From the NCBI RefSeq assembly GCF_015864825.1, contig NZ_JADYWL010000002.1:342346-406345 (forward strand): a DNA stretch of 64,000 bases. The letters run 5' to 3'. A program made the translations under genes and the position numbers. Within the stretch, counting starts at the first letter, position 1; every line of letters starts with the position of its first letter. Of this stretch, positions 1 through 64,000 are shown piece after piece. This DNA comes from Psychrobacter sp. NZS113. Lineage in GTDB: Bacteria > Pseudomonadota > Gammaproteobacteria > Pseudomonadales > Moraxellaceae. The notes beneath the pieces are model-generated. The model saw nothing but the letters and a program-made list of their open reading frames with translations. It ran no database searches and had not been told where the DNA came from.

Positions 1-1538
1 ACATCAGTGTCATTAGGCAGTACGTTGTCCGTTAAGGTGACGTCTTCATTGGTGGTTTTTACTTCTGGAGCGGCCACGGGCGCATCATTCACAGGGGTGA
101 CGGTGATGGTTTCTGTGGCGCTCACTTCTGTCGTGCCATCCGTGATGGTGTAGTCAAATTCGACTTCGCCATTAAAGTTGGCATCAGGCGTGAAGCTGAT
201 GACCCCTGCGGTATCTATGTTCACTACGCCGTTTGGTACGGCGATGCTTTGTGCCACACCTGGGGTTAGGACGGTGCCGTTGATCTCGGTGATGCTGAGG
301 GTGTCGCCATCGAAGTCGCTGTCAGCGTTTAGTGGGTCTAGTACCACGGTACCGTCTTCTGCTACGGTATATGCGTCATCTTCGGCATTTGGGGCGGTTG
401 GTGGATAGTCTACAGTGATGGTTGCTTGGTTTGATTTATTGCCTGTCAGATCAGAGACCACATAGCTCACCGGTGTCGGATCTTCGGTGAAGCCTGTTTC
501 TGGGGTAAAGGTGACTGCGCCAGTTGTTGGGTCAACACTCCATACGCCTTCGCCTGCAACCGTTAAGCTGGTAACTTCAAGACCTGTGTCTGGGTTGATA
601 AGCTTTACGCTGGTTGGGTCGATGTCGCCTTCAAGGTCGGTGTCATTGCTGAGCACGTCGATGACCACTGGTTGACCTAGCGTACCAGTTTGGATTTCAT
701 CTTCGGCATTTGGGGCGGTTGGTGGATAGTCTACAGTGATGGTTGCTTGGTTTGATTTATTGCCTGTCAGATCAGAGACCACATAGCTCACCGGTGTCGG
801 ATCTTCGGTGAAGCCTGTTTCTGGGGTAAAGGTGACTGCGCCAGTTGTTGGGTCAACACTCCATACGCCTTCGCCTGCAACCGTTAAGCTGGTAACTTCA
901 AGACCTGTGTCTGGGTTGATAAGCTTTACGCTGGTTGGGTCGATGTCGCCTTCAAGGTCGGTGTCATTGCTGAGCACGTCGATGACCACTGGTTGACCTA
1001 GCGTACCAGTTTGGATTTCATCTTCGGCATTTGGGGCGCTATTATCGTCGTTAAAATCATTATTATCATTATCATCATTATTGTAGCTAGCAATTAAACC
1101 AACCAAGCCGATCCCTGCAGCAGCAGGAATCCACCAAGGAATAGCAGCGGCAATGTATTCTTCCCCACCCAAAGCTTGTCCTTCTACGTCACCATTTTCT
1201 AATTGCGTGACATAGTCATACGTTTCACCAGTATCTGGAATGTAGTAATAATACTCTCCATCTTCAGCGATGCCGACTAAAGCACTGTCTGGATTGTCAT
1301 AGAATCCTTCTATGATGAGATCGCTATCTTCACCATTTTCTTCAAATGAGACATGTAAGTCACTTTTGATGCGTTTGGTAATGATGTGATTAGGTGCACG
1401 GTTAATCGCGGTATCATGAAACTCGTAATTGACTTTGTCTGTCGCTTGGATGACTGTTGGCATGCCATCTTGGGTAACCACTTCTATTTGGTTGACGGTC
1501 TTATGCACATCGTTCGTTTTTACGATTATAGTATTCAT
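1..1538 (-). CDS. Bap-type giant surface adhesin, N-terminal part (cut by left edge)
   Basis: The minus frame opens with ATG at 1538 behind a GAAGGGAAC ribosome site and stays open to base 1, giving about 512 residues of a longer protein. Residues 1-135 look like the BapA/Bap prefix domain of type I-secreted biofilm adhesins. A hydrophobic stretch (AAAIPWWIPAAAGIGLVGLI) and an Asn/Asp-rich linker (NNDDNDNNDFNDDN) follow. Then come Ig/cadherin-like repeats: two exactly identical 107-aa units (APNAEDEIQTG opening) and a different unit with TVAEDGTVVLDPLNADSDFD and ITDGTT motifs, typical of VCBS/cadherin-like domains. Such proteins mediate cell-surface attachment and biofilm formation. There is no N-terminal signal peptide, consistent with C-terminal type I secretion, but the C-terminus is not visible. 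The OmpA-lipoprotein gene lies 84 nt upstream on the same strand, so co-transcription is likely. Confidence 0.85.
   Translation of the reverse strand, partial: MNTIIVKTNDVHKTVNQIEVVTQDGMPTVIQATDKVNYEFHDTAINRAPNHIITKRIKSDLHVSFEENGEDSDLIIEGFYDNPDSALVGIAEDGEYYYYIPDTGETYDYVTQLENGDVEGQALGGEEYIAAAIPWWIPAAAGIGLVGLIASYNNDDNDNNDFNDDNSAPNAEDEIQTGTLGQPVVIDVLSNDTDLEGDIDPTSVKLINPDTGLEVTSLTVAGEGVWSVDPTTGAVTFTPETGFTEDPTPVSYVVSDLTGNKSNQATITVDYPPTAPNAEDEIQTGTLGQPVVIDVLSNDTDLEGDIDPTSVKLINPDTGLEVTSLTVAGEGVWSVDPTTGAVTFTPETGFTEDPTPVSYVVSDLTGNKSNQATITVDYPPTAPNAEDDAYTVAEDGTVVLDPLNADSDFDGDTLSITEINGTVLTPGVAQSIAVPNGVVNIDTAGVISFTPDANFNGEVEFDYTITDGTTEVSATETITVTPVNDAPVAAPEVKTTNEDVTLTDNVLPNDTD
376..1017 (-). repeat. Exact 321-bp tandem duplication within the adhesin
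   Basis: Bases 376-696 and 697-1017 are identical by eye over the full 321 bp (107 codons). A further 21-base start of the unit follows at 1018-1038 before the sequence diverges. The unit encodes one Ig-like domain. Perfect identity at the DNA level indicates a recent duplication or gene conversion, as is common in repeat adhesins. Confidence 0.95.
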
Positions 1539-1622
1539 GTTGTTCCCTTCTCTTTTTAATTCAGTGATACCGCTTAGCATATCTAGTTAGGCAAATGTAA
1601 TTGCCCGTGTGCTATATCCGTA

Positions 1623-2585
1623 TTAGTTGTTTGGGCGTTCTTCAACTACTGCCACCACACGACGATTGAGCTGTCGGCCTTCTGCATTATCGTTATTGGC
1701 TCTGGGCTGAGACTCACCATAACCAATGGCAGTTAAGCGTTCAGGCGCAATCGAGAATTGTGTTATCAACACTTCTTTGACGGCGTTTACGCGGCGCTGC
1801 GATAAAGATTGGTTGTAGCTATCACTGCCGCGGCTGTCTGTATGGCCTTCGATGGTCACGACAGTATTAGGATATTTCGTCACGAATGCAGCCAATTCAG
1901 ATATTTTGTCATAGTATTCAGGGCGTACTATAGATTTGTCTGTCTCAAACAAGACTTCAAGGTCAATGGTTACTTTTTCAGCGAGTACAGGTACTGTTGG
2001 TTGCGCGATAGGTGGCGGTGTTACGACAGGCGCTGGGCAGTTGGGCACCACTCGGCTGATTTGATGTGTCTGATAGCGTTTGGTATCTAAGAGTGGTAAG
2101 GCACTTTCAGGGGTTATTTGATCAAGCGTACTTTTACCTGTATTGTCCATATCCACATAGAAGAAGTAGGTTTGACCTCCTACCAGCTGATAGTCTTTTT
2201 TGTCTGCTAGTAAGTTGTTGTCTTTAAAACCAGTAGCATGCGCACTAATTTGATTGGTACCAACGCAAGAGTTGACGACGGTATAGTTACCAGGATGCAA
2301 ACTGACTTGAAATCTGTTGTTGATGGCCACATTGGCACTGGTTTGTTCTACGTCATCATCATTTTTGCGGATAAAGACCAGTCTCGTTTCATCGGCATCA
2401 ACGTTGGTGGTCAAGATTTTTTGGAAGTCGGTATCAGCTTGGTTATTCCATGTCACATTACCCACTCGGCGGCTATCACCTTCATTATCAACACTATTGT
2501 GACCAGTCATGGCACAAGCTGACAGACTCAATAAAATGGTTGGCAATACGATAGCCGCTGTCATATTCTTGAATACTCTTTCCAT
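1623..2585 (-). CDS. OmpA-domain lipoprotein
   Basis: 320 aa. The N-terminus is a lipoprotein signal peptide (hydrophobic VLPTILLSLSAC, lipobox LSAC with the acylated Cys near residue 24). The middle region has no family I recognise. A proline-rich linker (PVVTPPPIAQPTVP) leads to a C-terminal OmpA/MotB peptidoglycan-binding domain from about residue 205: LFETDKSIVRPE, VTIEGHTDSRGSDSYNQ and LSQRRVNAV carry the Asp and Arg that bind diaminopimelate in this family. It should be outer-membrane anchored and grip the cell wall. The adhesin gene follows 84 nt downstream. OmpA-like genes beside Bap-type adhesins are a recurrent arrangement in Moraxellaceae, so a role in adhesin anchoring or export is plausible but inferred. 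Confidence 0.85.
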   Translation of the reverse strand: MERVFKNMTAAIVLPTILLSLSACAMTGHNSVDNEGDSRRVGNVTWNNQADTDFQKILTTNVDADETRLVFIRKNDDDVEQTSANVAINNRFQVSLHPGNYTVVNSCVGTNQISAHATGFKDNNLLADKKDYQLVGGQTYFFYVDMDNTGKSTLDQITPESALPLLDTKRYQTHQISRVVPNCPAPVVTPPPIAQPTVPVLAEKVTIDLEVLFETDKSIVRPEYYDKISELAAFVTKYPNTVVTIEGHTDSRGSDSYNQSLSQRRVNAVKEVLITQFSIAPERLTAIGYGESQPRANNDNAEGRQLNRRVVAVVEERPNN

Positions 2586-2964
2586 GGTACATTCCTAATT
2601 TATCAATAATTTGTGGGTAACTTTTCTGAGTTATTTCTAATAATATACTATGTTTGCGATATAAATTTAAATAGAGACCATTTTTTATAAATATGTTTAT
2701 TCAAAATAAGTATACCTGTATATATATTTTTGTTAAAAAAAATGCACATAATTTATGTGCAATTAGTTTACTAATCATATACAGCTCCGATATATTTAGT
2801 ATATCTCAATATTCATGATTCGTCATGTGTTGAGAATAAACTTTAGTGCATTTTATTAATGAAGCTACTCGTACCCTAAACCTTATACATCCTAGCTTGA
2901 AGAGAATTTTTCTTAATGAGGCTTGATAATTGTTACAATTATCTGTTACCTGATTCTCACCTTT
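2586..2964. other. Intergenic region, AT-rich
   Basis: 379 bp without a supportable gene. It should hold the promoter of the OmpA lipoprotein/adhesin pair and the 3' end of the methyltransferase transcript; the only clear structure is the terminator at 2735-2760. Confidence 0.6.
2735..2760 (-). terminator. Rho-independent terminator, minus strand
   Basis: Inverted repeat GCACAT...ATGTGC (2744-2760), followed on the minus strand by eight T. The stem is short and AT-rich, and it lies about 200 nt downstream of the methyltransferase stop, so it is probably that gene's terminator. Confidence 0.5.
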
Positions 2965-3579
2965 TTACTTGCTATCCTTTTTACCGACAAATTGTACAAC
3001 AGCACTAAGTCCTTGATGACGCTTCCCCTCTGACACTATACGCAGCTTTTCGACGCCAATGATTTCTGTAAGCCCTGGGAGTTCACCCTGAAAATAATGT
3101 AATGATCCAAAACGCTCTATTTGACTCGCAGGTGGCCCTCCGATAGCATCTGTCTCAAGCTGGTCTTTGGTATAAGCTTCGACGATAAACACACCATTTG
3201 GCTTTAGTGCAGTCGCAATCTGTGCATGTATATAGTGACGTAACGCGTCAGGTACGTGTGCCCAAATAGAGACAATGGCATCCCATTTATTCGTACCGAA
3301 CGGGTAATCAGCCAAATCAGCCACTTGAGTTGTGATTGTCACCCCTCTGTCTTTTGCTAATTGTGTCGCTTTTATCAGACCCACTTCGGACATATCCATC
3401 GCAGTAACGTTATAGCCTTGCTCGGCTAAGAAAACTGCATTTCTACCCTCACCCTCTGCCAGACATAATACGTGCCCGCCTGTGGGAATCTGCTCAAACG
3501 TTTCTCTCAAAAAATCATTAGGCTCTTTACCAAATGCAAATTCTGTGCCGCTATAGTGTTCGTCCCACATATTTATCAT
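2965..3579 (-). CDS. Class I SAM-dependent methyltransferase (TehB-like)
   Basis: 204 aa. It starts with MINMWDEHYSG; the WDxxY opening is shared with the tellurite-resistance/thiopurine-like methyltransferases. SAM-binding motif I reads VLCLAEGEGRNAVFLA, followed by the acidic VTAMDMSEVGL after strand 2 and a motif-IV-like DAIVSIWAHVP. The substrate cannot be told from sequence. A second Met at codon 4 is an equally possible start. It stands alone between hrpA and the adhesin locus, same strand as both. Confidence 0.8.
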   Translation of the reverse strand: MINMWDEHYSGTEFAFGKEPNDFLRETFEQIPTGGHVLCLAEGEGRNAVFLAEQGYNVTAMDMSEVGLIKATQLAKDRGVTITTQVADLADYPFGTNKWDAIVSIWAHVPDALRHYIHAQIATALKPNGVFIVEAYTKDQLETDAIGGPPASQIERFGSLHYFQGELPGLTEIIGVEKLRIVSEGKRHQGLSAVVQFVGKKDSK

Positions 3580-3722
3580 CCTTTTTGTTTGAAACTGTCT
3601 CTTACTTTAGTAGCATTTTGCATAAGATAGGCATAGAGTGCCAGTAAAATACTCTGTATTAAATCAGCGGCTTAAAACCAATCACACTACTAAATTTGGA
3701 AAATCTATGATTTTCTAGCTTT

Positions 3723-6700
3723 CTAACCCACCTTATCCCACATCTTACTAAGACGCTTAGGCGATACTGCCATACGGGTCTTCATTGGCTGGGCAAATAG
3801 CTGAATACGATACTCCTCCACCATCCAGCGATAGTCACTAATTGAGTCTTTATCCGCACGCCCTGCTAGTCGCTCCATGTGTAAATCTAGCGCATATACG
3901 CCATCAAGATCTGCATCTAGATTATACTCAAGGCGTTCAAGACGAATCTCTAACGCTTCTAGGTAGCGTGGATACTGCTGCCAATGACTATAATCCATGC
4001 GATAGACAAAATCAGCCAGATGTAAATCTTCTAATTGATCTTCGATATCTTCGATAGACTCACCGAATATCTCTCGATCTAGCATCAATAATCCTTGGCG
4101 AATACGCTGCCATCGGGTATAGACATTTTTGAGGGTTTTGATGACGCTTTGACCAGTCAATAAGAAATTACCAGCCACCACTTCTAAGGTTTTCTCATAC
4201 TCTTCCGAGGTAAAAGGCAACTCCTCAGCAAGCGCCACAGCGATATCGTCTGCATTTTCAGGCAAGTCTGTACTGTGATCAAATAATATATAATGCTCTT
4301 CAAGCGCTGCATCTAAGGCCGCATCGATGACAATCGTCTTAAGCTTTTCCATATCACCAAGTGGCGCAAAGGCCAACTTAAAGATACTGTCAACTTGACT
4401 AGTGAGCTGCTTTTTCTTTGCGCCAAGCTTACCTTTTACTAAGGTCAACACCCCGATGCGATGCGCCTGTAGTGCTGCATTGACATCCGTATATTGATGA
4501 ATCGATACCGCTTCGCCTGCTTCATCAGCGACCAAAGCCGCAAACTGCTTCATCACCACGCCTGCACTATGATGGTTTTTGCTAAAGGCAAAATGTTCAG
4601 GGAACTCAGTATGTGCCCCTTGCTGCTCATTAACTGCTTGACGGGTTTCACTGGCATGTCGAATCTGCAACGTTTGCAGGTCGCGACCTTTTTCGATAAT
4701 ACGGTTTTTATCATCGACCACACAGATTTGTGGCTGTAAGTAGCGGTCAATCGTAGACGGATTAAATTTATCTGGTGTCACTGACATAATACCGCGACGA
4801 TTCAACGCTTGGCAGAGCTGCTTCAGTAGTCCTTGTCCACCAGCGGGTTGCAACTCGTCAAACAAGCCATCAGCTGTATCAGGAATAGGTACTATCTGAC
4901 GGCGGATATCTTTGGGTAATGACTTAAGTAATTGCAACACTAGCTCATAGCGCCAACCAGGAACGCCCCACAATAGCTCGATAGCATCAAGCTGCGGCAA
5001 CGCGACAAGTGGTACGCGAATGGTCACACCATCATCATCACTTGCTGGGTCAAAGATATAACGTAGCGGTAGTTTTAAATCACCCAACTTCCATACTTCT
5101 GGGAAGTCTCCCGTGGTCGGTGCTTGGCTATTGAGTACGTCATCATCGGTAAAGAATAAATGCTTAGTGTCCGTTTTTTCGACTTCAGCACGCCAGTCTT
5201 CAAAAGATTTACGACTGGCAATATGCTCAGGAATTTTTTTATCATAAAACTGGTACAGCGACTCTTCATCGACCAACAAATCACGACGACGTAACTTATC
5301 TTCAATGCGTTCGATGTCTGCAATTTTATCCATATTGTGCTGTAAAAATGGCGCTTGACGACCCAAATTGCCAGTGACCAGACCATCACGGATAAAGATT
5401 TCACGTGACTCACTTAGATTGACTTGCTCATAATTGGTCAGCTGCTTACTGATAATAATCAAACCAAATAGACTAATCTGTGCATAGGCTTTGACGCGAC
5501 CTGTCTTCTTCGACCAATGCGGCTCAAAGTAGTGATACTTCAACAAGTCACCAGCAGCTGAGATAATCCATTCCGGTTCAATCTTGGCCACCGTACGCAT
5601 AAAGACCTGAGAGGTTTCTACCACCTCAAACGCCATCACCCATGGTGGTATCTGCTTAAACACCGTGCTGGCTGGAAATATTTTGGCTTTTTGTTGGCGG
5701 GCGGCGAGATATTCGCCACGATTTTCAGTTTTGTGAGCGATAGTAGATAACAGACCTGTCATCAACGCACGATGCAGGTTTGCGTACTTAACTGCCTTGA
5801 GCTCTTCATCTTCAATCGCTGTAGGATCACTAGTAGCAATTTCTAGCGCCTTGCCTTTAGCAGCAGCTTTGGCATCATTGACATCAGTAAGCTTCAAATC
5901 AGTGACCATTTGCACCAGTTGACGATGCGTCTGATGCCACTCTCGTACACGTGGAAAGCTCAGATAATTTTTCTTAGTAAACTGCTTGCGCTGATTACCA
6001 GACAGCTTATTGCCATCTTCGTCCTTTTCAAATAGCGCCTTCCATAAGCTCAAATAAAAGAGAAAGTCAGAGTCATCTTGGCGAAACTCAGCATGCTTTT
6101 GATCCGCTTGCTGACGTTTATTAACAGGACGCTCGCGTGGGTCCTGAACTGCAAGTGCGGCGACAACGATGAGCATTTCACGAATACAATCAAAGTCAGA
6201 ACCAGCCACCAACATACGTGCCAGCCTTGGATCGATTGGCATACGTGCCATCTTTTGACCAGTAGCTGTCAAAGCGAGATGATCAAGACCTTTTTTTGGT
6301 TTTGGCTTATTGGTTTTATTCGCAGAAGTGGCTTCAGTTTTAGAAGTAATCGCTCCTAGCTCGTCGAGCAATTTATGCCCGTCCGTGACCAATCGACTAT
6401 CAGGTGACTCGATAAACGCAAAATCATCGACACTACCTAAGCGCAGATTGGCCATCTGTAAGATGACTGATGCCAAGTTAGTGCGTAGAATCTCAGGTTC
6501 AGTGAACTCTGGACGACCGCTAAAGTCTTCTTCACTATATAGACGAATACAAACACCCGGCGCAACTCGACCACAACGACCTTTACGCTGATTCGCTGCC
6601 GCTTGTGAAATCGCTTCAATAGGCAAACGTTGTACACGTGAGCGGTAGGAATAACGAGAGATTCTCGCAAAGCCCAAATCAATGACATAGCGAATACCGG

Positions 6701-8027
6701 GTACAGTCAGCGCTGTCTCAGCCACGTTGGTAGCGATAACGATACGTCGACCACGACCTGATGGCTGAAAAATACGCTGCTGCTCTTCGTACGTCTGCCG
6801 CGCAAACAGAGGCAACACTTCGGTGTGCTTAGGCCCATGACGCTCTAAGACCTCTTGTGTCTCACGAATCTCGGCTTCCGTCGCGGCAAATATCAAGATA
6901 TCTGCCTGATCAGCATGTCCTTTGCTTTGTGCATCACTAAAGCACTCTTCTACTGCAGCAACGATGGCACGTGGCAAGTTCTCTTCAAAGTCATCATAGC
7001 TATCATCATCGGAGCTCGTCACAGGCTCATCAGTGAGTGGACGATAACGAACCTCTACCGGAAAGCTTCGACCTTCAACATTGAAGATTGGCGCCGGCAC
7101 TTTACGTTTAAGTTTGGCATCGTAATGACTAAAGTACTCACTAAAGCGCTTGGTATCTAACGTCGCTGAAGTAATAATGACTTTTAAATCAGGGCGTTTG
7201 GGTAGCATCTTTTTCAGATAACCCATAATAAAATCGATATTTAAGCTACGCTCATGCGCTTCATCGATAATAATTGTATCGTACTTACTCAAAAACCGAT
7301 CATGACCCAGTTCAGCCAACAAGATACCATCCGTCATGAGCTTCACAACGGATTGCGCCGATCCTTGCTCATTAAAACGAATTTTAAAACTTATGGTATT
7401 CCCTAAGGGTTCACCCAATTCCTCTGCAATACGGTTTGCCACACTTCTCGCTGCTAGACGCCTCGGTTGCGTATGCCCTATCTGCCCTTTAATACCACGC
7501 CCTGCCAGCATCGCAAGCTTCGGTAACTGCGTTGTTTTACCAGAACCTGTTTCACCTGCGACGATAATGACTTGATTATCGATGATGGCTTGAATCAAAT
7601 CATCAGCACGTTGACTCACGGGCAGATCAAGGTTTAGCTTGGCTGGCAAGTCTGCAGGAATGCTATCCATACGTGCCTGTACTGCTTCCTGAGATCGAGT
7701 TTTTATTTTGTCGTATTGCTCGCGTTTTTTCGTTAGCGCATTATTGGCTTTGTCGTTATTCTCTTTTTTACTCGACACAACAGCACGTGCCAACTCTCGC
7801 TCTAGACGCGTTAAGTAATAGCTGTCTTTGGCGAGTACTGGTAAATCAGCAGCCATATGAGATTGAGCAACTGCTTTATCATTGCTCGGTATGGCACTGT
7901 TTGGTGCGGTATTTAAATTTTCGTGATTTGTATCATCACTTTCTTTATTCGGATTAATGGTGCTGTTGATTTGACGAGTAGCATCTTTGTTAGATGCTTG
8001 TGTGGTATTCTCAGAATTATTGGGCAT
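3723..8027 (-). CDS. hrpA: ATP-dependent RNA helicase HrpA
   Basis: 1434 aa DEAH-box helicase. Walker A is GETGSGKT (residues 158-165), Walker B DEAH (255-258), motif III ITSATLD, and motif VI QRKGRCGRVAPG. A helicase-associated domain and the long C-terminal DUF3418-type region typical of HrpA follow. In E. coli HrpA acts on mRNA and on stalled ribosomes. The protein exceeds the usual length of about 1300 because the first ~60 residues are a Asn/Ser/Thr-rich, probably disordered extension. Start chosen as the ATG at 8027; a later start cannot be excluded because no strong ribosome site is visible. Confidence 0.95.
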   Translation of the reverse strand: MPNNSENTTQASNKDATRQINSTINPNKESDDTNHENLNTAPNSAIPSNDKAVAQSHMAADLPVLAKDSYYLTRLERELARAVVSSKKENNDKANNALTKKREQYDKIKTRSQEAVQARMDSIPADLPAKLNLDLPVSQRADDLIQAIIDNQVIIVAGETGSGKTTQLPKLAMLAGRGIKGQIGHTQPRRLAARSVANRIAEELGEPLGNTISFKIRFNEQGSAQSVVKLMTDGILLAELGHDRFLSKYDTIIIDEAHERSLNIDFIMGYLKKMLPKRPDLKVIITSATLDTKRFSEYFSHYDAKLKRKVPAPIFNVEGRSFPVEVRYRPLTDEPVTSSDDDSYDDFEENLPRAIVAAVEECFSDAQSKGHADQADILIFAATEAEIRETQEVLERHGPKHTEVLPLFARQTYEEQQRIFQPSGRGRRIVIATNVAETALTVPGIRYVIDLGFARISRYSYRSRVQRLPIEAISQAAANQRKGRCGRVAPGVCIRLYSEEDFSGRPEFTEPEILRTNLASVILQMANLRLGSVDDFAFIESPDSRLVTDGHKLLDELGAITSKTEATSANKTNKPKPKKGLDHLALTATGQKMARMPIDPRLARMLVAGSDFDCIREMLIVVAALAVQDPRERPVNKRQQADQKHAEFRQDDSDFLFYLSLWKALFEKDEDGNKLSGNQRKQFTKKNYLSFPRVREWHQTHRQLVQMVTDLKLTDVNDAKAAAKGKALEIATSDPTAIEDEELKAVKYANLHRALMTGLLSTIAHKTENRGEYLAARQQKAKIFPASTVFKQIPPWVMAFEVVETSQVFMRTVAKIEPEWIISAAGDLLKYHYFEPHWSKKTGRVKAYAQISLFGLIIISKQLTNYEQVNLSESREIFIRDGLVTGNLGRQAPFLQHNMDKIADIERIEDKLRRRDLLVDEESLYQFYDKKIPEHIASRKSFEDWRAEVEKTDTKHLFFTDDDVLNSQAPTTGDFPEVWKLGDLKLPLRYIFDPASDDDGVTIRVPLVALPQLDAIELLWGVPGWRYELVLQLLKSLPKDIRRQIVPIPDTADGLFDELQPAGGQGLLKQLCQALNRRGIMSVTPDKFNPSTIDRYLQPQICVVDDKNRIIEKGRDLQTLQIRHASETRQAVNEQQGAHTEFPEHFAFSKNHHSAGVVMKQFAALVADEAGEAVSIHQYTDVNAALQAHRIGVLTLVKGKLGAKKKQLTSQVDSIFKLAFAPLGDMEKLKTIVIDAALDAALEEHYILFDHSTDLPENADDIAVALAEELPFTSEEYEKTLEVVAGNFLLTGQSVIKTLKNVYTRWQRIRQGLLMLDREIFGESIEDIEDQLEDLHLADFVYRMDYSHWQQYPRYLEALEIRLERLEYNLDADLDGVYALDLHMERLAGRADKDSISDYRWMVEEYRIQLFAQPMKTRMAVSPKRLSKMWDKVG

Positions 8028-8129
8028 ATATACTTAGGCTATTTATTATTTAAAAGTGTTTAGATTATGGGGGTAATTTGAGTGTGATTCAAGTTGGTTC
8101 TGATGTTTGGTCGGTAACCAAAAAGGCTG

Positions 8130-8888
8130 TTACTGATTTTCAAAGCGCTCATTCAAAATATTTCTAAGCTCATCAGTCATAGGCTTAAATTTAAAATGTT
8201 CTGGCTCCATTTGAGCAATGAAAGGATACTGATCATTTTCAATCGAGTTATTCTCACAAGAAAAATGATTCATCTCCTGACCAGTGATGGCATTAATAAT
8301 ATAAAAAGAGGTATCGCTATCTTCAAACTGTGTCAAATTATAGTAATTATTCGGATCCCGCATAACGAGATTAGTACCATTAGAAAGAGTCGTATAATAG
8401 GCATCTTCAGTAGCTTGCTGTGCTTCTAGCTTTAAAGGGTTACCTTGGGTGGCGAAATAATACTTGAGCATATAACCAATATCGCTATTAATCACATCCA
8501 AACGTAAATGCTCACCGTCTTCTGTGACACATTGATATATTATAAAGGGCTCATACACACGTGGATTGGTGGTCGTGTTTTCATCTTTCACACTCTCCCA
8601 TTCCATGCCCATAATAGGTGCATCTAACATGACACCTCCCTCTTCCATCAATTTATAACCTATCGGTACGTCTTGATCATGTACCATAGATTGAGAGCTG
8701 GATAACTCACTGTTATCTTCTATAGCATTTTCAGCCTCGTTACTTGATACTCCTGTAGTGTCATCAGATTTTTCTGGTTCATTCTTATTATTCCAAAACG
8801 CTACAGCCACTAGAACAACGAACAGTCCTATTCCAATGCCAATACCTGCAATAACCCACTTGAAAAATCCTTTTATGAAATTTTGCAA
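8130..8888 (-). CDS. Membrane-anchored protein of unknown function
   Basis: 252 aa, no family recognised. One transmembrane segment near residues 8-32 (WVIAGIGIGIGLFVVLVAVAFW) is followed by an acidic, Ser-rich linker and an extracytoplasmic domain of about 170 residues with two cysteines (YQCVTEDG and NHFSCENN) that could form a disulphide. The reading frame has no ATG before the membrane segment. The likely start is TTG at 8888, with GCGAG five bases upstream. Same strand as and upstream of hrpA, with a 102-nt gap. Confidence 0.7.
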   Translation of the reverse strand: MQNFIKGFFKWVIAGIGIGIGLFVVLVAVAFWNNKNEPEKSDDTTGVSSNEAENAIEDNSELSSSQSMVHDQDVPIGYKLMEEGGVMLDAPIMGMEWESVKDENTTTNPRVYEPFIIYQCVTEDGEHLRLDVINSDIGYMLKYYFATQGNPLKLEAQQATEDAYYTTLSNGTNLVMRDPNNYYNLTQFEDSDTSFYIINAITGQEMNHFSCENNSIENDQYPFIAQMEPEHFKFKPMTDELRNILNERFENQ

Positions 8889-8958
8889 ATCTGCTCGCCC
8901 TATTCTATTTTTATGAATGAGTCATTTATTTAATCAGCTTGTTAATCATACTTATTAA

Positions 8959-9567
8959 TTATAACGCCAAATTTTTCAAATTCTTTATACTCAAATAGCC
9001 AACATATTCTTTATCTGCTAAATCCTCATCTATTGCTTTATCGACAAAATCGATGGGCTCAATCACTAACTGAAGGTCTGATATCAGATCATTCACGTTA
9101 TATATATCGTCTATATCTACTTCAAACTTATCATCAATATGTGAAGCAGCATCAAAAGGAGAGCTACTGTCTTTAAAAGTAAACTGCTGATAGAACGCAC
9201 TCTGTTTTGCTTGTTTAATAGCACCTGCTTGATTGGGGGCAACGATGAGTAACTTATAATGAAACTCTTCAAAACTGCCCTGCTGGTATCCGCCGAGATT
9301 AATGAAAAATAGCTTTAGGTTTTTACTATGGTCTGTTTGATTGTCAATTTTATTACTGGGCTCAACCAATTTAATAGCATGACCATCAACGTTGGTAACC
9401 GCACGATACGAGTCAATGTGCCATTTGTTTTTTACTTCTGGCCAATGCTCATTGACATCTGTAATTAATTCACTCACCTGATTGGCCACACCAAAGAAAA
9501 TATCGTGCTGCTCAATCAAGCGACCTTTGGGCCGAGCGCCCAGTTGAATCATATATAGGGTTGGCAT
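8959..9567 (-). CDS. DUF1543 domain protein
   Basis: 202 aa. The N-terminal half matches the DUF1543 pattern from memory: MIQLGARPKGRLIEQHDIFFGVA followed by an LxxDVNEHWPE segment, and a second, weaker copy (INLGGYQQGSFEEFHYKLLIVA) follows after residue 95, so the fold may be duplicated. Function unknown in the family. No signal peptide or membrane segment. ATG with AAGG upstream. Confidence 0.75.
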   Translation of the reverse strand: MPTLYMIQLGARPKGRLIEQHDIFFGVANQVSELITDVNEHWPEVKNKWHIDSYRAVTNVDGHAIKLVEPSNKIDNQTDHSKNLKLFFINLGGYQQGSFEEFHYKLLIVAPNQAGAIKQAKQSAFYQQFTFKDSSSPFDAASHIDDKFEVDIDDIYNVNDLISDLQLVIEPIDFVDKAIDEDLADKEYVGYLSIKNLKNLAL

Positions 9568-9735
9568 AAGTAATTGCCTTATATAGTCATTCCACTATAA
9601 AAGTATGACAGCGTTAACCTTGCTTGAAGTATTTAATATACATCTACACTCGGTTGCCTTGTACTACTTTTAAATTGAATCGACTATAGTTAAAGTTATG
9701 GGGTAGATTCTTAAATAAATAATGTCATACCAAGC

Positions 9736-10530
9736 TTACAACACACGTCCCGTCCTCAGTGCAAATGCCCAATCTTCACGACCATTCTTTGAAGCTAATT
9801 GAGCAGCAGCCTCATAATCATAAGGCACCTTAATATGCTCTGCTTGCCAGCGTTTCCCCTGCTCGGTATCAACACATCTAATAATTGCATAACTTGCATG
9901 AGGAGAATAGGTCTGCATTCTATGGACATTAGGTAAGTCATCTTCATAGGCGGGATAACCAACGCTACCAGTATTGATAACCATTTGATCGGTCGATAGC
10001 TTTACCGTACGCGGGATATGCGTGTGACCACATACGACAACGGCACTATCAATACCATTGAGTAATGCCAGAATATCTGCATCGCTACGTACTCTCGGTT
10101 GACCTGTATCTATATTTTCTAACAGATATATCATGTCATCCGTCGGCGACCCATGACATAGATAAACGTCTTTGCTTAAATGGCAATCAAAAGGTAAGTT
10201 TTGCATCCACTCAATAGCCGACTTAGGCAAGTCTTCGATAATAAAATCTAGCGTTGGATTGCTCTCAATATCTGCCGCTGTCGCCTCATATATCTGCCTA
10301 TCTTGATTACCACAAATAGTAATAATATCGTCTCGATAGGTCGTCAGCAGCTCATAAGTTGCTTTCGGCGCAATCGGACCATACAAAATATCACCAAGAT
10401 TGACGATTTGTTCTACATCACGATGTTTTATATCTGCTAGAACTGCTTCTAGAGCAAAGACATTGCTATGAATGTCTGACATTGCAGCGATGGTACTGAT
10501 ATGCTTACTATTTAAATGCTTCATATTCAT
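9736..10530 (-). CDS. Calcineurin-like metallophosphoesterase (YfcE/MJ0936 type)
   Basis: 264 aa. The metal-binding motifs are in canonical order: SDIHSNVFALEAVL (D-x-H), VNLGDILYGP (GD), CGNQDRQ (GNxD variant of GNHD), CHGSP and VVCGHTHIPR (GHTH). These are cytosolic Mn/Fe-type phosphodiesterases of the single-domain MPE family; the substrate is not predictable. The Asn-Gln-Asp in place of Asn-His-Asp is found in the YfcE-like subgroup. Monocistronic by position: a terminator for the upstream transporter lies just above its start. Confidence 0.85.
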   Translation of the reverse strand: MNMKHLNSKHISTIAAMSDIHSNVFALEAVLADIKHRDVEQIVNLGDILYGPIAPKATYELLTTYRDDIITICGNQDRQIYEATAADIESNPTLDFIIEDLPKSAIEWMQNLPFDCHLSKDVYLCHGSPTDDMIYLLENIDTGQPRVRSDADILALLNGIDSAVVVCGHTHIPRTVKLSTDQMVINTGSVGYPAYEDDLPNVHRMQTYSPHASYAIIRCVDTEQGKRWQAEHIKVPYDYEAAAQLASKNGREDWAFALRTGRVL

Positions 10531-10580
10531 GATTTCGTCTTCCAGCTAAGGTTAGGTCTAGATAGCCATAATAGAAAATA

Positions 10581-10620
10581 AAAAACCCGATGTTTAAGAG
10601 TAACTTAAAGCATCGGGCTT
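10581..10620 (-). terminator. Terminator of the SLC13 transporter gene
   Basis: Arms CCCGATG and CATCGGG (10586-10617) with extra pairing inside, followed on the minus strand by a T run. It lies 30 nt past the transporter stop. Confidence 0.85.
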
Positions 10621-10647
10621 AATTTTATGACCATACTATTTGCTAAG

Positions 10648-12069
10648 CTATAGTAAGAAGAAATACGCCCATAGCCCCACCACAAGAGTGGCAATAATAT
10701 TTAGAATAATACCGGTACGAATCATCTCTGTCTGCTTAATGAGTCCCGTACCAAACACAATAGCATTCGGTGGCGTCGCAACTGGTAGCATAAAGGCACA
10801 TGATGCACCAATACCAATGACCAATACTAGCACTTCATGTGGCAAGCCCATCTGCTCTGCAATAGCCGCAAATACTGGCACCAACAATGCGGCAGATGCC
10901 GTATTAGATGCGAACTCGGTTAAGAAGATAATGAATGCAGATACCGCAATCATCACCACAACCAGTGGTGCAGAAGACAATGCATTAGCGACCGTTTCAC
11001 CTAGTACTAGAGACGCACCTGATACTTTCAACACGGTCGATAGCGCAATACCGCCACCGAACAGCATGAGTACACCCCAGTCAGTATTGTCAGATACTTG
11101 CTTCCACGATACCAGTCCTAAGCTCACCACTGCTGCTGCCGCTGATAAAGCGATAATGGCATCTGTATCAGTAACATCTAGTGCTTCACCAATTTGTTTG
11201 GAAAATATCCAACTCAACGCGGTAACAAGGAAGACAATAATCGTCACCACACGTGGTTTATTCCAAGCAATAGGCTCATCTTCTACTATCACGATTTTAC
11301 GATTTAGATTGGGTTTGAGGTATACATACATCGCACCTAATAATAGTGGCAATAGCACCAACATCATAGGTATACCGAACTTCATCCAGTCAATAAAGGC
11401 GATATCCAGTGCCTTTGCTGCGATAGCATTAGGTGGCGAACCAACGATAGTACCCAAACCACCCAGACTTGCCGAATAAGCAATACCTAATAGTACAAAT
11501 ACAAATGTACCGCGATCTTTCTCACGATCGACCTGTGTCAATATACCAAGCGCTAACGGTAGCATCATCGCCGCAGTGGCTGTATTCGATATCCACATTG
11601 ACAAAAATGCTGTTACGCCAAAGATCAAAAACACAGCGGTATTTAACTTACCACCTGACATCGATAAAATCTTTAATGCGATTTTTTTGTCCAACTGCTG
11701 CACATGCAAGGCTGCTGCCAAAGCAAAACCACCAAAGAACAAATAAATCGTCGGACTAGCAAAACTCTCTAAACCGATTTTGGCATCGAAATCTGGTATA
11801 CCAATCAGTGCACCCACGACCACGACCAATAGCGCAGTAATGGTAACGTGTACCGCTTCCGTTAACCACAGCACGCCAATGAAAAACAATAAGGCAAGAC
11901 CTTTATTGGCATTGATATCGAACGGTAACACATTATAAATAATCATAGCGATAATCGCCGCAATAGCGACGACTATCAAACCTTTACCGGTACCCTTTGG
12001 AAAGGTATCGGTAAATAAATACTCATTACCATCATTAGGTAGATGGCTGTCTAGTTTTTGCTCTGACAT
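10648..12069 (-). CDS. SLC13/DASS-family sodium-anion symporter
   Basis: 473 aa polytopic inner-membrane protein with about 11-12 hydrophobic segments. Two copies of the Ser-Asn-Thr signature of the divalent anion:Na+ symporters are visible, SNTATAAMMLPLA in the first half and SNTASAALLVPVF in the second, each near a re-entrant loop, giving the inverted-repeat VcINDY-like fold. Probable cargo is C4-dicarboxylate, citrate or sulfate; the sequence alone does not decide. AAGGAC ribosome site upstream of the ATG. A long open frame on the opposite strand inside this gene is a shadow. Confidence 0.9.
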   Translation of the reverse strand: MSEQKLDSHLPNDGNEYLFTDTFPKGTGKGLIVVAIAAIIAMIIYNVLPFDINANKGLALLFFIGVLWLTEAVHVTITALLVVVVGALIGIPDFDAKIGLESFASPTIYLFFGGFALAAALHVQQLDKKIALKILSMSGGKLNTAVFLIFGVTAFLSMWISNTATAAMMLPLALGILTQVDREKDRGTFVFVLLGIAYSASLGGLGTIVGSPPNAIAAKALDIAFIDWMKFGIPMMLVLLPLLLGAMYVYLKPNLNRKIVIVEDEPIAWNKPRVVTIIVFLVTALSWIFSKQIGEALDVTDTDAIIALSAAAAVVSLGLVSWKQVSDNTDWGVLMLFGGGIALSTVLKVSGASLVLGETVANALSSAPLVVVMIAVSAFIIFLTEFASNTASAALLVPVFAAIAEQMGLPHEVLVLVIGIGASCAFMLPVATPPNAIVFGTGLIKQTEMIRTGIILNIIATLVVGLWAYFFLL

Positions 12070-12515
12070 AAAACGTCCTTATTTCCTCAAAGACAGTGTG
12101 AATACACCCTCTGTATAAACGGCATTATAGTATTGACTTTGTCATTAACCCAAAAAATACGTGGCTATCATAGCAGATATATGACAGAAAAATTAATTGA
12201 CAAATCACTTAATAAATTCACTCTAGAACATCCTTTTAACCATCTTTAATGCTGACATATTTATTACCAATAAGTGCCATCTTAATTTTGGTGTCATTAT
12301 GCCTTTTATCCATGCACTAGAAATAGAAATACACTATCCAAAGCCTATATGATATCTGGTTACATATATTCACTAAACAAGTGTACACTGTATATATACA
12401 AGAGTATAGCTGTCTCTCATACTGACTGTTAATCCAAATAATAATAGACATTGTTAAAGTCTATTTCTATTAGAGATTTATACTGGAAATACATAAAAAT
12501 AAATAGGAGTACTTT
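12070..12515. other. Divergent intergenic region with palindromes
   Basis: 446 bp between the SLC13 transporter and the small protein gene. No gene seen. It contains two abutting perfect palindromes, GTGTACAC (12381-12388) and TGTATATATACA (12389-12400), which could be a regulator-binding site for either divergent gene. Confidence 0.4.
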
Positions 12516-12680
12516 ATGACAGACGCAAATAAAACTGACTCAACCACTAAAATGGCACCGAAAGACATCAATCAAGACGGTCTAGCCAAAAAAGACCAGC
12601 AACGTACCGATGACTCTGCATTAGATATGATGCAAGGTATGCATGAACATGAAAACCACAGCGAAGAAAACGATAAATAA
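12516..12680 (+). CDS. Small hydrophilic protein (54 aa), unknown
   Basis: An ATG at 12516 with AGGAG five bases upstream opens a 54-codon frame, stop at 12678-12680. The product is very polar, rich in Lys, Asp, Gln and His (DINQDGLAKKDQQRTDDS; MMQGMHEHENHSEEND), with no hydrophobic core, signal or membrane segment, so it is probably disordered. It has its own strong terminator 23 nt downstream and a 446-bp upstream region, which argues for a real monocistronic gene. No family recognised. Confidence 0.65.
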   Translation: MTDANKTDSTTKMAPKDINQDGLAKKDQQRTDDSALDMMQGMHEHENHSEENDK

Positions 12681-12702
12681 ATTACCGTTTTATGTTTAAC
12701 GC

Positions 12703-12744
12703 AAAAAAGAATAGGCGCTTATCATTATGATTAGTGCCTTTTTT
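12703..12744. terminator. Bidirectional terminator between convergent genes
   Basis: Near-perfect hairpin built on GGCGCT...AGTGCC with an inner ATCAT-T-ATGAT stem, A run on the left and T6 on the right. It serves the small protein gene (+) and overlaps the last codons of the DUF1275 gene (-). Confidence 0.85.
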
Positions 12745-13420
12745 GTCTTGGCTCTCTCTTTTCTGGCAAATGATCTGATGCATAGTTATATATAAATGCC
12801 GCCGTCAATACGATGGTGATGGGCACCAACAACGCACCATAGCCTACTTTGGCATACAAAAATGCCCCGACGACACTACCACCGCAGAAGCAGTACCAAA
12901 TAATAGCCTGAAAACCTAGTGTCGGCTTGCTGATTGAGCGACCTGCTAACCAATTACCAATCGCTGCGCCCATATCTGATGTCAAGCCTGTGAGATGAGT
13001 CGTACGAATGACGGCACCACTATAAGTAGCGACCATCGCATTCTGCAATCCACAAGCCATCGCTGCGGCTAACTGTCCTAGATAATCATGTTGTTGATAC
13101 AACCAATAGCTAATCAACAGCAGTGACGCTTCGATATATAGTGCTCGCCCATAACGTTTGCCTAGCTTTAAAGGTGCTTGTCCAATCACGAAACCACTCA
13201 AGATCGCACCCGCTAAAAAAGACAGCAGCAGCGCACCAATATACAAAATACTGTGCACATCTAAATAAGCAATCGCTGATGCAAACAAACTCACATTACC
13301 AGTGACATGCGAAACTGACAAATTAGCAAAGCCCATCAATGCAGCAGTATTGACACAGCCCGCACTAAAGGCAAGCACTGCTCCACCCCATAAAATCCAC
13401 TTTGGTAGTTTAGTTATCAT
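12731..13420 (-). CDS. DUF1275 (YoaK-type) membrane protein
   Basis: 229 aa with about six hydrophobic segments. The N-terminus has the DUF1275 hallmark: AFSAGCVNTAALMGF followed by SVSHVTGNVSLFA; a mid-protein motif QNAMVATYSGAVIRTTHLTG (T-G-L-T) is also family-typical. Inner-membrane protein of unknown function. Its stop lies inside the shared terminator with the convergent small gene. Confidence 0.9.
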   Translation of the reverse strand: MITKLPKWILWGGAVLAFSAGCVNTAALMGFANLSVSHVTGNVSLFASAIAYLDVHSILYIGALLLSFLAGAILSGFVIGQAPLKLGKRYGRALYIEASLLLISYWLYQQHDYLGQLAAAMACGLQNAMVATYSGAVIRTTHLTGLTSDMGAAIGNWLAGRSISKPTLGFQAIIWYCFCGGSVVGAFLYAKVGYGALLVPITIVLTAAFIYNYASDHLPEKREPRQKRH

Positions 13421-13466
13421 ATTTACTGCCTGAAGGCTAACTTAAAAATAGCCCCTAGTATAAACC

Positions 13467-13490
13467 AAAAAAGGCAGCCAATTGGCTGCC
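13467..13490 (-). terminator. fabI terminator
   Basis: Perfect palindrome GGCAGCCAATTGGCTGCC (13473-13490) followed on the minus strand by T6; 76 nt after the fabI stop. Confidence 0.85.
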
Positions 13491-13565
13491 TTCCTTATTT
13501 CTTAAATGCTGTTTTTTTAACAATGTTATTATTTATCTAAGAATGCTCTTGATTATCTAAGACAG

Positions 13566-14372
13566 TTACTTTGGTTCGTCCAACATCATTAACTGCTCGC
13601 TAATAGCAACGGTATTAAAACCAGCATCAACAAACATAATCTCTCCAGTAATACCGGATGCCCACGGAGATAGTAAGAACAATGCAGCATTACCTACTTC
13701 TGTCTGGGTAATGTTACGCTGTAGTGGGGCAATTTTTTCGCTGATATCAAGCATTTTACGGAATGATTTGATGCCACTAGCAGCAAGCGTACGGATAGGA
13801 CCTGCTGAAATCGCATTAACACGGATACCTTCACCGCCCATAGAAGTCGCAAGATAGCGAACACTGGCTTCAAGGCTGGCTTTTGCCATGCCCATGACAT
13901 TGTAGTTCGGTAATACTGAAATGCTACCTTCATAAGTCAACGTCAGCATAGAACCATGACGCATGGCTAATAATGCACGAGCTTCTTTAGCCAATGCAAC
14001 AAAGCTATAGCTTGAGATATCATGCGCAATATGACTGCCTTCACGAGTGGTCGCGTTGACAAAGTCACCATCTAGCTGATCCATTGGTGCAAAGCCAATT
14101 GCATGTACCACACCGTCAATACCATCACCCCAATGAGCAGTCACTTGCTCAAAGCAAGCAGCAATAGACTCGTCAGATGCTACGTCGCACTCTAATACCA
14201 AATCTGCTTCGAATTTTTCTGCGGCCATATCCACACGTTTTTTTATCTTATCGTTTGGATAAGTCAAAATCAGTGAGGCACCCTCACGGTGTAGTGCTTC
14301 TGCGATTGCCCAAGCGATAGAGAGTTTACTTGCGATGCCCGTTACGACAAATCTTTGTCCTTGAAGTAGCAT
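13566..14372 (-). CDS. fabI: Enoyl-[acyl-carrier-protein] reductase (NADH) FabI
   Basis: 268 aa short-chain dehydrogenase of type II fatty-acid synthesis, cytosolic. The NAD-binding loop is [17 protein letters not shown]; the catalytic pair is Tyr157 and Lys164 in YNVMGMAK, with Tyr147 in the TYEGS loop, each one residue off E. coli FabI numbering. This register, and an AGGAAA ribosome site at the right distance, put the start at the ATG at 14372. The frame is open 31 codons further upstream, but that part has no FabI resemblance. The DAGFNT near the C-terminus is also family-typical. Followed by its own terminator. Confidence 0.95.
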
Positions 14373-14620
14373 AGTATTTCCTTTTGAATCGATCAAATTT
14401 ATTGACATTAAAAAATTATTTAGAGTTGTTATATATGACAAATAGCCAGTGATAATTAAACACAAATGATAGGTGAACTATTATACACGAATTAATTTAA
14501 GTAAACAGTCGTAAACTAGATTTGCCTACAATGGCGTCTAATATTGATTAAACATTGAACTACGAACCACAGCAGTATGAAGTTAAGCAGATTTCAAGTA
14601 TAATCACAGCCCTTCCCAGC

Positions 14621-14651
14621 TTGCACAATTTTTATAAAAATCCTTTATAAC
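14621..14651 (+). promoter_or_regulatory. Candidate sigma-70 promoter for folE
   Basis: TTGCAC (14621-14626), 17 bp, TTTATA (14644-14649); TATAAC at 14646 is an alternative -10. Spacing is good but the -10 is weak. Confidence 0.35.
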
Positions 14652-14699
14652 CGTTATTTATAACCAAGGATTTAGCGTTAAGCTACACCCACATTTTGG

Positions 14700-15311
14700 A
14701 TGGCTGCCAAACTTATGAGTAACACCCCCACAATAACATTAGATTACCTAGAAAGCGCTGAGTCATATCGTCAATTAATCGGCTCAACTGGCGAAGACTT
14801 ACAGCGCCCTGGTCTTGAAGAAACGCCCATGCGTGCAGCAAAGGCTTTTGCCCATTTAACCCAAGGCTATCATCAGAACTTAGATGAGGTCGTCAATGAC
14901 GCACTTTTCCCATCAAGCAATCGTGAGCTAGTATTGGTACAAAACATTGAGTTTTATTCATTGTGCGAACATCATATGTTGCCGTTTCATGGTATCGCAC
15001 ATGTCGGCTATTTACCTAACGGACAAGTCTTGGGCTTATCAAAATTTGCCCGTATCGTTGATATGTTTGCCCGTCGTTTACAAGTTCAAGAGAACCTAAG
15101 CGAACAAATAGCACAAACTATTATGGAAGTCACTGGTTGCCGCGGCGTCGCTGTCGTGATGGATGCCGCACATATGTGTATGATGATGCGTGGTGTAGGT
15201 AAACAGCATTCCACTACACGTACGATGTCGATGTTAGGCGAGTTTGTCCATGATAATCAAGCCCGTACGGAATTTTTGAGCGCGATACCTAAGCGTCAAC
15301 CTGCTTTTTGA
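14700..15311 (+). CDS. folE: GTP cyclohydrolase I
   Basis: 203 aa. Converts GTP to 7,8-dihydroneopterin triphosphate, first step of tetrahydrofolate synthesis. Zinc ligands are visible as Cys89 and His92 in [12 protein letters not shown] and Cys160 in [21 protein letters not shown] and the [11 protein letters not shown] helix are also canonical for the homodecameric FolE family. Start is ATG 14700 or the in-frame ATG six codons on; neither has a clear ribosome site. Divergent from fabI and convergent with msrAB, with which it shares a terminator. Confidence 0.95.
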
Positions 15312-15370
15312 TTATTAAAATAAATAGTCATTAAAGATATAATCATTAAATATAGAGTCATTAAATATTC

Positions 15371-15411
15371 AAAAATAAGAAAAGGACGCCTATGCGTCCT
15401 TTTCTTATTTT
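15371..15411. terminator. Bidirectional terminator between folE and msrAB
   Basis: Very strong hairpin with a GGACGC/GCGTCC core extended by A/T pairing on both sides, giving T runs in both directions. Confidence 0.9.
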
Positions 15412-15425
15412 AGTTCTGCTAAAAC

Positions 15426-16646
15426 TTAAGAAGCGATTGGTTTTACGTCATCAATCCAATCACCGTAACCTTCTTTTTCCATATCCGCTAATGGTACAAA
15501 ACGCAGTGCTGCTGAGTTCATACAGTAGCGCTTGCCTGTTGGTGCAGGACCATCATCAAATACGTGACCAACATGAGAGTCAGCATAGCGACTACGTATC
15601 TCAGTACGAACGGAGAATATACCGCGATCTTCTTTTTCAACGACCATATCTGTACTCAATGGACGAGTAAAGCTTGGCCAGCCTGTTCCAGACTTATATT
15701 TATCACGAGAAGAGTACAGCGGCTCACCGGATACGACATCGACATATAGACCAGGCGCTTTATTATCCCAGTATTCATTATCAAAAGCGCGCTCAGTGCC
15801 CTCTTCTTGAGTCACTTTATACTGAATATCACTGAGGGATTTCTTTAATTCACTCTTGGCAGGCTTTACAAAGGTCTTTGAATTAAAACCAGTAGTAGCC
15901 ACTGCAGTAGTTGAAGGTGTGGTTGATGTATTTACTTTTACACTACCGGCCGCTGGTTTAAACTGGCTAAAATCCAACTCATAGTTTTTTCCATATACGC
16001 TCTCGATAAACTGGTAACGACCAGAGTTGAAGGTATACGCTTTATAACGAAGTGGGTTCTTTTTATAGTAATCTTGATGATATTCTTCTGCTGGGTAAAA
16101 GGTGCTGGCAGGCACGATTTCTATCACCACTGGTTTGTCATAAACGCCAGAGTCTTGCAACGCTTTTTTCGCCGCTTCTGCGGTTTGCCTTTCTTGTTGG
16201 TTGTTATAAAAAATAGCAGGTCGATACTGGGTACCACGATCTACATACTGGCCGTCAGCATCGGTTGGATCAGCGATACGCCATAATGCCTGTACTATGC
16301 CATTGTACGTTATTTTCGTCGGATCATAATACACTTGCGCCGCTTCAGTATGACCGGTGCCACCTGCTGATACCTGACTATAAGTTGGGTTCTGAGTCTC
16401 ACCACCTGTATAACCTGATACCACTTCCACAACACCAGGTATCTTTTCATAACCCGCTTCTACACACCAAAAACAGCCGCCAGCGACTGTCGCCACTGCC
16501 AGATTAGGATCTGTAGGCGCATAAGGGTTACCAGTGGTTGGTGGTGTAGTCTTAGCAGTATTTTCAGTGGCAGCACAGCCAACAAAAAAAGTACTGCTCG
16601 CCGCCACAACCATAGCAGCGACCTTGGTGTTTAGTTTGAGGTTCAT
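15426..16646 (-). CDS. msrAB: Methionine sulfoxide reductase MsrA-MsrB fusion lipoprotein
   Basis: 406 aa. A lipoprotein signal ([15 protein letters not shown], lipidated Cys24) places it in the envelope. The MsrA domain (about 50-215) has the catalytic GGCFWC with Cys58 and [10 protein letters not shown]; it reduces methionine-S-sulfoxide. The MsrB domain (about 270-400) has [21 protein letters not shown] and the catalytic Cys in [11 protein letters not shown]; it reduces the R epimer. The MsrB part lacks the two zinc-binding CxxC pairs of the zinc form ([13 protein letters not shown] occupies the first) and has Thr in GTGWPSF where many have a resolving Cys. Resembles the reductase part of Neisseria PilB. 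AGGATA ribosome site upstream. Confidence 0.92.
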
Positions 16647-16884
16647 TAGAGTATCCTAAAAATAATGTTATGGAGTGAGGCTACACAGTTATCATAACCC
16701 TTGTGTGTCACTGAAATACACCTAATTTGTTATAAAAATTTAACGTAGCTTAAAAACTCTATATTTAAACTGAACAGTCATCGTTTAATGTTTATGACTT
16801 AAGCTGCTTTATAAGTTTATAACTTTATACTTTTTAGATAGGGGCTTTTGAGGGTCTATAAGCTAAAGTCGTACAGCGTAATAT

Positions 16885-16920
16885 AAAAAAAGAGCACACT
16901 ACATTGGTTGTAGCGTGCTC
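16885..16920 (-). terminator. Terminator of the alcohol dehydrogenase gene
   Basis: Arms GAGCACACTACA / TGTAGCGTGCTC (one mismatch, TTGG loop) followed on the minus strand by T7; 24 nt past the stop. Confidence 0.85.
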
Positions 16921-16943
16921 TTCTTACACCGTGAGAATATATC

Positions 16944-18263
16944 TTAGGCTACTTTAATACTTTCTTTTTTGTCACTAATACATTGATCACTTGCCTGCTT
17001 TATCTTCGTTAAGATATCTTTTATTTCAGATGCTGTTAGGTAAAGTGGTACTGCATAAGTATCACTGACTTCTTTTGCAGCGGCTTTAGCAATATTATCA
17101 AAATCACTGGTTTGTAAGCCATCAACAGTGGGATCGATATTTAAGTCTGTAATTAGCTCACGTACTTGAGCGATTAGATGATCGGTTATCGCACTATCAA
17201 TACTGTCACTTTCAGCTGCTTGCTCCGTTTTCACCATGCCTGTTTTTCTAGCCAATGCCGCCAGTCTTTTTTGGCTTACTTGACGGTTCACGTCCAAAAC
17301 ATAAGGCAATACAATAGCATTTGCACGACCATGAGGAATACGATAATACGCCCCTAATTGATGAGCAATCGCATGCACATAGCCGAGGCCCGCTTTATTA
17401 AAGGCGATACCACCATAGTGAGCCGCTACACCCATCGCTTCTCTTGCTTTTAGGTCGCCACCATCTTTATAGACTATCGGTAAGTAATGCATAACAGACT
17501 TGACCGCAGAGGCCGCATAATAGTCGGTCTCTACGCTAGCGTTCACACTCATCCATGCCTCTAACGCATGTGTCAATACATCGATACCCGTATCAGCGGT
17601 AATATGAGCTGGCATGCCTTTCATAATAACTGGATCAATCGCGGCTGCTAATGGCACCATTCTAGGATCAATAGAAAGTGCTTTTTGATGCGTCTTGTCA
17701 TCAGACACTACTGCGCCAAGCGTGGCTTCCGAGCCAGTACCAGCCGTCGTAGGCACACAGTACAATGGGATGGCTGGTTTCCTTGCTTTAAGAATACCAA
17801 TGAGTTGCTTAGGTTCGCAGCGATTACCCTGCGACATCGCCATCATTTTGGCAGCATCAATGACCGAACCGCCACCGATGGCGATGATTGCATCGCACTT
17901 TGCTGCTATAGACTGGCTTAGACCTTCTTCGATGACCGTAAAAGTAGGATCTGGCGTAACACCATCATAGACATGATAGCTGATATTTTTTTCTTCTAAA
18001 TATTCAGTGATTTTCGCAGGTATACCAAGTTTATTTAATACCGCATCAGTGACAATAAAGACATTGGTGCTGCCTTCATTGATGAGCATATCACACAGCT
18101 CGTGACAGGAAGACTCACCGACGAACAGCATTGGTCTTCTGATAGGTATCACATAAGAGACAGCTTTAAGCACTTTGGCACGAGTCTTAGCAACGGCGAC
18201 ATACCCTGCATGTTGCAACCCAATACTACCTACTAATTTAGAAATACTATTTTGCTTCTTCAT
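16944..18263 (-). CDS. Iron-containing (group III) alcohol dehydrogenase
   Basis: 439 aa. The NAD(P)-binding IIAIGGGSVIDAAKMMA and the metal-site residues of the Fe-ADH family are present: DTGIDVLTHALEAW (Asp, His) and HAIAHQLGAYYRIPHGRANA (His...His). Cytosolic oxidoreductase for primary alcohols/aldehydes, close in style to YiaY/AdhB and the methanol-type dehydrogenases; substrate not decidable. The start is taken as ATG 18263, ten bases after AAGGA; a TTG two codons earlier is less likely. Monocistronic by its terminator and the gap upstream. Confidence 0.9.
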   Translation of the reverse strand: MKKQNSISKLVGSIGLQHAGYVAVAKTRAKVLKAVSYVIPIRRPMLFVGESSCHELCDMLINEGSTNVFIVTDAVLNKLGIPAKITEYLEEKNISYHVYDGVTPDPTFTVIEEGLSQSIAAKCDAIIAIGGGSVIDAAKMMAMSQGNRCEPKQLIGILKARKPAIPLYCVPTTAGTGSEATLGAVVSDDKTHQKALSIDPRMVPLAAAIDPVIMKGMPAHITADTGIDVLTHALEAWMSVNASVETDYYAASAVKSVMHYLPIVYKDGGDLKAREAMGVAAHYGGIAFNKAGLGYVHAIAHQLGAYYRIPHGRANAIVLPYVLDVNRQVSQKRLAALARKTGMVKTEQAAESDSIDSAITDHLIAQVRELITDLNIDPTVDGLQTSDFDNIAKAAAKEVSDTYAVPLYLTASEIKDILTKIKQASDQCISDKKESIKVA

Positions 18264-18446
18264 GGGCAAACAATCCTTTTAATAATACCAAAATAGCAAT
18301 AAATACCATTTTAATCAGCGACTAAAAGCTATATTTACGCTAAAAAATCACTTTCTAACCGTAGTTTACCACTGCTATCTATATGATATCGCTATTAATA
18401 TGAACTGCTACAGTCAATTCCATTTAGGTAGGATGTGTTGTCACGA

Positions 18447-20117
18447 CTAAGTGCTACTCGCCTGTAGTAAACGCCTGACATACAGATGTTGTGGGTTATG
18501 AAAAATATCTTCAGTACTCCCCGACTCTATACATGTACCGTCTTTTAATACCATGATTTTTTGGCATAGCGCCTGCACGACTTTTAGGTCATGGCTGATA
18601 AATACATAGCTGATTTGCAGTTTTTGTTGAATCTCACGTAGCAGGTTAACCACTGTCACCTGCGTGGTACTGTCGAGCGCGGAAGTCGGCTCATCCAATA
18701 TTAATAGACTTGGCTGCATGATAAGCGCGCGTGCGAGTGCCACACGTTGTCGCTGACCACCAGACAACTCATGCGGATAACGCTGCGCAAACTCAGCTGA
18801 TAAATGTACAGTAGCCAAACTATCAATGACTGCCTGCTGACGGGTGGCCTTATCGACACCTTGGACGAGCAATCCTTCTTCAACGATTTGCATCACTGTC
18901 ATACGAGGATTGATACTGGCAAATGGGTCTTGAAATACCATCTGAATCTGCGAGCGAAAAGTGCGCAGTTCACGTTTCGATAATGCTGAAATATCTTGCT
19001 CATTGACGACTATCTGTCCACTAACACGCGCCGTGTTACCAAGTAACTGACTTAAAGCAAGCGCTGTCGTCGTTTTGCCAGAGCCGGACTCACCCACGAT
19101 ACCCAATGCCTGTCCTTTATGCAGCGTTATATCTAGACTTTTAACAGCCTCAAACCAACGCTTGGTACCGCCAAATAGACTTTTTTCTATTGGGAACTGT
19201 ACTTGTAGCGTATTTACTTGCAGTACCGTTGACTGCTCATTTTTATTATCATCCAATATAATCAACGCTTGACCAAAATCCTGCTGGATAAGCGTACGGG
19301 TATACTCTGCTTTAGGCTGATTGAATACAGCGGCCGTTTGTCCTTGCTCAATCGTTTTTCCTTGGCGCATGACAATGACATCATCACTATAACGTCTGAC
19401 CAAATTGAGGTCATGACTGATAAGCACCATCGCCATATTATGCTGACGCTTTAGATCATCTAACAGCTCAAGAATCTCATGTTGCAACGTCACATCGAGT
19501 GCCGTCGTCGGCTCATCAGCGATTAAAATATCAGGCTGCTGCGCCAATGCCATCGCAATCATGACGCGCTGACGCTGACCACCTGATAGCTCATGTGGAT
19601 AGCGATTCAGCTTATCAGCAGGATCGGTAATATTGACATCATCTAGCAAGGCGATACTTTGTTCGCGCCATTGCTTTTTAGGGATGCCACTTAAACGCAG
19701 TGACTCAGAAATTTGTTTAGCGACTGTATGTAGAGGATTGAGTGCGGTCATTGGTTCTTGAAATACCATGCCGATACGCTGCCCACGTATAGCCCGTAAT
19801 GCCGTGTTCCGCCCTTTACCATTAGCTATCGGTAAGGTTGTCATACCTGCTGAATCTGCCAGCTGAACCTTACCTGTAACGGTTAAGCTATCTGGTAATA
19901 ATCCCAATAGCGCGAGACTGGCTATTGATTTACCAGAACCTGACTCACCAACGATAGCTAGGGTTTGCCCTTGCGTCAGCTCATAAGACAACTCATCAAC
20001 CAAAGCCACGCACCCATCGGTATGAATACTGAGCTTATCTACCGACAGTATGACTGTGTTTGTTGCCTGACCATCATTTTCATTTAATCGGTTATTTTTA
20101 GCAGTCGTCATTGTCAT
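18447..20117 (-). CDS. yejF: Peptide ABC transporter, dual ATPase subunit YejF
   Basis: 556 aa with two complete ABC ATPase domains. Each has Walker A (GESGSGKS, then GESGSGKT), a Q-loop, the signature LSGGQRQRV, and Walker B (ILIADEPT, then LLILDEPT). It powers the YejABEF importer, which in E. coli takes up oligopeptides and microcin C. ATG 20117 is chosen because it sits one base after the yejE stop. The frame is open 15 codons into yejE, but that part is unlike the family. Last gene of the yej cluster. Confidence 0.92.
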   Translation of the reverse strand: MTMTTAKNNRLNENDGQATNTVILSVDKLSIHTDGCVALVDELSYELTQGQTLAIVGESGSGKSIASLALLGLLPDSLTVTGKVQLADSAGMTTLPIANGKGRNTALRAIRGQRIGMVFQEPMTALNPLHTVAKQISESLRLSGIPKKQWREQSIALLDDVNITDPADKLNRYPHELSGGQRQRVMIAMALAQQPDILIADEPTTALDVTLQHEILELLDDLKRQHNMAMVLISHDLNLVRRYSDDVIVMRQGKTIEQGQTAAVFNQPKAEYTRTLIQQDFGQALIILDDNKNEQSTVLQVNTLQVQFPIEKSLFGGTKRWFEAVKSLDITLHKGQALGIVGESGSGKTTTALALSQLLGNTARVSGQIVVNEQDISALSKRELRTFRSQIQMVFQDPFASINPRMTVMQIVEEGLLVQGVDKATRQQAVIDSLATVHLSAEFAQRYPHELSGGQRQRVALARALIMQPSLLILDEPTSALDSTTQVTVVNLLREIQQKLQISYVFISHDLKVVQALCQKIMVLKDGTCIESGSTEDIFHNPQHLYVRRLLQASST

Positions 20118-20118
20118 A

Positions 20119-21201
20119 TTAAGAGCGCCTCGGATCAAACGCATCACGCAGTGCTTCGCCAACGAAGATGAGTAGCGATAAAATAAAGGTCAAACTGAAG
20201 AACCCAGATAAGGCCAGCCACGGTGCATCCAGATTATTTTTGCCTTGTACCATCAGCTCACCAAGCGATGGTGAGCCCGGCGGTAAACCGTACCCTAAGA
20301 AGTCTAGTGCTGTTAAGGCAATAATATTCGCCGTTAAAATAAAGGGCAATTGAGATAAACTTGAGGCCAAAGCATTCGGCAAAATATGTCTCAGCATAAT
20401 CTGACTGTCCGAAACACCAAGATTACGAGCAGCTCGGACATAGTCAAAGTTACGCGCGCGCAAAAACTCTGCCCGTACCAAACCCACCAGACCCATCCAG
20501 CCAAACAATAGCATCAGGGCAAACAGCATGGTGATACTTGGACTGAATAAACTGACCAAAATAATAATCATAAACAGCTGAGGCATCCCGCCCCACACTT
20601 CCATAAAACGCTGCCCGATTAAATCAACCCAGCCACCGTAATAGCCTTGGATGGCACCAACGATAATACCAATCAATGCGCCTGCAAGTGTCAATGCCAA
20701 GCCAAACAATAAAGACACCCGTAGCCCATAAAGTATGCGCGCCAGTACATCACGGCCCAAATCATCCGTACCAAGCCAGTTTTGGGCGTTGGGTGCTGCT
20801 GGATAAGGGATGCCTAGTTCTACGTTAGGTGTCTGATCAGCAAAAGGAATGAGCGGCATAATATAAAAGCCCTGCTCATCAATCAATGCTTGCACCGCAG
20901 GATCTTTGTAATTGGTTTCGGTTTCGAACACACCACCAAAAGTCGTTTCAGGATAAGCCTTTGCGACAGGGAAGTAATAGTCACCTTGATACTGCACCAG
21001 TAACGGTTTGTCATTCGCAATCACATTGGCTGCCATACAAATGGTAAATATCAGCGCAAAAACAAATAGCGAGATAACACCAAGACGATTTTGGCGAAAA
21101 CGGTTTAGGCGTGCCTGCCAGATAGGATTTAGCCGATGTTTTTTTGGCATAGAAACAGGAGATTCAGATGAGGGTGTTGAAGGTGATGGATGACTTGACA
21201 T
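20119..21201 (-). CDS. yejE: Peptide ABC transporter permease YejE
   Basis: 360 aa inner-membrane permease. An N-terminal membrane segment (GVISLFVFALIFTICMAANVIA) and a periplasmic loop with NWLGTDDLGRDVLARILYG precede five further membrane segments; the EAA loop is in VRAARNLGVSDSQIMLRHILPN. This is the DppC/OppC-like partner in YejABEF. Its ATG overlaps the yejB stop by one base (TAATG), a sign of translational coupling. Confidence 0.93.
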   Translation of the reverse strand: MSSHPSPSTPSSESPVSMPKKHRLNPIWQARLNRFRQNRLGVISLFVFALIFTICMAANVIANDKPLLVQYQGDYYFPVAKAYPETTFGGVFETETNYKDPAVQALIDEQGFYIMPLIPFADQTPNVELGIPYPAAPNAQNWLGTDDLGRDVLARILYGLRVSLLFGLALTLAGALIGIIVGAIQGYYGGWVDLIGQRFMEVWGGMPQLFMIIILVSLFSPSITMLFALMLLFGWMGLVGLVRAEFLRARNFDYVRAARNLGVSDSQIMLRHILPNALASSLSQLPFILTANIIALTALDFLGYGLPPGSPSLGELMVQGKNNLDAPWLALSGFFSLTFILSLLIFVGEALRDAFDPRRS

Positions 21202-22271
21202 TAGCGCCCCTCAAAATCAATACGGGGATCAATTAGGTGATAACTTAAATCGCTGATTAATTGTAATAACAAACCCACCAAGGTAAAGATAAATAACGTA
21301 CCAAATATCACGGGGTAATCACGCTGCTGAATGGCTTCAAACCCGAGCAAGCCTAGGCCATCTAATTTGAAGATAATCTCAATCAGAAAGTTACCAGCAA
21401 AGAAAATGCCAACGATAGCGGCTGGAATGCCGGCAATGATAATCAACATAGCATTACGGAAAACATGCCCGTATAAGACTTGCCGCTCTCCTAAACCTTT
21501 GGCACGAGCGGTAAGCACGTATTGCTTGCCTAACTCTTCTAAAAAGCTAAATTTGGTCAAATAGGTCAAGCCAGCAAACCCGCCAACCGTACTTGCTAAG
21601 AGTGGCAACGCCAAATGCCAAAAGTAATCTTTTACTTTGCCAAGGGCGCTTAGTTGGTCAAAGTTCTCAGAGGTTAGCCCTTGTAGTGGAAAGATATTCC
21701 AGTAGCTGCCACCAGCAAAGAAAACCAGTAGTATGACGGCAAATACAAAGACGGGTATCGCATGACCGATAGCGAGCAGCATAGCCGTTGCTTTATCAAT
21801 CCCAGAACCATGATGCATGGCTTTATAGACCCCTAGTGGAATCGCGATCATATAAATCAGCAGCGTACTCCATAGACCAAGCGAGATTGATACTGGCAGC
21901 TTCTCTACAATAAGATCGGTTACCGTCTGACCTTTAAAAAATGACTCACCAAAATCTAGCTGAGCATAATTCTTTAGCATCAGCCAAAAGCGCTCGGGTG
22001 CTGATTTGTCAAAACCGTATTGCGCATTAATCGCTGCCACCATCTCTTCAGATAAACCGCGTGTACCTTGATACGTGCTGTTATTGCTACCTGCACTGCC
22101 CGCACCAATATTACCAGCTAATGCATTTTCTTTTGCACCTTGTTCAATAAGCGCAAGCTGCTGCTCAACAGGACCGCCGGGGGCTGCTTGTACAATGACA
22201 AAGTTTGCGAGCAATATTAAAAATAGCGTCGGTAATATCAACAGTAATCTTTTTAAGATATAACGACCCAT
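21201..22271 (-). CDS. yejB: Peptide ABC transporter permease YejB
   Basis: 356 aa DppB/OppB-like inner-membrane permease. It opens with MGRYILKRLLLILPTLFLIL and ends LIDPRIDFEGR, both typical of YejB. A Gly/Ser/Asn-rich insertion near residues 50-65 (GNIGAGSAGSNNST) lengthens the first periplasmic loop. The EAA-type loop is LTARAKGLGERQVLYGHVFRN. AGGAAG ribosome site eight bases before ATG. Upstream, gloB separates it from yejA. Confidence 0.93.
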   Translation of the reverse strand: MGRYILKRLLLILPTLFLILLANFVIVQAAPGGPVEQQLALIEQGAKENALAGNIGAGSAGSNNSTYQGTRGLSEEMVAAINAQYGFDKSAPERFWLMLKNYAQLDFGESFFKGQTVTDLIVEKLPVSISLGLWSTLLIYMIAIPLGVYKAMHHGSGIDKATAMLLAIGHAIPVFVFAVILLVFFAGGSYWNIFPLQGLTSENFDQLSALGKVKDYFWHLALPLLASTVGGFAGLTYLTKFSFLEELGKQYVLTARAKGLGERQVLYGHVFRNAMLIIIAGIPAAIVGIFFAGNFLIEIIFKLDGLGLLGFEAIQQRDYPVIFGTLFIFTLVGLLLQLISDLSYHLIDPRIDFEGR

Positions 22272-22329
22272 AACAGCAGCTTCCTAACATAACAAACATG
22301 ACGATAGAGAAAACGAGCGGTGAACGCAG

Positions 22330-23109
22330 TTAGAAGTTATTTTTCAGCTCGCGTAAAGCAGCAAATACAGTCAAAGACTTATCATCGTTGATGCTTACTT
22401 TAGCCTTCACGCCTGCTATCACACTTGACTCTTGTGTACGTAAGAATACATTGACCATACGCTCATGCTCTAGGGTCACAGGTAATGTCGGCATACCCTG
22501 TGCGGTTTGCGCTTCTGCTTGTGTTAATGCTTGCTGCATTGCCTCATTAGCAGGCTCAATTGATAATCCAAAACGTAAGTTGCTGGCCGTATATTCATGC
22601 GCAGGATACAGTAGCGTCTCAGCAGGTAAGCCATTCAAACGCTTAAAGCTGTCATGCAATTGCTCGATTGTTCCGGTGAAGACGCGGCCGCACCCTGCAC
22701 TAAATAGCGTGTCACCACAAAAGCAATGCTTGCGACTATCGATATCTAAAATATAGGCCACATGGCTAGCTGTATGACCAGACACATCCCAAACCTGTGC
22801 TGAGCAGCCCCATGCACTTACCGTACTACCATCTTTGATGGTTTGATCTTCATCCACATTATGCTCAGTATGCGCCACTAGGTGCGTCATCGGATAAGAC
22901 TCTTGTAGCGCTGCGACGCCGCCGATGTGATCATGATGATGATGCGTGGTCCAAATAGACGTCAGTTCTAGATTGTTTTCTTCTAGGTAGGCAACGACAG
23001 GCTCAGCCTGACCTGGATCAATGACAATCGCTTGCTTATTGTTTTCATTAATCAATGTCCAGATATAATTGTCATTGAACGCTTTAATCGGGTGAATACG
23101 AATACTCAT
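22330..23109 (-). CDS. gloB: Hydroxyacylglutathione hydrolase (glyoxalase II)
   Basis: 259 aa metallo-beta-lactamase fold enzyme that hydrolyses S-lactoylglutathione to lactate and glutathione, the second step of methylglyoxal detoxification. The binuclear metal motif is TTHHHHDHIGG, with further ligands in VSGHTASHVAYI, CGDTLFSAGCGRVFTG and YPAHEYT. Length is usual for the family. AGGATTTACC precedes the ATG. Unusually, it sits between yejA and yejB on the same strand, with gaps of 103 and 58 nt, so it is probably co-transcribed with the peptide importer. Confidence 0.95.
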   Translation of the reverse strand: MSIRIHPIKAFNDNYIWTLINENNKQAIVIDPGQAEPVVAYLEENNLELTSIWTTHHHHDHIGGVAALQESYPMTHLVAHTEHNVDEDQTIKDGSTVSAWGCSAQVWDVSGHTASHVAYILDIDSRKHCFCGDTLFSAGCGRVFTGTIEQLHDSFKRLNGLPAETLLYPAHEYTASNLRFGLSIEPANEAMQQALTQAEAQTAQGMPTLPVTLEHERMVNVFLRTQESSVIAGVKAKVSINDDKSLTVFAALRELKNNF

Positions 23110-23212
23110 GGTAAATCCTTACGAATAGTTATCTCTGTTGCTTAATTTTTACCAGATGTTTTTGTGAAACGCTTTAACATTCAAAATTGTTAGCTTTTAC
23201 CATTTCAAACAG

Positions 23213-25045
23213 CTACTGTTTTAAATAGGTATTAACACGATCTTCTGCTGCCTTGTCCGTCCACCAGTAGTCAATGCCGACAGCATTGGTAGGCAGTTTT
23301 TCAGTATGGCGGTATTGATTCCAGTAGGCGACATTGGTGCCCGACTTTCCATATAATGGCACTAAATAATGACCAGCACGTAACAAGCGGTCAAGCACTT
23401 GGGTATATAACACAATCTCTTCACGGTTCTTAGCGCGACCCAACTTGTCTATGACATCGTCGATTGCCACGTTTTTAATACCAGCTGTATTTCTATTACC
23501 CGCTTGATCGGCTGCCGCACTACCCCAAAAGCTTGCTTGCTCAGCGCCAGGTGATAAGCTCTGCGCAAATACATCCACCACCATATCATAATCAAAATTG
23601 CGCATACGCTCATAATATTGCGGGCCATCGACTTGACGCAAGGTCGTATCAAACCCTAAACGCTTCAAGTTGCGAATGTATGGCAACAGCACTCGTCCCA
23701 TGGTTTCGCCTGTCATCAAAATCTCAATTTGAGCAAGCTGTCCATCAGGTTGATACAGCTTCATATCCGCATAATAGAAACCCGCATCTAGCAATAGCTG
23801 ACGTGCCTCTAATAGCCCTTGACGATTAAAACCGCTACCATCAGTAGTAGGTAACTGCCAGTCTGCCAATACCGCCTGACGTTGTATTGGTTCAAGCATG
23901 GATAACAAAGGAGTTAGCACCTGCATCTCAGCAGTCGAAGGCGTATCCGTTGCGGCAAGCTCAGAGCCATGAAAGAAGCTCTGTAAGCGCTCATATTGCC
24001 CATGAAATAAGGTTTTATTCATCCATTCAAAGTCATAAGCTGCCGTCAATGCCTGACGAACACGAATATCTTGAAAGATTGGCCGACGCATATTCATCAC
24101 CAGACCTTGCATAGGTACTGGATTTTGACTGCTTATCGTCTCTTTGTTAATTAGCTTCGCTTTTACTGCGGGGAAATTATAACCCGTTGCCCAATTGGAC
24201 GCTTTGTTCTCAGGGCGGAATCGATATTGGCCAGATTTAAACCCTTCAAACGCAATCTCATCACTTTGATAATACACAAACTTAATCATATCAAAGTTAT
24301 AACGACCACGATTGACCATCAAATCACGTCCCCAATAATTGGCATCGCGTATATAGCTGACCGCTCGTCCTGCATCTACACGTCCGAGCTTATAAGGACC
24401 ACTGCCCATCAATGGCGTTAGACTAATCTTCTCAAAATCAGCATCGATAGAGGATTTGGCAAAGATAGGAAACTGCCCAACCGTTAATAAGATTTCTTTA
24501 TTCTCATCAGACGCAAAGACAAACTTCACTCGTTGCTTATCCAGAACTTGAACGTCCTTAATATCACCTAAATAGCTGCGAATGTACATCGGCCCTTTGT
24601 TCAATATCGCATCATAAGTGGCTTTGACATCATCGCTAGTGACTGGCGACCCATCCCAAAATCGTGCAGCAGGATTGATATGATAAATAATCCAACTGGT
24701 ATCGTCAGGATCATACGTCACCTTGCTTGCCAGCTGCGGATACATCGTAAAGGCTTCATTTAATGAGCCAGTCATCAGGGTATCATACAGATAGTCGGTA
24801 CCAGCCATTGCCACACCAGTGGTCATCCATTTATTGGCAGCATTAAAAGTGCCGCGCGCATCAAGCGAGAGCGTGCCGCCTGTCGGTGCATTTGGATTGG
24901 CATAAGGCATGAATGGTGCGTCAATATAGTTGGTAGGACTGTTATGACCAAGCGCAGTCGTGGTGATTGGCGCTGCGATACTGACAGGTATACAGCTCAC
25001 TGCGGCAATTAGCATTATGGCTTTTAGCATGGTGTTTTTTATCAT
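23213..25045 (-). CDS. yejA: Periplasmic peptide-binding protein YejA
   Basis: 610 aa family-5 extracellular solute-binding protein. A Sec signal peptide (AIMLIAAVSCIPVSIAAP) is followed by ALGHNSPTNYIDAPFMPYANPNAPTGG-type residues typical of YejA, whose family reads YGxPKYPADFxHFxYVNPxAPKGG. Captures oligopeptides for the YejBEF permease. ATG 25045 or the ATG five codons on could be the start. First gene of the yejA-gloB-yejBEF cluster. Confidence 0.9.
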   Translation of the reverse strand: MIKNTMLKAIMLIAAVSCIPVSIAAPITTTALGHNSPTNYIDAPFMPYANPNAPTGGTLSLDARGTFNAANKWMTTGVAMAGTDYLYDTLMTGSLNEAFTMYPQLASKVTYDPDDTSWIIYHINPAARFWDGSPVTSDDVKATYDAILNKGPMYIRSYLGDIKDVQVLDKQRVKFVFASDENKEILLTVGQFPIFAKSSIDADFEKISLTPLMGSGPYKLGRVDAGRAVSYIRDANYWGRDLMVNRGRYNFDMIKFVYYQSDEIAFEGFKSGQYRFRPENKASNWATGYNFPAVKAKLINKETISSQNPVPMQGLVMNMRRPIFQDIRVRQALTAAYDFEWMNKTLFHGQYERLQSFFHGSELAATDTPSTAEMQVLTPLLSMLEPIQRQAVLADWQLPTTDGSGFNRQGLLEARQLLLDAGFYYADMKLYQPDGQLAQIEILMTGETMGRVLLPYIRNLKRLGFDTTLRQVDGPQYYERMRNFDYDMVVDVFAQSLSPGAEQASFWGSAAADQAGNRNTAGIKNVAIDDVIDKLGRAKNREEIVLYTQVLDRLLRAGHYLVPLYGKSGTNVAYWNQYRHTEKLPTNAVGIDYWWTDKAAEDRVNTYLKQ

Positions 25046-25270
25046 AATAAAGTTATAACAAGCCCTTTTGCCAAACCGATGAATATATTTAGAATTTAAC
25101 TAGTGACTGCATGCTAATTGAAAACTCGCTAAGCATGATAAGTTGCACAAAATTTATCATAACAAACTTCAGTTTTTTAACCTAATGGTTTGCAATGCAA
25201 AGTATGTAGTATTACAAACCATTTATCTATCCACCCATCTATCCACCAAGCAAACATGCTGATTTTAGAC

Positions 25271-25308
25271 AAAAAAAAGACGCAGCTTATAAAGTTGCGT
25301 CTTTTTTT
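25271..25308. terminator. Strong terminator after serC
   Basis: AGACGCAGCTTATAAAGTTGCGTCT hairpin flanked by A8 and T7; 18 nt past the serC stop on the minus strand, able to act in both directions. Confidence 0.9.
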
Positions 25309-25325
25309 CTAAAACTGGTGCTGAT

Positions 25326-26450
25326 TTAAGCGTGCTTTTTTTCAAAGGCAATCATAAAATCAACCAGTTGCTGTACCCAGTCTAGTGATACGGCATTGTA
25401 GATGCTGGCACGCATACCGCCCACATCACGGTGACCTTTTAAGTTCATCAAGCCTGCCGCGGCTGACTCTTCTAAAAACACTTTATCAAGACTGCTGTCT
25501 GCCAAGGTAAATGGCACATTCATAATAGAACGATGTTTGATAGCTACTGGATTGTTATAAAAATCGCTGTCATCAATCGTTTTATAGAGTAAGTCTGCTT
25601 TTTGCTGATTAATCTTGCCGATAGCAGCCACCCCGCCTTGCTCTTCTAACCAATCAAAGACCAGTCCTGCCAAGTACCAAGAATACGTCGCTGGCGTGTT
25701 TGACATAGACTCTTTTTCGGCTTGATGCTCGTAGTTCATTAGCAGCGGACACCACTCACTCGCCTGCCCTAATAGATCCTCACGAATAATCACAATAATC
25801 AGACCTGCGGGACCAATGTTCTTTTGTGCACCCGCATAAATCATCCCAAACTTAGAGACGTCAATTGGCTGTGATAAAATACAAGAAGACATATCAACGA
25901 TAATCGGTGCATCAACCGTTGGCGGCTCAAATATTTGCAAGCCATGAATGGTTTCATTAGCGCAATAATGGAAATATGCGGCATCTTCACTTAACTGCCA
26001 CTCATTTTGGTCAGGCACATCGGTAAAGTTACTTTCTTTGCCCGTTGCGACCACGTTAGTCTCACCCAGTCCCAGTTTGGCATAGCGATCAGCTTCTTTG
26101 ATGGCCTTGCCTGACCAAGCACCTGTCGTTAGATAGTCTGCGCGCCCACCATTCAATAGATTTAATGGGATCGCTGAAAACTGTAAGCTAGCGCCGCCTT
26201 GTAAAAACAGTACTTTATAATTATCTGGAATGTCCATCAACGAACGCAATTTCGCTTCAGCTTTTTCCGTAATAGCAATGTACTCTTTACTACGGTGACT
26301 TACTTCCATGACCGACATACCGCTTCCCTGCCAATCAAGCAACTCATCTTGAGCGCGTGATAATACAGCAGTTGGTATCGTAGCAGGCCCCGCTGAAAAG
26401 TTAGGCACACGGTTAGGAGCGACGGTATTGATAGTTGATGTGGTGGTCAT
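25326..26450 (-). CDS. serC: Phosphoserine aminotransferase
   Basis: 374 aa PLP enzyme that makes phosphoserine (serine pathway) and phosphohydroxythreonine (PLP pathway). NFSAGPATIP opens the family core; the Schiff-base lysine is in MIYAGAQKNIGPAGL; GHRDVGGMRASIYNA is the conserved C-terminal motif. The frame is open 21 codons further, but the ATG at 26450 lies eight bases after AGGA and fits the family's length; an ATG two codons earlier is possible. The window also carries pdxA, the next step of the PLP pathway, though far away. Confidence 0.95.
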   Translation of the reverse strand: MTTTSTINTVAPNRVPNFSAGPATIPTAVLSRAQDELLDWQGSGMSVMEVSHRSKEYIAITEKAEAKLRSLMDIPDNYKVLFLQGGASLQFSAIPLNLLNGGRADYLTTGAWSGKAIKEADRYAKLGLGETNVVATGKESNFTDVPDQNEWQLSEDAAYFHYCANETIHGLQIFEPPTVDAPIIVDMSSCILSQPIDVSKFGMIYAGAQKNIGPAGLIIVIIREDLLGQASEWCPLLMNYEHQAEKESMSNTPATYSWYLAGLVFDWLEEQGGVAAIGKINQQKADLLYKTIDDSDFYNNPVAIKHRSIMNVPFTLADSSLDKVFLEESAAAGLMNLKGHRDVGGMRASIYNAVSLDWVQQLVDFMIAFEKKHA

Positions 26451-26616
26451 AGTCATTATCCTAAATATGATGAAATCATCGTTGTTTGTTGGAGCGTAAA
26501 AGTAGGCTATCAAAAATACGGTGAAACTGATTTTAGTGGTTTTTATTTGCTAATGTCTGTTTTTTATGCCGATAGTTTATACAAGTAACTTATGACCACA
26601 CCAATGGTCAACTGGC

Positions 26617-27468
26617 TTAACCCGATAATTTATCCCAAAGCTGACGCTTTAAGCTGCTATCAGTGAGCATTTCATCTAACGTGGGCACAGCCGTAAGCGT
26701 CGGATGCTCAAGCCCTTCAGGCAATTCAGTCAACGCTATCACTTGTATGTCTTCACTGCGACCAATTTTAAAGACATATCCAGCAAGACTGGCATTGGCA
26801 AGCTCTGCGGTATCCATACCTTCACAAATAGGAAAAGAGGTGGTCTCACAAGTGATGGATAACGCTTGGGTAATATTTTGCCATAGCTTTTGACTGTCAT
26901 TATTGAGTGCTTGGATATCAACCAAAACCACCCAATCACCATAGCGACCGCCTTGCAAATCAAATGGGGATACTTTCTTAAAGCTATCATCATTATTTAT
27001 ATGCGCAATAGGACTCTGCCCGATAGCAGCAGTGGTTTGCTGAGCTATGTTATCTACGAGAGGTCTAACTGCCACATCAGGAGTAGTGGTATCAAAACTA
27101 TAAGTGACAGGGCTTTGTTCGTTAGGTGATTCTAACTCTACATCATTAGTATCATGGTAATAGTTGCGCGTGGCGTCATCATCGATGGCCGCTGATACAG
27201 AATCAGCAAATGCTATATTTGACATCTCGATGCTCACAGCAGCATTACTTTGCTGCTCTATACTTGGTTGTTCAATGTTAGTAACAGACGACACAGCCTG
27301 AGTAGGCGTATCAATTGTAGAATCAGAAATAGTAGGCGCAGAGATATCTGCCATATTGATGGTGGCTGAGCTTGGCTGCACCCACTGATTGATACCCATC
27401 ATCGCTAAAATTTGACGCTGCTGCATACGATGTTGCAATACAATTAGCGGGTCTGCAATGTCACTCAT
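26617..27468 (-). CDS. Probable divergent DNA polymerase III psi subunit (HolD-like)
   Basis: 283 aa. The ends resemble HolD: residues 8-35 (LQHRMQQRQILAMMGINQWV) match the psi pattern of a short helix followed by LGITQW, and the last 100 residues (DWVVLVDIQALNNDSQKLWQ; IQVIALTELP; LKRQLWDKLSG) match the strand-rich fold and the final LWxxL helix of E. coli HolD. Between them lies about 125 residues of low-complexity Ser/Thr/Ala/Asp-rich, probably disordered, sequence that HolD of enterics lacks. Psi bridges the clamp loader and SSB. The match is by eye and weak in the middle; an unknown lineage-specific protein is the alternative. Confidence 0.5.
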   Translation of the reverse strand: MSDIADPLIVLQHRMQQRQILAMMGINQWVQPSSATINMADISAPTISDSTIDTPTQAVSSVTNIEQPSIEQQSNAAVSIEMSNIAFADSVSAAIDDDATRNYYHDTNDVELESPNEQSPVTYSFDTTTPDVAVRPLVDNIAQQTTAAIGQSPIAHINNDDSFKKVSPFDLQGGRYGDWVVLVDIQALNNDSQKLWQNITQALSITCETTSFPICEGMDTAELANASLAGYVFKIGRSEDIQVIALTELPEGLEHPTLTAVPTLDEMLTDSSLKRQLWDKLSG

Positions 27469-27624
27469 ACGTCTTTACTATCCTACTCATCTAAGATGGG
27501 TTTACAGAATATCTGTATTAAAAAATGTCAAATAACAACTTGAATCATGCAACTTCTAGTCAGACCAATGCGTATCAAACAATGCCTACACACTTCACTC
27601 AGTAACATCACTCAGTCATAGTAT

Positions 27625-30546
27625 TCAAAAGAGCTTTCGAACGCCTAGCCAGCCCTCTGAAAGCAGCATTAGGCAATCATACTCATCTTGGCTGACTATC
27701 GTATCGTGTAACATCACCGTATGCAATGTACTCAGCCATTGCTGATAATTATTATAGGTGTAACTCTCACCAGTGGTATCATTATAATCTATTTGATTGA
27801 GGCCCTGTTGTCTCTCTTGATAATTATCACTGCGTTTGTCACCTATTGCAGACGACTTAACGGTAGAGGCTATGCACACAGGCACAGTCTCTATCAAGGC
27901 CAATAGCTGAATACTATTGAGGTTTTGTGCCGTCAACAGCAACCACTGTAGATTGGCATCGCTAATGGCTGCTAAATCAATATCAATCAAACGTGCATGG
28001 CGGCGCAAGTCCACGATATAGTGGGCCACACTAGCATCGTTATAGTTAAGCATTGAACTATCAAGCATTGAACTATCAAGCTTTGAACTATCAAGCTTTG
28101 AACTATTAAGCTTTGAACTATATAGCGCTGATGTCATTTGGCCTTTGACATCTTTTGATAAACGATATGCCAGTAAAATCAGCATCGTTCTCTTAACATC
28201 GTTCAGTCGAGCAAAGACCTGACCTGAAGGATCAAGCTGAGCATATATCACCTTTGTACCAGCTCTCAATGTATGCTGCCATGACTCATACTTACTTGCA
28301 TGTGACGGCTCATCACTTAGCACCGTAGATAGTACCGGTAACAGCTGTTGTAAATGCAGCGCTTGCCATAATGACAAAATAGAAGGCATCCAAGACGCAT
28401 CACTTTTGGCGTCAGCTGATTCTGACTGAATACTATGCGTAAGAAAACCTTGATCCGTCATCTTATCCGCTAAGTCTATACTCAAATCAGCAGTTAACTG
28501 GCCGTTAAAAAGTTCAGTGATACCTTGTTGATAGCGCATAAGCATCATACGACATTTTTTTTGCTGACTATAATGCTGATAGCTTTCATTGCTGTGGCTG
28601 CTCTCATGCTTCAGACGTAGCTCTGCAATCACACTTTCGGATAAATTATGCTGACTCAAATTTTTTATGGCAGTTGTGATTAGCGCACTGTCTAATCGTC
28701 GATCGATACTCGCCACGGTTTCTATCAATTTATGGTCGATGGCATGCGGTAGTATTTGCGCTTGGCGATGATCATCGGTTTTATTGGTAGTAACTTCGTA
28801 CCAAATGTCAGCCAAGTCATAAGTGCTTGTCGTTACTAGGGCTTGACCCTGATGGCATAGCATCACCACTTCAATCAAGGCCTGTGCGCCTAACGGGTGG
28901 TGACTGTGATTGAGCACATACTGTGGCAGCGAGACTTTTTCAATATCATCGATGCTAATCAGCGCTGCCGATGGCAAATCGCTATCAGGTTTGGCCTGCC
29001 AAGGTTTTAACCGTTCATGGACATCCATATCTTGCGACTGCACCTGCAATCGCCCATCAATGACGACATCTTGCGCTACAACGAAATCTAGCCCTTTCTC
29101 TTCTTTCTCTACTCCATTATTCAATGCTTGAGTAGAAAGTAGTTCTGCGTGGGGTAATTGTTTGTCAGTATTTTCTTTTTTATCTATACTTAGGCTATTT
29201 GTTTTTACTTTACCCACGTCCCCGAGTCGACGCTGCTCATATATTTCTTTTATTTTTTGCTGATTGATGCGCTTCTCTTTGGCAACTTGTACGGCAAACT
29301 TATGGTAAGCATTGGCATTGATAGCACCCATACGCTCGGACAAACTGGGATGAGTCGCAAACCAAGAGACATCCCCCAGGTCTGTGCCACTACTGGCAAA
29401 GAAAAAATGACTGAGTCCATTGATATCAGTGATACCTGTCAAGCGTGAACCAAGTGAATCTTGGTGGATGGCTTTTAGTGTCTCCATAATCGCAGGAGAG
29501 CGCGTCAGCTGCACACTGGTCGCGTCGGCAAGCAGTTCACGCTCACGGTTGAAGCTATGTTTGATTAGCTGCGCACTGGCCATGCTCGAAAAACTCAACC
29601 CATGTAACAACAATGTCCAAACGCTACGAGGCGCTTGGCGATCTACTACCGGTTTATTTTGTAGCCATTTCGACTGAATTTTTGCGGTTGATTGTTGATT
29701 TTTTGACTGACTTTGCCAGTACGCCACCCACTCACTATGAGTGGTAAAGCTTGCGGTTTTCGCTTCGGTACTGCGGGCATGATTATCGATGGACTTTTGT
29801 GATAGATCGAGGTTTTGGTTGACGGCATTATCAAAATAATTGCCATTACCGATAGGATCGCTCCAGTCATATAGTATCTGCAAGCCTGCCAACACTACCA
29901 TCAGCTGCAGATTGAAGGTGGCATCGCCATGGAGGATATGACCATACTCATGACCGATGAGCCCGTACAAAGCCTCATCAGACAGCTTATCCAGTGCGCC
30001 TTGCGTCACGACCAACACCATATCCTGACTGTGCCGACCCGCCACGAAACCATTGATGCCTTGCTCATCAGGCAGCACATACAGAATAGGCATACTCAAG
30101 CCTGAAGCAATGGCCAACTGTTGCGCAATTTCATAATAGCGACGGTAGACTGGCGGAAAATCACGCTCATCACGCACCGCAATATGACGTGCATTATAGC
30201 GAACCTTTTGTACAGGCTCATGCTGATGAGCAATGCCCTGACTGTGCTCCCAAGCGTCTTGGCTATGATCAATAAACAACCTAACAGCCCCTACGCGCTG
30301 AGCAATAGCACGACCGCCCGCTTTTAGACGACGATACTCCAAAAAACTACCACCAACGAAGCTACCTAATGTCCAGATAATGACCAGGACTAATGCCCAA
30401 TAATAAATGCCACCCGTAAATAACGTGAGCAACAGGGCCATGACACCGAGCGCCACTGCCATATGCGCAAATACAATGAGAAAAAACAGCCCATAGAGCA
30501 ATAGACTGCGCTGAGTACGTGTGCGCTGTTCACCAAAAAAATCCAT
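27625..30546 (-). CDS. M48-family membrane metallopeptidase with long C-terminal extension
   Basis: 973 aa. Two membrane segments near residues 15-60 are followed by an M48 (Ste24/HtpX-like) protease domain with the zinc motif LIGHEYGHILHGD and a downstream Glu in NRERELLADATSVQ. After about residue 420 comes a ~550-residue region without a family I recognise, including an SSKLD/SSMLD pentapeptide repeat. Typical M48 proteins are 250-500 aa, so the extension is notable. The lemA-like gene lies 72 nt upstream on the same strand; LemA with an M48 protease is a known pairing. Likely inner membrane, quality control or stress; inferred. Confidence 0.85.
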   Translation of the reverse strand: MDFFGEQRTRTQRSLLLYGLFFLIVFAHMAVALGVMALLLTLFTGGIYYWALVLVIIWTLGSFVGGSFLEYRRLKAGGRAIAQRVGAVRLFIDHSQDAWEHSQGIAHQHEPVQKVRYNARHIAVRDERDFPPVYRRYYEIAQQLAIASGLSMPILYVLPDEQGINGFVAGRHSQDMVLVVTQGALDKLSDEALYGLIGHEYGHILHGDATFNLQLMVVLAGLQILYDWSDPIGNGNYFDNAVNQNLDLSQKSIDNHARSTEAKTASFTTHSEWVAYWQSQSKNQQSTAKIQSKWLQNKPVVDRQAPRSVWTLLLHGLSFSSMASAQLIKHSFNRERELLADATSVQLTRSPAIMETLKAIHQDSLGSRLTGITDINGLSHFFFASSGTDLGDVSWFATHPSLSERMGAINANAYHKFAVQVAKEKRINQQKIKEIYEQRRLGDVGKVKTNSLSIDKKENTDKQLPHAELLSTQALNNGVEKEEKGLDFVVAQDVVIDGRLQVQSQDMDVHERLKPWQAKPDSDLPSAALISIDDIEKVSLPQYVLNHSHHPLGAQALIEVVMLCHQGQALVTTSTYDLADIWYEVTTNKTDDHRQAQILPHAIDHKLIETVASIDRRLDSALITTAIKNLSQHNLSESVIAELRLKHESSHSNESYQHYSQQKKCRMMLMRYQQGITELFNGQLTADLSIDLADKMTDQGFLTHSIQSESADAKSDASWMPSILSLWQALHLQQLLPVLSTVLSDEPSHASKYESWQHTLRAGTKVIYAQLDPSGQVFARLNDVKRTMLILLAYRLSKDVKGQMTSALYSSKLNSSKLDSSKLDSSMLDSSMLNYNDASVAHYIVDLRRHARLIDIDLAAISDANLQWLLLTAQNLNSIQLLALIETVPVCIASTVKSSAIGDKRSDNYQERQQGLNQIDYNDTTGESYTYNNYQQWLSTLHTVMLHDTIVSQDEYDCLMLLSEGWLGVRKLF
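28050..28125 (-). repeat. 15-bp tandem repeats in the M48 protease gene
   Basis: About five imperfect copies of a 15-base unit (TGAACTATCAAGCTT and variants with CATTG) encode repeating SSKLD/SSMLD pentapeptides. In-frame unit length means copy-number change would not break the gene. Confidence 0.85.
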
Positions 30547-30618
30547 CTACTTGTCTTACCTAAACTTTATATGGTCTAAATTTTATATTATCTAAACATA
30601 GCCGAACGCATGTGAATA

Positions 30619-31215
30619 TCAGCCCATATTGACAACGGGGGCTTGAGCAATCGCTTTTCTATCTTCAAACACCAACTGACTTAATGGGCGAAAGCCAAAA
30701 GTAGTGCTAACCAGATTGTTGGGGAATACTTCGCGATCATTATTATAAAACATCACACTATCGTTATAGTGCTGACGTGCAAAACCAATTCGATTCTCTG
30801 TATTGGTTAGCTCATCCATCAGCTCTTTAATGATACTGTCTGCTTTTAGCTCAGGATATGCTTCCACGACAGCTGAGAACTGTCCCAATGCTTTGGACAG
30901 CATACTCTCTGCTTTGGCAAATAAGGCCATATGTTCCAGTGAGTCTGGCTGGTGTTTACTCGAGTCCTGCAAGCTTTGGGCATGGTTACGTGCGCTGATG
31001 ACGCGAGTGAGCGTTTCTTCTTCATGCGTCAAATAACGCTTGGCCGTCTCAACGAGATTCGGAATCAAATCATGACGGCGTTTCAGCTGCACATCGATCT
31101 GAGCAAAACCATTTTTTGCTTGGTTACGGGCGCGTACCAATTTATTAAATATGGATACCCCAAATACAACCACCAACACCACAAAGGCAATAAACAGCCA
31201 GACAAACATCTTCAT
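30619..31215 (-). CDS. LemA family protein
   Basis: 198 aa. One N-terminal membrane segment (MFVWLFIAFVVLVVVFGVSIF) is followed by the LemA signature LVRARNQAKNGFAQIDVQLKRRHDLIPNLVE and an alpha-helical domain ending in FGFRPLSQLVFED-like residues. Family members are inner-membrane proteins exposed outside the cytoplasm, function poorly defined. ATG 31215 is preceded by AGGA at seven bases; a TTG two codons earlier is an unlikely start. Probably an operon with the downstream M48 protease. Confidence 0.92.
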   Translation of the reverse strand: MKMFVWLFIAFVVLVVVFGVSIFNKLVRARNQAKNGFAQIDVQLKRRHDLIPNLVETAKRYLTHEEETLTRVISARNHAQSLQDSSKHQPDSLEHMALFAKAESMLSKALGQFSAVVEAYPELKADSIIKELMDELTNTENRIGFARQHYNDSVMFYNNDREVFPNNLVSTTFGFRPLSQLVFEDRKAIAQAPVVNMG

Positions 31216-31412
31216 AATCAAATCCTAAAACGTTTCGTATTGATATTAAGGCCTGTTGCATACTCCACCATCGCACTGACAGCGACTTTCAATGAATATT
31301 CAACACACTCTAATGTTACTAAAAAGTTAATACATTGTATTTTAACTCATATTAATCAATGAAGTTTAGAAATTGAATAAGAAATCGAAATATAAAATGG
31401 ATAAAATTAACG

Positions 31413-31441
31413 CAAAAAAAAGCCCTTTACAATGAAGGGCT
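31413..31441 (-). terminator. Second terminator downstream of the SRP RNA gene
   Basis: AGCCCTT-TACAATG-AAGGGCT hairpin followed on the minus strand by T8. It lies about 60 nt beyond the SRP RNA's own T run and would shield lemA from read-through. Confidence 0.75.
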
Positions 31442-31498
31442 TAATACATAATACTAGCGTTTCTGGCTGATTATAGAACCAATTATCAAATTTTAGGC

Positions 31499-31616
31499 AA
31501 AAAAAAGCGACTCCAAAAGCACATCCTCGGCACACATCGTGACTATTACCGTTGCTACCTTCCGGTCCTGGCGGGATTCATAGAACAATGTTGCGAGGCT
31601 ACCAATGGAGCCACCA
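31499..31616 (-). ncRNA. ffs: 4.5S signal recognition particle RNA
   Basis: Minus-strand sequence contains the universal SRP loop core, CCAGGACCGGAAGGTAGCA, and the distal GTGTGCCGAGGATGTG, equivalent to E. coli GTGTGCCGGGATGTA. The ends GGTGGCTCC and GGAGTCGC pair over eight positions with two wobbles to close the rod. An 8-T run follows the 3' end (31499-31506) and a good promoter lies just upstream. The short type without an Alu domain, as expected in gammaproteobacteria. It guides membrane-protein ribosomes with Ffh. Confidence 0.93.
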
Positions 31617-31623
31617 GTTGCAA

Positions 31624-31651
31624 ATTATACAAGATTTTTTTAATTTTACAA
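31624..31651 (-). promoter_or_regulatory. Sigma-70 promoter of the SRP RNA gene
   Basis: Minus strand: TTGTAA (-35), 16 bp, TATAAT (-10, perfect), placing the start about seven bases on, at the 5' end of the SRP RNA. Confidence 0.8.
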
Positions 31652-31868
31652 CCCCTATTATAAAACTGTTTTTGTAAGGCAAAAAAATCAGTAACTTAGG
31701 TGACAAAATTATCACAGCATTGCATCTGAATTTTGCTATGTTAGCCTATAAAGCTGAGCATGATGGATAGCAACTAACAAATAAAATGCACCGCTTTTAA
31801 TAGAGAGAGATAGCGTTTAATGATGGCTTCTCTCTTTATCATTGATATAACTTACTGAGGAGATAGTA

Positions 31869-32582
31869 ATGAAAACCACTCTACTAAACAAAGCAGCCCT
31901 AACGACTGGCTCTGCACTTCTATTAACCACTATGATGGGTAGCGCGCATGCAGAACCAACTGGCTACGACCAGCTTACTTTTCAAACAGAAGTAAAAGAA
32001 GAAGTGCAAAATGATGAAGTACGAGCCAGCTTATACAAAAAAGCACAGGCAACAGACTCAAAAGCATTGGCCACTACGCTCAACACCTCTATCAACAATG
32101 CCATGAAAATCGCCAAGCGCTATCCTAGCGTCACTGTCAGCACAGGACAACAACGCACCTACCCTCGTTATGACAAAGATAATAAAATCATAGGCTGGAC
32201 AGGACAAGCCAATATAGATTTGAAGAGTACTGACTTTGCCGCGACCAGTCAGCTCATCGCTGATCTACAAGAAACGCTTGTCATGGAAAATCTCAGCTTT
32301 GGTGTATCAGATGCTAAAAAAGATGCGCTAGAACAGAAGCTAATGACCAGTGCCTCTCGCGCGTTTCAGCAACAAGCTAAAAACCTAACTAGCGCATGGA
32401 ATGCTCGCGGCTATCGCGTGGTGAACGTCAACCTAAATACAGGTAGTAACTACCCGCGTCCGATGTATAGCGCCATGAGCATGAAATCAGACTCACTTGA
32501 GTCAGTACCAAGCCAAAGCTTTGAGTCTGGCAACACTACAATCTCTGTGACGGCAAACGGTACGATTGAGCTGACTAAGTAA
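31869..32582 (+). CDS. SIMPL-domain (DUF541) periplasmic protein
   Basis: 237 aa. Sec signal peptide ending in GSAHAEP. The mature part shows the SIMPL pattern: LTFQTEVKEEVQNDEVRA at the start (strand with E-x-x-x-D), ALATTLNTSINNAMKIAKRYPSVTVSTG and the following W-x-G-Q-A-N-I-D-L-K segment. Function of the family in bacteria is unclear; periplasmic, linked to stress in some species. Excellent ribosome site (AGGAG, seven bases) before ATG. Shares a terminator with the convergent DUF4124 gene. Confidence 0.88.
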   Translation: MKTTLLNKAALTTGSALLLTTMMGSAHAEPTGYDQLTFQTEVKEEVQNDEVRASLYKKAQATDSKALATTLNTSINNAMKIAKRYPSVTVSTGQQRTYPRYDKDNKIIGWTGQANIDLKSTDFAATSQLIADLQETLVMENLSFGVSDAKKDALEQKLMTSASRAFQQQAKNLTSAWNARGYRVVNVNLNTGSNYPRPMYSAMSMKSDSLESVPSQSFESGNTTISVTANGTIELTK

Positions 32583-32632
32583 ATCAACTTATACTAGTAG
32601 TTGGTTCATTTATAAATTGAACTATTCATACT

Positions 32633-32668
32633 AAAAAGGCAAGCGCCATTAGGGTGCTTGCCTTTTTT
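32633..32668. terminator. Bidirectional terminator
   Basis: GGCAAGCGCC / GGGTGCTTGCC hairpin with A5 on the left and T6 on the right, between the convergent SIMPL and DUF4124 genes. Confidence 0.9.
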
Positions 32669-32714
32669 CTTAAGCTGTTATTTATGCCATCGTTATTCAT
32701 CAATAAGACAAGCT

Positions 32715-33446
32715 TTAATCACTCTGACTTAACTTTAGCAATAATTTTTGATACAACGAGAGGTTTTGATAGGCTGAAATCTGTTCTGCCTTTCTTTTAT
32801 TATCTTGCAATGTGGTGTTGTTCTGAATCACATAAATGGTACGCTCAACCTGCTGGAGCGTGCCTCCTGCCTTATCGGTCACAACTGCCGTGATACTGTG
32901 CGATCCTGGTAAAATATCTAGCGTTGGGATGGAAGCACTGAGACCCTGCGCCATCTCATCACCATCTAAATAAATACTCACGTTATCGCCTGCTTGCAAG
33001 GCTGGATCTACTTGTACCTTGACATCGATACTTTGTGCTGGGCGACGATAAGCACGCTCTTCGCTAGGCTCAGTGATCGTAAGCTGATAACTGACTGCGG
33101 TCGTGACGGCCAAACTGCTTGGACTATCAGCATCAGGTGTAATAGTCGTCTCTGCGGTGGGAGTCTGTGCCGTACTGCTCGACTGACTACTTGCATTGCT
33201 ATTGTTACTTGAACTAAAAGCATCACTGCTAGTCATCACACTGGTCTGACTGACTTGTTTATCCTCTTGCTGCTCATAATTCTGTGGACGGTCGGTAAAG
33301 GTGACTTGGCCCGTCTTTTCATCAACGACTTTGTAAATAGCAGAGGCATTTGCCAAAGGGGCGTAGAGACTGGCGGCACTCATAATCATAGCCGTCAACA
33401 GCCCTATATTGCCTTTTGAGAAAATCAGTTTTGATAATGAGATCAT
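32715..33446 (-). CDS. DUF4124 domain periplasmic protein
   Basis: 243 aa. Signal peptide (LLTAMIMSAASLYAPLANAS) then the DUF4124 opening AIYKVVDEKTGQVTFTDRPQ. A Ser/Thr-rich linker (residues 65-115) leads to an Ig-like domain (LTITEPSEERAYRRPAQSIDV; VSIYLDGDEMAQG; VVTDKAGGTLQQVERTIYV) with a Penicillin-binding-protein-C-terminal-like look. Lies downstream of glnA on the same strand. A DUF4124 protein beside glnA also occurs in Pseudomonas, where it lies between glnA and ntrB; ntrBC are not seen here. Confidence 0.85.
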   Translation of the reverse strand: MISLSKLIFSKGNIGLLTAMIMSAASLYAPLANASAIYKVVDEKTGQVTFTDRPQNYEQQEDKQVSQTSVMTSSDAFSSSNNSNASSQSSSTAQTPTAETTITPDADSPSSLAVTTAVSYQLTITEPSEERAYRRPAQSIDVKVQVDPALQAGDNVSIYLDGDEMAQGLSASIPTLDILPGSHSITAVVTDKAGGTLQQVERTIYVIQNNTTLQDNKRKAEQISAYQNLSLYQKLLLKLSQSD

Positions 33447-33579
33447 AATCAGTTAACCCAGTTATAGTGTTCACTATTAATATAGTATTATGACAACCAT
33501 TATGCGATATTTTTGGTGTTAAATCAGCAATGATTTCAAGGAAAATTAGTTATGGCATCTGACCAATTATTTCGCGCAT

Positions 33580-33616
33580 AAAAAGACCAGCTAAGAATAA
33601 CTTAGCTGGTCTTTTT
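33580..33616. terminator. glnA terminator
   Basis: Eleven-bp stem GACCAGCTAAG / CTTAGCTGGTC with AATAA loop, A run and T5; 33 nt after the glnA stop on the minus strand. Confidence 0.92.
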
Positions 33617-33648
33617 GACTCAAAATAACTGAGTGCTTTAGCGACTAA

Positions 33649-35058
33649 TTAGCAGCTGTAGTACATATCGAACTCAACTGGATGTACAGTCACGTTCAGA
33701 CGTTGTACTTCTTCTTCTTTCAAAGCGATAAACGCTTCTAGCATGTCTTCAGTGAACACATCACCTTTTAATAAGAAGTCATGATCGTCACGCAATGCTT
33801 GTAGTGCTACGTCTAAGCTCTCTGCAACCGTTGGGATTTGTGCTTCTTCTTCTGGTGGCAAGTCATACAAGTTTTTGTCAGCAGCTTCACCTGGATGCAT
33901 TTTGTTTTGGATACCGTCAAGGCCGGCCATCAACAATGCAGCAAATGCTAAGTATGGGTTCGCTGTTGGATCAGGGAAACGGGCTTCAACACGTACCGCT
34001 TTAGGGCTGCTCACGTGTGGAATACGGATAGACGCTGAACGGTTAGATGCTGAATAAGCAAGTTTAATAGGCGCTTCATAATGTGGTACTAGGCGCTTAT
34101 AGCTGTTGGTCGATGGGTTGGTAATTGCGTTCAAAGCACGAGCATGCTTGATGATACCACCAACGAAGAACAGAGCTGTTTCAGACAAACCAGCGTATTC
34201 ATCACCAGAGAACGTGTTTACGCCATCTTTAGAGATAGACATATGCACGTGCATACCTGAACCATTGTCACCAACGATTGGCTTAGGCATAAAGGTGGCC
34301 GTTTTACCAAACTGATGCGCAACGTTATGAACAACATACTTTAGCTGTTGCACTTCATCTGCCTTACGTACCATCGTGTTGAACGCTACACCAATTTCAG
34401 ACTGGCAAGACGCTACTTCATGGTGATGTACTTCAACGCTACCTGCACCAACGATGTCTTCGATACGTTCACACATCACTGAACGCATATCTTGTGAACT
34501 ATCGATAGGCGGTACTGGGAAATAGCCACCTTTGACACGTGGACGATGCGCCATGTTGCCCCACTCATACGTCTCGCCTGTTGACCATGCTGCTTCTTCA
34601 GCAGTGATTTTATGGCTAACACCAGACATATCAATTGACCACTTCACGTCATCAAAGATAAAGAATTCAGGCTCAGGACCAAAATAAGCAGTATCACCAA
34701 TACCAGTAGACTTTAAGTACTCTTCAGCGCGACGTGCGATAGAGCGTGGGTCACGCTCATAGCCTTGTAGCGTTGATGGCTCGATAATGTCACAAGTAAC
34801 GACAACGGTAACTGAATCAAAGAACGGGTCAACAAAAGCGGTTTCTGGATCTGGGCGCAAGATCATATCTGAGGCTTCAATACCTTTCCAACCAGCAATA
34901 GATGAACCATCAAACATCTTGCCGTCTTCCATTACTTCTTCGTCAATGGTATGTGAAGGAAAGCTGATATGTTGTTCTTTACCACGGGTATCGGTAAAAC
35001 GAAAGTCAACCCATTTAGCATTTGTTGATTTGATAAGGTCTAATAATTTGTTCGACAT
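33649..35058 (-). CDS. glnA: Glutamine synthetase, type I-beta
   Basis: 469 aa dodecameric cytosolic enzyme; glutamate + ammonia + ATP to glutamine. [34 protein letters not shown], the ATP-binding [16 protein letters not shown] and the glutamate-site NRSASIRIP are all intact. The adenylylation tyrosine is present in [10 protein letters not shown], so regulation by GlnE is expected. GGAG at a good distance before ATG 35058. Upstream is a sigma-54 promoter and two NtrC-like sites, the usual nitrogen-control architecture. Confidence 0.97.
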
Positions 35059-35329
35059 AAATAATCTCCGTTGTGTTGATCACGTTATTGCGATTTAAAG
35101 TGACTGGTGCAATTTACTGGTTCAAAAATATCAGCTGTGCTCTTAATACTAAATAGCGCCTTCAATATTATGCTTATTATCAGCACTGTCAATGTCTTTA
35201 GTCAAGACATGGTTGTAATGCTTTTTCTCATTCTAACAACATATAACTCACAATAGTAAATTCTTCCAGCACTTATTAATAATTATTTTTGAATCAATTT
35301 TCAGCCATAAATAATCATGAAAGTAGTGA

Positions 35330-35345
35330 TGCAAACGCTGTGCCA
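35330..35345 (-). promoter_or_regulatory. Sigma-54 promoter of glnA
   Basis: Minus strand reads TGGCACAGCGTTTGCA, a full match to TGGCAC-N5-TTGCA. Predicted start near 35318, leaving a 5' leader of about 260 nt. Confidence 0.88.
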
Positions 35346-35501
35346 ACTTATAAAAATAATCATACCTGAGACAATACCTCTCAACTTAATTAGCAATTAT
35401 TACAATTACCTATGACACGCTTTATTCTTTATCAAGTATGGCCTGTCAACGAATAATACGTCTCTTATGTCTCGTTTATAGACATGATACATCATGTTTT
35501 T

Positions 35502-35516
35502 GCACTATTTTGGTTC
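35502..35516. promoter_or_regulatory. NtrC-like binding site 1
   Basis: GCACTATTTTGGTTC; 13 of 15 positions agree with the E. coli glnA site GCACTATATTGGTGC as I recall it. About 170 bp upstream of the sigma-54 promoter. Confidence 0.65.
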
Positions 35517-35542
35517 CGAAAAAATGCACCAAATTAAACTAT

Positions 35543-35557
35543 GTTCTATTTTGGTGC
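35543..35557. promoter_or_regulatory. NtrC-like binding site 2
   Basis: GTTCTATTTTGGTGC, with a strong right half TTTTGGTGC; a further half site GCACCA lies at 35526. Its centre is 41 bp (about four helical turns) from site 1. Confidence 0.6.
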
Positions 35558-35831
35558 GTATCTGACACTTAAAAATATCAAACAAGCCAATAACCAAACT
35601 CTCCTCGCAGGTACTGCGTCAAAATTATTGTAAGGTAAAATAAGTTTTACGCATGACTTACTTAGATAGTCTGTACCCTACATTTGATAGACCACAAAAT
35701 AATGGTAAGATAACCGCGCCTTACAAACGTATGAATCCAGAAGCACTTGAGTCAAAAAGCACTTGAGTAAAGAAGCACTATAGATAAATATAAGTCTAAA
35801 AATACAATCACATCCATAAGTTGAAAACCCA

Positions 35832-36455
35832 ATGATTTTGATGATCGATAATTACGACAGCTTTACGTACAATATCGTACAGTACTTCGGTGAATTACAG
35901 CAGGACATCACCGTCTGGCGTAATGATCAGGCCACCATTGAACAGATTCAAACCCTTGCACCAGATGTAATTGTCATCGGTCCTGGGCCGTGTGATCCTG
36001 ATCGGGCTGGTATTTCTTTAGCAGTGATCGAAACATTCAAGGGTGTCATACCGATATTGGGTATTTGCTTGGGTCATCAGGCCATTGGACAAGCATTCGG
36101 TGGTCAAGTGGTCAAAGCGGGTGAAGTCATGCACGGCCGGCTATCGGCCGTCTACCATAACGGTCAAGGTGTGTTTGCTGAATTGCCTAACCCATCACAA
36201 GTCACTCGCTACCACTCGCTCGTCATTGGCAAACGCAGCCTACCCGATTGTCTCGATCTGACCGCATGGACACAGTATGCTGATGGTAGTATTGAGGAAA
36301 TTATGGGTATCCGCCACAAAACTTTTGCCATTGAAGGGGTGCAATTCCATCCTGAGTCTATTTTGAGCGAGGCAGGTTATCAGCTGCTCAATAACTTTTT
36401 GCAAACACATAATTTGGCAGTGCTAGCCTCGAACGAGTTACCACAAGTTGGTTAA
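35832..36455 (+). CDS. trpG: Anthranilate synthase component II (glutamine amidotransferase)
   Basis: 207 aa class I amidotransferase supplying ammonia to TrpE (or to PabB if dual-purpose). [17 protein letters not shown] is diagnostic; the catalytic Cys is in [16 protein letters not shown] and the His/Glu in [10 protein letters not shown]. First of trpG-trpD-trpC; trpE is not in the window, the split arrangement known from Pseudomonas and Acinetobacter. No strong ribosome site; a second ATG three codons on is possible. Confidence 0.95.
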
Positions 36456-36540
36456 TTAGCGACTAAATATAAGCGACCTGCATTAAAGTAGAACCCAATT
36501 TAATCAAAATAAACATATAAAAATATTAAGCGAGAATATA

Positions 36541-37662
36541 ATGAGTACAACAAAAATAGAGGGCAATCACACGCCAGATAATATTACTAAAATGTCCGAT
36601 GTAGATATTCATAAATTATTGACGGCATCGTTAGAAAGAATTTTTCAACACATTGATTTGACCTTCGATGAGATGTATCAAGTGATGCTGATCATCATGC
36701 AAGGCAGATGTAGTGATGCCATGATGGGCGCTATTTTGACTGGCTTACGTATGAAAGGTGAATCAATCGATGAGATTACTGCATCGGCCAGTGCCATGCG
36801 TGCCTTGGCTTCTAATATCGAACCAAAGAACTGTGATTATCTGGTCGATATCGTCGGCACTGGTGGCGATGGCGCTAATTTATTCAATGTGTCTACCGCC
36901 TCTGCTCTTGTGGCAGCAGCGGCTGGCGCGCAAGTTGCCAAACACGGCAACCGCGGCGTGTCTAGCAAATCGGGTAGCTCAGATTTATTGGAGCAAGCGG
37001 GTATTAGTTTGGCGCTCACACCTGCACAAGCAAAAGACTGTATCGAAAACCAAGGTATCGGCTTTCTGTTCGCACCCAATCATCACAGTGCCATGCGCTA
37101 TGCCATACCCGTGCGCCGCGAACTCAAAGCGCGTACGATTTTCAATATCTTAGGGCCATTAACCAATCCTGCTGGCACGCCCAATCTGGTCATTGGTGTT
37201 TTCACTGCCCAACTGTGTGAGCCTATCGCCAAAGTCATGAAAAACTTGGGCGCCCGTCATGTGATGGTCGTGGGTGCAAAAGATGGTTTAGATGAGATCA
37301 GCCTTGCCACCTCCACTACTGTCGCTGAGTTAAAAGATGGCGAAATATCTGTTTATGAGATGATGCCAGAAGATGCTGGCATTGAATCGCAGACACTGAT
37401 CGGTCTCGATGTCGACTCTCCAGCGCAAAGTCTGGAACTGATTCGTGCGGCATTATCTGGAGCCGACACTCATGACCGCTCTGTACTCAAAGCGCGTGAT
37501 ATGATTGCACTAAATGCAGGTGCGGCAATATATACGGCAGGACTTGCCAGCAACTACGCCAATGGTGTGAGCCGAGCGCAAAAAGCCATCCAAAATGGTG
37601 ATGCACTGCTCAAGCTTGAGTCTCTGGCCAACTACACACAGCAATTAGTGGCTCAGGGTTAA
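36541..37662 (+). CDS. trpD: Anthranilate phosphoribosyltransferase
   Basis: 373 aa. Transfers phosphoribosyl from PRPP to anthranilate, second step of tryptophan synthesis. The PRPP site is VGTGGDGANLFNVSTASALVA with KHGNRGVSSKSGSSDLLE; the hinge FLFAPNHHSAMRYAIPVRRELK and FNILGPLTNPA are typical. A ~25-aa N-terminal extension (MSTTKIEGNHTPDNITKMSD) precedes the usual start. 85 nt after trpG and probably in one transcript with it. Confidence 0.96.
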   Translation: MSTTKIEGNHTPDNITKMSDVDIHKLLTASLERIFQHIDLTFDEMYQVMLIIMQGRCSDAMMGAILTGLRMKGESIDEITASASAMRALASNIEPKNCDYLVDIVGTGGDGANLFNVSTASALVAAAAGAQVAKHGNRGVSSKSGSSDLLEQAGISLALTPAQAKDCIENQGIGFLFAPNHHSAMRYAIPVRRELKARTIFNILGPLTNPAGTPNLVIGVFTAQLCEPIAKVMKNLGARHVMVVGAKDGLDEISLATSTTVAELKDGEISVYEMMPEDAGIESQTLIGLDVDSPAQSLELIRAALSGADTHDRSVLKARDMIALNAGAAIYTAGLASNYANGVSRAQKAIQNGDALLKLESLANYTQQLVAQG

Positions 37663-37703
37663 CTTATAAGCACTCATATGATGCAAACTTTGCCACCACT
37701 GCC

Positions 37704-37811
37704 TATAGTCAAAGAAGTCTAAAACGGATACAAGGCCGCCGACTGCAGATTGTACAAGTCGTACATCTAGGAAGGGTAACGCCGTAGCCGTTTAGTAATT
37801 CTTTGACTATA
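37704..37811. repeat. 108-bp palindromic intergenic element
   Basis: Ends are inverted: TATAGTCAAAGAA at the left and TTCTTTGACTATA at the right are exact complements, followed inward by further partial pairing (CTAAAACGG with CCGTTTAG). The centre holds a second palindrome, TGTAC-AAGTC-GTACA. The whole 108 bp can fold into one long, imperfect hairpin between trpD and trpC. It looks like a small dispersed repeat (REP/MITE class); no second copy was found in this window. Confidence 0.7.
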
Positions 37812-37840
37812 TTTACATTTAATATTATTTGGATACCCGT

Positions 37841-38695
37841 ATGACCACAACTCACTCAGACATACCTTCAGTATTGCAGCGCATTGTCGCAACCAAAATA
37901 GAAGAAGTGAAAGCCGCGCGTGAGATTCTTTCTCTTGAGGATTTAAAAGCGCAAGTCACAGCTGATAATAAACCACGCCGAGGTTTTGCTGCGGCTTTAC
38001 GTACGGCTGACATTGGTATCATTGCTGAAATCAAAAAAGCATCACCGTCTAAAGGCATTATCAATCATAACTTTGCACCAGCGTTATTTGCCCAGCAATA
38101 TGAGCAAGCTGGTGCCAGCTGTTTATCAGTATTGACTGATCGTGATTATTTTCAAGGCGATGACAGCTATCTTCTTCAAGCGACTAATGCCACAAGCCTA
38201 CCGATATTGCGCAAAGACTTTATGGTAGATGTATACCAAATCTATCAATCTTATCTGATGGGTGCAGACTGTATACTACTCATCATGGCTTGCCTTGATG
38301 ACACGCAAGTACACGAGCTACATGCACTGAGTATCGAGCTAGGTATGGATGTGTTGATAGAAATACATACCAAATCTGAGCTTGAGCGCGCCCTAACATT
38401 GCCACGCTCAGCACACAATATCTATGGCATTAATAATCGCGACTTAAATACTTTTGACGTCGATCTGCAAACCACACTAGATCTAAAAAATATTTTAATC
38501 GAAGCATTAGCGGTAGACAACACAACCCTTAAACCGCTTATCGTTACCGAAAGTGGCATTCATAGCAGTGATGATATTCGTCTGATGTTAAGTCATGATA
38601 TTCAGCACTTTTTAATCGGTGAGCAGTTTATGAAAACCGATCATCCTGGACAAGCGTTACAATCCTTACTTGCGGGCGTCGCAGCAGACGAGTAA
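37841..38695 (+). CDS. trpC: Indole-3-glycerol-phosphate synthase
   Basis: 284 aa TIM barrel. Closes the indole ring in tryptophan synthesis. Strand motifs: VLQRIVATKIEEVKAAR, IIAEIKKASPSKGII (catalytic Lys), SVLTDRDYFQGD, LRKDFMVDVYQIYQS, YGINNRDLNTFDVD and VTESGIHSSDDI. ATG 37841 has GGA at seven bases; the open frame continues four codons up to a TTG. Separated from trpD by 178 nt that contains the palindromic element. Confidence 0.95.
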   Translation: MTTTHSDIPSVLQRIVATKIEEVKAAREILSLEDLKAQVTADNKPRRGFAAALRTADIGIIAEIKKASPSKGIINHNFAPALFAQQYEQAGASCLSVLTDRDYFQGDDSYLLQATNATSLPILRKDFMVDVYQIYQSYLMGADCILLIMACLDDTQVHELHALSIELGMDVLIEIHTKSELERALTLPRSAHNIYGINNRDLNTFDVDLQTTLDLKNILIEALAVDNTTLKPLIVTESGIHSSDDIRLMLSHDIQHFLIGEQFMKTDHPGQALQSLLAGVAADE

Positions 38696-38810
38696 AGTAG
38701 CTAAAATAGCTTAGGCTGCGATACGACTCGTAAGCTTATATTAGTATAAAACCAGCGACGATATAGACTATTAAGTCATTCATTCATCAACCAACGATAC
38801 ATTAACTTTT

Positions 38811-39542
38811 ATGTCAAATTCTCTGTTTTCAAAAGAAATGCAAGACCAACTTAAAGAGCTAAAAGGCCAACTAAGCAAAGGTCGTGATACCACGTCACCT
38901 GAAGGTGAGGATCAAAAGCCAACTGAACCTGTGTCATTACCCACACAAAAACAAGTAAATAAGACTGTCAAGCAAATGAACAGCGAACATGTTGATGATG
39001 ATAAAGTGCTGTTTATGCAAGCCATGCATGGTGTCAATCAGCTTGAAGATAAAAACGTCCGCTCACCTGCCAATGCAGCAAAAGCGGGCAAACCTGATGC
39101 GACCACACTGTCTAAACGTGCGGCTGCTCAAGGTAGTGAAGCCAGTGACTTGGGTGCAGGCTTGTCAGATATGCAAGCACTGCTCAATCCTGTGGCTGCT
39201 GAAGCATTTTTATCGTATAAACAGCCAACTTTGCAAAACAAAATCTTTGATCAACTTAAGAAAGGCAAGCTACGTTGGTATGATGCCGTAGATATTCATG
39301 GTTGTACGATAGAAGAAGCTCGCGACGCCATGACGCAATTACTGAGTCAAGCGAAACAAAAAAATGAGACTATGGTAAAAATAGTTCATGGCAAAGGTTC
39401 TGAGGCCATTCTAAAGACGTGTGTGAACGGTTGGTTACGTCAATTACCAGAAGTACTAGCTTTCTGCTCTGCTCCGCCTAAAGATGGCGGCAATGGTGCG
39501 GTGTTGGTATTACTCAAAAAACCTAAAGCAGATGGCGAGTAA
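38811..39542 (+). CDS. Smr-domain protein (SmrA/YdaL type)
   Basis: 243 aa. The C-terminal Smr domain (about 155-240) has the hallmark WYDAVDIHGCTIEEARDAM (D-x-H-G) and VKIVHGKGSEAILKTCVNGWL (HGKG), a nicking-endonuclease/ribosome-rescue fold. The N-terminal 150 residues are charged, with low complexity and a helix around FLSYKQPTLQNKIFDQLKKGKLRW. E. coli relatives are SmrA and SmrB; length fits either, and motif DIHG rather than DLHG is seen. Own terminator downstream. Confidence 0.88.
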   Translation: MSNSLFSKEMQDQLKELKGQLSKGRDTTSPEGEDQKPTEPVSLPTQKQVNKTVKQMNSEHVDDDKVLFMQAMHGVNQLEDKNVRSPANAAKAGKPDATTLSKRAAAQGSEASDLGAGLSDMQALLNPVAAEAFLSYKQPTLQNKIFDQLKKGKLRWYDAVDIHGCTIEEARDAMTQLLSQAKQKNETMVKIVHGKGSEAILKTCVNGWLRQLPEVLAFCSAPPKDGGNGAVLVLLKKPKADGE

Positions 39543-39570
39543 TTATTACTGTTAGCTCATTATTAGAAAT

Positions 39571-39600
39571 AAAAAGGACTGCAAATAGCAGTCCTTTTTT
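39571..39600 (+). terminator. Terminator of the Smr gene
   Basis: GGACTGC-AAATA-GCAGTCC stem followed by T6 (preceded by A5), 28 nt after the stop. Confidence 0.9.
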
Positions 39601-39687
39601 ATATAAATAAATTGTCTATTTCTATGGTCGCAAGCTGTAGACATACATATTACTTTCATGCACATTCTTTATTAAAGTGAACTTATC

Positions 39688-40320
39688 ATGAGTATACAAA
39701 CGATCGAAAATCGTGAAGCATTAAATGAGCATATCACTGCTTTGATTGCTATCGAACCACGATTTGAGCCTGTCCATAAGCAAGTTGGTACGCCAAGTCT
39801 TAGACACAATACAGGTGGGTTTGAGCAGCTGATGAGAGCAATGGTTGGTCAGCAGTTATCTGTCGCTGCCGCAGCCAGCATTTGGCAACGGTTGGTTGAT
39901 GCAGGCTTGACGACACCGAATGCAATCATTGAGGCAACGGACGAGACTTTGCGAGCACAAGGACTGTCTAAACAAAAAACTCGTTATATTCGCTCATTGG
40001 TCGAGCACGATATAGACTTTACTGCATTAGAAACTATGTTAGACGAAGATGTCATAAATACACTAACCGCCGTCACTGGTATTGGTCGCTGGACAGCTGA
40101 GATGTACTTGTTGTTTTCTTTAAAACGCGCAGACGTATTCGCTGTCGATGACTTAGCCATCAAAGTGGCTGCAATGGAGTTGTTAGGTTTGACGGAGCGA
40201 CCGACGCCGAAACAACTGAAGAACCTGACCCAAGACTGGTCACCGCACCGTAGTGCTGCCAGCCTATTGCTATGGTCGTATTACGGTGCATTACGCAATA
40301 AAACTGCAGTGCCTCTATAA
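39688..40320 (+). CDS. DNA-3-methyladenine glycosylase II (AlkA family)
   Basis: 210 aa HhH-GPD base-excision enzyme. FEQLMRAMVGQQLSVAAAASIWQRL is the family N-terminal motif; the helix-hairpin-helix is LTAVTGIGRWTAEMYLLF; the catalytic Asp follows in DVFAVDDLAIKVA. It removes 3-methyladenine and related alkylated bases. It lacks the extra N-terminal TBP-like domain of E. coli AlkA, so it is the short (MAG/AlkA2-like) form. Monocistronic. Confidence 0.92.
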   Translation: MSIQTIENREALNEHITALIAIEPRFEPVHKQVGTPSLRHNTGGFEQLMRAMVGQQLSVAAAASIWQRLVDAGLTTPNAIIEATDETLRAQGLSKQKTRYIRSLVEHDIDFTALETMLDEDVINTLTAVTGIGRWTAEMYLLFSLKRADVFAVDDLAIKVAAMELLGLTERPTPKQLKNLTQDWSPHRSAASLLLWSYYGALRNKTAVPL

Positions 40321-40422
40321 AGCACTAGTGTTAAAAGAAGTGAGTAATACCATCGTTTAAATATCATATTGATAACGACCTCTATATGTAAAACCCTTAC
40401 CAACACCCCTTTAATTTCTAGT

Positions 40423-42399
40423 CTAGAATTGGTTCCATATAGAAAAGCTATGTCTTTTTTTGACATGCTTAAATTTACTTTTCTTTAATACATGGCTTTT
40501 ATGTATGAGTCCTTTGAATGTGTGGCCTCTCTTGCTTTTTACTGCCGCCTTCTTTTTTTGATGGTCGGCTGCATCGCTCTTAGTGCTGTCACTGTCTTTA
40601 TTTAGATCCACAGCAGTATGCTCATCAGAACTGTCATCGCCAATATCACTATCCTTGCTAATTGATACCTCTTTTAATGTCTCAATGGCATTATTTTCTT
40701 GATTATGGTTTTGATCCTCATTATCAATGTGAAGCTCTAGCTCGGCTTGATCAACGATAAGCTGCTGAGTCGGCAATGCATGTTCCACCTTATATTTTGC
40801 GACTTCCTTTAAGATATCAACAAATAATATATTTTGTTTGTCATAGAACTCAACCACATTGATAGAGTTAACATAAGCCTGTAGCTGAATAACGTAGCAG
40901 TCTTGACGCAGCTCTAAAATATTAACCTGATTCCACTCTTGATTGGTTAGCTCATGCTCTTTTATAAACTCATCTAAGTCATTTACCATTTTGAAAATCA
41001 CATCAAGATCAGCAGTACGCTTCAAATATAAATGATGAAAAAAACGAAACATATCACGAGACGTAAAGTTTTCAATCTGCATCGAGGAAAAGTCGCCATT
41101 TGGTACTGTCACAACCGTACGTGTCAATGTCCGCACACGCGATGAGCGGATACCAATATCAATTACCGTGCCTTCATAAGTACCAAATTTACAATAGTCA
41201 CCGATTCGTACTGGCGAATCTGCGACGACGACGACACTACCGACAAGGTTTTCAATGGTCTTTTGTGCACCCAGTGCCAATGCTAAACCACCCACACCCA
41301 ATGCAGCAATACCTGTGGTTAGGTCAAAACCCAAATTGCCAAAAATGACAATCACAGCAAATATAAGCAGCAACGCCTTTACCACTTTGCGCAGCAGCCC
41401 TAAGATGGAGACTCGCTCAGTATAGTTTTTCTTATAGCTTAAATTTACTGCACGAGTGAATATGGCATCGATGACTCGTAGTAGTAACCATGTTATCGCA
41501 ACCCACGAAGCTATTTCTGTAAATCGGTTGACTGGCTCGCGCAAGGTCACCGACACGCCAGCGTATACCATCACCTCAGACAGTATCAGTGCCATAATTA
41601 CCACGGAAAGCGGCAGTATCACCTTATCCGGTAATGGCAATGTCACACCGCGTACATGCGGATAAGTGATTCTCAATAGATGATACAACAGCCAAACCAT
41701 GATATAAGTCAATATAAAGCTACTGACGATCATGGTAAGTGCCGCTACCAAATCGGCCAACTGATAACCGAAAAGCTTTTTGCCATCCAATGAATCAATG
41801 GTATAGCGAGATACCAAAGTTGGTTCAGTATTTTCTATTACTTCCGGTATCGAGCTGAGCGTATCGCTTGAAAACTGCCAATACTTTTCATCTCTTTCAG
41901 ACGTCACTTTTTCGAGTATCAGTGACACACTTTTTTCACCAATATTAATCGCACCCACATTTTCTTGATCTGGTGGCAGCTGATCAGTGAGGTTACCCTC
42001 AGGCGTATTGCTCAGCTGCAAATCCGGCTGAAAACGGCCACCTGCATCTAGCGCTTGCTTAAATTGCCGTACGATGGTCGTTGGATTGTCAGACTTCGAT
42101 AAATTTAGATAGTTACTCGCCAGCAGGTAGTCATTTTCACCCAAGGCGCTGATAAACCCTTGTACCGTATTCCTTGGTGTATCTCGCCCAAATGAGTCCG
42201 GTCGCGGTGATCTTGCTGGCTCTTCACTGCTACTCTCACTAATACCCAATGAACTGGCTTCTGCTGCAAAGGTATGAGTTGGCCATAACAAACTCAACAG
42301 CAGCACAAGTAACAATACCATCGCGAGTAATGGTACTTTAATGATTGAGTATGGTGAAGATAACTCGGTGCTGGGAATCAGACGATACTTAGTAGACAA
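40423..42399 (-). CDS. MscS-family mechanosensitive channel with periplasmic domain
   Basis: 658 aa. A signal peptide (VPLLAMVLLLVLLLSLLWPTHTFAAEA) and a periplasmic domain of about 150 residues precede five hydrophobic segments and the MscS core: LGVGGLALALGAQKTIENLVGSVVV (pore helix) and VRIGDYCKFGTYEGTVIDIGIRSSRVRT (beta domain). The cytoplasmic tail ends in about 100 charged residues with acidic, then Lys-rich, low complexity. No ATG precedes the signal peptide; the best start is TTG at 42399, six bases after AGAGG. An upstream TTG (42429) is possible. Probably protects against osmotic downshock. Confidence 0.88.
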   Translation of the reverse strand: MSTKYRLIPSTELSSPYSIIKVPLLAMVLLLVLLLSLLWPTHTFAAEASSLGISESSSEEPARSPRPDSFGRDTPRNTVQGFISALGENDYLLASNYLNLSKSDNPTTIVRQFKQALDAGGRFQPDLQLSNTPEGNLTDQLPPDQENVGAINIGEKSVSLILEKVTSERDEKYWQFSSDTLSSIPEVIENTEPTLVSRYTIDSLDGKKLFGYQLADLVAALTMIVSSFILTYIMVWLLYHLLRITYPHVRGVTLPLPDKVILPLSVVIMALILSEVMVYAGVSVTLREPVNRFTEIASWVAITWLLLRVIDAIFTRAVNLSYKKNYTERVSILGLLRKVVKALLLIFAVIVIFGNLGFDLTTGIAALGVGGLALALGAQKTIENLVGSVVVVADSPVRIGDYCKFGTYEGTVIDIGIRSSRVRTLTRTVVTVPNGDFSSMQIENFTSRDMFRFFHHLYLKRTADLDVIFKMVNDLDEFIKEHELTNQEWNQVNILELRQDCYVIQLQAYVNSINVVEFYDKQNILFVDILKEVAKYKVEHALPTQQLIVDQAELELHIDNEDQNHNQENNAIETLKEVSISKDSDIGDDSSDEHTAVDLNKDSDSTKSDAADHQKKKAAVKSKRGHTFKGLIHKSHVLKKSKFKHVKKRHSFSIWNQF

Positions 42400-42429
42400 A
42401 ACAAACCTCTTAGCTTGTGGATAGTACAA

Positions 42430-42803
42430 TAGAGAACAATGAAATTCTGACTATGATAGCAATTATTTATCACAGCAGTGCTTTTGATTACGCATTTTTG
42501 TAGCTATCTATATCGATCACTGCCCAAGCCATGTCTCACTAATTTATCTTGAATTTCTCATAAAAATTAGCGTATTTACAATCAGAAAAGACTATAAAAT
42601 GAATAATTAGCAACTAAACATGAAAGTTATTCATGTTAGCGTGAAGAAACATTAGGTTAAAGTGGTTTATAAAGTAGTGATTTTTATAGATAATAAGCAT
42701 AGTTTTGCTAACTTATTGCTTTTTGTAATTTTTAACCATATTAGCGTCAAAATGGTTATTTTTTATTTCTGTACTCCTCAATATGATTACTCTGGAATTG
42801 ACT
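42430..42803. other. Divergent intergenic region with 8-bp inverted repeat
   Basis: 374 bp between the MscS gene (-) and the TonB-dependent receptor (+). A perfect inverted repeat AACATGAA-AGTTA-TTCATGTT (42617-42637) could be an operator. No cobalamin-riboswitch core and no Fur box were found. Confidence 0.45.
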
Positions 42804-44681
42804 ATGTTTTTACCACGTTCTTCTTCGACTGCCTATCTTCGCTTGTGTGTTCTAAGCGCACTTGGCGTATTTTCTTTAAATGCAACAGCAGCGACTGACG
42901 TAAGCAACAATGAAGTACCAGAAGTTGAGCTCGATGAAATTGTAGTAACAGCAACGCGTACACCGACTAAGGCTAGTAATGTTATTGCGCAGACACGCGT
43001 GGTCGATAGTGAAGAGCTAAAACATTATCAAGGGCAAAGTGCCTTTGAAGTATTAAAACAACAGCCTGGAATCAGTCATTATACTAACGGTGGCATGGGT
43101 ACCACCTCAAACTTTTATATGCGCGGTTACGATAGCAAACAAATCTTAGTATTGATTGATGGCATACGCTATAGCTCAGTTAGTAATGGTGGCGCAGCAC
43201 TTAACTTATTGCCTGCCGACCAAATTGATCGTATCGAAATTTTATATGGTGCATCGGGCTCTAGTATTTATGGTGCAGATGCGATGGGCGGTGTGATTCA
43301 AATATTTACCAAAGGTAGTAATATAGATCAAAGCAGTATGTCAGTTACCGCTGGTATCGGCTCAAATGATCAATACTTATACGGTGCTAGCGCACAGTTT
43401 GCCAATACTACTGGCACCACACTAAGCTTGTCAGTCAGCCATAATGAAACAGACGGCTTTAACGCAACGTTACCTGAACCTGATAATCAGTATTCGATTT
43501 ATAACAGTGATAATGACGGCTTTGAGAGTGATAACTTTAGCATTGCTCTAAATCAACGCATTAGTGAGCAATTGCTGGTGGGTGCTAGTGCTATATATAG
43601 CAAATCAACAACTGAATTTGATAACGGCGCAGTAGATGCTTTTTCAGATCAAGAAAATGGGGCGGCTCAGGCTTTTGTTGATTGGCGCTATATGCCAGGC
43701 TCATCAGTAAAGCTACAATACGGTCACTCTATTGATGAAACGGATACGCCAACATATGGTAGTCATTATGATACTGAGCAAGATCAAATCAGCTTGGTAG
43801 GTCAACATCAGCTTTCTATTGGTCAAGGTTTTTATGGGATCGAATATCTAAATCAAAGCCTAGACAGTAGTGCCTATGAAATTGATGATCGTGATGTAGC
43901 CAGTGCATTTTTTGGCTATGTATTTGATATCAACCAATTCGATGCCCAAGCAAACCTACGCTATGATGACAACTCACAGTACGGTGATGAAACTACCTAT
44001 AATTTAGGTGCTGCTTACCATATCAACCCTGATTGGCGTATTGGTACTAGCTATGCAAAAGGATTTCGCGCACCCACCTTCAATGAATTATACTTCCCTA
44101 ATTACTCAAATCCAGAGTTAGAACCTGAAACTAGTGATAACTATGAAGCCTTTGTTGAATACAGTACGCCATTACAGTCTACGCGCTTGACAGGCTACTA
44201 TAATGATGTTGAAGATTTGATCACTTCTTCCGCGCCTAGTTATATTCCTGAAAACGTTGCTAAAGCCAAAATAAAAGGGATTTCATTAACTTCGGATTGG
44301 ACTATTGATAACTACTTGTTTGGTGGTAGCTATGATTATCAACAAGCTAAAGATGACAGTGGCGAAAGTAATGATGGTAATTTTCTTGCCATTCGCCCTG
44401 AGCACAAAGGTCTGATTTATGTGGGCTATCGCTTACCAAGCTTAGATATTCGCGCTGAGTATCAGTACGTAGGTGATTACTATAGTGGTACAGATAACAT
44501 CGATTCACAACGCGTTGACAGCTATGGTTTGTTAAATGTAAGCGGTAACTATAAACTCACTGACAATCTATCTATGACTGCACGTTTAAATAATATTACT
44601 AATGAAAAGTATATTACTCTACCGGGTTATGACACTGATGGCACTAACTTCTTCACTTCATTAACTTATAACTGGTACTAG
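42804..44681 (+). CDS. TonB-dependent outer-membrane receptor (BtuB-like)
   Basis: 625 aa. Signal peptide (LCVLSALGVFSLNATAAT), TonB box DEIVVTATRT, plug domain with LVLIDGIRYSSVSNG and DRIEILYGASGSSIYGADAMGGVIQIFTK, and a beta-barrel ending in an aromatic residue (FFTSLTYNWY). Size and plug sequence are closest to BtuB and catecholate-siderophore receptors; the cargo is undecided. GGA at seven bases favours ATG 42804 over the ATG seven codons earlier. Strong terminator follows. Confidence 0.88.
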   Translation: MFLPRSSSTAYLRLCVLSALGVFSLNATAATDVSNNEVPEVELDEIVVTATRTPTKASNVIAQTRVVDSEELKHYQGQSAFEVLKQQPGISHYTNGGMGTTSNFYMRGYDSKQILVLIDGIRYSSVSNGGAALNLLPADQIDRIEILYGASGSSIYGADAMGGVIQIFTKGSNIDQSSMSVTAGIGSNDQYLYGASAQFANTTGTTLSLSVSHNETDGFNATLPEPDNQYSIYNSDNDGFESDNFSIALNQRISEQLLVGASAIYSKSTTEFDNGAVDAFSDQENGAAQAFVDWRYMPGSSVKLQYGHSIDETDTPTYGSHYDTEQDQISLVGQHQLSIGQGFYGIEYLNQSLDSSAYEIDDRDVASAFFGYVFDINQFDAQANLRYDDNSQYGDETTYNLGAAYHINPDWRIGTSYAKGFRAPTFNELYFPNYSNPELEPETSDNYEAFVEYSTPLQSTRLTGYYNDVEDLITSSAPSYIPENVAKAKIKGISLTSDWTIDNYLFGGSYDYQQAKDDSGESNDGNFLAIRPEHKGLIYVGYRLPSLDIRAEYQYVGDYYSGTDNIDSQRVDSYGLLNVSGNYKLTDNLSMTARLNNITNEKYITLPGYDTDGTNFFTSLTYNWY

Positions 44682-44704
44682 AGTTGTTCGTTCTGTTATT
44701 ACAA

Positions 44705-44730
44705 GAGACCATCGATTGATGGTCTTTTTT
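44705..44730 (+). terminator. Terminator of the receptor gene
   Basis: AGACCATC-GATT-GATGGTCT hairpin followed by T6, 24 nt past the stop. Confidence 0.92.
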
Positions 44731-44767
44731 ATGGGTGACAATGTGAGCATCATCTATTACAATGACA

Positions 44768-44906
44768 CCCTCCGAGAGGTGTTGCGCCATGACCACGAAT
44801 ATTGCATTGAAAGCTAAAATCATGCAAATCATAGGTTATGTTAGGCTCGGTTAACTGTCGAGTGTCCTATTTTTGGTCACTCACAGCGCAAACAACGGCA
44901 CCTGCG
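44768..44906 (+). promoter_or_regulatory. S-adenosylhomocysteine (SAH) riboswitch
   Basis: Directly upstream of ahcY. CCGAG (44772-44776) pairs with CTCGG (44846-44850) as P1. The conserved core reads GAGAGGTGTTGC after P1 and AGGCTCGG at its closing side. AACGGCACCT (44894-44903) supplies the other half of the P2 pseudoknot-like pairing (AGGTG with CACCT), equivalent to AACGGCGCTC in the Ralstonia aptamer as I recall it. The insert between core halves is long (about 57 nt) with a TTGCAT/ATGCAA stem, and a second stem GAGTG/CACTC lies between P1 and P2. SAH binding turns expression on in known cases, matching induction of SAH hydrolase. Confidence 0.78.
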
Positions 44907-44951
44907 TTTTTATTCTTTTTATCATAAATTAACCACTGATAGGAGCATATT

Positions 44952-46376
44952 ATGGACGCAGTGTCTAACACCCCATCTGCCCATACGATCGATCCCTCTT
45001 TCACTGACTATAAAGTCGCTGACATCAGCCTTGCTGATTACGGCCGCCGTGAAATCACCCTTGCTGAAGCCGAAATGCCTGCCCTTATGGGTTTGCGTCG
45101 TCGCTACGAAGCCGATCAACCGCTTAAAGGCGCAAAAATCGCTGGCTGTATCCACATGACCATCCAAACTGCCGTACTTATCGAGACATTAGTCGCGCTA
45201 GGTGCTGAAGTACGCTGGACATCATGTAACATCTTCTCAACTCAAGATCATGCTGCTGCTGCAATTGCTGCTGCTGGTATCTCTGTTTATGCTTGGAAAG
45301 GCGAAACAGAAGAAGAGTACGAATGGTGCTTGCGTCAGCAAGTTCACGTTGGCGGCGAAGCATCAGGTCAGCTTTGGGATGCCAACCTAATTTTGGATGA
45401 TGGTGGTGATTTGACCGCTCTTATTCATAATGACTATGCTGAGCTTCTTGATAATATCCATGGCATCTCAGAAGAGACTACCACTGGTGTACATCGCTTA
45501 GTTGAGATGTTAAGCAAAGGTACGCTTAAAGTACCAGCAATCAACGTCAACGACGCTGTTACTAAGTCTAAAAACGACAACAAGTACGGCTGCCGCCATA
45601 GCTTAAACGATGCTATCAAACGCGCTACCGATATGTTCCTTGCTGGTCGCCGCGCTTTGGTTATCGGTTATGGCGATGTAGGTAAAGGCTCTACGCAAAG
45701 CTTACGTCAAGAAGGCATGATCGTACGTGTATCAGAAGTCGATCCTATCTGTGCCATGCAGGCTTGTATGGATGGCTTTGAAGTATTGTCACCTTACATC
45801 AATGGCGATAACACTGGCGGCGCTTCAAGTATCAACACGCGTCTGCTAGAAGATACCGACATGATTGTGACCACGACTGGTAACTACCATGTATGTGACA
45901 GACATATGCTAGCAGCACTTAAGCCTGGTGCAGTTGTTTGTAACATTGGTCACTTTGATACTGAAATTGACACCCAATTCATGCGTGACAACTGGCGCTG
46001 GGTTGAGATCAAGCCACAAGTACATCAAATCTTCCGCTCAGACGATGAGAACGATTATTTGATCTTGCTTGCTGAAGGTCGTCTAGTGAACCTAGGTAAT
46101 GCGACTGGTCACCCATCACGTGTGATGGACGGCTCATTTGCCAACCAAGTATTGGCTCAAATGTATTTGTTCGAAGAAAAGTTCGCTGAGCTACCAGCAG
46201 ACAAGCGTACTGATAACTTATACGTAAAAGTATTACCTAAGAAATTAGACGAAGAAGTAGCCGCTGCGATGGTTGCAGGCTTCAACGGTACTTTAACCAA
46301 GCTGACTGAAAAGCAAGCTGAATACTTAGGTGTATCAGTCGAAGGCCCATTCAAGCCTGACGCTTATAAATACTAA
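44952..46376 (+). CDS. ahcY: Adenosylhomocysteinase
   Basis: 474 aa. Hydrolyses S-adenosylhomocysteine to homocysteine and adenosine, relieving product inhibition of methyltransferases. Motifs: [39 protein letters not shown] (substrate site), [18 protein letters not shown] (NAD site) and the C-terminal KPDAYKY with the lysine and tyrosine that touch the neighbouring subunit's NAD. AGGAG precedes the ATG. Paired with metF 13 nt downstream and controlled by the riboswitch upstream. Confidence 0.97.
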
Positions 46377-46389
46377 AAGGAGCCAGACT

Positions 46390-47238
46390 GTGAGTAAGCC
46401 TGCGTTCTCTTTTGAGTTTTTCCCTGCAAAAACTGAGCAGGGACACGAAAAGCTACTGAGTACTTATGATGAGCTGAACAAGCTGTCACCGAGTTATTTT
46501 TCGGTGACTTACGGCGCTGGTGGTTCCACCCGCAGTCGCACCTTGGATATTGTGCAAGCATTATGTACACGTGGTGACACTGGTGTGGCTCCTCATATGT
46601 CCTGCATTGGTGATGACAAAAGTGAAATCGCTGAACTATTGACGCATTACAAAAGTTTAGGCATCAATCGTATTGTCGCGCTTCGTGGTGACTTACCGTC
46701 AGGTCAAGTTGGTATGGGTGAGCTACCGTTTGCGTTAGACTTAGTCAAGTTTATCCGTGAACATTCAGGCGATCATTTTCGCATTGAAGTAGCTGCCTAT
46801 CCTGAAATGCACCCACAAGCGCGTAGCTTTGATTTTGATATTGACAATTTGGTCAACAAATTCCAAGCGGGTGCAGATGCAGCGATTACACAGTTCTTCT
46901 ATAATGCTGATAGTTATCTATACTTGCGCGATACGTTAGAGAAGCGTGGTGTTGATACGGTTGCTAAGCCATTGGTCGCTGGCATCATGCCAATTACCAA
47001 TTCTAGCAATCTGGTGCGATTTGCTGATAGCTGTGGCGCTGATATTCCACGTTATGTGCGCAAGCAACTAGCGGATTTTGGTGATGATAGCAAGGCCATC
47101 CGTGAATTTGGCTTTGATGTGGTGTATCGCTTATGTGAGCGCCTCATTAGCGAAGGTGTACCTGCCATGCATTTTTATAGTATGAATAAGGTTGAACCTA
47201 ATAAGCGCCTGGTTGAAGCATTAGGCTTGACTGCTTAA
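46390..47238 (+). CDS. metF: Methylenetetrahydrofolate reductase
   Basis: 282 aa flavoenzyme making 5-methyl-THF for methionine synthesis. FSFEFFPAKTEQGHEKL, FSVTYGAGGSTRSRT, IVALRGDLPSG, AAYPEMHP and ITQFFYNADSYL are canonical. It starts at GTG 46390, eight bases after AGGAG that overlaps the ahcY end region; the open frame continues up into ahcY, but that part has no homology. Together with ahcY it turns SAH-derived homocysteine back to methionine. Confidence 0.96.
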   Translation: MSKPAFSFEFFPAKTEQGHEKLLSTYDELNKLSPSYFSVTYGAGGSTRSRTLDIVQALCTRGDTGVAPHMSCIGDDKSEIAELLTHYKSLGINRIVALRGDLPSGQVGMGELPFALDLVKFIREHSGDHFRIEVAAYPEMHPQARSFDFDIDNLVNKFQAGADAAITQFFYNADSYLYLRDTLEKRGVDTVAKPLVAGIMPITNSSNLVRFADSCGADIPRYVRKQLADFGDDSKAIREFGFDVVYRLCERLISEGVPAMHFYSMNKVEPNKRLVEALGLTA

Positions 47239-47645
47239 ATTATCATCGTATTTCTTGTTTAATGACTGGCATTCTTCGGAGTGCCAGTTTTTTATTGTCC
47301 AAATTTCAGAGCATGTTTTCTCTTCAAAAATGGTGATAAAATGAGATAAATTGCCGTCAAACAAAAAAACAGGCGCAGATAATATCGCGGTATTAACCAA
47401 CTATTTGAAGATAGTTGGCAAGATTTAGCCATTTTTGGCTCATTAATATGACCGTCTGTAGCTGTTATAATACAGATTATCTTATTTAACTTTTAAAAAT
47501 TTCTTTACTGTGTAATACTGCTATTTTATAAAAATTGCCTTTATTAAGAAAAATTCTCATAAAAGAAATGTCTTTAATTGCCCCAAGTGATATTCTATTG
47601 AACTAATAATAAGTACGATCAATCAAATTATAGGAATAAGACCAC
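47239..47645. other. Intergenic region metF-rsmE
   Basis: 407 bp. Apart from the metF terminator it holds AT-rich sequence with no recognisable gene, RNA or regulatory site. Confidence 0.6.
47264..47293 (+). terminator. ahcY-metF terminator
   Basis: ACTGGCA / TGCCAGT stem with a TTCTTCGGAG loop, then T run; 26 nt after metF. Confidence 0.88.
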
Positions 47646-48512
47646 GTGCGACGTTTTTTTTATGCTACTAGCAATGACATCAATAATGCAGATGAAACAA
47701 CTTACCCTCAACTTAGCACGTTACCTATAGGCACCAGTGTCGACCTCACAGAAAGCATCGTTCATCACTGGTGCCGTGTGCTACGCGCAAACATTGGCGA
47801 TCAAGGTATTTTATTCGATGGGTTTGGCGGTGAATATCAGGTAGCGCTACAAACCATTAGTAAAAAGCATGCCACTGTGACTTTATTGGCTCATATAAAT
47901 GATGATCGTACTGCCCCATTTATCAGTAAAATTGGTTTGGTGATGAGTCGCGGTGAGCGCATGGATTATGCGATTCAAAAGTCAACCGAGCTGGGTGTAA
48001 CGGCTATTCAATTACTAAGTAGCCATCATGGCGAGGTCAACCTAAAACCTGCACAAGTGGAGAAAAAACTGGCACATTGGCAGCAAGTGGCTATTGCCGC
48101 CTGTGAGCAATGCGGCCTCAATCGTCCACCGCTTATTCTCGCACCAGTCTCTATCAATGACTGGTTACTTAAGGTAGTAGATAACAACCAAAAAATGGCC
48201 ATCAGCCCTATAGTAACTGCACTCAGTCAAGATACTTACTATCAACGACTACAGCAGCCAGCTGACTTGCGTATGCAGTTGAGCGTGCCAGCATTAGGAC
48301 AGCCTGCGGTGCCGGAGTTGTTGACAGTCACGCTAAAGCAGTCAGCACCTTATATCGAGCTATTGATTGGCCCTGAGGGCGGGCTCAGCGACGATGAATG
48401 CCTGAAAGCAGCAGATGTAGGTTTCCATCCTTGGCAAATTGGCACGAGAGTGTTACGTACCGAAACCGCACCAGTCGTTGCATTAGCGACCTTACATGCT
48501 TTGAGTCATTAG
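47646..48512 (+). CDS. rsmE: 16S rRNA m3U1498 methyltransferase RsmE
   Basis: 288 aa SPOUT-fold methyltransferase. An N-terminal PUA-like domain (MRRFFYATS; HWCRVLRANIGDQGILFDG) precedes the trefoil-knot SAM site with IELLIGPEGGLSDDE and LGTRVLRTETAPVVAL-like (IGTRVLRTETAPVVAL). It starts at GTG 47646 with AGGA upstream, and length is near the family norm (about 245) plus a ~20-aa insertion around residues 190-215. Confidence 0.94.
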   Translation: MRRFFYATSNDINNADETTYPQLSTLPIGTSVDLTESIVHHWCRVLRANIGDQGILFDGFGGEYQVALQTISKKHATVTLLAHINDDRTAPFISKIGLVMSRGERMDYAIQKSTELGVTAIQLLSSHHGEVNLKPAQVEKKLAHWQQVAIAACEQCGLNRPPLILAPVSINDWLLKVVDNNQKMAISPIVTALSQDTYYQRLQQPADLRMQLSVPALGQPAVPELLTVTLKQSAPYIELLIGPEGGLSDDECLKAADVGFHPWQIGTRVLRTETAPVVALATLHALSH

Positions 48513-48574
48513 TTATCAAAATACCATGTATCTAACCTTATTTATTCTTCAACTTTGACGTTGTGAGTCCAATT

Positions 48575-50278
48575 ATGACTAATGCCGCCGCCATGCCAAT
48601 CGCAGACAAGCAGCAGTTGCTAGCACAGTTATGCGAACAACTCGATGACTCTATATTCATCTTAGATGCCAATTTGCGCTATTTATCGGTCAATGCTTGT
48701 TACGAGATGACTATTGGTTACACCGAGTCATTTTTACTTGGTCGACCACTAGGTATCTACGCGGCAGAATTTTTATCAAAAGAAGAAAGAGATATTTTAG
48801 CGGATATCACTAGCCACCTAGATACTAATGGTTTTTATACAAATGACTTTTCGATGGCCAATCGCTATGGCGAAATCGTTGATTGTCATATTACTTATCG
48901 CAAACTCTATATCGAACAGACTGTTTACTATGTCGGTATGCTGCGTGATACCTCTTCTGCCATCAAAGACAAAAAACAATTGGTACATTTGCTCAATTAC
49001 GACCAGGTGACAGGCCTGCCAAACCGTAAAGTATTTTTGAGTCAAGTCAGTGACTTACTATTAGACAGCTACCAAGAAGTCGTTATTGTACGTTTAAATA
49101 TCGACCGTTATCGTAGCCTTGCAAGCTTACTCGGTCCTGATGGCATAAACGCTTTGATTAACAATTTTGTCAAACGCGTCAAAAAGCTCAAACTCGATAA
49201 CTTGCATTGTTTTTCCCATTTTGGTGGTGATGATTTTGCCTTATTATTCGAATGCCCTGATGCTAATACAATTCGGCACCAGCTAGACAGCTTAATGCAA
49301 ATGTGTGAACGTCCTTTTTCTCCAGACAAATCAGAGGCAAAGATATATTGTCATGTATCCATTGGTGTTAGTTACTTTCCTAAAGATGGTGAAGGATTAA
49401 CAGGACTACTGACCAACGCCGAAAAAGCGCTACATTATGTCAAGAGTCAAGGTGGTGACGATATTTGTTGGTATGACACCGCTATTGATGAGGCCACCAC
49501 TGATAGTTGGCAGTTAGAGGCTGAACTCAGAGCCGCTGCCTCTGAAGGTCAATTTATTCCTTATTATCAGCCAAAATTTGAATTAGCAACGGGCACTATC
49601 ACTGGCTTTGAAGCCCTAGTACGCTGGCAACATCCGACTCGTGGACTGTTAAGCCCAGTACACTTTATCGATGCCATTATCACCCATAAGCTATCATTTG
49701 AGCTATTCTCACAAATGGCTATCCAAATTGCCAAGCAGCTGTCGGTTTGGCAAAAGCAAGGCTTTCTTCAACATATCTGTATCAATGCTGACGCCGCGGA
49801 ATTTAGCCATCCTAATTTTTCTGAGATGGTAAGCAGCCTCCTTACACAGCACGATATTTCTGCTCATCAGTTGCATATTGAAGTGACTGAATCTTCTCTC
49901 ATTCAGCGCCATAGTAACGTTAAAAAACAACTGGAGTTACTAAAAGAATTGGGGATCTGTCTGGCCCTAGATGACTTTGGCACCGGTTATGCCTCGTTAA
50001 GTTACTTACAAGAGTATCCGTTTGATTTTATTAAAATCGACAAAAGCTTTATCTCTAATATCGAAAACAATCCTACCCAACATGCGATTGTCAAGGCTAT
50101 CTTAGATTTGGGCAATGCCCTTAATATGCAGGTTATCGCTGAAGGTATCGAAACCGAGGAGCAGCGTGACGTGCTATTTGCCATGGGATGCAAGCAAGGT
50201 CAAGGCTATTGGCTGAGCAGACCCGTGCCAGCTGAGGCTGCAACCAATATGTTGATTCAGCAGCACGGTGTGGCATAA
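48575..50278 (+). CDS. PAS-GGDEF-EAL cyclic-di-GMP protein
   Basis: 567 aa cytosolic. A PAS sensor (about 20-130; DSIFILDANLRYLSVNACYE) is followed by a GGDEF domain (RxGGDEF region reads FSHFGGDDFALLFE) and an EAL domain (FEALVRWQHPTRGLLSP). EAL catalytic residues are all there: Asn in ICINADAAEF, EVTESSL, DDFGTGYASL, KIDKSFI and AEGIETEEQ. The GGDDF substitution suggests a weak or dead cyclase, so the net role may be c-di-GMP hydrolysis. ATG 48575 has a GAG at eight bases; a GTG four codons earlier is possible. Confidence 0.9.
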   Translation: MTNAAAMPIADKQQLLAQLCEQLDDSIFILDANLRYLSVNACYEMTIGYTESFLLGRPLGIYAAEFLSKEERDILADITSHLDTNGFYTNDFSMANRYGEIVDCHITYRKLYIEQTVYYVGMLRDTSSAIKDKKQLVHLLNYDQVTGLPNRKVFLSQVSDLLLDSYQEVVIVRLNIDRYRSLASLLGPDGINALINNFVKRVKKLKLDNLHCFSHFGGDDFALLFECPDANTIRHQLDSLMQMCERPFSPDKSEAKIYCHVSIGVSYFPKDGEGLTGLLTNAEKALHYVKSQGGDDICWYDTAIDEATTDSWQLEAELRAAASEGQFIPYYQPKFELATGTITGFEALVRWQHPTRGLLSPVHFIDAIITHKLSFELFSQMAIQIAKQLSVWQKQGFLQHICINADAAEFSHPNFSEMVSSLLTQHDISAHQLHIEVTESSLIQRHSNVKKQLELLKELGICLALDDFGTGYASLSYLQEYPFDFIKIDKSFISNIENNPTQHAIVKAILDLGNALNMQVIAEGIETEEQRDVLFAMGCKQGQGYWLSRPVPAEAATNMLIQQHGVA

Positions 50279-50670
50279 CCCAAACTGATTGAAAGTTTTT
50301 TATCCAGTATAACCAATACTTTCATGTGGTTATTCATCTTTATCTTGAACGCCTAGCTGCGATTGCATAACGGATGCAAGGCAGGTTCATGACTTATCAG
50401 TCCTGTCACCAAACTTGTATAATCATCTGTGAAAGCCTATCTTTTATAGTGAATTTGTTAGGTCTTATTCAGCCTCAAGTCGACTCTAACAATCACCACT
50501 CTTTTCAATACGATTTTATGTAATCGATAACTTAGTCAATCTGTATTACAGCCCAGCATTTATTTAGGCTGTTCAGATTAAAGTGATCAGGACTTTTGCG
50601 CTATCTAATAGTGCAGCGACCTACCTACTCTTGACGATTATTGATTATATTCCAAAAAGGACAGGAAGTT
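50279..50670. other. Intergenic region before the first acyl-CoA dehydrogenase
   Basis: 392 bp, no gene. Contains an imperfect hairpin around TTGCAT-AACGG-ATGCAA (50363-50379) without a T run; otherwise nothing recognised. Confidence 0.5.
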
Positions 50671-52464
50671 ATGCAATATAAAGCGCCCTTACGTGATATT
50701 CAATTCGTAATGCATGAGTTACTTGATAGCGAAAGCCACTATAAAACTTTACCTGCGTTTCAGGAAGCTGACCGTGAATTGATGGACAGCCTGTTCGAAA
50801 TGGCTGCAAGCTTCGCTGAAAATGAGCTATCGCCATTGAACCAAAGCGGTGATGCTGAAGGTTGTCATTTTGATAATGGCGTTGTTACCACGCCAAAAGG
50901 TTTTAAAGAAGCGTATAAAGCGTTTTGTGAGCTTGGCTTCCCTGCTTTGTCTGCCGAAGAAGAGTTCGGTGGTCAAAACATGCCTTTTTCATTATCAACG
51001 GTTATCAATGAAATGGTTGGTACTGCCAACTGGTCATTCTCTATGTACCCTGGCCTATCACATGGTGCTATTCAAACCATCGAACACCATGGTACTGATG
51101 CACAAAAACAAACCTATCTAGAAAAAATGATCAGTGGCGAATGGTCAGGTACGATGTGCCTTACTGAAGCGCATGCGGGTTCTGATTTGGGTATCATCCG
51201 TACTAAGGCTGAACCTAAAGAAGATGGCAGCTATAGTATTACAGGCCAAAAAATCTTTATCTCTGCCGGCGAGCATGATTTAACTGACAACATTATCCAC
51301 ATTGTATTAGCGCGTCTGCCAGGCGCACCTGCTGGCACAAAAGGTATCTCATTGTTTATCGTCCCTAAAATGACGGTCAACGAAGATGGTAGCGTTGGTG
51401 AAAGCAACAATGTCGTTTGTGGTTCTATCGAGCATAAAATGGGTATTAAAGCCTCTGCCACTTGTGTCATCAACTTCGATGGCGCAACAGGTTACCTAAT
51501 TGGCCCAGAAAACCGCGGCCTACAGTGCATGTTCACTTTTATGAACGTTGCCCGTATCGGTACTGCTGTTCAAGGTCTAACAGCTGCTGAGTATGCATTC
51601 CAAGGTTCACTAACCTATGCAAAAGATCGTCTGGCCATGCGCTCTTTATCAGGTACTAAAGCACCAGAAAAAGTAGCTGATCCGATCATTGTGCATCCAG
51701 CGGTTCGCAATATGCTATTGACTGAAAAAGCCTTTGCTGAGGGTGGTCGTGCATTGGTTTATTACCTCTCACATTTTGCGGATATCGTCGCAAAAGGCGA
51801 AGGCGAAGAGCTTAAATTTGCTGACCAAATGCTGTCACTATTGACACCAATTGCTAAAGCATTCTTGACCGAAACTGGTTTAGAAGCCGCCAATCATGGT
51901 ATACAGATTTATGGTGGTCACGGTTTTGTGAGCGAATGGGGTATGGAACAAAATGTCCGTGACACCCGTATCGCTTGTCTATACGAAGGGACGACTGAGA
52001 TCCAAGCACTTGATTTACTAGGTCGTAAAGTATTAGGTTCACAAGGCAAACTACTTGGCAACTTTGTCAATATCATTCAACAGTTCTGTGAAGAGAACAA
52101 AGAAAATGACGAGATGGGTCAATTTATTCGCCCACTTGTCAAGCATCTTAAAGAATGGGGTGATCTAACAGCACGTATCGGCATGCAAGCGACTGAAAGC
52201 CCTGAAGCAGTAGGCGGTGCAGCGGTTGATTACATGTATTTCAGTGGATATGTCACACTAGCTTACTTATGGGCTCGTATGGCACTAGTCGCACAAACTG
52301 CTATTGCAGAGGGTACAAGCGAAGCCGCGTTCTATGATGCTAAAGTAAAAACTGCGCAATTCTACTTTGCTAAATTATTGCCACGTACCACCACTCATGT
52401 ACAGCGTATCAGCACTGGTGTTGAGCCATACATGAGCATGGACGTCGATCAATTTGCTTTTTAA
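50671..52464 (+). CDS. Acyl-CoA dehydrogenase (long, FadE-like), copy 1
   Basis: 597 aa flavoprotein, first step of fatty-acid beta-oxidation. YKAPLRDIQFVMHELLD opens the ~600-aa class of Pseudomonas (PA0506/0507 type). FAD-binding MCLTEAHAGSDLG, the acyl-dehydrogenase core GIQIYGGHGFVSEWGMEQNVRDTRIACLYEGTTEIQALDL with the catalytic Glu in YEGT, and the acyl-CoA_dh_C domain at the end are visible. ATG 50671 follows AGGAAG; the frame is open ten codons up to a TTG. About half identical by eye to the second copy 2.4 kb on. Confidence 0.93.
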   Translation: MQYKAPLRDIQFVMHELLDSESHYKTLPAFQEADRELMDSLFEMAASFAENELSPLNQSGDAEGCHFDNGVVTTPKGFKEAYKAFCELGFPALSAEEEFGGQNMPFSLSTVINEMVGTANWSFSMYPGLSHGAIQTIEHHGTDAQKQTYLEKMISGEWSGTMCLTEAHAGSDLGIIRTKAEPKEDGSYSITGQKIFISAGEHDLTDNIIHIVLARLPGAPAGTKGISLFIVPKMTVNEDGSVGESNNVVCGSIEHKMGIKASATCVINFDGATGYLIGPENRGLQCMFTFMNVARIGTAVQGLTAAEYAFQGSLTYAKDRLAMRSLSGTKAPEKVADPIIVHPAVRNMLLTEKAFAEGGRALVYYLSHFADIVAKGEGEELKFADQMLSLLTPIAKAFLTETGLEAANHGIQIYGGHGFVSEWGMEQNVRDTRIACLYEGTTEIQALDLLGRKVLGSQGKLLGNFVNIIQQFCEENKENDEMGQFIRPLVKHLKEWGDLTARIGMQATESPEAVGGAAVDYMYFSGYVTLAYLWARMALVAQTAIAEGTSEAAFYDAKVKTAQFYFAKLLPRTTTHVQRISTGVEPYMSMDVDQFAF

Positions 52465-52476
52465 TTGACTGTTTGA

Positions 52477-52517
52477 TGCAATCATTTAACGAGTCTTTAA
52501 TACATTAAATGATTGCA
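52477..52517. repeat. Perfect 13-bp inverted repeat after fadE-like copy 1
   Basis: TGCAATCATTTAA (52477-52489) and TTAAATGATTGCA (52505-52517) with a 15-base loop, starting 12 nt after the stop codon. No T run follows, so it is not a standard terminator; a 3'-end stabilising stem or operator is possible. Confidence 0.8.
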
Positions 52518-52542
52518 AGTTAATCTAGCTAACGTCATTCTA

Positions 52543-52577
52543 TCGGCAACATACTCAGGTATGTTGCCGATTTTCTT
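52543..52577 (+). terminator. Terminator of fadE-like copy 1
   Basis: TCGGCAACATAC-TCAG-GTATGTTGCCGA, a perfect 12-bp stem, then TTTTCTTATT; 78 nt past the stop. Confidence 0.88.
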
Positions 52578-52894
52578 ATTATTGTCTGGCTGATACCAAT
52601 TAAATATAATGTCGGGCTTGCTCAACCTATTACCTCTTATATTAATCCTCGCCTGCTCTTTATCTAAATTATCTCTAAACCAACGACAATAGCTTAATTA
52701 CTATTCACAACTTTCGTATTTTTATTATCAATATAGTCGTAAGTACTTTTGGTGCACGCACGATTCACGAAGAAATACACCCGCGCGCAAGCTTATTTGT
52801 TAAACTTTAATTATTAATCGCTCAGGTTACATTAGAAAAACAACCTATAACTTTAATACTCTTAACTCTACTCATTTGAACCAAAGGAATGTTT

Positions 52895-54679
52895 ATGGCT
52901 GTCTATAATGCCCCTCTTAATGACATGCGCTTTATCTTAAATGATGTGTTTAATGCGCCTAAATTTTGGCAAAATAACGAAAATTTGGCTCATGTTGACA
53001 TAGAAACTGTCGATATGATTTTAGAAGAAATGGCAAAACTGTCAAAAAACATTCTATTGCCTATCAACCGCAGTGGTGATGAAGAAGGCGCAACCTTTCA
53101 AGGTGATGGTGTCGTCACTACCCCAACTGGTTTTAAAGAAGCTTATAAGCAATTTGCTGAATCAGGTTGGGTTGGCTTAAGTGGTAACGCTGAATACGGC
53201 GGTCAAGGCTTTCCAAAAATGGTCACTATGTTGACTGAAGAAATGGTCTTCACTGCAAACCAATCGTTTGCACTGTATCCAAATCTGACAGTCGGTGCGA
53301 CGCTTTGCCTTAATGCAGCAGCGTCAGAAGAGCAAAAACAAACCTACTTAGAAAAAATGTATAACGGCGAATGGGCTGGCACCATGTGCTTGACCGAGCC
53401 GCATGCTGGTACGGATTTGGGTATCATCAAGACCAAAGCTGTGCCTAATGACGATGGTAGCTTTGATATCTCTGGCACCAAAATCTTTATCACTGGTGGT
53501 GAGCACGATCTGACTGACAACATCATTCACTTGGTATTGGCAAAAACACCTAATGCACCAGAAGGTTCGAAAGGTATCTCCCTGTTTGTGGTACCAAAAT
53601 TCTTGGTCAATGAAGATGGTAGCCTAGGCGAGCGCAACACATTGGCAGTGGGTTCTATCGAACACAAAATGGGCATCAAAGCCTCAGCCACTTGTGTCAT
53701 GAACTTTGACAATGCTAAAGGTTGGATGGTTGGTGCAGAAAACACAGGCCTGTCTTCAATGTTCATTATGATGAACTATGAGCGTGTCACGATGGGCCTA
53801 CAAGGCCTTGGTGGTTCTGAGCTTGCTTATCAAAATGCCGCTTTATACGCCAACGATCGTGGTCAGGGTCGTAGCGATACGCAACTCCAAAGCCCAGAAA
53901 AACCTGCTGATGCTATCATTCATCATGCTGACGTGCGTCGCATGCTATTGAATGCTAAAGCCAATACTGAAGCCTCTCGTTGTTTTGCCATGTACGTTGC
54001 AAAAAATCTTGATGAAGAGAAATTTAGTACAGATCCTGAGTTGGCAAAAGCGGCTTCTGCCCGTGTTGCCCTACTCACGCCAGTGGCTAAAGCATTTTTG
54101 ACCGACAAAGCGTTAGAAGCCACGATTGATTGCCAGCAAGTATTTGGTGGTCATGGTTATATCCGCGAATGGGGTATGGAGCAAATCGTACGTGATACCC
54201 GTATTGCACAGATTTATGAGGGCACCAACGGTATTCAAGCGCTTGACTTATTAGGCCGTAAAGTCGCCCGTAATAACGGCAAATATGTCACACATTTCTT
54301 GGGTGAAATTCGTGACTTTATCGGTAATATGAAAGCAGATCATGGTATCAAACAAGCGACATTAGATGCTGCAGATACGATCGAAGCATTGACTCAGACT
54401 GTGCTTGGCAATATTGGCGAGCGTAAAAATGAAGTCAATGGCTGTGCCGTTGATTATATGCATGCCTTTGGTTATCTAGCATATTCGTACATGTTTGCAC
54501 TGATGGTCGAAGCAGCCAATGGTAAAGAAGGTGATTTTTATACCAACAAAGCCAAGCTTGCTGATTATTTTGTCGGTCGTATATTGCCACGTATCGAGTC
54601 GCATGCGCAGATGGTACAAGCTGGTAGTGACCCGATGATGAACTTTGATCTTGATTACTTTAATGTACCTGCTAGCTAA
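52895..54679 (+). CDS. Acyl-CoA dehydrogenase (long, FadE-like), copy 2
   Basis: 594 aa, paralogue of the preceding dehydrogenase: YNAPLNDMRFILNDVF start, MCLTEPHAGTDLG, FGGHGYIREWGMEQIVRDTRIAQIYEGTNGIQALDLLGRK with the catalytic Glu, and the same C-terminal domain. Divergence between the pair (for example NEMVGTANWSFSMYPGL against EEMVFTANQSFALYPNL) suggests different chain-length preference; inferred. AAAGGA six bases before ATG 52895 decides the start over the ATG two codons earlier. Own terminator downstream. Confidence 0.93.
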   Translation: MAVYNAPLNDMRFILNDVFNAPKFWQNNENLAHVDIETVDMILEEMAKLSKNILLPINRSGDEEGATFQGDGVVTTPTGFKEAYKQFAESGWVGLSGNAEYGGQGFPKMVTMLTEEMVFTANQSFALYPNLTVGATLCLNAAASEEQKQTYLEKMYNGEWAGTMCLTEPHAGTDLGIIKTKAVPNDDGSFDISGTKIFITGGEHDLTDNIIHLVLAKTPNAPEGSKGISLFVVPKFLVNEDGSLGERNTLAVGSIEHKMGIKASATCVMNFDNAKGWMVGAENTGLSSMFIMMNYERVTMGLQGLGGSELAYQNAALYANDRGQGRSDTQLQSPEKPADAIIHHADVRRMLLNAKANTEASRCFAMYVAKNLDEEKFSTDPELAKAASARVALLTPVAKAFLTDKALEATIDCQQVFGGHGYIREWGMEQIVRDTRIAQIYEGTNGIQALDLLGRKVARNNGKYVTHFLGEIRDFIGNMKADHGIKQATLDAADTIEALTQTVLGNIGERKNEVNGCAVDYMHAFGYLAYSYMFALMVEAANGKEGDFYTNKAKLADYFVGRILPRIESHAQMVQAGSDPMMNFDLDYFNVPAS

Positions 54680-54703
54680 GTAATTATCGTATAAAACACT
54701 CTT

Positions 54704-54737
54704 AAAAAAGGACAGCCACGTTGAGCTGTCCTTTTTT
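54704..54737 (+). terminator. Terminator of fadE-like copy 2
   Basis: GGACAGC-CACGTTGA-GCTGTCC stem flanked by A6 and T6; 25 nt past the stop. Confidence 0.9.
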
Positions 54738-54926
54738 GTGCCAAAATGATTCTCATCATAATTGCTAACAAAATAAGTGACTATCAATGAATGGTTAAGA
54801 TTAAAATGACGTACAATAAAGCGTTATTTTAACCAAATAAAGAGATTGTCATATTTTTAGAAAAACGCTTATTGTGACCCATTACACAGCAGAAATTACC
54901 AAAATAATCATAACAAAGGGTATGAC

Positions 54927-57380
54927 GTGTCAGAAATGAAACACATTTTACAGCAGATTACTGCCTTAAGTGATGTACCCGATAACGCGGTACTAAAGCG
55001 TTTAATAGACGAGCTGCGGGTGAACGATAAAGAGCCTGCCCTCGCCAACGCAAATATTCAATCACTTATTGATATTCTTCGTCAGCATCCAGAATATGCT
55101 GATGGACTCTCTAGCTTCGTCCTAAAGATAATTATCCAATACCGTCAAATTGCTCTGTATACCGACACTGGCATCATGTCAGACCAAGGATTTTTTAACA
55201 GCTTACGCCGTTTGGTTGGTCATCGTTTTTTACCGATACTACCGCAAGAAGACTCTGTCGTTGAGCTGGTTGGCTACTTGTTTGATAAAAAGTCTGATGA
55301 ACGCTGGCTTGCCAATATCGAAAAAGGTAAATGGGATACGTTGATAGAGCTGCTTAAGGTAGAAGAGAAGCATTTAGACTTAGTCGCCACCGTAAAAAAC
55401 AGTATTTTGAATGCGATTATTATCTTATCTTATCGCATCAGTGGTATCGGATTACATCCTGATTTGATGGATTCGTACCCGCAGATGTTGAATTACTCAG
55501 CGTCTTTTGTGGCTCAAAACCAAGAAGCGGTACTCTTTGTCAATGAATACAGAAAAGCGCATGAGCTTGACACTCTAACGGACATCACCCCAGAACAAGC
55601 AGTCGACCCAGCACCCTTACTGGTGATGATTGAGCAGTGTGAGGATATCGTTGCTACCGTACGCAAACGTATCTACAAAACTGGTATCTCGATTCGATTG
55701 ACGAATATGATGCTGCGCTTAGACCAAAGCTTGCAACGCATGCGCATCTTAACGGAGCTGGTTACAGATGATGATCACAAGCGCGATCGTGCCGTGATTG
55801 ATCTGATTCAAACACTGATTACGACTGCCAATCGTCGCTATAGTATTGGTTACCTGATTGATAACAATACCAAACTACTCTCACGTAAAGTCACGGAAAA
55901 TGCGAGCCGGGTTGGTGAGCATTACATCAGCACGGATAAGGCTGGCTATCGAAAGATGTTCAAAAAAGCCTCTATTGGTGGCTTTATTATTGCTTTTATG
56001 GCCACGATCAAAATATTGGCTTATCAATTGGCACTGGCTCCGATAGGTCGAGCATTCGTTAACAGTATGATTTATGGTTTGGGTTTTGTCTTCATCCATG
56101 TCATCCGCGGTACCGTTGCTACTAAGCAGCCAGCCATGACTGCGGCAGCTATCGCCTCTACCATATCTGATAGCTCTGGTAAAAAGTCCCATCAGCTGAC
56201 CAAGTTATCAGAGTTGGTCGTCGATATTTTACGTACTCAGTTCGTTGCCATAATGGGTAATGTGATGCTAGCAATACCTGTTGCTCTCATCATCTCTTTT
56301 GCATGGCTACAATATACGGGTATGCCGATGATTGACTCCGAAAAAGCGGGTCACCTACTCCATGACCTAGATCCCTTTCACTCATTGGCATTGCCCCATG
56401 CTGCGATTGCTGGTGTGTACTTATTTTTGTCGGGTCTGATTGCTGGTTATTACGACAATTTAGCGGTATACAATAATATAGGTGCACGTATCCAACGCCA
56501 TAAATTACTCATGTATATACTACCGAAATCATGGCTTCAGCGCCTTGGCGGCTTCATAGAAGCCAATTTGGGTGCCATCATGGGTAACTTTTTATTCGGT
56601 GTGTTCTTAGGTAGTACCGCGACGATTGGCTTTATCTTTGGCTTGCCAATTGATATTCGCCATATTGCGTTTGCCTCGGCGAACTTGGCACATGGGTTGT
56701 TTAATAGCTCTGCCGATGAGATAAGTTGGAGTGTTATCTTAGTCTCTATTCTGGGCGTGGCGCTTATTGGTATCGTCAACTTAATGGTCAGTTTTTCATT
56801 AGCACTGTTTGTCGCATTACGCTCAAAAGAGGTTCGTTTCTTCGAATGGAGCCGCCTAACTAAGTTGGTGTTTGGTCATATTATTAGCCATCCTTCCGAC
56901 TTTTTCTGGCCACGTGACAAACCAATGAAGTATGCACGTATCGACAGCCAAGGGCATATGATATTTGACGATACCTCAGCGCAAAAAAATGGCAAGACAT
57001 TACCAAGTAATTATGTGGTACGACGCTTGTCTGATGTCAGAATTTTACCTGAGTCTAAGCAAGCTAATGCCCAGCATCCTCAAACAAACACCGATATATA
57101 CTATGACAATCAACCTGAGGGCGATCATGCACAAGCTCACGCCCCTTCTCACACGACTGTAGACCTTGACGATGGTTTGATGGATGAAGAGCTCAATAGT
57201 GTGCCCTATACTGACGATATTCAGTACAATCAAGCGGACCATACACTCAGCGACCGTGATTATGAGGCTAACAATGATATCGGTAAAGAATCACGTCATG
57301 TAGATTCGGATAACAAAGCAACTGGCGATGCAAAAACACCTCTGCCAAAACCAAAAAAGCCGCCAAAACTGCCTAATTAA
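54927..57380 (+). CDS. Gcr-family membrane protein (annotated elsewhere as site-specific recombinase)
   Basis: 817 aa. The family (Gcr, SpecificRecomb) was named from a Neisseria pilin-variation locus, but no recombinase active site is visible. Residues 1-340 are soluble and helical; from about 345 to 655 there are six or more membrane segments (GGFIIAFMATIKILAYQLAL; NVMLAIPVALIISFAWL; LGAIMGNFLFGVFLGSTATIGF). The last ~120 residues are acidic and low-complexity and end in KPKKPPKLPN. Start GTG 54927 lies six bases after AAAGGG; an ATG three codons on is possible. An inner-membrane protein of unknown role is the safer call. Confidence 0.85.
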   Translation: MSEMKHILQQITALSDVPDNAVLKRLIDELRVNDKEPALANANIQSLIDILRQHPEYADGLSSFVLKIIIQYRQIALYTDTGIMSDQGFFNSLRRLVGHRFLPILPQEDSVVELVGYLFDKKSDERWLANIEKGKWDTLIELLKVEEKHLDLVATVKNSILNAIIILSYRISGIGLHPDLMDSYPQMLNYSASFVAQNQEAVLFVNEYRKAHELDTLTDITPEQAVDPAPLLVMIEQCEDIVATVRKRIYKTGISIRLTNMMLRLDQSLQRMRILTELVTDDDHKRDRAVIDLIQTLITTANRRYSIGYLIDNNTKLLSRKVTENASRVGEHYISTDKAGYRKMFKKASIGGFIIAFMATIKILAYQLALAPIGRAFVNSMIYGLGFVFIHVIRGTVATKQPAMTAAAIASTISDSSGKKSHQLTKLSELVVDILRTQFVAIMGNVMLAIPVALIISFAWLQYTGMPMIDSEKAGHLLHDLDPFHSLALPHAAIAGVYLFLSGLIAGYYDNLAVYNNIGARIQRHKLLMYILPKSWLQRLGGFIEANLGAIMGNFLFGVFLGSTATIGFIFGLPIDIRHIAFASANLAHGLFNSSADEISWSVILVSILGVALIGIVNLMVSFSLALFVALRSKEVRFFEWSRLTKLVFGHIISHPSDFFWPRDKPMKYARIDSQGHMIFDDTSAQKNGKTLPSNYVVRRLSDVRILPESKQANAQHPQTNTDIYYDNQPEGDHAQAHAPSHTTVDLDDGLMDEELNSVPYTDDIQYNQADHTLSDRDYEANNDIGKESRHVDSDNKATGDAKTPLPKPKKPPKLPN

Positions 57381-57429
57381 TAGGATGGTTTAGGTGGCTT
57401 TATACTTGGTTAACTGAGTATGGCAATTT

Positions 57430-57888
57430 TTATTTACCAGAAACAAGCCCAAAGATGTGATTTATAATAGCAATTGCGGCGTTCAGTATCTATCCATTCG
57501 CTATACGGATGAAATGACTGATTGCGGCATTATTGCTTGCGTTGGCACAACAGGTGACTCATACGATAATGCCTTGGCCAAAACCGCCAACGGGCTATAT
57601 AAGTCGGAGGTGATTGAGTACCTAAAAGAGCAGTGGCATGGGATGAACGATGTTGAACTGGTAATTCTTGAATGGGTGGCACTTCGAGCACAGCTCTCGT
57701 CTTGCAAAGCTAGATCGATAATGAATCGATTTTTGAGGCTTCTCAGGTTTAATAAAGCCCGACTGCATAGTGCAATTGGTTATGTCTCACCTTTTAAGTT
57801 TGAAAAGCGGTATTATGATAATTTAACCCTGTCAGGCATTTCTGCCTGACTCAAGTAAACCAGTCTCTGATATAGTCGGGGCGGTTCA
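57430..57888 (+). mobile_element. IS3-family insertion sequence remnant with right end
   Basis: Transposase tail plus a probable right terminal repeat ending at 57888; read on the minus strand it starts TGAACCGCCCCGACTATATC, like the TGAACCGCCCCGG ends of this IS group. The left end is lost somewhere between the Gcr gene and 57457. Confidence 0.7.
57457..57849 (+). pseudogene. IS3-family transposase remnant (OrfB C-terminal part)
   Basis: The frame matches the end of IS3-group OrfB: GVQYLSIRYTDEM, TGDSYDNALAKTANGLYKSEVI, and ARLHSAIGYVSPFKFEKRYYDNL. The N-terminal part, including the first two catalytic Asp regions, is missing. The last DDE glutamate, normally in DNALAET, is Lys here (DNALAKT). 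Between EWV and NKARLHSAIGY about 22 residues (LRAQLSSCKARSIMNRFLRL) replace the usual two or three, so the tail is rearranged as well. The element cannot be active. Confidence 0.88.
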
Positions 57889-57922
57889 GCCCGCCAGATT
57901 AATACCCTTAAGGAGTTCGAAC

Positions 57923-58702
57923 ATGATCCTGAAACTTAACGTCAAACTCCATTATCGGCTCTCCGCGCCGATGGACCTTTTGCTTCAGATCGAAGCTGCC
58001 GATCTTGCGGATCAGCGAGTGCGTTCGGCCGAGATTTGGACATCAGACGTTGCGCATTTTTCACGGGTCGCCGCTGATGATGGCCTAGGAGAGCGGATTT
58101 GGATTCACGCCGAAGGGGATTTTAGCTGCACTTACATCGCAGAAATTATCGTTGACCGTCCTGCCTTGGATATATCGGCACTGTCCCAAACGCCCCTCCA
58201 TCTTTTGCCCGGAGAGACGATCAAGCATTTGATGCCGTCCCGCTATTGCCCATCAGACGAGTTCCAAGCCTTCGTGGACGCCGAGTTTGGCGATCTCTCT
58301 GGCGGCGCACGGATTGCCGCGATGCGCGATTGGATCGAGTCGGCGTTTAGCTATGTGCCCGGATCGAGCCACGCACAAACCACAGCGCTCGACAGCTTTG
58401 TTCAACGTCAGGGCGTATGCCGCGACTTCGCACATGTTCTCGTGACACTAGCGCGCGCATCGTCGATACCGGCCAGGTTCGCGAGCGTTTACGCGCCTGA
58501 TGTGACACCACAGGACTTTCATGCCGTGGCCGAAGTGTATCTCGAGGGGAGCTGGCATCTCATTGATCCGACTGGCATGGCAGATGCCGACACGATGGTC
58601 CGCATCGGTGTTGGATCAGATGCGTCCAGCGTCGCGTTCCTAACTGCGTTCGGATCCATGGAGTTTGTCAACCAATCGGTATCCGTGACTAGACAAGATT
58701 AG
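57923..58702 (+). CDS. Transglutaminase-like cysteine protease-fold protein, probably imported
   Basis: 259 aa. The N-terminal half resembles the beta-rich domain found before transglutaminase-like cores; the core (about 150-230) has the Cys in RQGVCRDFAHVLV, the His in DFHAVAEVYLEG and the Asp in WHLIDPTGMAD, the papain-like triad. The role (transamidation or proteolysis) is not predictable. AAGGAG seven bases before ATG is excellent. It is GC-richer than its neighbours (two sampled 60-base lines, 58321-58440, have 35 and 34 G/C) and uses GCG, GGC and CTC codons. Style and composition suggest an alphaproteobacterial source. Flanked by IS3 and IS110 remnants. Confidence 0.85.
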   Translation: MILKLNVKLHYRLSAPMDLLLQIEAADLADQRVRSAEIWTSDVAHFSRVAADDGLGERIWIHAEGDFSCTYIAEIIVDRPALDISALSQTPLHLLPGETIKHLMPSRYCPSDEFQAFVDAEFGDLSGGARIAAMRDWIESAFSYVPGSSHAQTTALDSFVQRQGVCRDFAHVLVTLARASSIPARFASVYAPDVTPQDFHAVAEVYLEGSWHLIDPTGMADADTMVRIGVGSDASSVAFLTAFGSMEFVNQSVSVTRQD

Positions 58703-58772
58703 GATCCTGACCCTAGGCATGCGGGTCTGCATTTGAGACAATGACCGCCGCCATAACAGAAGGGAGACGACA

Positions 58773-58886
58773 GTGATCTTGCTTAATGGGTTTCGCGCTC
58801 TTCACTTTCTTTACCCTGCAGATCAGGGCCCTCGTTCAACAGATCAGAGACACGACAGAAATACCGTGTTGCGCGTCCAAGAATAA
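58773..58886 (+). pseudogene. Truncated foreign gene start behind the transglutaminase gene
   Basis: A GTG with GGGAGACGAC upstream opens a 37-codon frame (VILLNGFRALHFLYP...) that runs into the IS110 remnant and stops. The strong ribosome site close behind the transglutaminase stop suggests the second gene of the source operon, cut off by the junction near 58800. Not recognisable as a family. Confidence 0.35.
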
Positions 58887-59022
58887 GCAAGATCAAGATC
58901 TGCTACAAATGAGTAACGGCGTCGGTGTTATCGTCTCAAGACAGATGCTGTCTCTCATGCACGATAAAAACTGTACTAAAGCCTCTCAGGCGGCGGCCTT
59001 TTTAGGACTAATCCCTATCTAG
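58810..59022 (+). pseudogene. IS110-family transposase remnant
   Basis: About 70 codons match the C-terminal HhH/transposase_20 region of IS110 elements: IRALVQQIRD, LLQMSNGVGVIVSRQMLSL and the diagnostic ASQAAAFLGLIPI (family: SARQLAAYLGLTP). The frame stops immediately after, and the catalytic DEDD N-terminal domain is absent. An unlinked fragment of a second, different insertion sequence. Confidence 0.75.
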
Positions 59023-59173
59023 TCTCTAAACCAATTTCCAAAGTGGCACAGTCACTCAATGAGTTATCAGTATATGTTCGGTGCGCTATACAGCCATCGA
59101 ACTGACCTATATTATCAAAATTGTGGTTTCTAATATGATGCCTTATTAATTAATGGCAATTACTTCCCTATGT

Positions 59174-59935
59174 TTATATAGCCTTTACTTTTCCGGCACG
59201 AATTGATAGAGGCCAAGAGATTCTTTTCTTGTCTTCAGGATCTCCCCATTCAGATAACAAAACTATTCTAAGCTGATCTACTGGACTAGAACCAAGTACC
59301 TTTTCAGCTTCTTTAACTGCTGACCAAGTATTAAAATAACCAAGTAGTTCATCTAAGCTCCAAAACTCCTCCATATTGACAGTAGTTACTTTGATCTCTG
59401 TAAATGGGAAAGGTAAGCTTTTATAACCATCTTCTACATGCTGTCTTTCAGCTGGCCAATATGGTCCAATAGTTTGGTAATAAAATTGTTGAATCAGGGT
59501 GTCAATTGCACCTTCTACGTGTAAAACACCGTAGGTAATTAAGGCCAAAATGCCGTTAGGCCGAGCAATACGTTCTACTTCTTTGTAAAACTTATCTAAG
59601 TCTAACCAGTGGGCTGCTTGAGCGACAGTAATCAAATCAACTGATTCATCAGCCAATCCGCTTTGTTCAGCCAAAGCTACTTGATAGATCACATTATCTT
59701 CTTTTCGGGCTTTGTCTATTTGAGCTAAGCTTGCATCAGTAGCAATAACCTCTTGAAATCTTTTGGCTAGTAGCACAGAAAGTTGTCCTGTACCACAACC
59801 GCAATCTAGAACACGATTTTGAGTAGCGCATAAATCAGCAAGCTCATTCACTAAGTCAAGAGAGTATGAAGGACGGTAGGCTGCATAATTATCAGAACTT
59901 TTAGAGAAATGGTCCTTAAAATCTAAATTTTTCAT
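59174..59935 (-). CDS. Class I SAM-dependent methyltransferase (methyltransferase_11 type)
   Basis: 253 aa. DHFSKSSDNYAAYRPSYSLDLVNELADL and motif I VLDCGCGTGQLSVLLAKRF followed by VIATDASLAQIDKAR, DLITVAQAAHWLDLDKFYKEVERIARPNGILAL (motif post-II and III) and FWSLDELLGYFNTWSAV are typical of the Crg1/trans-aconitate-like small-molecule methyltransferases. The substrate is unknown. It lies at the edge of the accessory patch and points toward it, and its base use is AT-rich like the host. Confidence 0.85.
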   Translation of the reverse strand: MKNLDFKDHFSKSSDNYAAYRPSYSLDLVNELADLCATQNRVLDCGCGTGQLSVLLAKRFQEVIATDASLAQIDKARKEDNVIYQVALAEQSGLADESVDLITVAQAAHWLDLDKFYKEVERIARPNGILALITYGVLHVEGAIDTLIQQFYYQTIGPYWPAERQHVEDGYKSLPFPFTEIKVTTVNMEEFWSLDELLGYFNTWSAVKEAEKVLGSSPVDQLRIVLLSEWGDPEDKKRISWPLSIRAGKVKAI

Positions 59936-60427
59936 ACTTTCATCTTTTTTAATATCGTGCTGACAAGCACTAAGTTAGTTAAGATTAAGCTGTGAGTATT
60001 TCACTTGCACAAGTTTTTTAGATTATACATGAGTTTACTTTGATACTTTTAAAGTATAAAAAGGCAGGATTTTGCTTTTAACTTATACAATAAAAAGCTT
60101 ATCACTGCATAGGGAATTAGTAAGCAATAGAGCACGTATGATAGATAGATAGATAAATTCACTATCTACACTTTGACTAGGTCAGGAAGTTAAACCATTG
60201 ATACCACTATTTTGTAGCCCAAGTTGTAGCCCAAGATTAAAATCACTACTAGAATACCGAAACAGTGAAAGCAGCTAAGTAGTTCGCCATAGGTATACCT
60301 CAAAGGAACCAGTTATTTCACTCTTCAAACGTATTAGTAGACTACTCAAAATAGACTGCTATCACAGAACCACCAATAACAGACAGACCGCTTATCTAGC
60401 CTGATACATCAAGGTCAGCTATAGCCC
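59936..60427. other. Intergenic region with short repeats
   Basis: 492 bp, no gene or RNA. It contains a GATA tetranucleotide run (about 60139-60155), a tandem TTGTAGCCCAAG pair (about 60211-60236), and AAATAGACTGCTAT (60349-60362), which recurs near 63342. Confidence 0.5.
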
Positions 60428-61267
60428 TCATTCTGAATTTGGGCACTCTTCGCTTGAGGTTATTATATAACCGTCACTAAGACGATAAGCCAGTAGACAA
60501 TTGCCCCAAACACAGCCACCGTCGAGTGCGCGCGCATGTGGTAAATCAACCTCACCTTCTAGCGCAGCCCAATGTCCAAATAGTATCTTACGAGTGCGTG
60601 GTACTTGCCATTCAAACCAAGGCAAAAAACCCTCAGGCATCAGCTCATCCAAACCTGCTGAAAAACCAAACTCAAGCGTGCCATCCTGTTTACATAGACG
60701 CATACGCGTAAAATAGTTAGTGATAGCACGCATTTTAGTAAAGCCATTAATGTCTGGCTGCCAATCATCAGCTGACTTGCTATACAAATTCGGTAATAAG
60801 CGATCGAGTTGCCATAAGCTACTTTGTAATTGCGCTTCTACTTGTTGTGCATAGCTTGCTGCTTCATCGATACTCCAATGCGGTGGAATACCAGCATGCA
60901 CTAGTACGGTCTTTTCATCAGGGTAAGTCAATAGCGGCTGATGGCGTAACCATTCAAGCAACTCATCACAATCATCAGCAGCAAAAATCGGCGCTGTTTT
61001 GTCTTTCTTTTTGAGCTTCGCCGCGCCGCGCCAGACAGCAATCAAGTTAATATCATGATTACCGAGGACTGTTGCTGCCGCTCCTTGTTCACATAGTGCT
61101 TTAATATGACGCAACGTACTCAATGAGTCTTCACCACGTGCTACCAAGTCACCGGCAAACCATAGCTTGTCTTGGGCTGGATCAAAATTCAATACTTCAA
61201 GTAATTTGAGATAAGCAGCATAGCAGCCTTGCAGGTCTCCAATGACATACTGGTGGCGAAAACTCAT
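60428..61267 (-). CDS. apaH: Diadenosine tetraphosphatase (symmetrical)
   Basis: 279 aa metallophosphoesterase that splits Ap4A into two ADP. Motifs: YVIGDLQGCYAAYLKLLE, FAGDLVARGEDSLSTLRHI, TVLGNHDINL, LVHAGIPPHWSIDEA, GHWAALEG and ALDGGCVWGN. AGAGG before ATG. It follows rsmA on the same strand, 117 nt on, in the classic pdxA-rsmA-(apaG)-apaH arrangement; apaG is not seen between them. Confidence 0.95.
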   Translation of the reverse strand: MSFRHQYVIGDLQGCYAAYLKLLEVLNFDPAQDKLWFAGDLVARGEDSLSTLRHIKALCEQGAAATVLGNHDINLIAVWRGAAKLKKKDKTAPIFAADDCDELLEWLRHQPLLTYPDEKTVLVHAGIPPHWSIDEAASYAQQVEAQLQSSLWQLDRLLPNLYSKSADDWQPDINGFTKMRAITNYFTRMRLCKQDGTLEFGFSAGLDELMPEGFLPWFEWQVPRTRKILFGHWAALEGEVDLPHARALDGGCVWGNCLLAYRLSDGYIITSSEECPNSE

Positions 61268-61298
61268 AATACCTCTATGCTTTTTAGATATTGATTTT

Positions 61299-61330
61299 TA
61301 TAATAGCACTCTGATGTGAGTGCTATTATA
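61299..61330. repeat. Perfect inverted repeat between rsmA and apaH
   Basis: TATAATAGCACTC (61299-61311) and GAGTGCTATTATA (61318-61330) are exact complements with a six-base loop (TGATGT). There is no T run on either strand, so it is not a normal terminator. It sits upstream of apaH and could be an mRNA-processing stem or an operator. Confidence 0.8.
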
Positions 61331-61384
61331 TGAATAGTTTTATGTGAATATTTTAAAAGGTGTTCAATATTAGGTTGGATTAAA

Positions 61385-62248
61385 CTAACCTTCTACTTTA
61401 CGTGCCTGATTGCTCAACTTAACAAAATCTTTCACACTTAAGACTTCAGGACGCGCTTGTGGGTCGATAGCACAAGCCGCAAAATCTTCTTCGCTCAACG
61501 TTGGCAATAGCGTAGATTTCTTAAAAGTCGCACGTAGTGTCTTACGACGATGGTTAAAGGTTTCGCGTACGACAATCGCAAAATACTCTTCATCTTCTGC
61601 CACGACTGGTTTAGTAATATGCGGAGTCAGACGAAATACAGCACTGGTCACTTTTGGTGGCGGATTAAAAGCGCCGCGTGGTACGGTCAATAGATAATCT
61701 GTACCGCAGTGATATTGCATAATGACGGATAAGCGACCATAAGTTTTGCTACCAACATCAGCAGTGATACGCTCAACCACTTCCTTTTGCAACATAAAAT
61801 GCATGTCTTGAATCACATCGGCATAGCTGAGTAGATGAAAAAGTATCGGGGTAGAAATGTTATATGGCAGGTTACCTACCACCCGTAGCTTGCCACGCTC
61901 AGGACTATACAGCTCGCGATAGTCCACATGCATCGCGTTGTCTTTGATAATCTCAAAGTTTGGATGACTGTTGGCACCAATACGAATACGCAAACTATCC
62001 GCCAAATCACGATCCAGCTCTACTACGGTCATCGCATCGACTTCTGCCAATAGCGGCTCAGTCAGTGCGCCCATTCCTGGCCCAATCTCAATTAGATTGT
62101 CATCACGCTCTAGACGAATACTTTCAACGATTTCGCGAATGACGCTGCCATCATGCAAGAAGTTTTGACCAAAGCGTTTACGCGGTTGGTGTTTGGCAGC
62201 ACGTAAGCTGTTAGAAATAGTTTGAGCATCAAACGTAGTTTTCGACAT
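61385..62248 (-). CDS. rsmA: 16S rRNA m6,2A1518/1519 dimethyltransferase RsmA (KsgA)
   Basis: 287 aa. [21 protein letters not shown], the SAM site [17 protein letters not shown], acidic [14 protein letters not shown], the catalytic [15 protein letters not shown], and [29 protein letters not shown] are canonical. It dimethylates two adenines of the 16S rRNA 3' stem during 30S assembly. Length is normal. Upstream, a gene of unknown function separates it from pdxA. Confidence 0.96.
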
Positions 62249-62433
62249 AAAAGAATCTTAATGTGTAAAAGATAAATGGGTGATAATGGCAACAATATGC
62301 CAATTATATAATCATGAATTATACCACAGCTCAGAATTAGGCTGTATTGTTGAAATATTATTATCGATAAGCTACCCATACTTTATCGCAACAGATACAG
62401 TGAATTTTTCTCAAACTATTTGCTCTAGCGCCT

Positions 62434-63249
62434 CTATGACGTTTTTTGAAAGATTAAAAGTTGTTGCCTGACTAGGTTTTCAATTTTTTGCCAATCAGCA
62501 AGATTGTAGCGAGAATAATGCGCCCTGATAGACAGATTCCTCTGTGGCCCTAAATCAAAAAAGTGAGTGCAAGGCGGTCTTGGTACATCTCTATTAGAAC
62601 ACTCTATATGAGTTATGATCTGACCTGTTTTATCTCGCTGAATAAACACATCCTTTGCAGAACTATCTTCACGCCATGGTTTATTGGTCTTCGGGTCGAT
62701 ACCTGTCTGTGTATAAACCTCCAATCCAAATTGATCATCGTTAAGCGGTTGATACTGAAAAACAGGGTGTACGTCACTTGCATTAATTGTTCCATAGCCA
62801 ATACGGTGAGTTGGGTTAGAAACAGTCACTCTGTCGCCTGAGTTGACGCTGACCGACACCCAAGGATTATCTCCTAAGTTTCTTTTATTGTCTCTACGAT
62901 AAGCGCTCTTAAGGGCTTTATTAGTCGTATCTAGCATAGTATTGTCGGTATAACGCAGATCAAAACCGAAACTGTTGATTTTTGAGTCATAAGTGCGCAT
63001 GGGTTTTGGATGCTCACGTTTGTTACCAAACGTAGGGTCGCCGTCATACGCAACAAAATGCACAAGGTTTTTAGGCATATCAACAGGAACACCGCCCAGA
63101 TCGCCAATATCATTCGGGCGAAGCCCTTCACCACAAAAATTAATAATAGGTAGGGATAATACGATGGTTATCATTTGGCTAAATTCTTTAATAAACATGC
63201 AACCCCATAATAAAAGAACACTGTCCTCTGACGTCACATCATTAGACAT
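62434..63249 (-). CDS. Unknown protein, probably exported, between pdxA and rsmA
   Basis: 271 aa, no family recognised. A hydrophobic stretch (MITIVLSLPIINFCGEGL) near residues 26-43 looks like a signal sequence or anchor, especially if the start is the ATG at 63198 with GGGG upstream rather than ATG 63249. The mature part has YDSKINSFGFDLRYTDN, WVSVSVNSG and IECSNRDVPRPPCTHFFDLG with two cysteines likely to pair; the C-terminal IRAHYSRYNLADWQKIENLV recalls small periplasmic proteins of Acinetobacter from memory. It interrupts the usual pdxA-rsmA junction. Confidence 0.65.
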   Translation of the reverse strand: MSNDVTSEDSVLLLWGCMFIKEFSQMITIVLSLPIINFCGEGLRPNDIGDLGGVPVDMPKNLVHFVAYDGDPTFGNKREHPKPMRTYDSKINSFGFDLRYTDNTMLDTTNKALKSAYRRDNKRNLGDNPWVSVSVNSGDRVTVSNPTHRIGYGTINASDVHPVFQYQPLNDDQFGLEVYTQTGIDPKTNKPWREDSSAKDVFIQRDKTGQIITHIECSNRDVPRPPCTHFFDLGPQRNLSIRAHYSRYNLADWQKIENLVRQQLLIFQKTS

Positions 63250-63341
63250 TAATTTGGAAGATTATTACTTGAAATAAGTCTGATTGGCTGTTTTTTTATT
63301 AGGATGCACTTCAAATGAACCACACAATAAAACTCGTTAAT

Positions 63342-63393
63342 AAATAGACTGCTATAATCGAACCACTTAAAATAAGTCCTATTTAATGGTTCA
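63342..63393. repeat. Direct-repeat copy and palindrome downstream of pdxA
   Basis: AAATAGACTGCTAT (63342-63355) repeats 60349-60362 and GAACCAC follows both (GAACCA...TGGTTC here forms a palindrome, with AAATA/TATTT inside). Meaning unknown. Confidence 0.5.
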
Positions 63394-63458
63394 TAAATAA
63401 GCATTATTGGCGGTAACCTTATCCCATACTGCGTAAAAAATCTTGTTAAGGCACCGAC

Positions 63459-64000
63459 TTATGCAAGAGGTTTTTCAATAAGTGATTTATCCGCCATCTC
63501 ATTTGCCATTAGCAGCGCTTGATATAAGCTTGTCGCACTAGCACCACCACGGCCTGCCAAATCAAGTGCCGTACCATGATCAACCGAAGTACGAATATAA
63601 GGCAACCCTAAGGTCAGATTAACCGTATCACCAAAGCCGTGTGATTTGAGCACTGGCAACCCTTGGTCATGGTACATGGCAATCACCGCATCACAGTTCG
63701 CTAAATGCCTTGGGGTAAATAACGTATCCGCTGGCATCGCCTCTGATATATCGACCCCTGCTTCGATAAACTCATGCAACACTGGATTGATAATCTCAAT
63801 CTCCTCGACACCTAAATGGCCACCCTCGCCCGCATGTGGGTTAAGCCCGCAAACTAAGATACGGGGCTGCGTTAAGCCAAATTTCTCTCGCATATCATCG
63901 ATGACAATCTGCACCGTTTGGCGCACATTCTCTGCTGTAATAGCTGCTGGTATGTCTTTTAATGCTAAATGAGTCGTAACAAGTGCCACTTTCATGGCTT
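63459..64000 (-). CDS. pdxA: 4-hydroxythreonine-4-phosphate dehydrogenase PdxA, C-terminal part (cut by right edge)
   Basis: About 180 residues of a ~330-aa enzyme; the N-terminus lies beyond base 64000. [39 protein letters not shown], GPxPADT-like [25 protein letters not shown] and [21 protein letters not shown] are diagnostic; they include the metal-binding His and Asp residues. It works in pyridoxal-5-phosphate synthesis after SerC. Same strand as rsmA and apaH downstream. Confidence 0.95.

Follow-up and report, generated by a model that had tools for sequence, protein, structure and literature searches.

How the gene for adenosylhomocysteinase, ahcY, is controlled in Psychrobacter sp. NZS113 is a question raised by the leader that precedes it, which a first-pass annotation took for an SAH riboswitch with an enlarged insert. 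The questions addressed here are whether this leader belongs to the known class and by what means such an aptamer could turn the gene on. The window comprises the whole stretch of 64,000 nt that was analysed, and all positions are given in its numbering; the features of the leader described below lie on the plus strand.

The ahcY–metF locus and its probable promoter

The first-pass annotation had placed ahcY and metF downstream of the leader, and both identities were confirmed with NCBIfam models. The product of ahcY (44952–46376, plus strand) matched TIGR00936 with 522.2 bits (cut-off 497.6), and that of metF (46390–47238, plus strand) matched TIGR00676 with 294.0 bits (cut-off 293.7) for 46402–47235. 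The listed ORF of metF opens at 46330, but the likely start is the GTG at 46390, which lies behind AAAAGGAG and 13 nt past the ahcY stop codon. The leader is thus found 5' of SAH-cycle genes (ahcY and metF), as in the class. A further gene, rsmE (47646–48512, plus strand; NF008692, 295.3 bits, cut-off 196), follows about 400 nt 3' of metF in the window, where its membership of the operon is uncertain; in the named Acinetobacter loci, rsmE lies at most about 150 nt behind metF.

Upstream of ahcY, the window carries a gene for a TonB-dependent receptor (42783–44681), which most resembles a vitamin B12 receptor (389.7 bits against a cut-off of 599.7), and a TonB-dependent receptor gene was also present 5' of ahcY in seven of the eight named Psychrobacter loci. 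No cobalamin riboswitch was found by Rfam at gathering score in the 64-kb window. A bacterial small SRP RNA was located at 31511–31607 on the minus strand (69.6 bits).

A sigma-70-type promoter, GTGACA-17-TACAAT (44735–44763), with 10 of 12 consensus matches, precedes the leader; promoter-grade sites numbered two in the region, compared with 1.1 expected by chance. Each letter of GTGACA was retained in 73–83 % of the genus leaders (n=104), and TANNNT occurred at −22 to −5 of the P1 helix in all 104. Since a promoter-like sequence ends at 44763 and TANNNT recurs there throughout the genus, the transcript probably starts just 5' of P1, at about 44769–44771.

Elements of the aptamer

All of the elements named in the first-pass annotation were present in the leader (44768–44906). 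The proposed P1 helix was found between CCGAG (44772–44776) and CTCGG (44846–44850), and it covaries in related leaders. A second pairing, between AGGTG (44777–44781) and CACCT (44899–44903), also stands, but its earlier label of P2 does not: this helix is the pseudoknot, which U44782 could lengthen by pairing with G44898, whilst the P2 arm proper is formed by CATGACC (44788–44794) and GGTTATG (44834–44840). The enlarged P2 arm (44788–44840) carries an inner stem, TTGCAT (44802–44807)/ATGCAA (44822–44827), in agreement with the perfect 6-bp stem noted previously in about 57 nt between the core halves, for which 57 nt were measured.

The core words TTGC (44782–44785) and AGGCTCGG (44843–44850, including the P1 3' strand) were invariant in an alignment of 57 leaders (A1). 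The third block, AACGGCACCTGCG (44894–44906), consists of the conserved AACGG, the pseudoknot 3' strand CACCT and then GCG. As had been claimed, TTGC, AGGCTCGG and AACGGC (44894–44899) follow each other in the expected order, and so do the words of the class (CCGAG, [CT]TGC, AGGCTC and AACGG). Between P1 and the pseudoknot, a variable linker hairpin of the form CTGT-c-GAGTG/CACTC-ACAG (44855–44886) was seen in the sequence. The reported stem GAGTG (44860–44864)/CACTC (44878–44882) exists, but as the upper part of this longer hairpin, whose base is CTGT (44855–44858)/ACAG (44883–44886); the basal pairs were unchanged in 49–56 of the 57 rows of A1, with one cell altered on both sides. The aptamer region of the window folded only modestly better than shuffled sequences (z −1.55).

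A P1 helix, a P2 arm and a pseudoknot are therefore all found, P1 and the pseudoknot by covariation as well. The core words and their order, the pairings, the target gene and the retention of P1 and pseudoknot pairing through two-sided changes in relatives support the earlier reading of 44768–44906 as an SAH riboswitch, here a variant of the class with enlarged arms that would bind SAH. The same fold could in principle serve another ligand, such as SAM or another adenosyl compound, but the leader shares its conserved core words with the Rfam family RF01057 and the target gene encodes the SAH-consuming enzyme, and we give this alternative the least credence of all.

Several other features were considered and rejected. 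An upstream ORF within the P2 arm (ATG 44789 to TAA 44854) has its ATG triplet in eight of the 104 genus leaders, 76 having ATA instead. The hairpin ACACC (44765–44769)/GGTGT, considered as an anti-aptamer, lies 5' of the likely start site, and many relatives do not retain it; UUGC/GCAA, considered as a lock of the apo state, is broken in several relatives.

Recognition by covariance models

The match to RF01057 that would have been expected from the first-pass annotation did not appear in the window at the gathering score of 37 bits, and a search of the strain's own genome gave no match at E ≤ 0.001. With the threshold lifted, RF01057 aligned to 44768–44910 with 15.1 bits (E 1.6), a score about equalled there by three unrelated families. 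The core words matched in this alignment, and long insertions were placed in the P2 loop and the linker, which suggests that these insertions account for the low score. Since 15.1 bits is below the gathering score, the leader is filed here as a class variant and not as a scored Rfam member.

A covariance model, R1, was built from 22 compact leaders, excluding the long-insert clade of the window and including seven compact Psychrobacter leaders. R1 matched the window at 44768–44966 with 93.4 bits and an E of 3.7e-22, and its second-best match in the window had an E of 5.3. Across 199 genomes drawn from the family, R1 gave matches at E ≤ 0.01 in 168 and no match in 31, whereas RF01057 scored above its cut-off in 27, all from genera other than that of the window, and reached E ≤ 1 in 105; the comparison is rough as the thresholds differ in kind, and R1 missed some genera where RF01057 scores well (e.g. 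G139 and G303). These counts (27 against 168 of 199) indicate that the riboswitch is probably under-annotated in the Moraxellaceae, some members of which are well studied. Five loci whose arms or linkers are long gave no Rfam match. Weak RF01057 matches in two loci of one genome (L050 and L053, G198) resemble a dispersed repeat, ATTGCGAGGAGC...GCTCGCAATGACA, and are probably false positives.

Covariation of P1 and the pseudoknot

Covariation had been anticipated among the Psychrobacter leaders. The pairs of the P2 arm proper vary in type and for the most part remain paired (the first six basal pairs were paired in 78–98 of the 98 unique genus leaders, with pair types varying from the second pair on), while P1 and the pseudoknot hardly vary within the genus. 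RNAalifold, which is unable to represent pseudoknots, paired the pseudoknot strands of A1 as a nested stem, and it detected next to no covariation inside the genus.

Wider variation was found on a tree of distinct ahcY sequences (223 rows). P1 was represented by CCGAG/CTCGG in 124 rows, TCGAG/CTCGA in 73, CTGAG/CTCAG in nine, TTGAG/CTCAA in six and CCAAG/CTTGG in four, the other seven being of other types and partly unpaired; GCAAG/CTTGC was also seen. The pseudoknot was AGGTG/CACCT in 97 rows, GGATG/CATCC in 67, GGGCG/CGCCC in 21, GAGCG/CGCTC in 14 and of other types in 24, with AGATG/CATCT and GGGTG/CACCC as further types in relatives. At least 22 changes of state were counted for P1 and at least 19 for the pseudoknot, where the rows of the genus, order/family and named groups lean towards pairing because the core scan that supplied them demanded at least four of five P1 pairs and all five pseudoknot pairs. 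The same lean applies to the length ranges given below; the scan omitted six loci from the order/family set of 50 and 35 from the named set of 80.

Pairing was also assessed without this condition, in 45 named loci, in a set of 59 loci (L240 unanchored) and in the Moraxella-type loci (L333 unanchored). Anchor words were found within 460 nt 5' of ahcY in 45 of the 80 named loci, in which P1 cells were paired in 43–45 and pseudoknot cells in 38–44; the seven worst-pairing loci, six of them Pseudomonas, had been anchored on an earlier AACG. Two of the 35 anchor-less loci, both Moraxella, carried the variant CCAAG/CTTGG and AGATG/CATCT. In an alignment of 22 compact leaders (A2), 96.1 % of cells were paired, compared with 87.7 % in shuffles and 24.1–40.1 % in slid versions. 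These 22 were picked from 36 offered leaders by a start motif, which predetermines some of the start-region helix described below, so that covariation of that helix measured on A2 leans towards it.

Recurrence in Psychrobacter and range of arm lengths

In the genus, a 366-base query matched 103 of the 105 genomes and gave nothing in the remaining two (G077 and G095). The core 14-mer CCGAGRGGTGTTGC was single copy in the strain's own genome and present in 102 of the 105 (once in 101, twice in G081), whilst its reversal, used as a control pattern, gave no hit, so that the recurrence exceeds chance. The three-part core was found, by the scan that required pairing, in all 105 fetched genus loci (104 after removal of L049, a duplicate of L105). 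A plain pattern free of pairing recovered 84 of the 105, one of them (L121) with a false 3' strand; of the other 21, 20 were displayed by sequence and one (L127) is CTGAG/CTCAG.

Among the 98 unique genus leaders, the P2 arm ranged from 22 to 104 nt and the linker between P1 and the pseudoknot from 21 to 241 nt. The values for the window (P2 arm insert 57 nt, linker 43 nt) are typical of the genus. The enlarged insert is thus real, as first described, but not special, its length falling within the spread that the genus tolerates.

A divergent Psychrobacter subclade (L121, L122, L124, L125 and L126) has linkers of 191–241 nt and a core that is almost unchanged; Rfam at gathering scores gave no family in L121 and L126. 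The 258-nt linkers of two Moraxella-type loci (L138 and L299) hold an inverted repeat and resemble a small mobile element within the aptamer, with repeat arms TGTAGGGGCGTGC...GCACGTCCCTACA in the L138 linker (approximately 2700–2960) and a nearly identical sequence in L299. The label Moraxella-type was assigned by inference; the leader of L300 (G314) is the same as that of L136, from Moraxella sp. VT-16-12. A Moraxellaceae-like ahcY leader was also present in L135 (BMPS01000002.1), a record titled Streptomyces cinereus JCM 3040; this title is probably wrong, as the counterpart contig (L315, G330) is placed in the window's family.

Predicted pairing of an aptamer strand with the start of ahcY

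A terminator-like hairpin with a T-rich tail was found in the leader (44845–44863; one found, 0.2 expected), and a T-rich tract lies behind GCG, both of which would suit control of transcription through a leader terminator. The hairpin would, however, end transcription ahead of the pseudoknot 3' strand, its second arm varies among relatives, for which it was rejected as a candidate, and Acinetobacter-type leaders have no T-tract directly behind CATCCGCG. Transcriptional control of this kind is therefore regarded as highly improbable.

A different partner for the aptamer emerged from the free MFE fold, in which GGCACCUGCGUUU (44897–44909) pairs with GGACGCAGTGTC (44954–44965) in codons 1–5 of ahcY. 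The helix, termed the lock here, joins GGCAC-c-UGCGUUU, with C44902 bulged, to GGACGCA-GUGUC and extends from the third base of the start codon into codon 5; its 3' strand is further marked by codon conservation and covariation. The 5' strand of the lock holds all five bases of the pseudoknot 3' strand (44899–44903), and lock and aptamer would consequently be mutually exclusive. An aptamer strand in competition with a start-region lock, as in an ON switch, is thus present at the level of the sequence. Inside the lock helix, the fold places a Shine–Dalgarno hairpin (44916–44945) formed by TTTTTATCA (44916–44924) and TGATAGGAG (44937–44945), which holds AGGAG (44941–44945); in the divergent subclade an alternative CCTT/AAGG was recognized by eye.

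In folding without pseudoknots, which favours the lock, lock probability exceeded 0.5 in 102/103 leaders of Psychrobacter, 64/90 of Acinetobacter type and 5/5 of Moraxella type; the corresponding counts were 0/21 for the Pseudomonas type, 0/14 for the GAGCG type and 1/5 for other leaders. The start window was the best partner within the first 200 nt of the coding sequence in 102/103 Psychrobacter, 42/90 Acinetobacter-type and 0/21 Pseudomonas-type leaders, the lock being weaker by both measures in the Acinetobacter-type leaders than in Psychrobacter. No lock motif was seen near the ahcY start in the 19 loci looked at there among the other 33 anchor-less named loci. When P1 was forced in a pseudoknot-free fold, the Shine–Dalgarno sequence was not freed (unpaired 0.10 to 0.12; means, 102 leaders) and the AUG became less accessible (0.53 to 0.12; means, 102 leaders), so that folding does not display the ON state.

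Conservation and compensatory change of the lock

Codon usage at the start of ahcY was nearly uniform in the 103 Psychrobacter loci, with GAC as codon 2 in 102, GCA for Ala3 in 103 and GTG for Val4 in 103. In the stretch counted further along the gene, 888 Ala codons included 81 GCA and 308 Val codons included 22 GTG; none of the 18 conserved four-fold codons was invariant there, and two of all 52 conserved codons were synonymously invariant. Immediately outside the lock helix, the third position of the Ser5 codon varies (TCT 95, TCG five, TCA three). A lock pair was lost at c+12 in two of the 103 leaders and at c+13 in three. Eight named Psychrobacter loci and L234, taken as repeats of genus genomes, were kept outside the tree and the codon counts, and L056, whose start still has ATGGACGCAGTGTC, was left out of the codon counts on account of its altered Shine–Dalgarno sequence.

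The Acinetobacter-type loci (91 with L135, representing 72 distinct leaders, some species being in twice through named and unnamed records) had GCG as codon 3 in 89 of 90, opposite CCGCG in the leader; GCG accounted for 79 of 917 later Ala codons. The sole GCA among the 90, in Acinetobacter qingfengensis (L140), was accompanied by CTGCG in the leader, both sides having changed, and the key lock pair was accordingly C-G in 89 and T-A in one. On the ahcY tree this pair, scored in 184 rows (105 TA, 79 CG), changed twice, each time on both sides; with only two changes a sign test cannot reach significance.

The lock was also compared in a Moraxella-type group (L319–L327) found with R1, a model that includes the lock; L316, which had been anchored on a false 3' strand, was excluded from the lock comparison. 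In four of these loci (L319, L320, L321 and L327) the leader strand GACATCTG pairs with CAGATGTC, with the ATG inside the helix, and L320 and L321 have 13 consecutive lock pairs, one of them G-U. In L322–L326 and L138, as well as in L135, no ATG stands immediately 5' of GACGCAGTGTC, and yet GACGCAGTGTC is kept, part of which may therefore be non-coding there.

An SAH riboswitch might be present and its pairing with codons 1–5 incidental, the ahcY start being kept for the protein or for efficient translation and control being exerted by the Shine–Dalgarno hairpin alone. This would agree with the constancy of AhcY residues 3–5 in all 103 Psychrobacter loci, with the recurrence of the Shine–Dalgarno hairpin shape and with the fact that the key pair changed only twice, but it does not readily account for the conservation of precisely those codons that are rare later in ahcY, for the two-sided alteration in L140, for the retention of GACGCAGTGTC where part of it may be non-coding, or for a helix remade with other sequence in L319–L321 and L327; moreover, the lock is absent from the Pseudomonas-type leaders tested (0/21). 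Incidental pairing is thus considered unlikely, although less so than a terminator, and the lock on the ahcY start is probably under selection.

Proposed mechanism

The ahcY(–metF) leader is likely to be an SAH riboswitch variant that acts as a translational ON switch. Support for this reading at the sequence level comes from the homology and covariation of the aptamer, the single-copy core 14-mer, the target gene, the overlap of the two pairings, the conservation of synonymous sites and the compensatory changes in the lock; beyond this we infer the binding of SAH, the direction of switching, the control of translation over transcription and the role of the arms as mere spacers. SAH riboswitches are said, from the title of a 2008 report by Wang et al., to activate genes. 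That the strand completing the aptamer can pair with the first codons of ahcY points to a way in which expression would be switched on. Without SAH, 44897–44909 would pair with codons 1–5 (44954–44965), and the lock helix would close over the weak Shine–Dalgarno hairpin and shut the start region. With SAH, P1, P2 and the pseudoknot AGGUG/CACCU would form, the pseudoknot would withdraw CACCU from the lock and translation of ahcY would start. The long P2 arm and the linker hairpin would be tolerated spacers.

With almost the same confidence, we propose that an SAH riboswitch variant with a pseudoknot strand antisense to the ahcY start is common to the Moraxellaceae (Psychrobacter, Moraxella, Acinetobacter and relatives). 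The RNA switch, and not the protein, would then fix the first codons, and the lock would have been rebuilt by compensatory change, in some Moraxella-type loci with the start codon in the helix. This would be a case in which a riboswitch constrains the coding sequence under its control, by a mechanism open to testing with synonymous mutations. The leaders also display large insertions tolerated within a pseudoknotted aptamer, the linkers reaching 241 nt in the genus and 258 nt in two Moraxella-type loci.

Comparison with known systems

The main text of Leyn et al. (2014; PMC4239095) reports SAH riboswitches, from a scan with Rfam models, in two of four Moraxellaceae genomes, with a regulon of ahcY, metF and COG1385 (rsmE) that resembles the locus described here. 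It contains no occurrence of Psychrobacter or Acinetobacter, and its passages on the Moraxellaceae riboswitch give no expression platform for it; on the RF01057 scores obtained in this work, Acinetobacter would be the likelier source of the two positive genomes. In the portion of the open-access SAH riboswitch literature that was covered, subscription papers being outside its scope, no description of a lock with the ahcY start was found, and no open-access work joining the SAH riboswitch with Psychrobacter was found.

The leader shares with RF01057 its core words, P1, P2, the pseudoknot and its place 5' of ahcY(–metF). It differs in its enlarged P2 arm and linker, with a score below the gathering score, and in that its pseudoknot has a competing strand within the coding region of ahcY. 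With its long arms, the riboswitch itself thus belongs, as expected, to a known class, whereas the ahcY-start lock, conserved and remade across the family, would be the new part. In the Pseudomonas-type SAH riboswitch (GGGCG/CGCCC) the pseudoknot 3' strand can likewise be engaged by a downstream strand, but by another route: a coding-region lock was absent from 21 of the 21 leaders tested, and in 19 of 28 CGCCC runs into CCATTCG, which is complementary to CGAATGG at the Shine–Dalgarno sequence.
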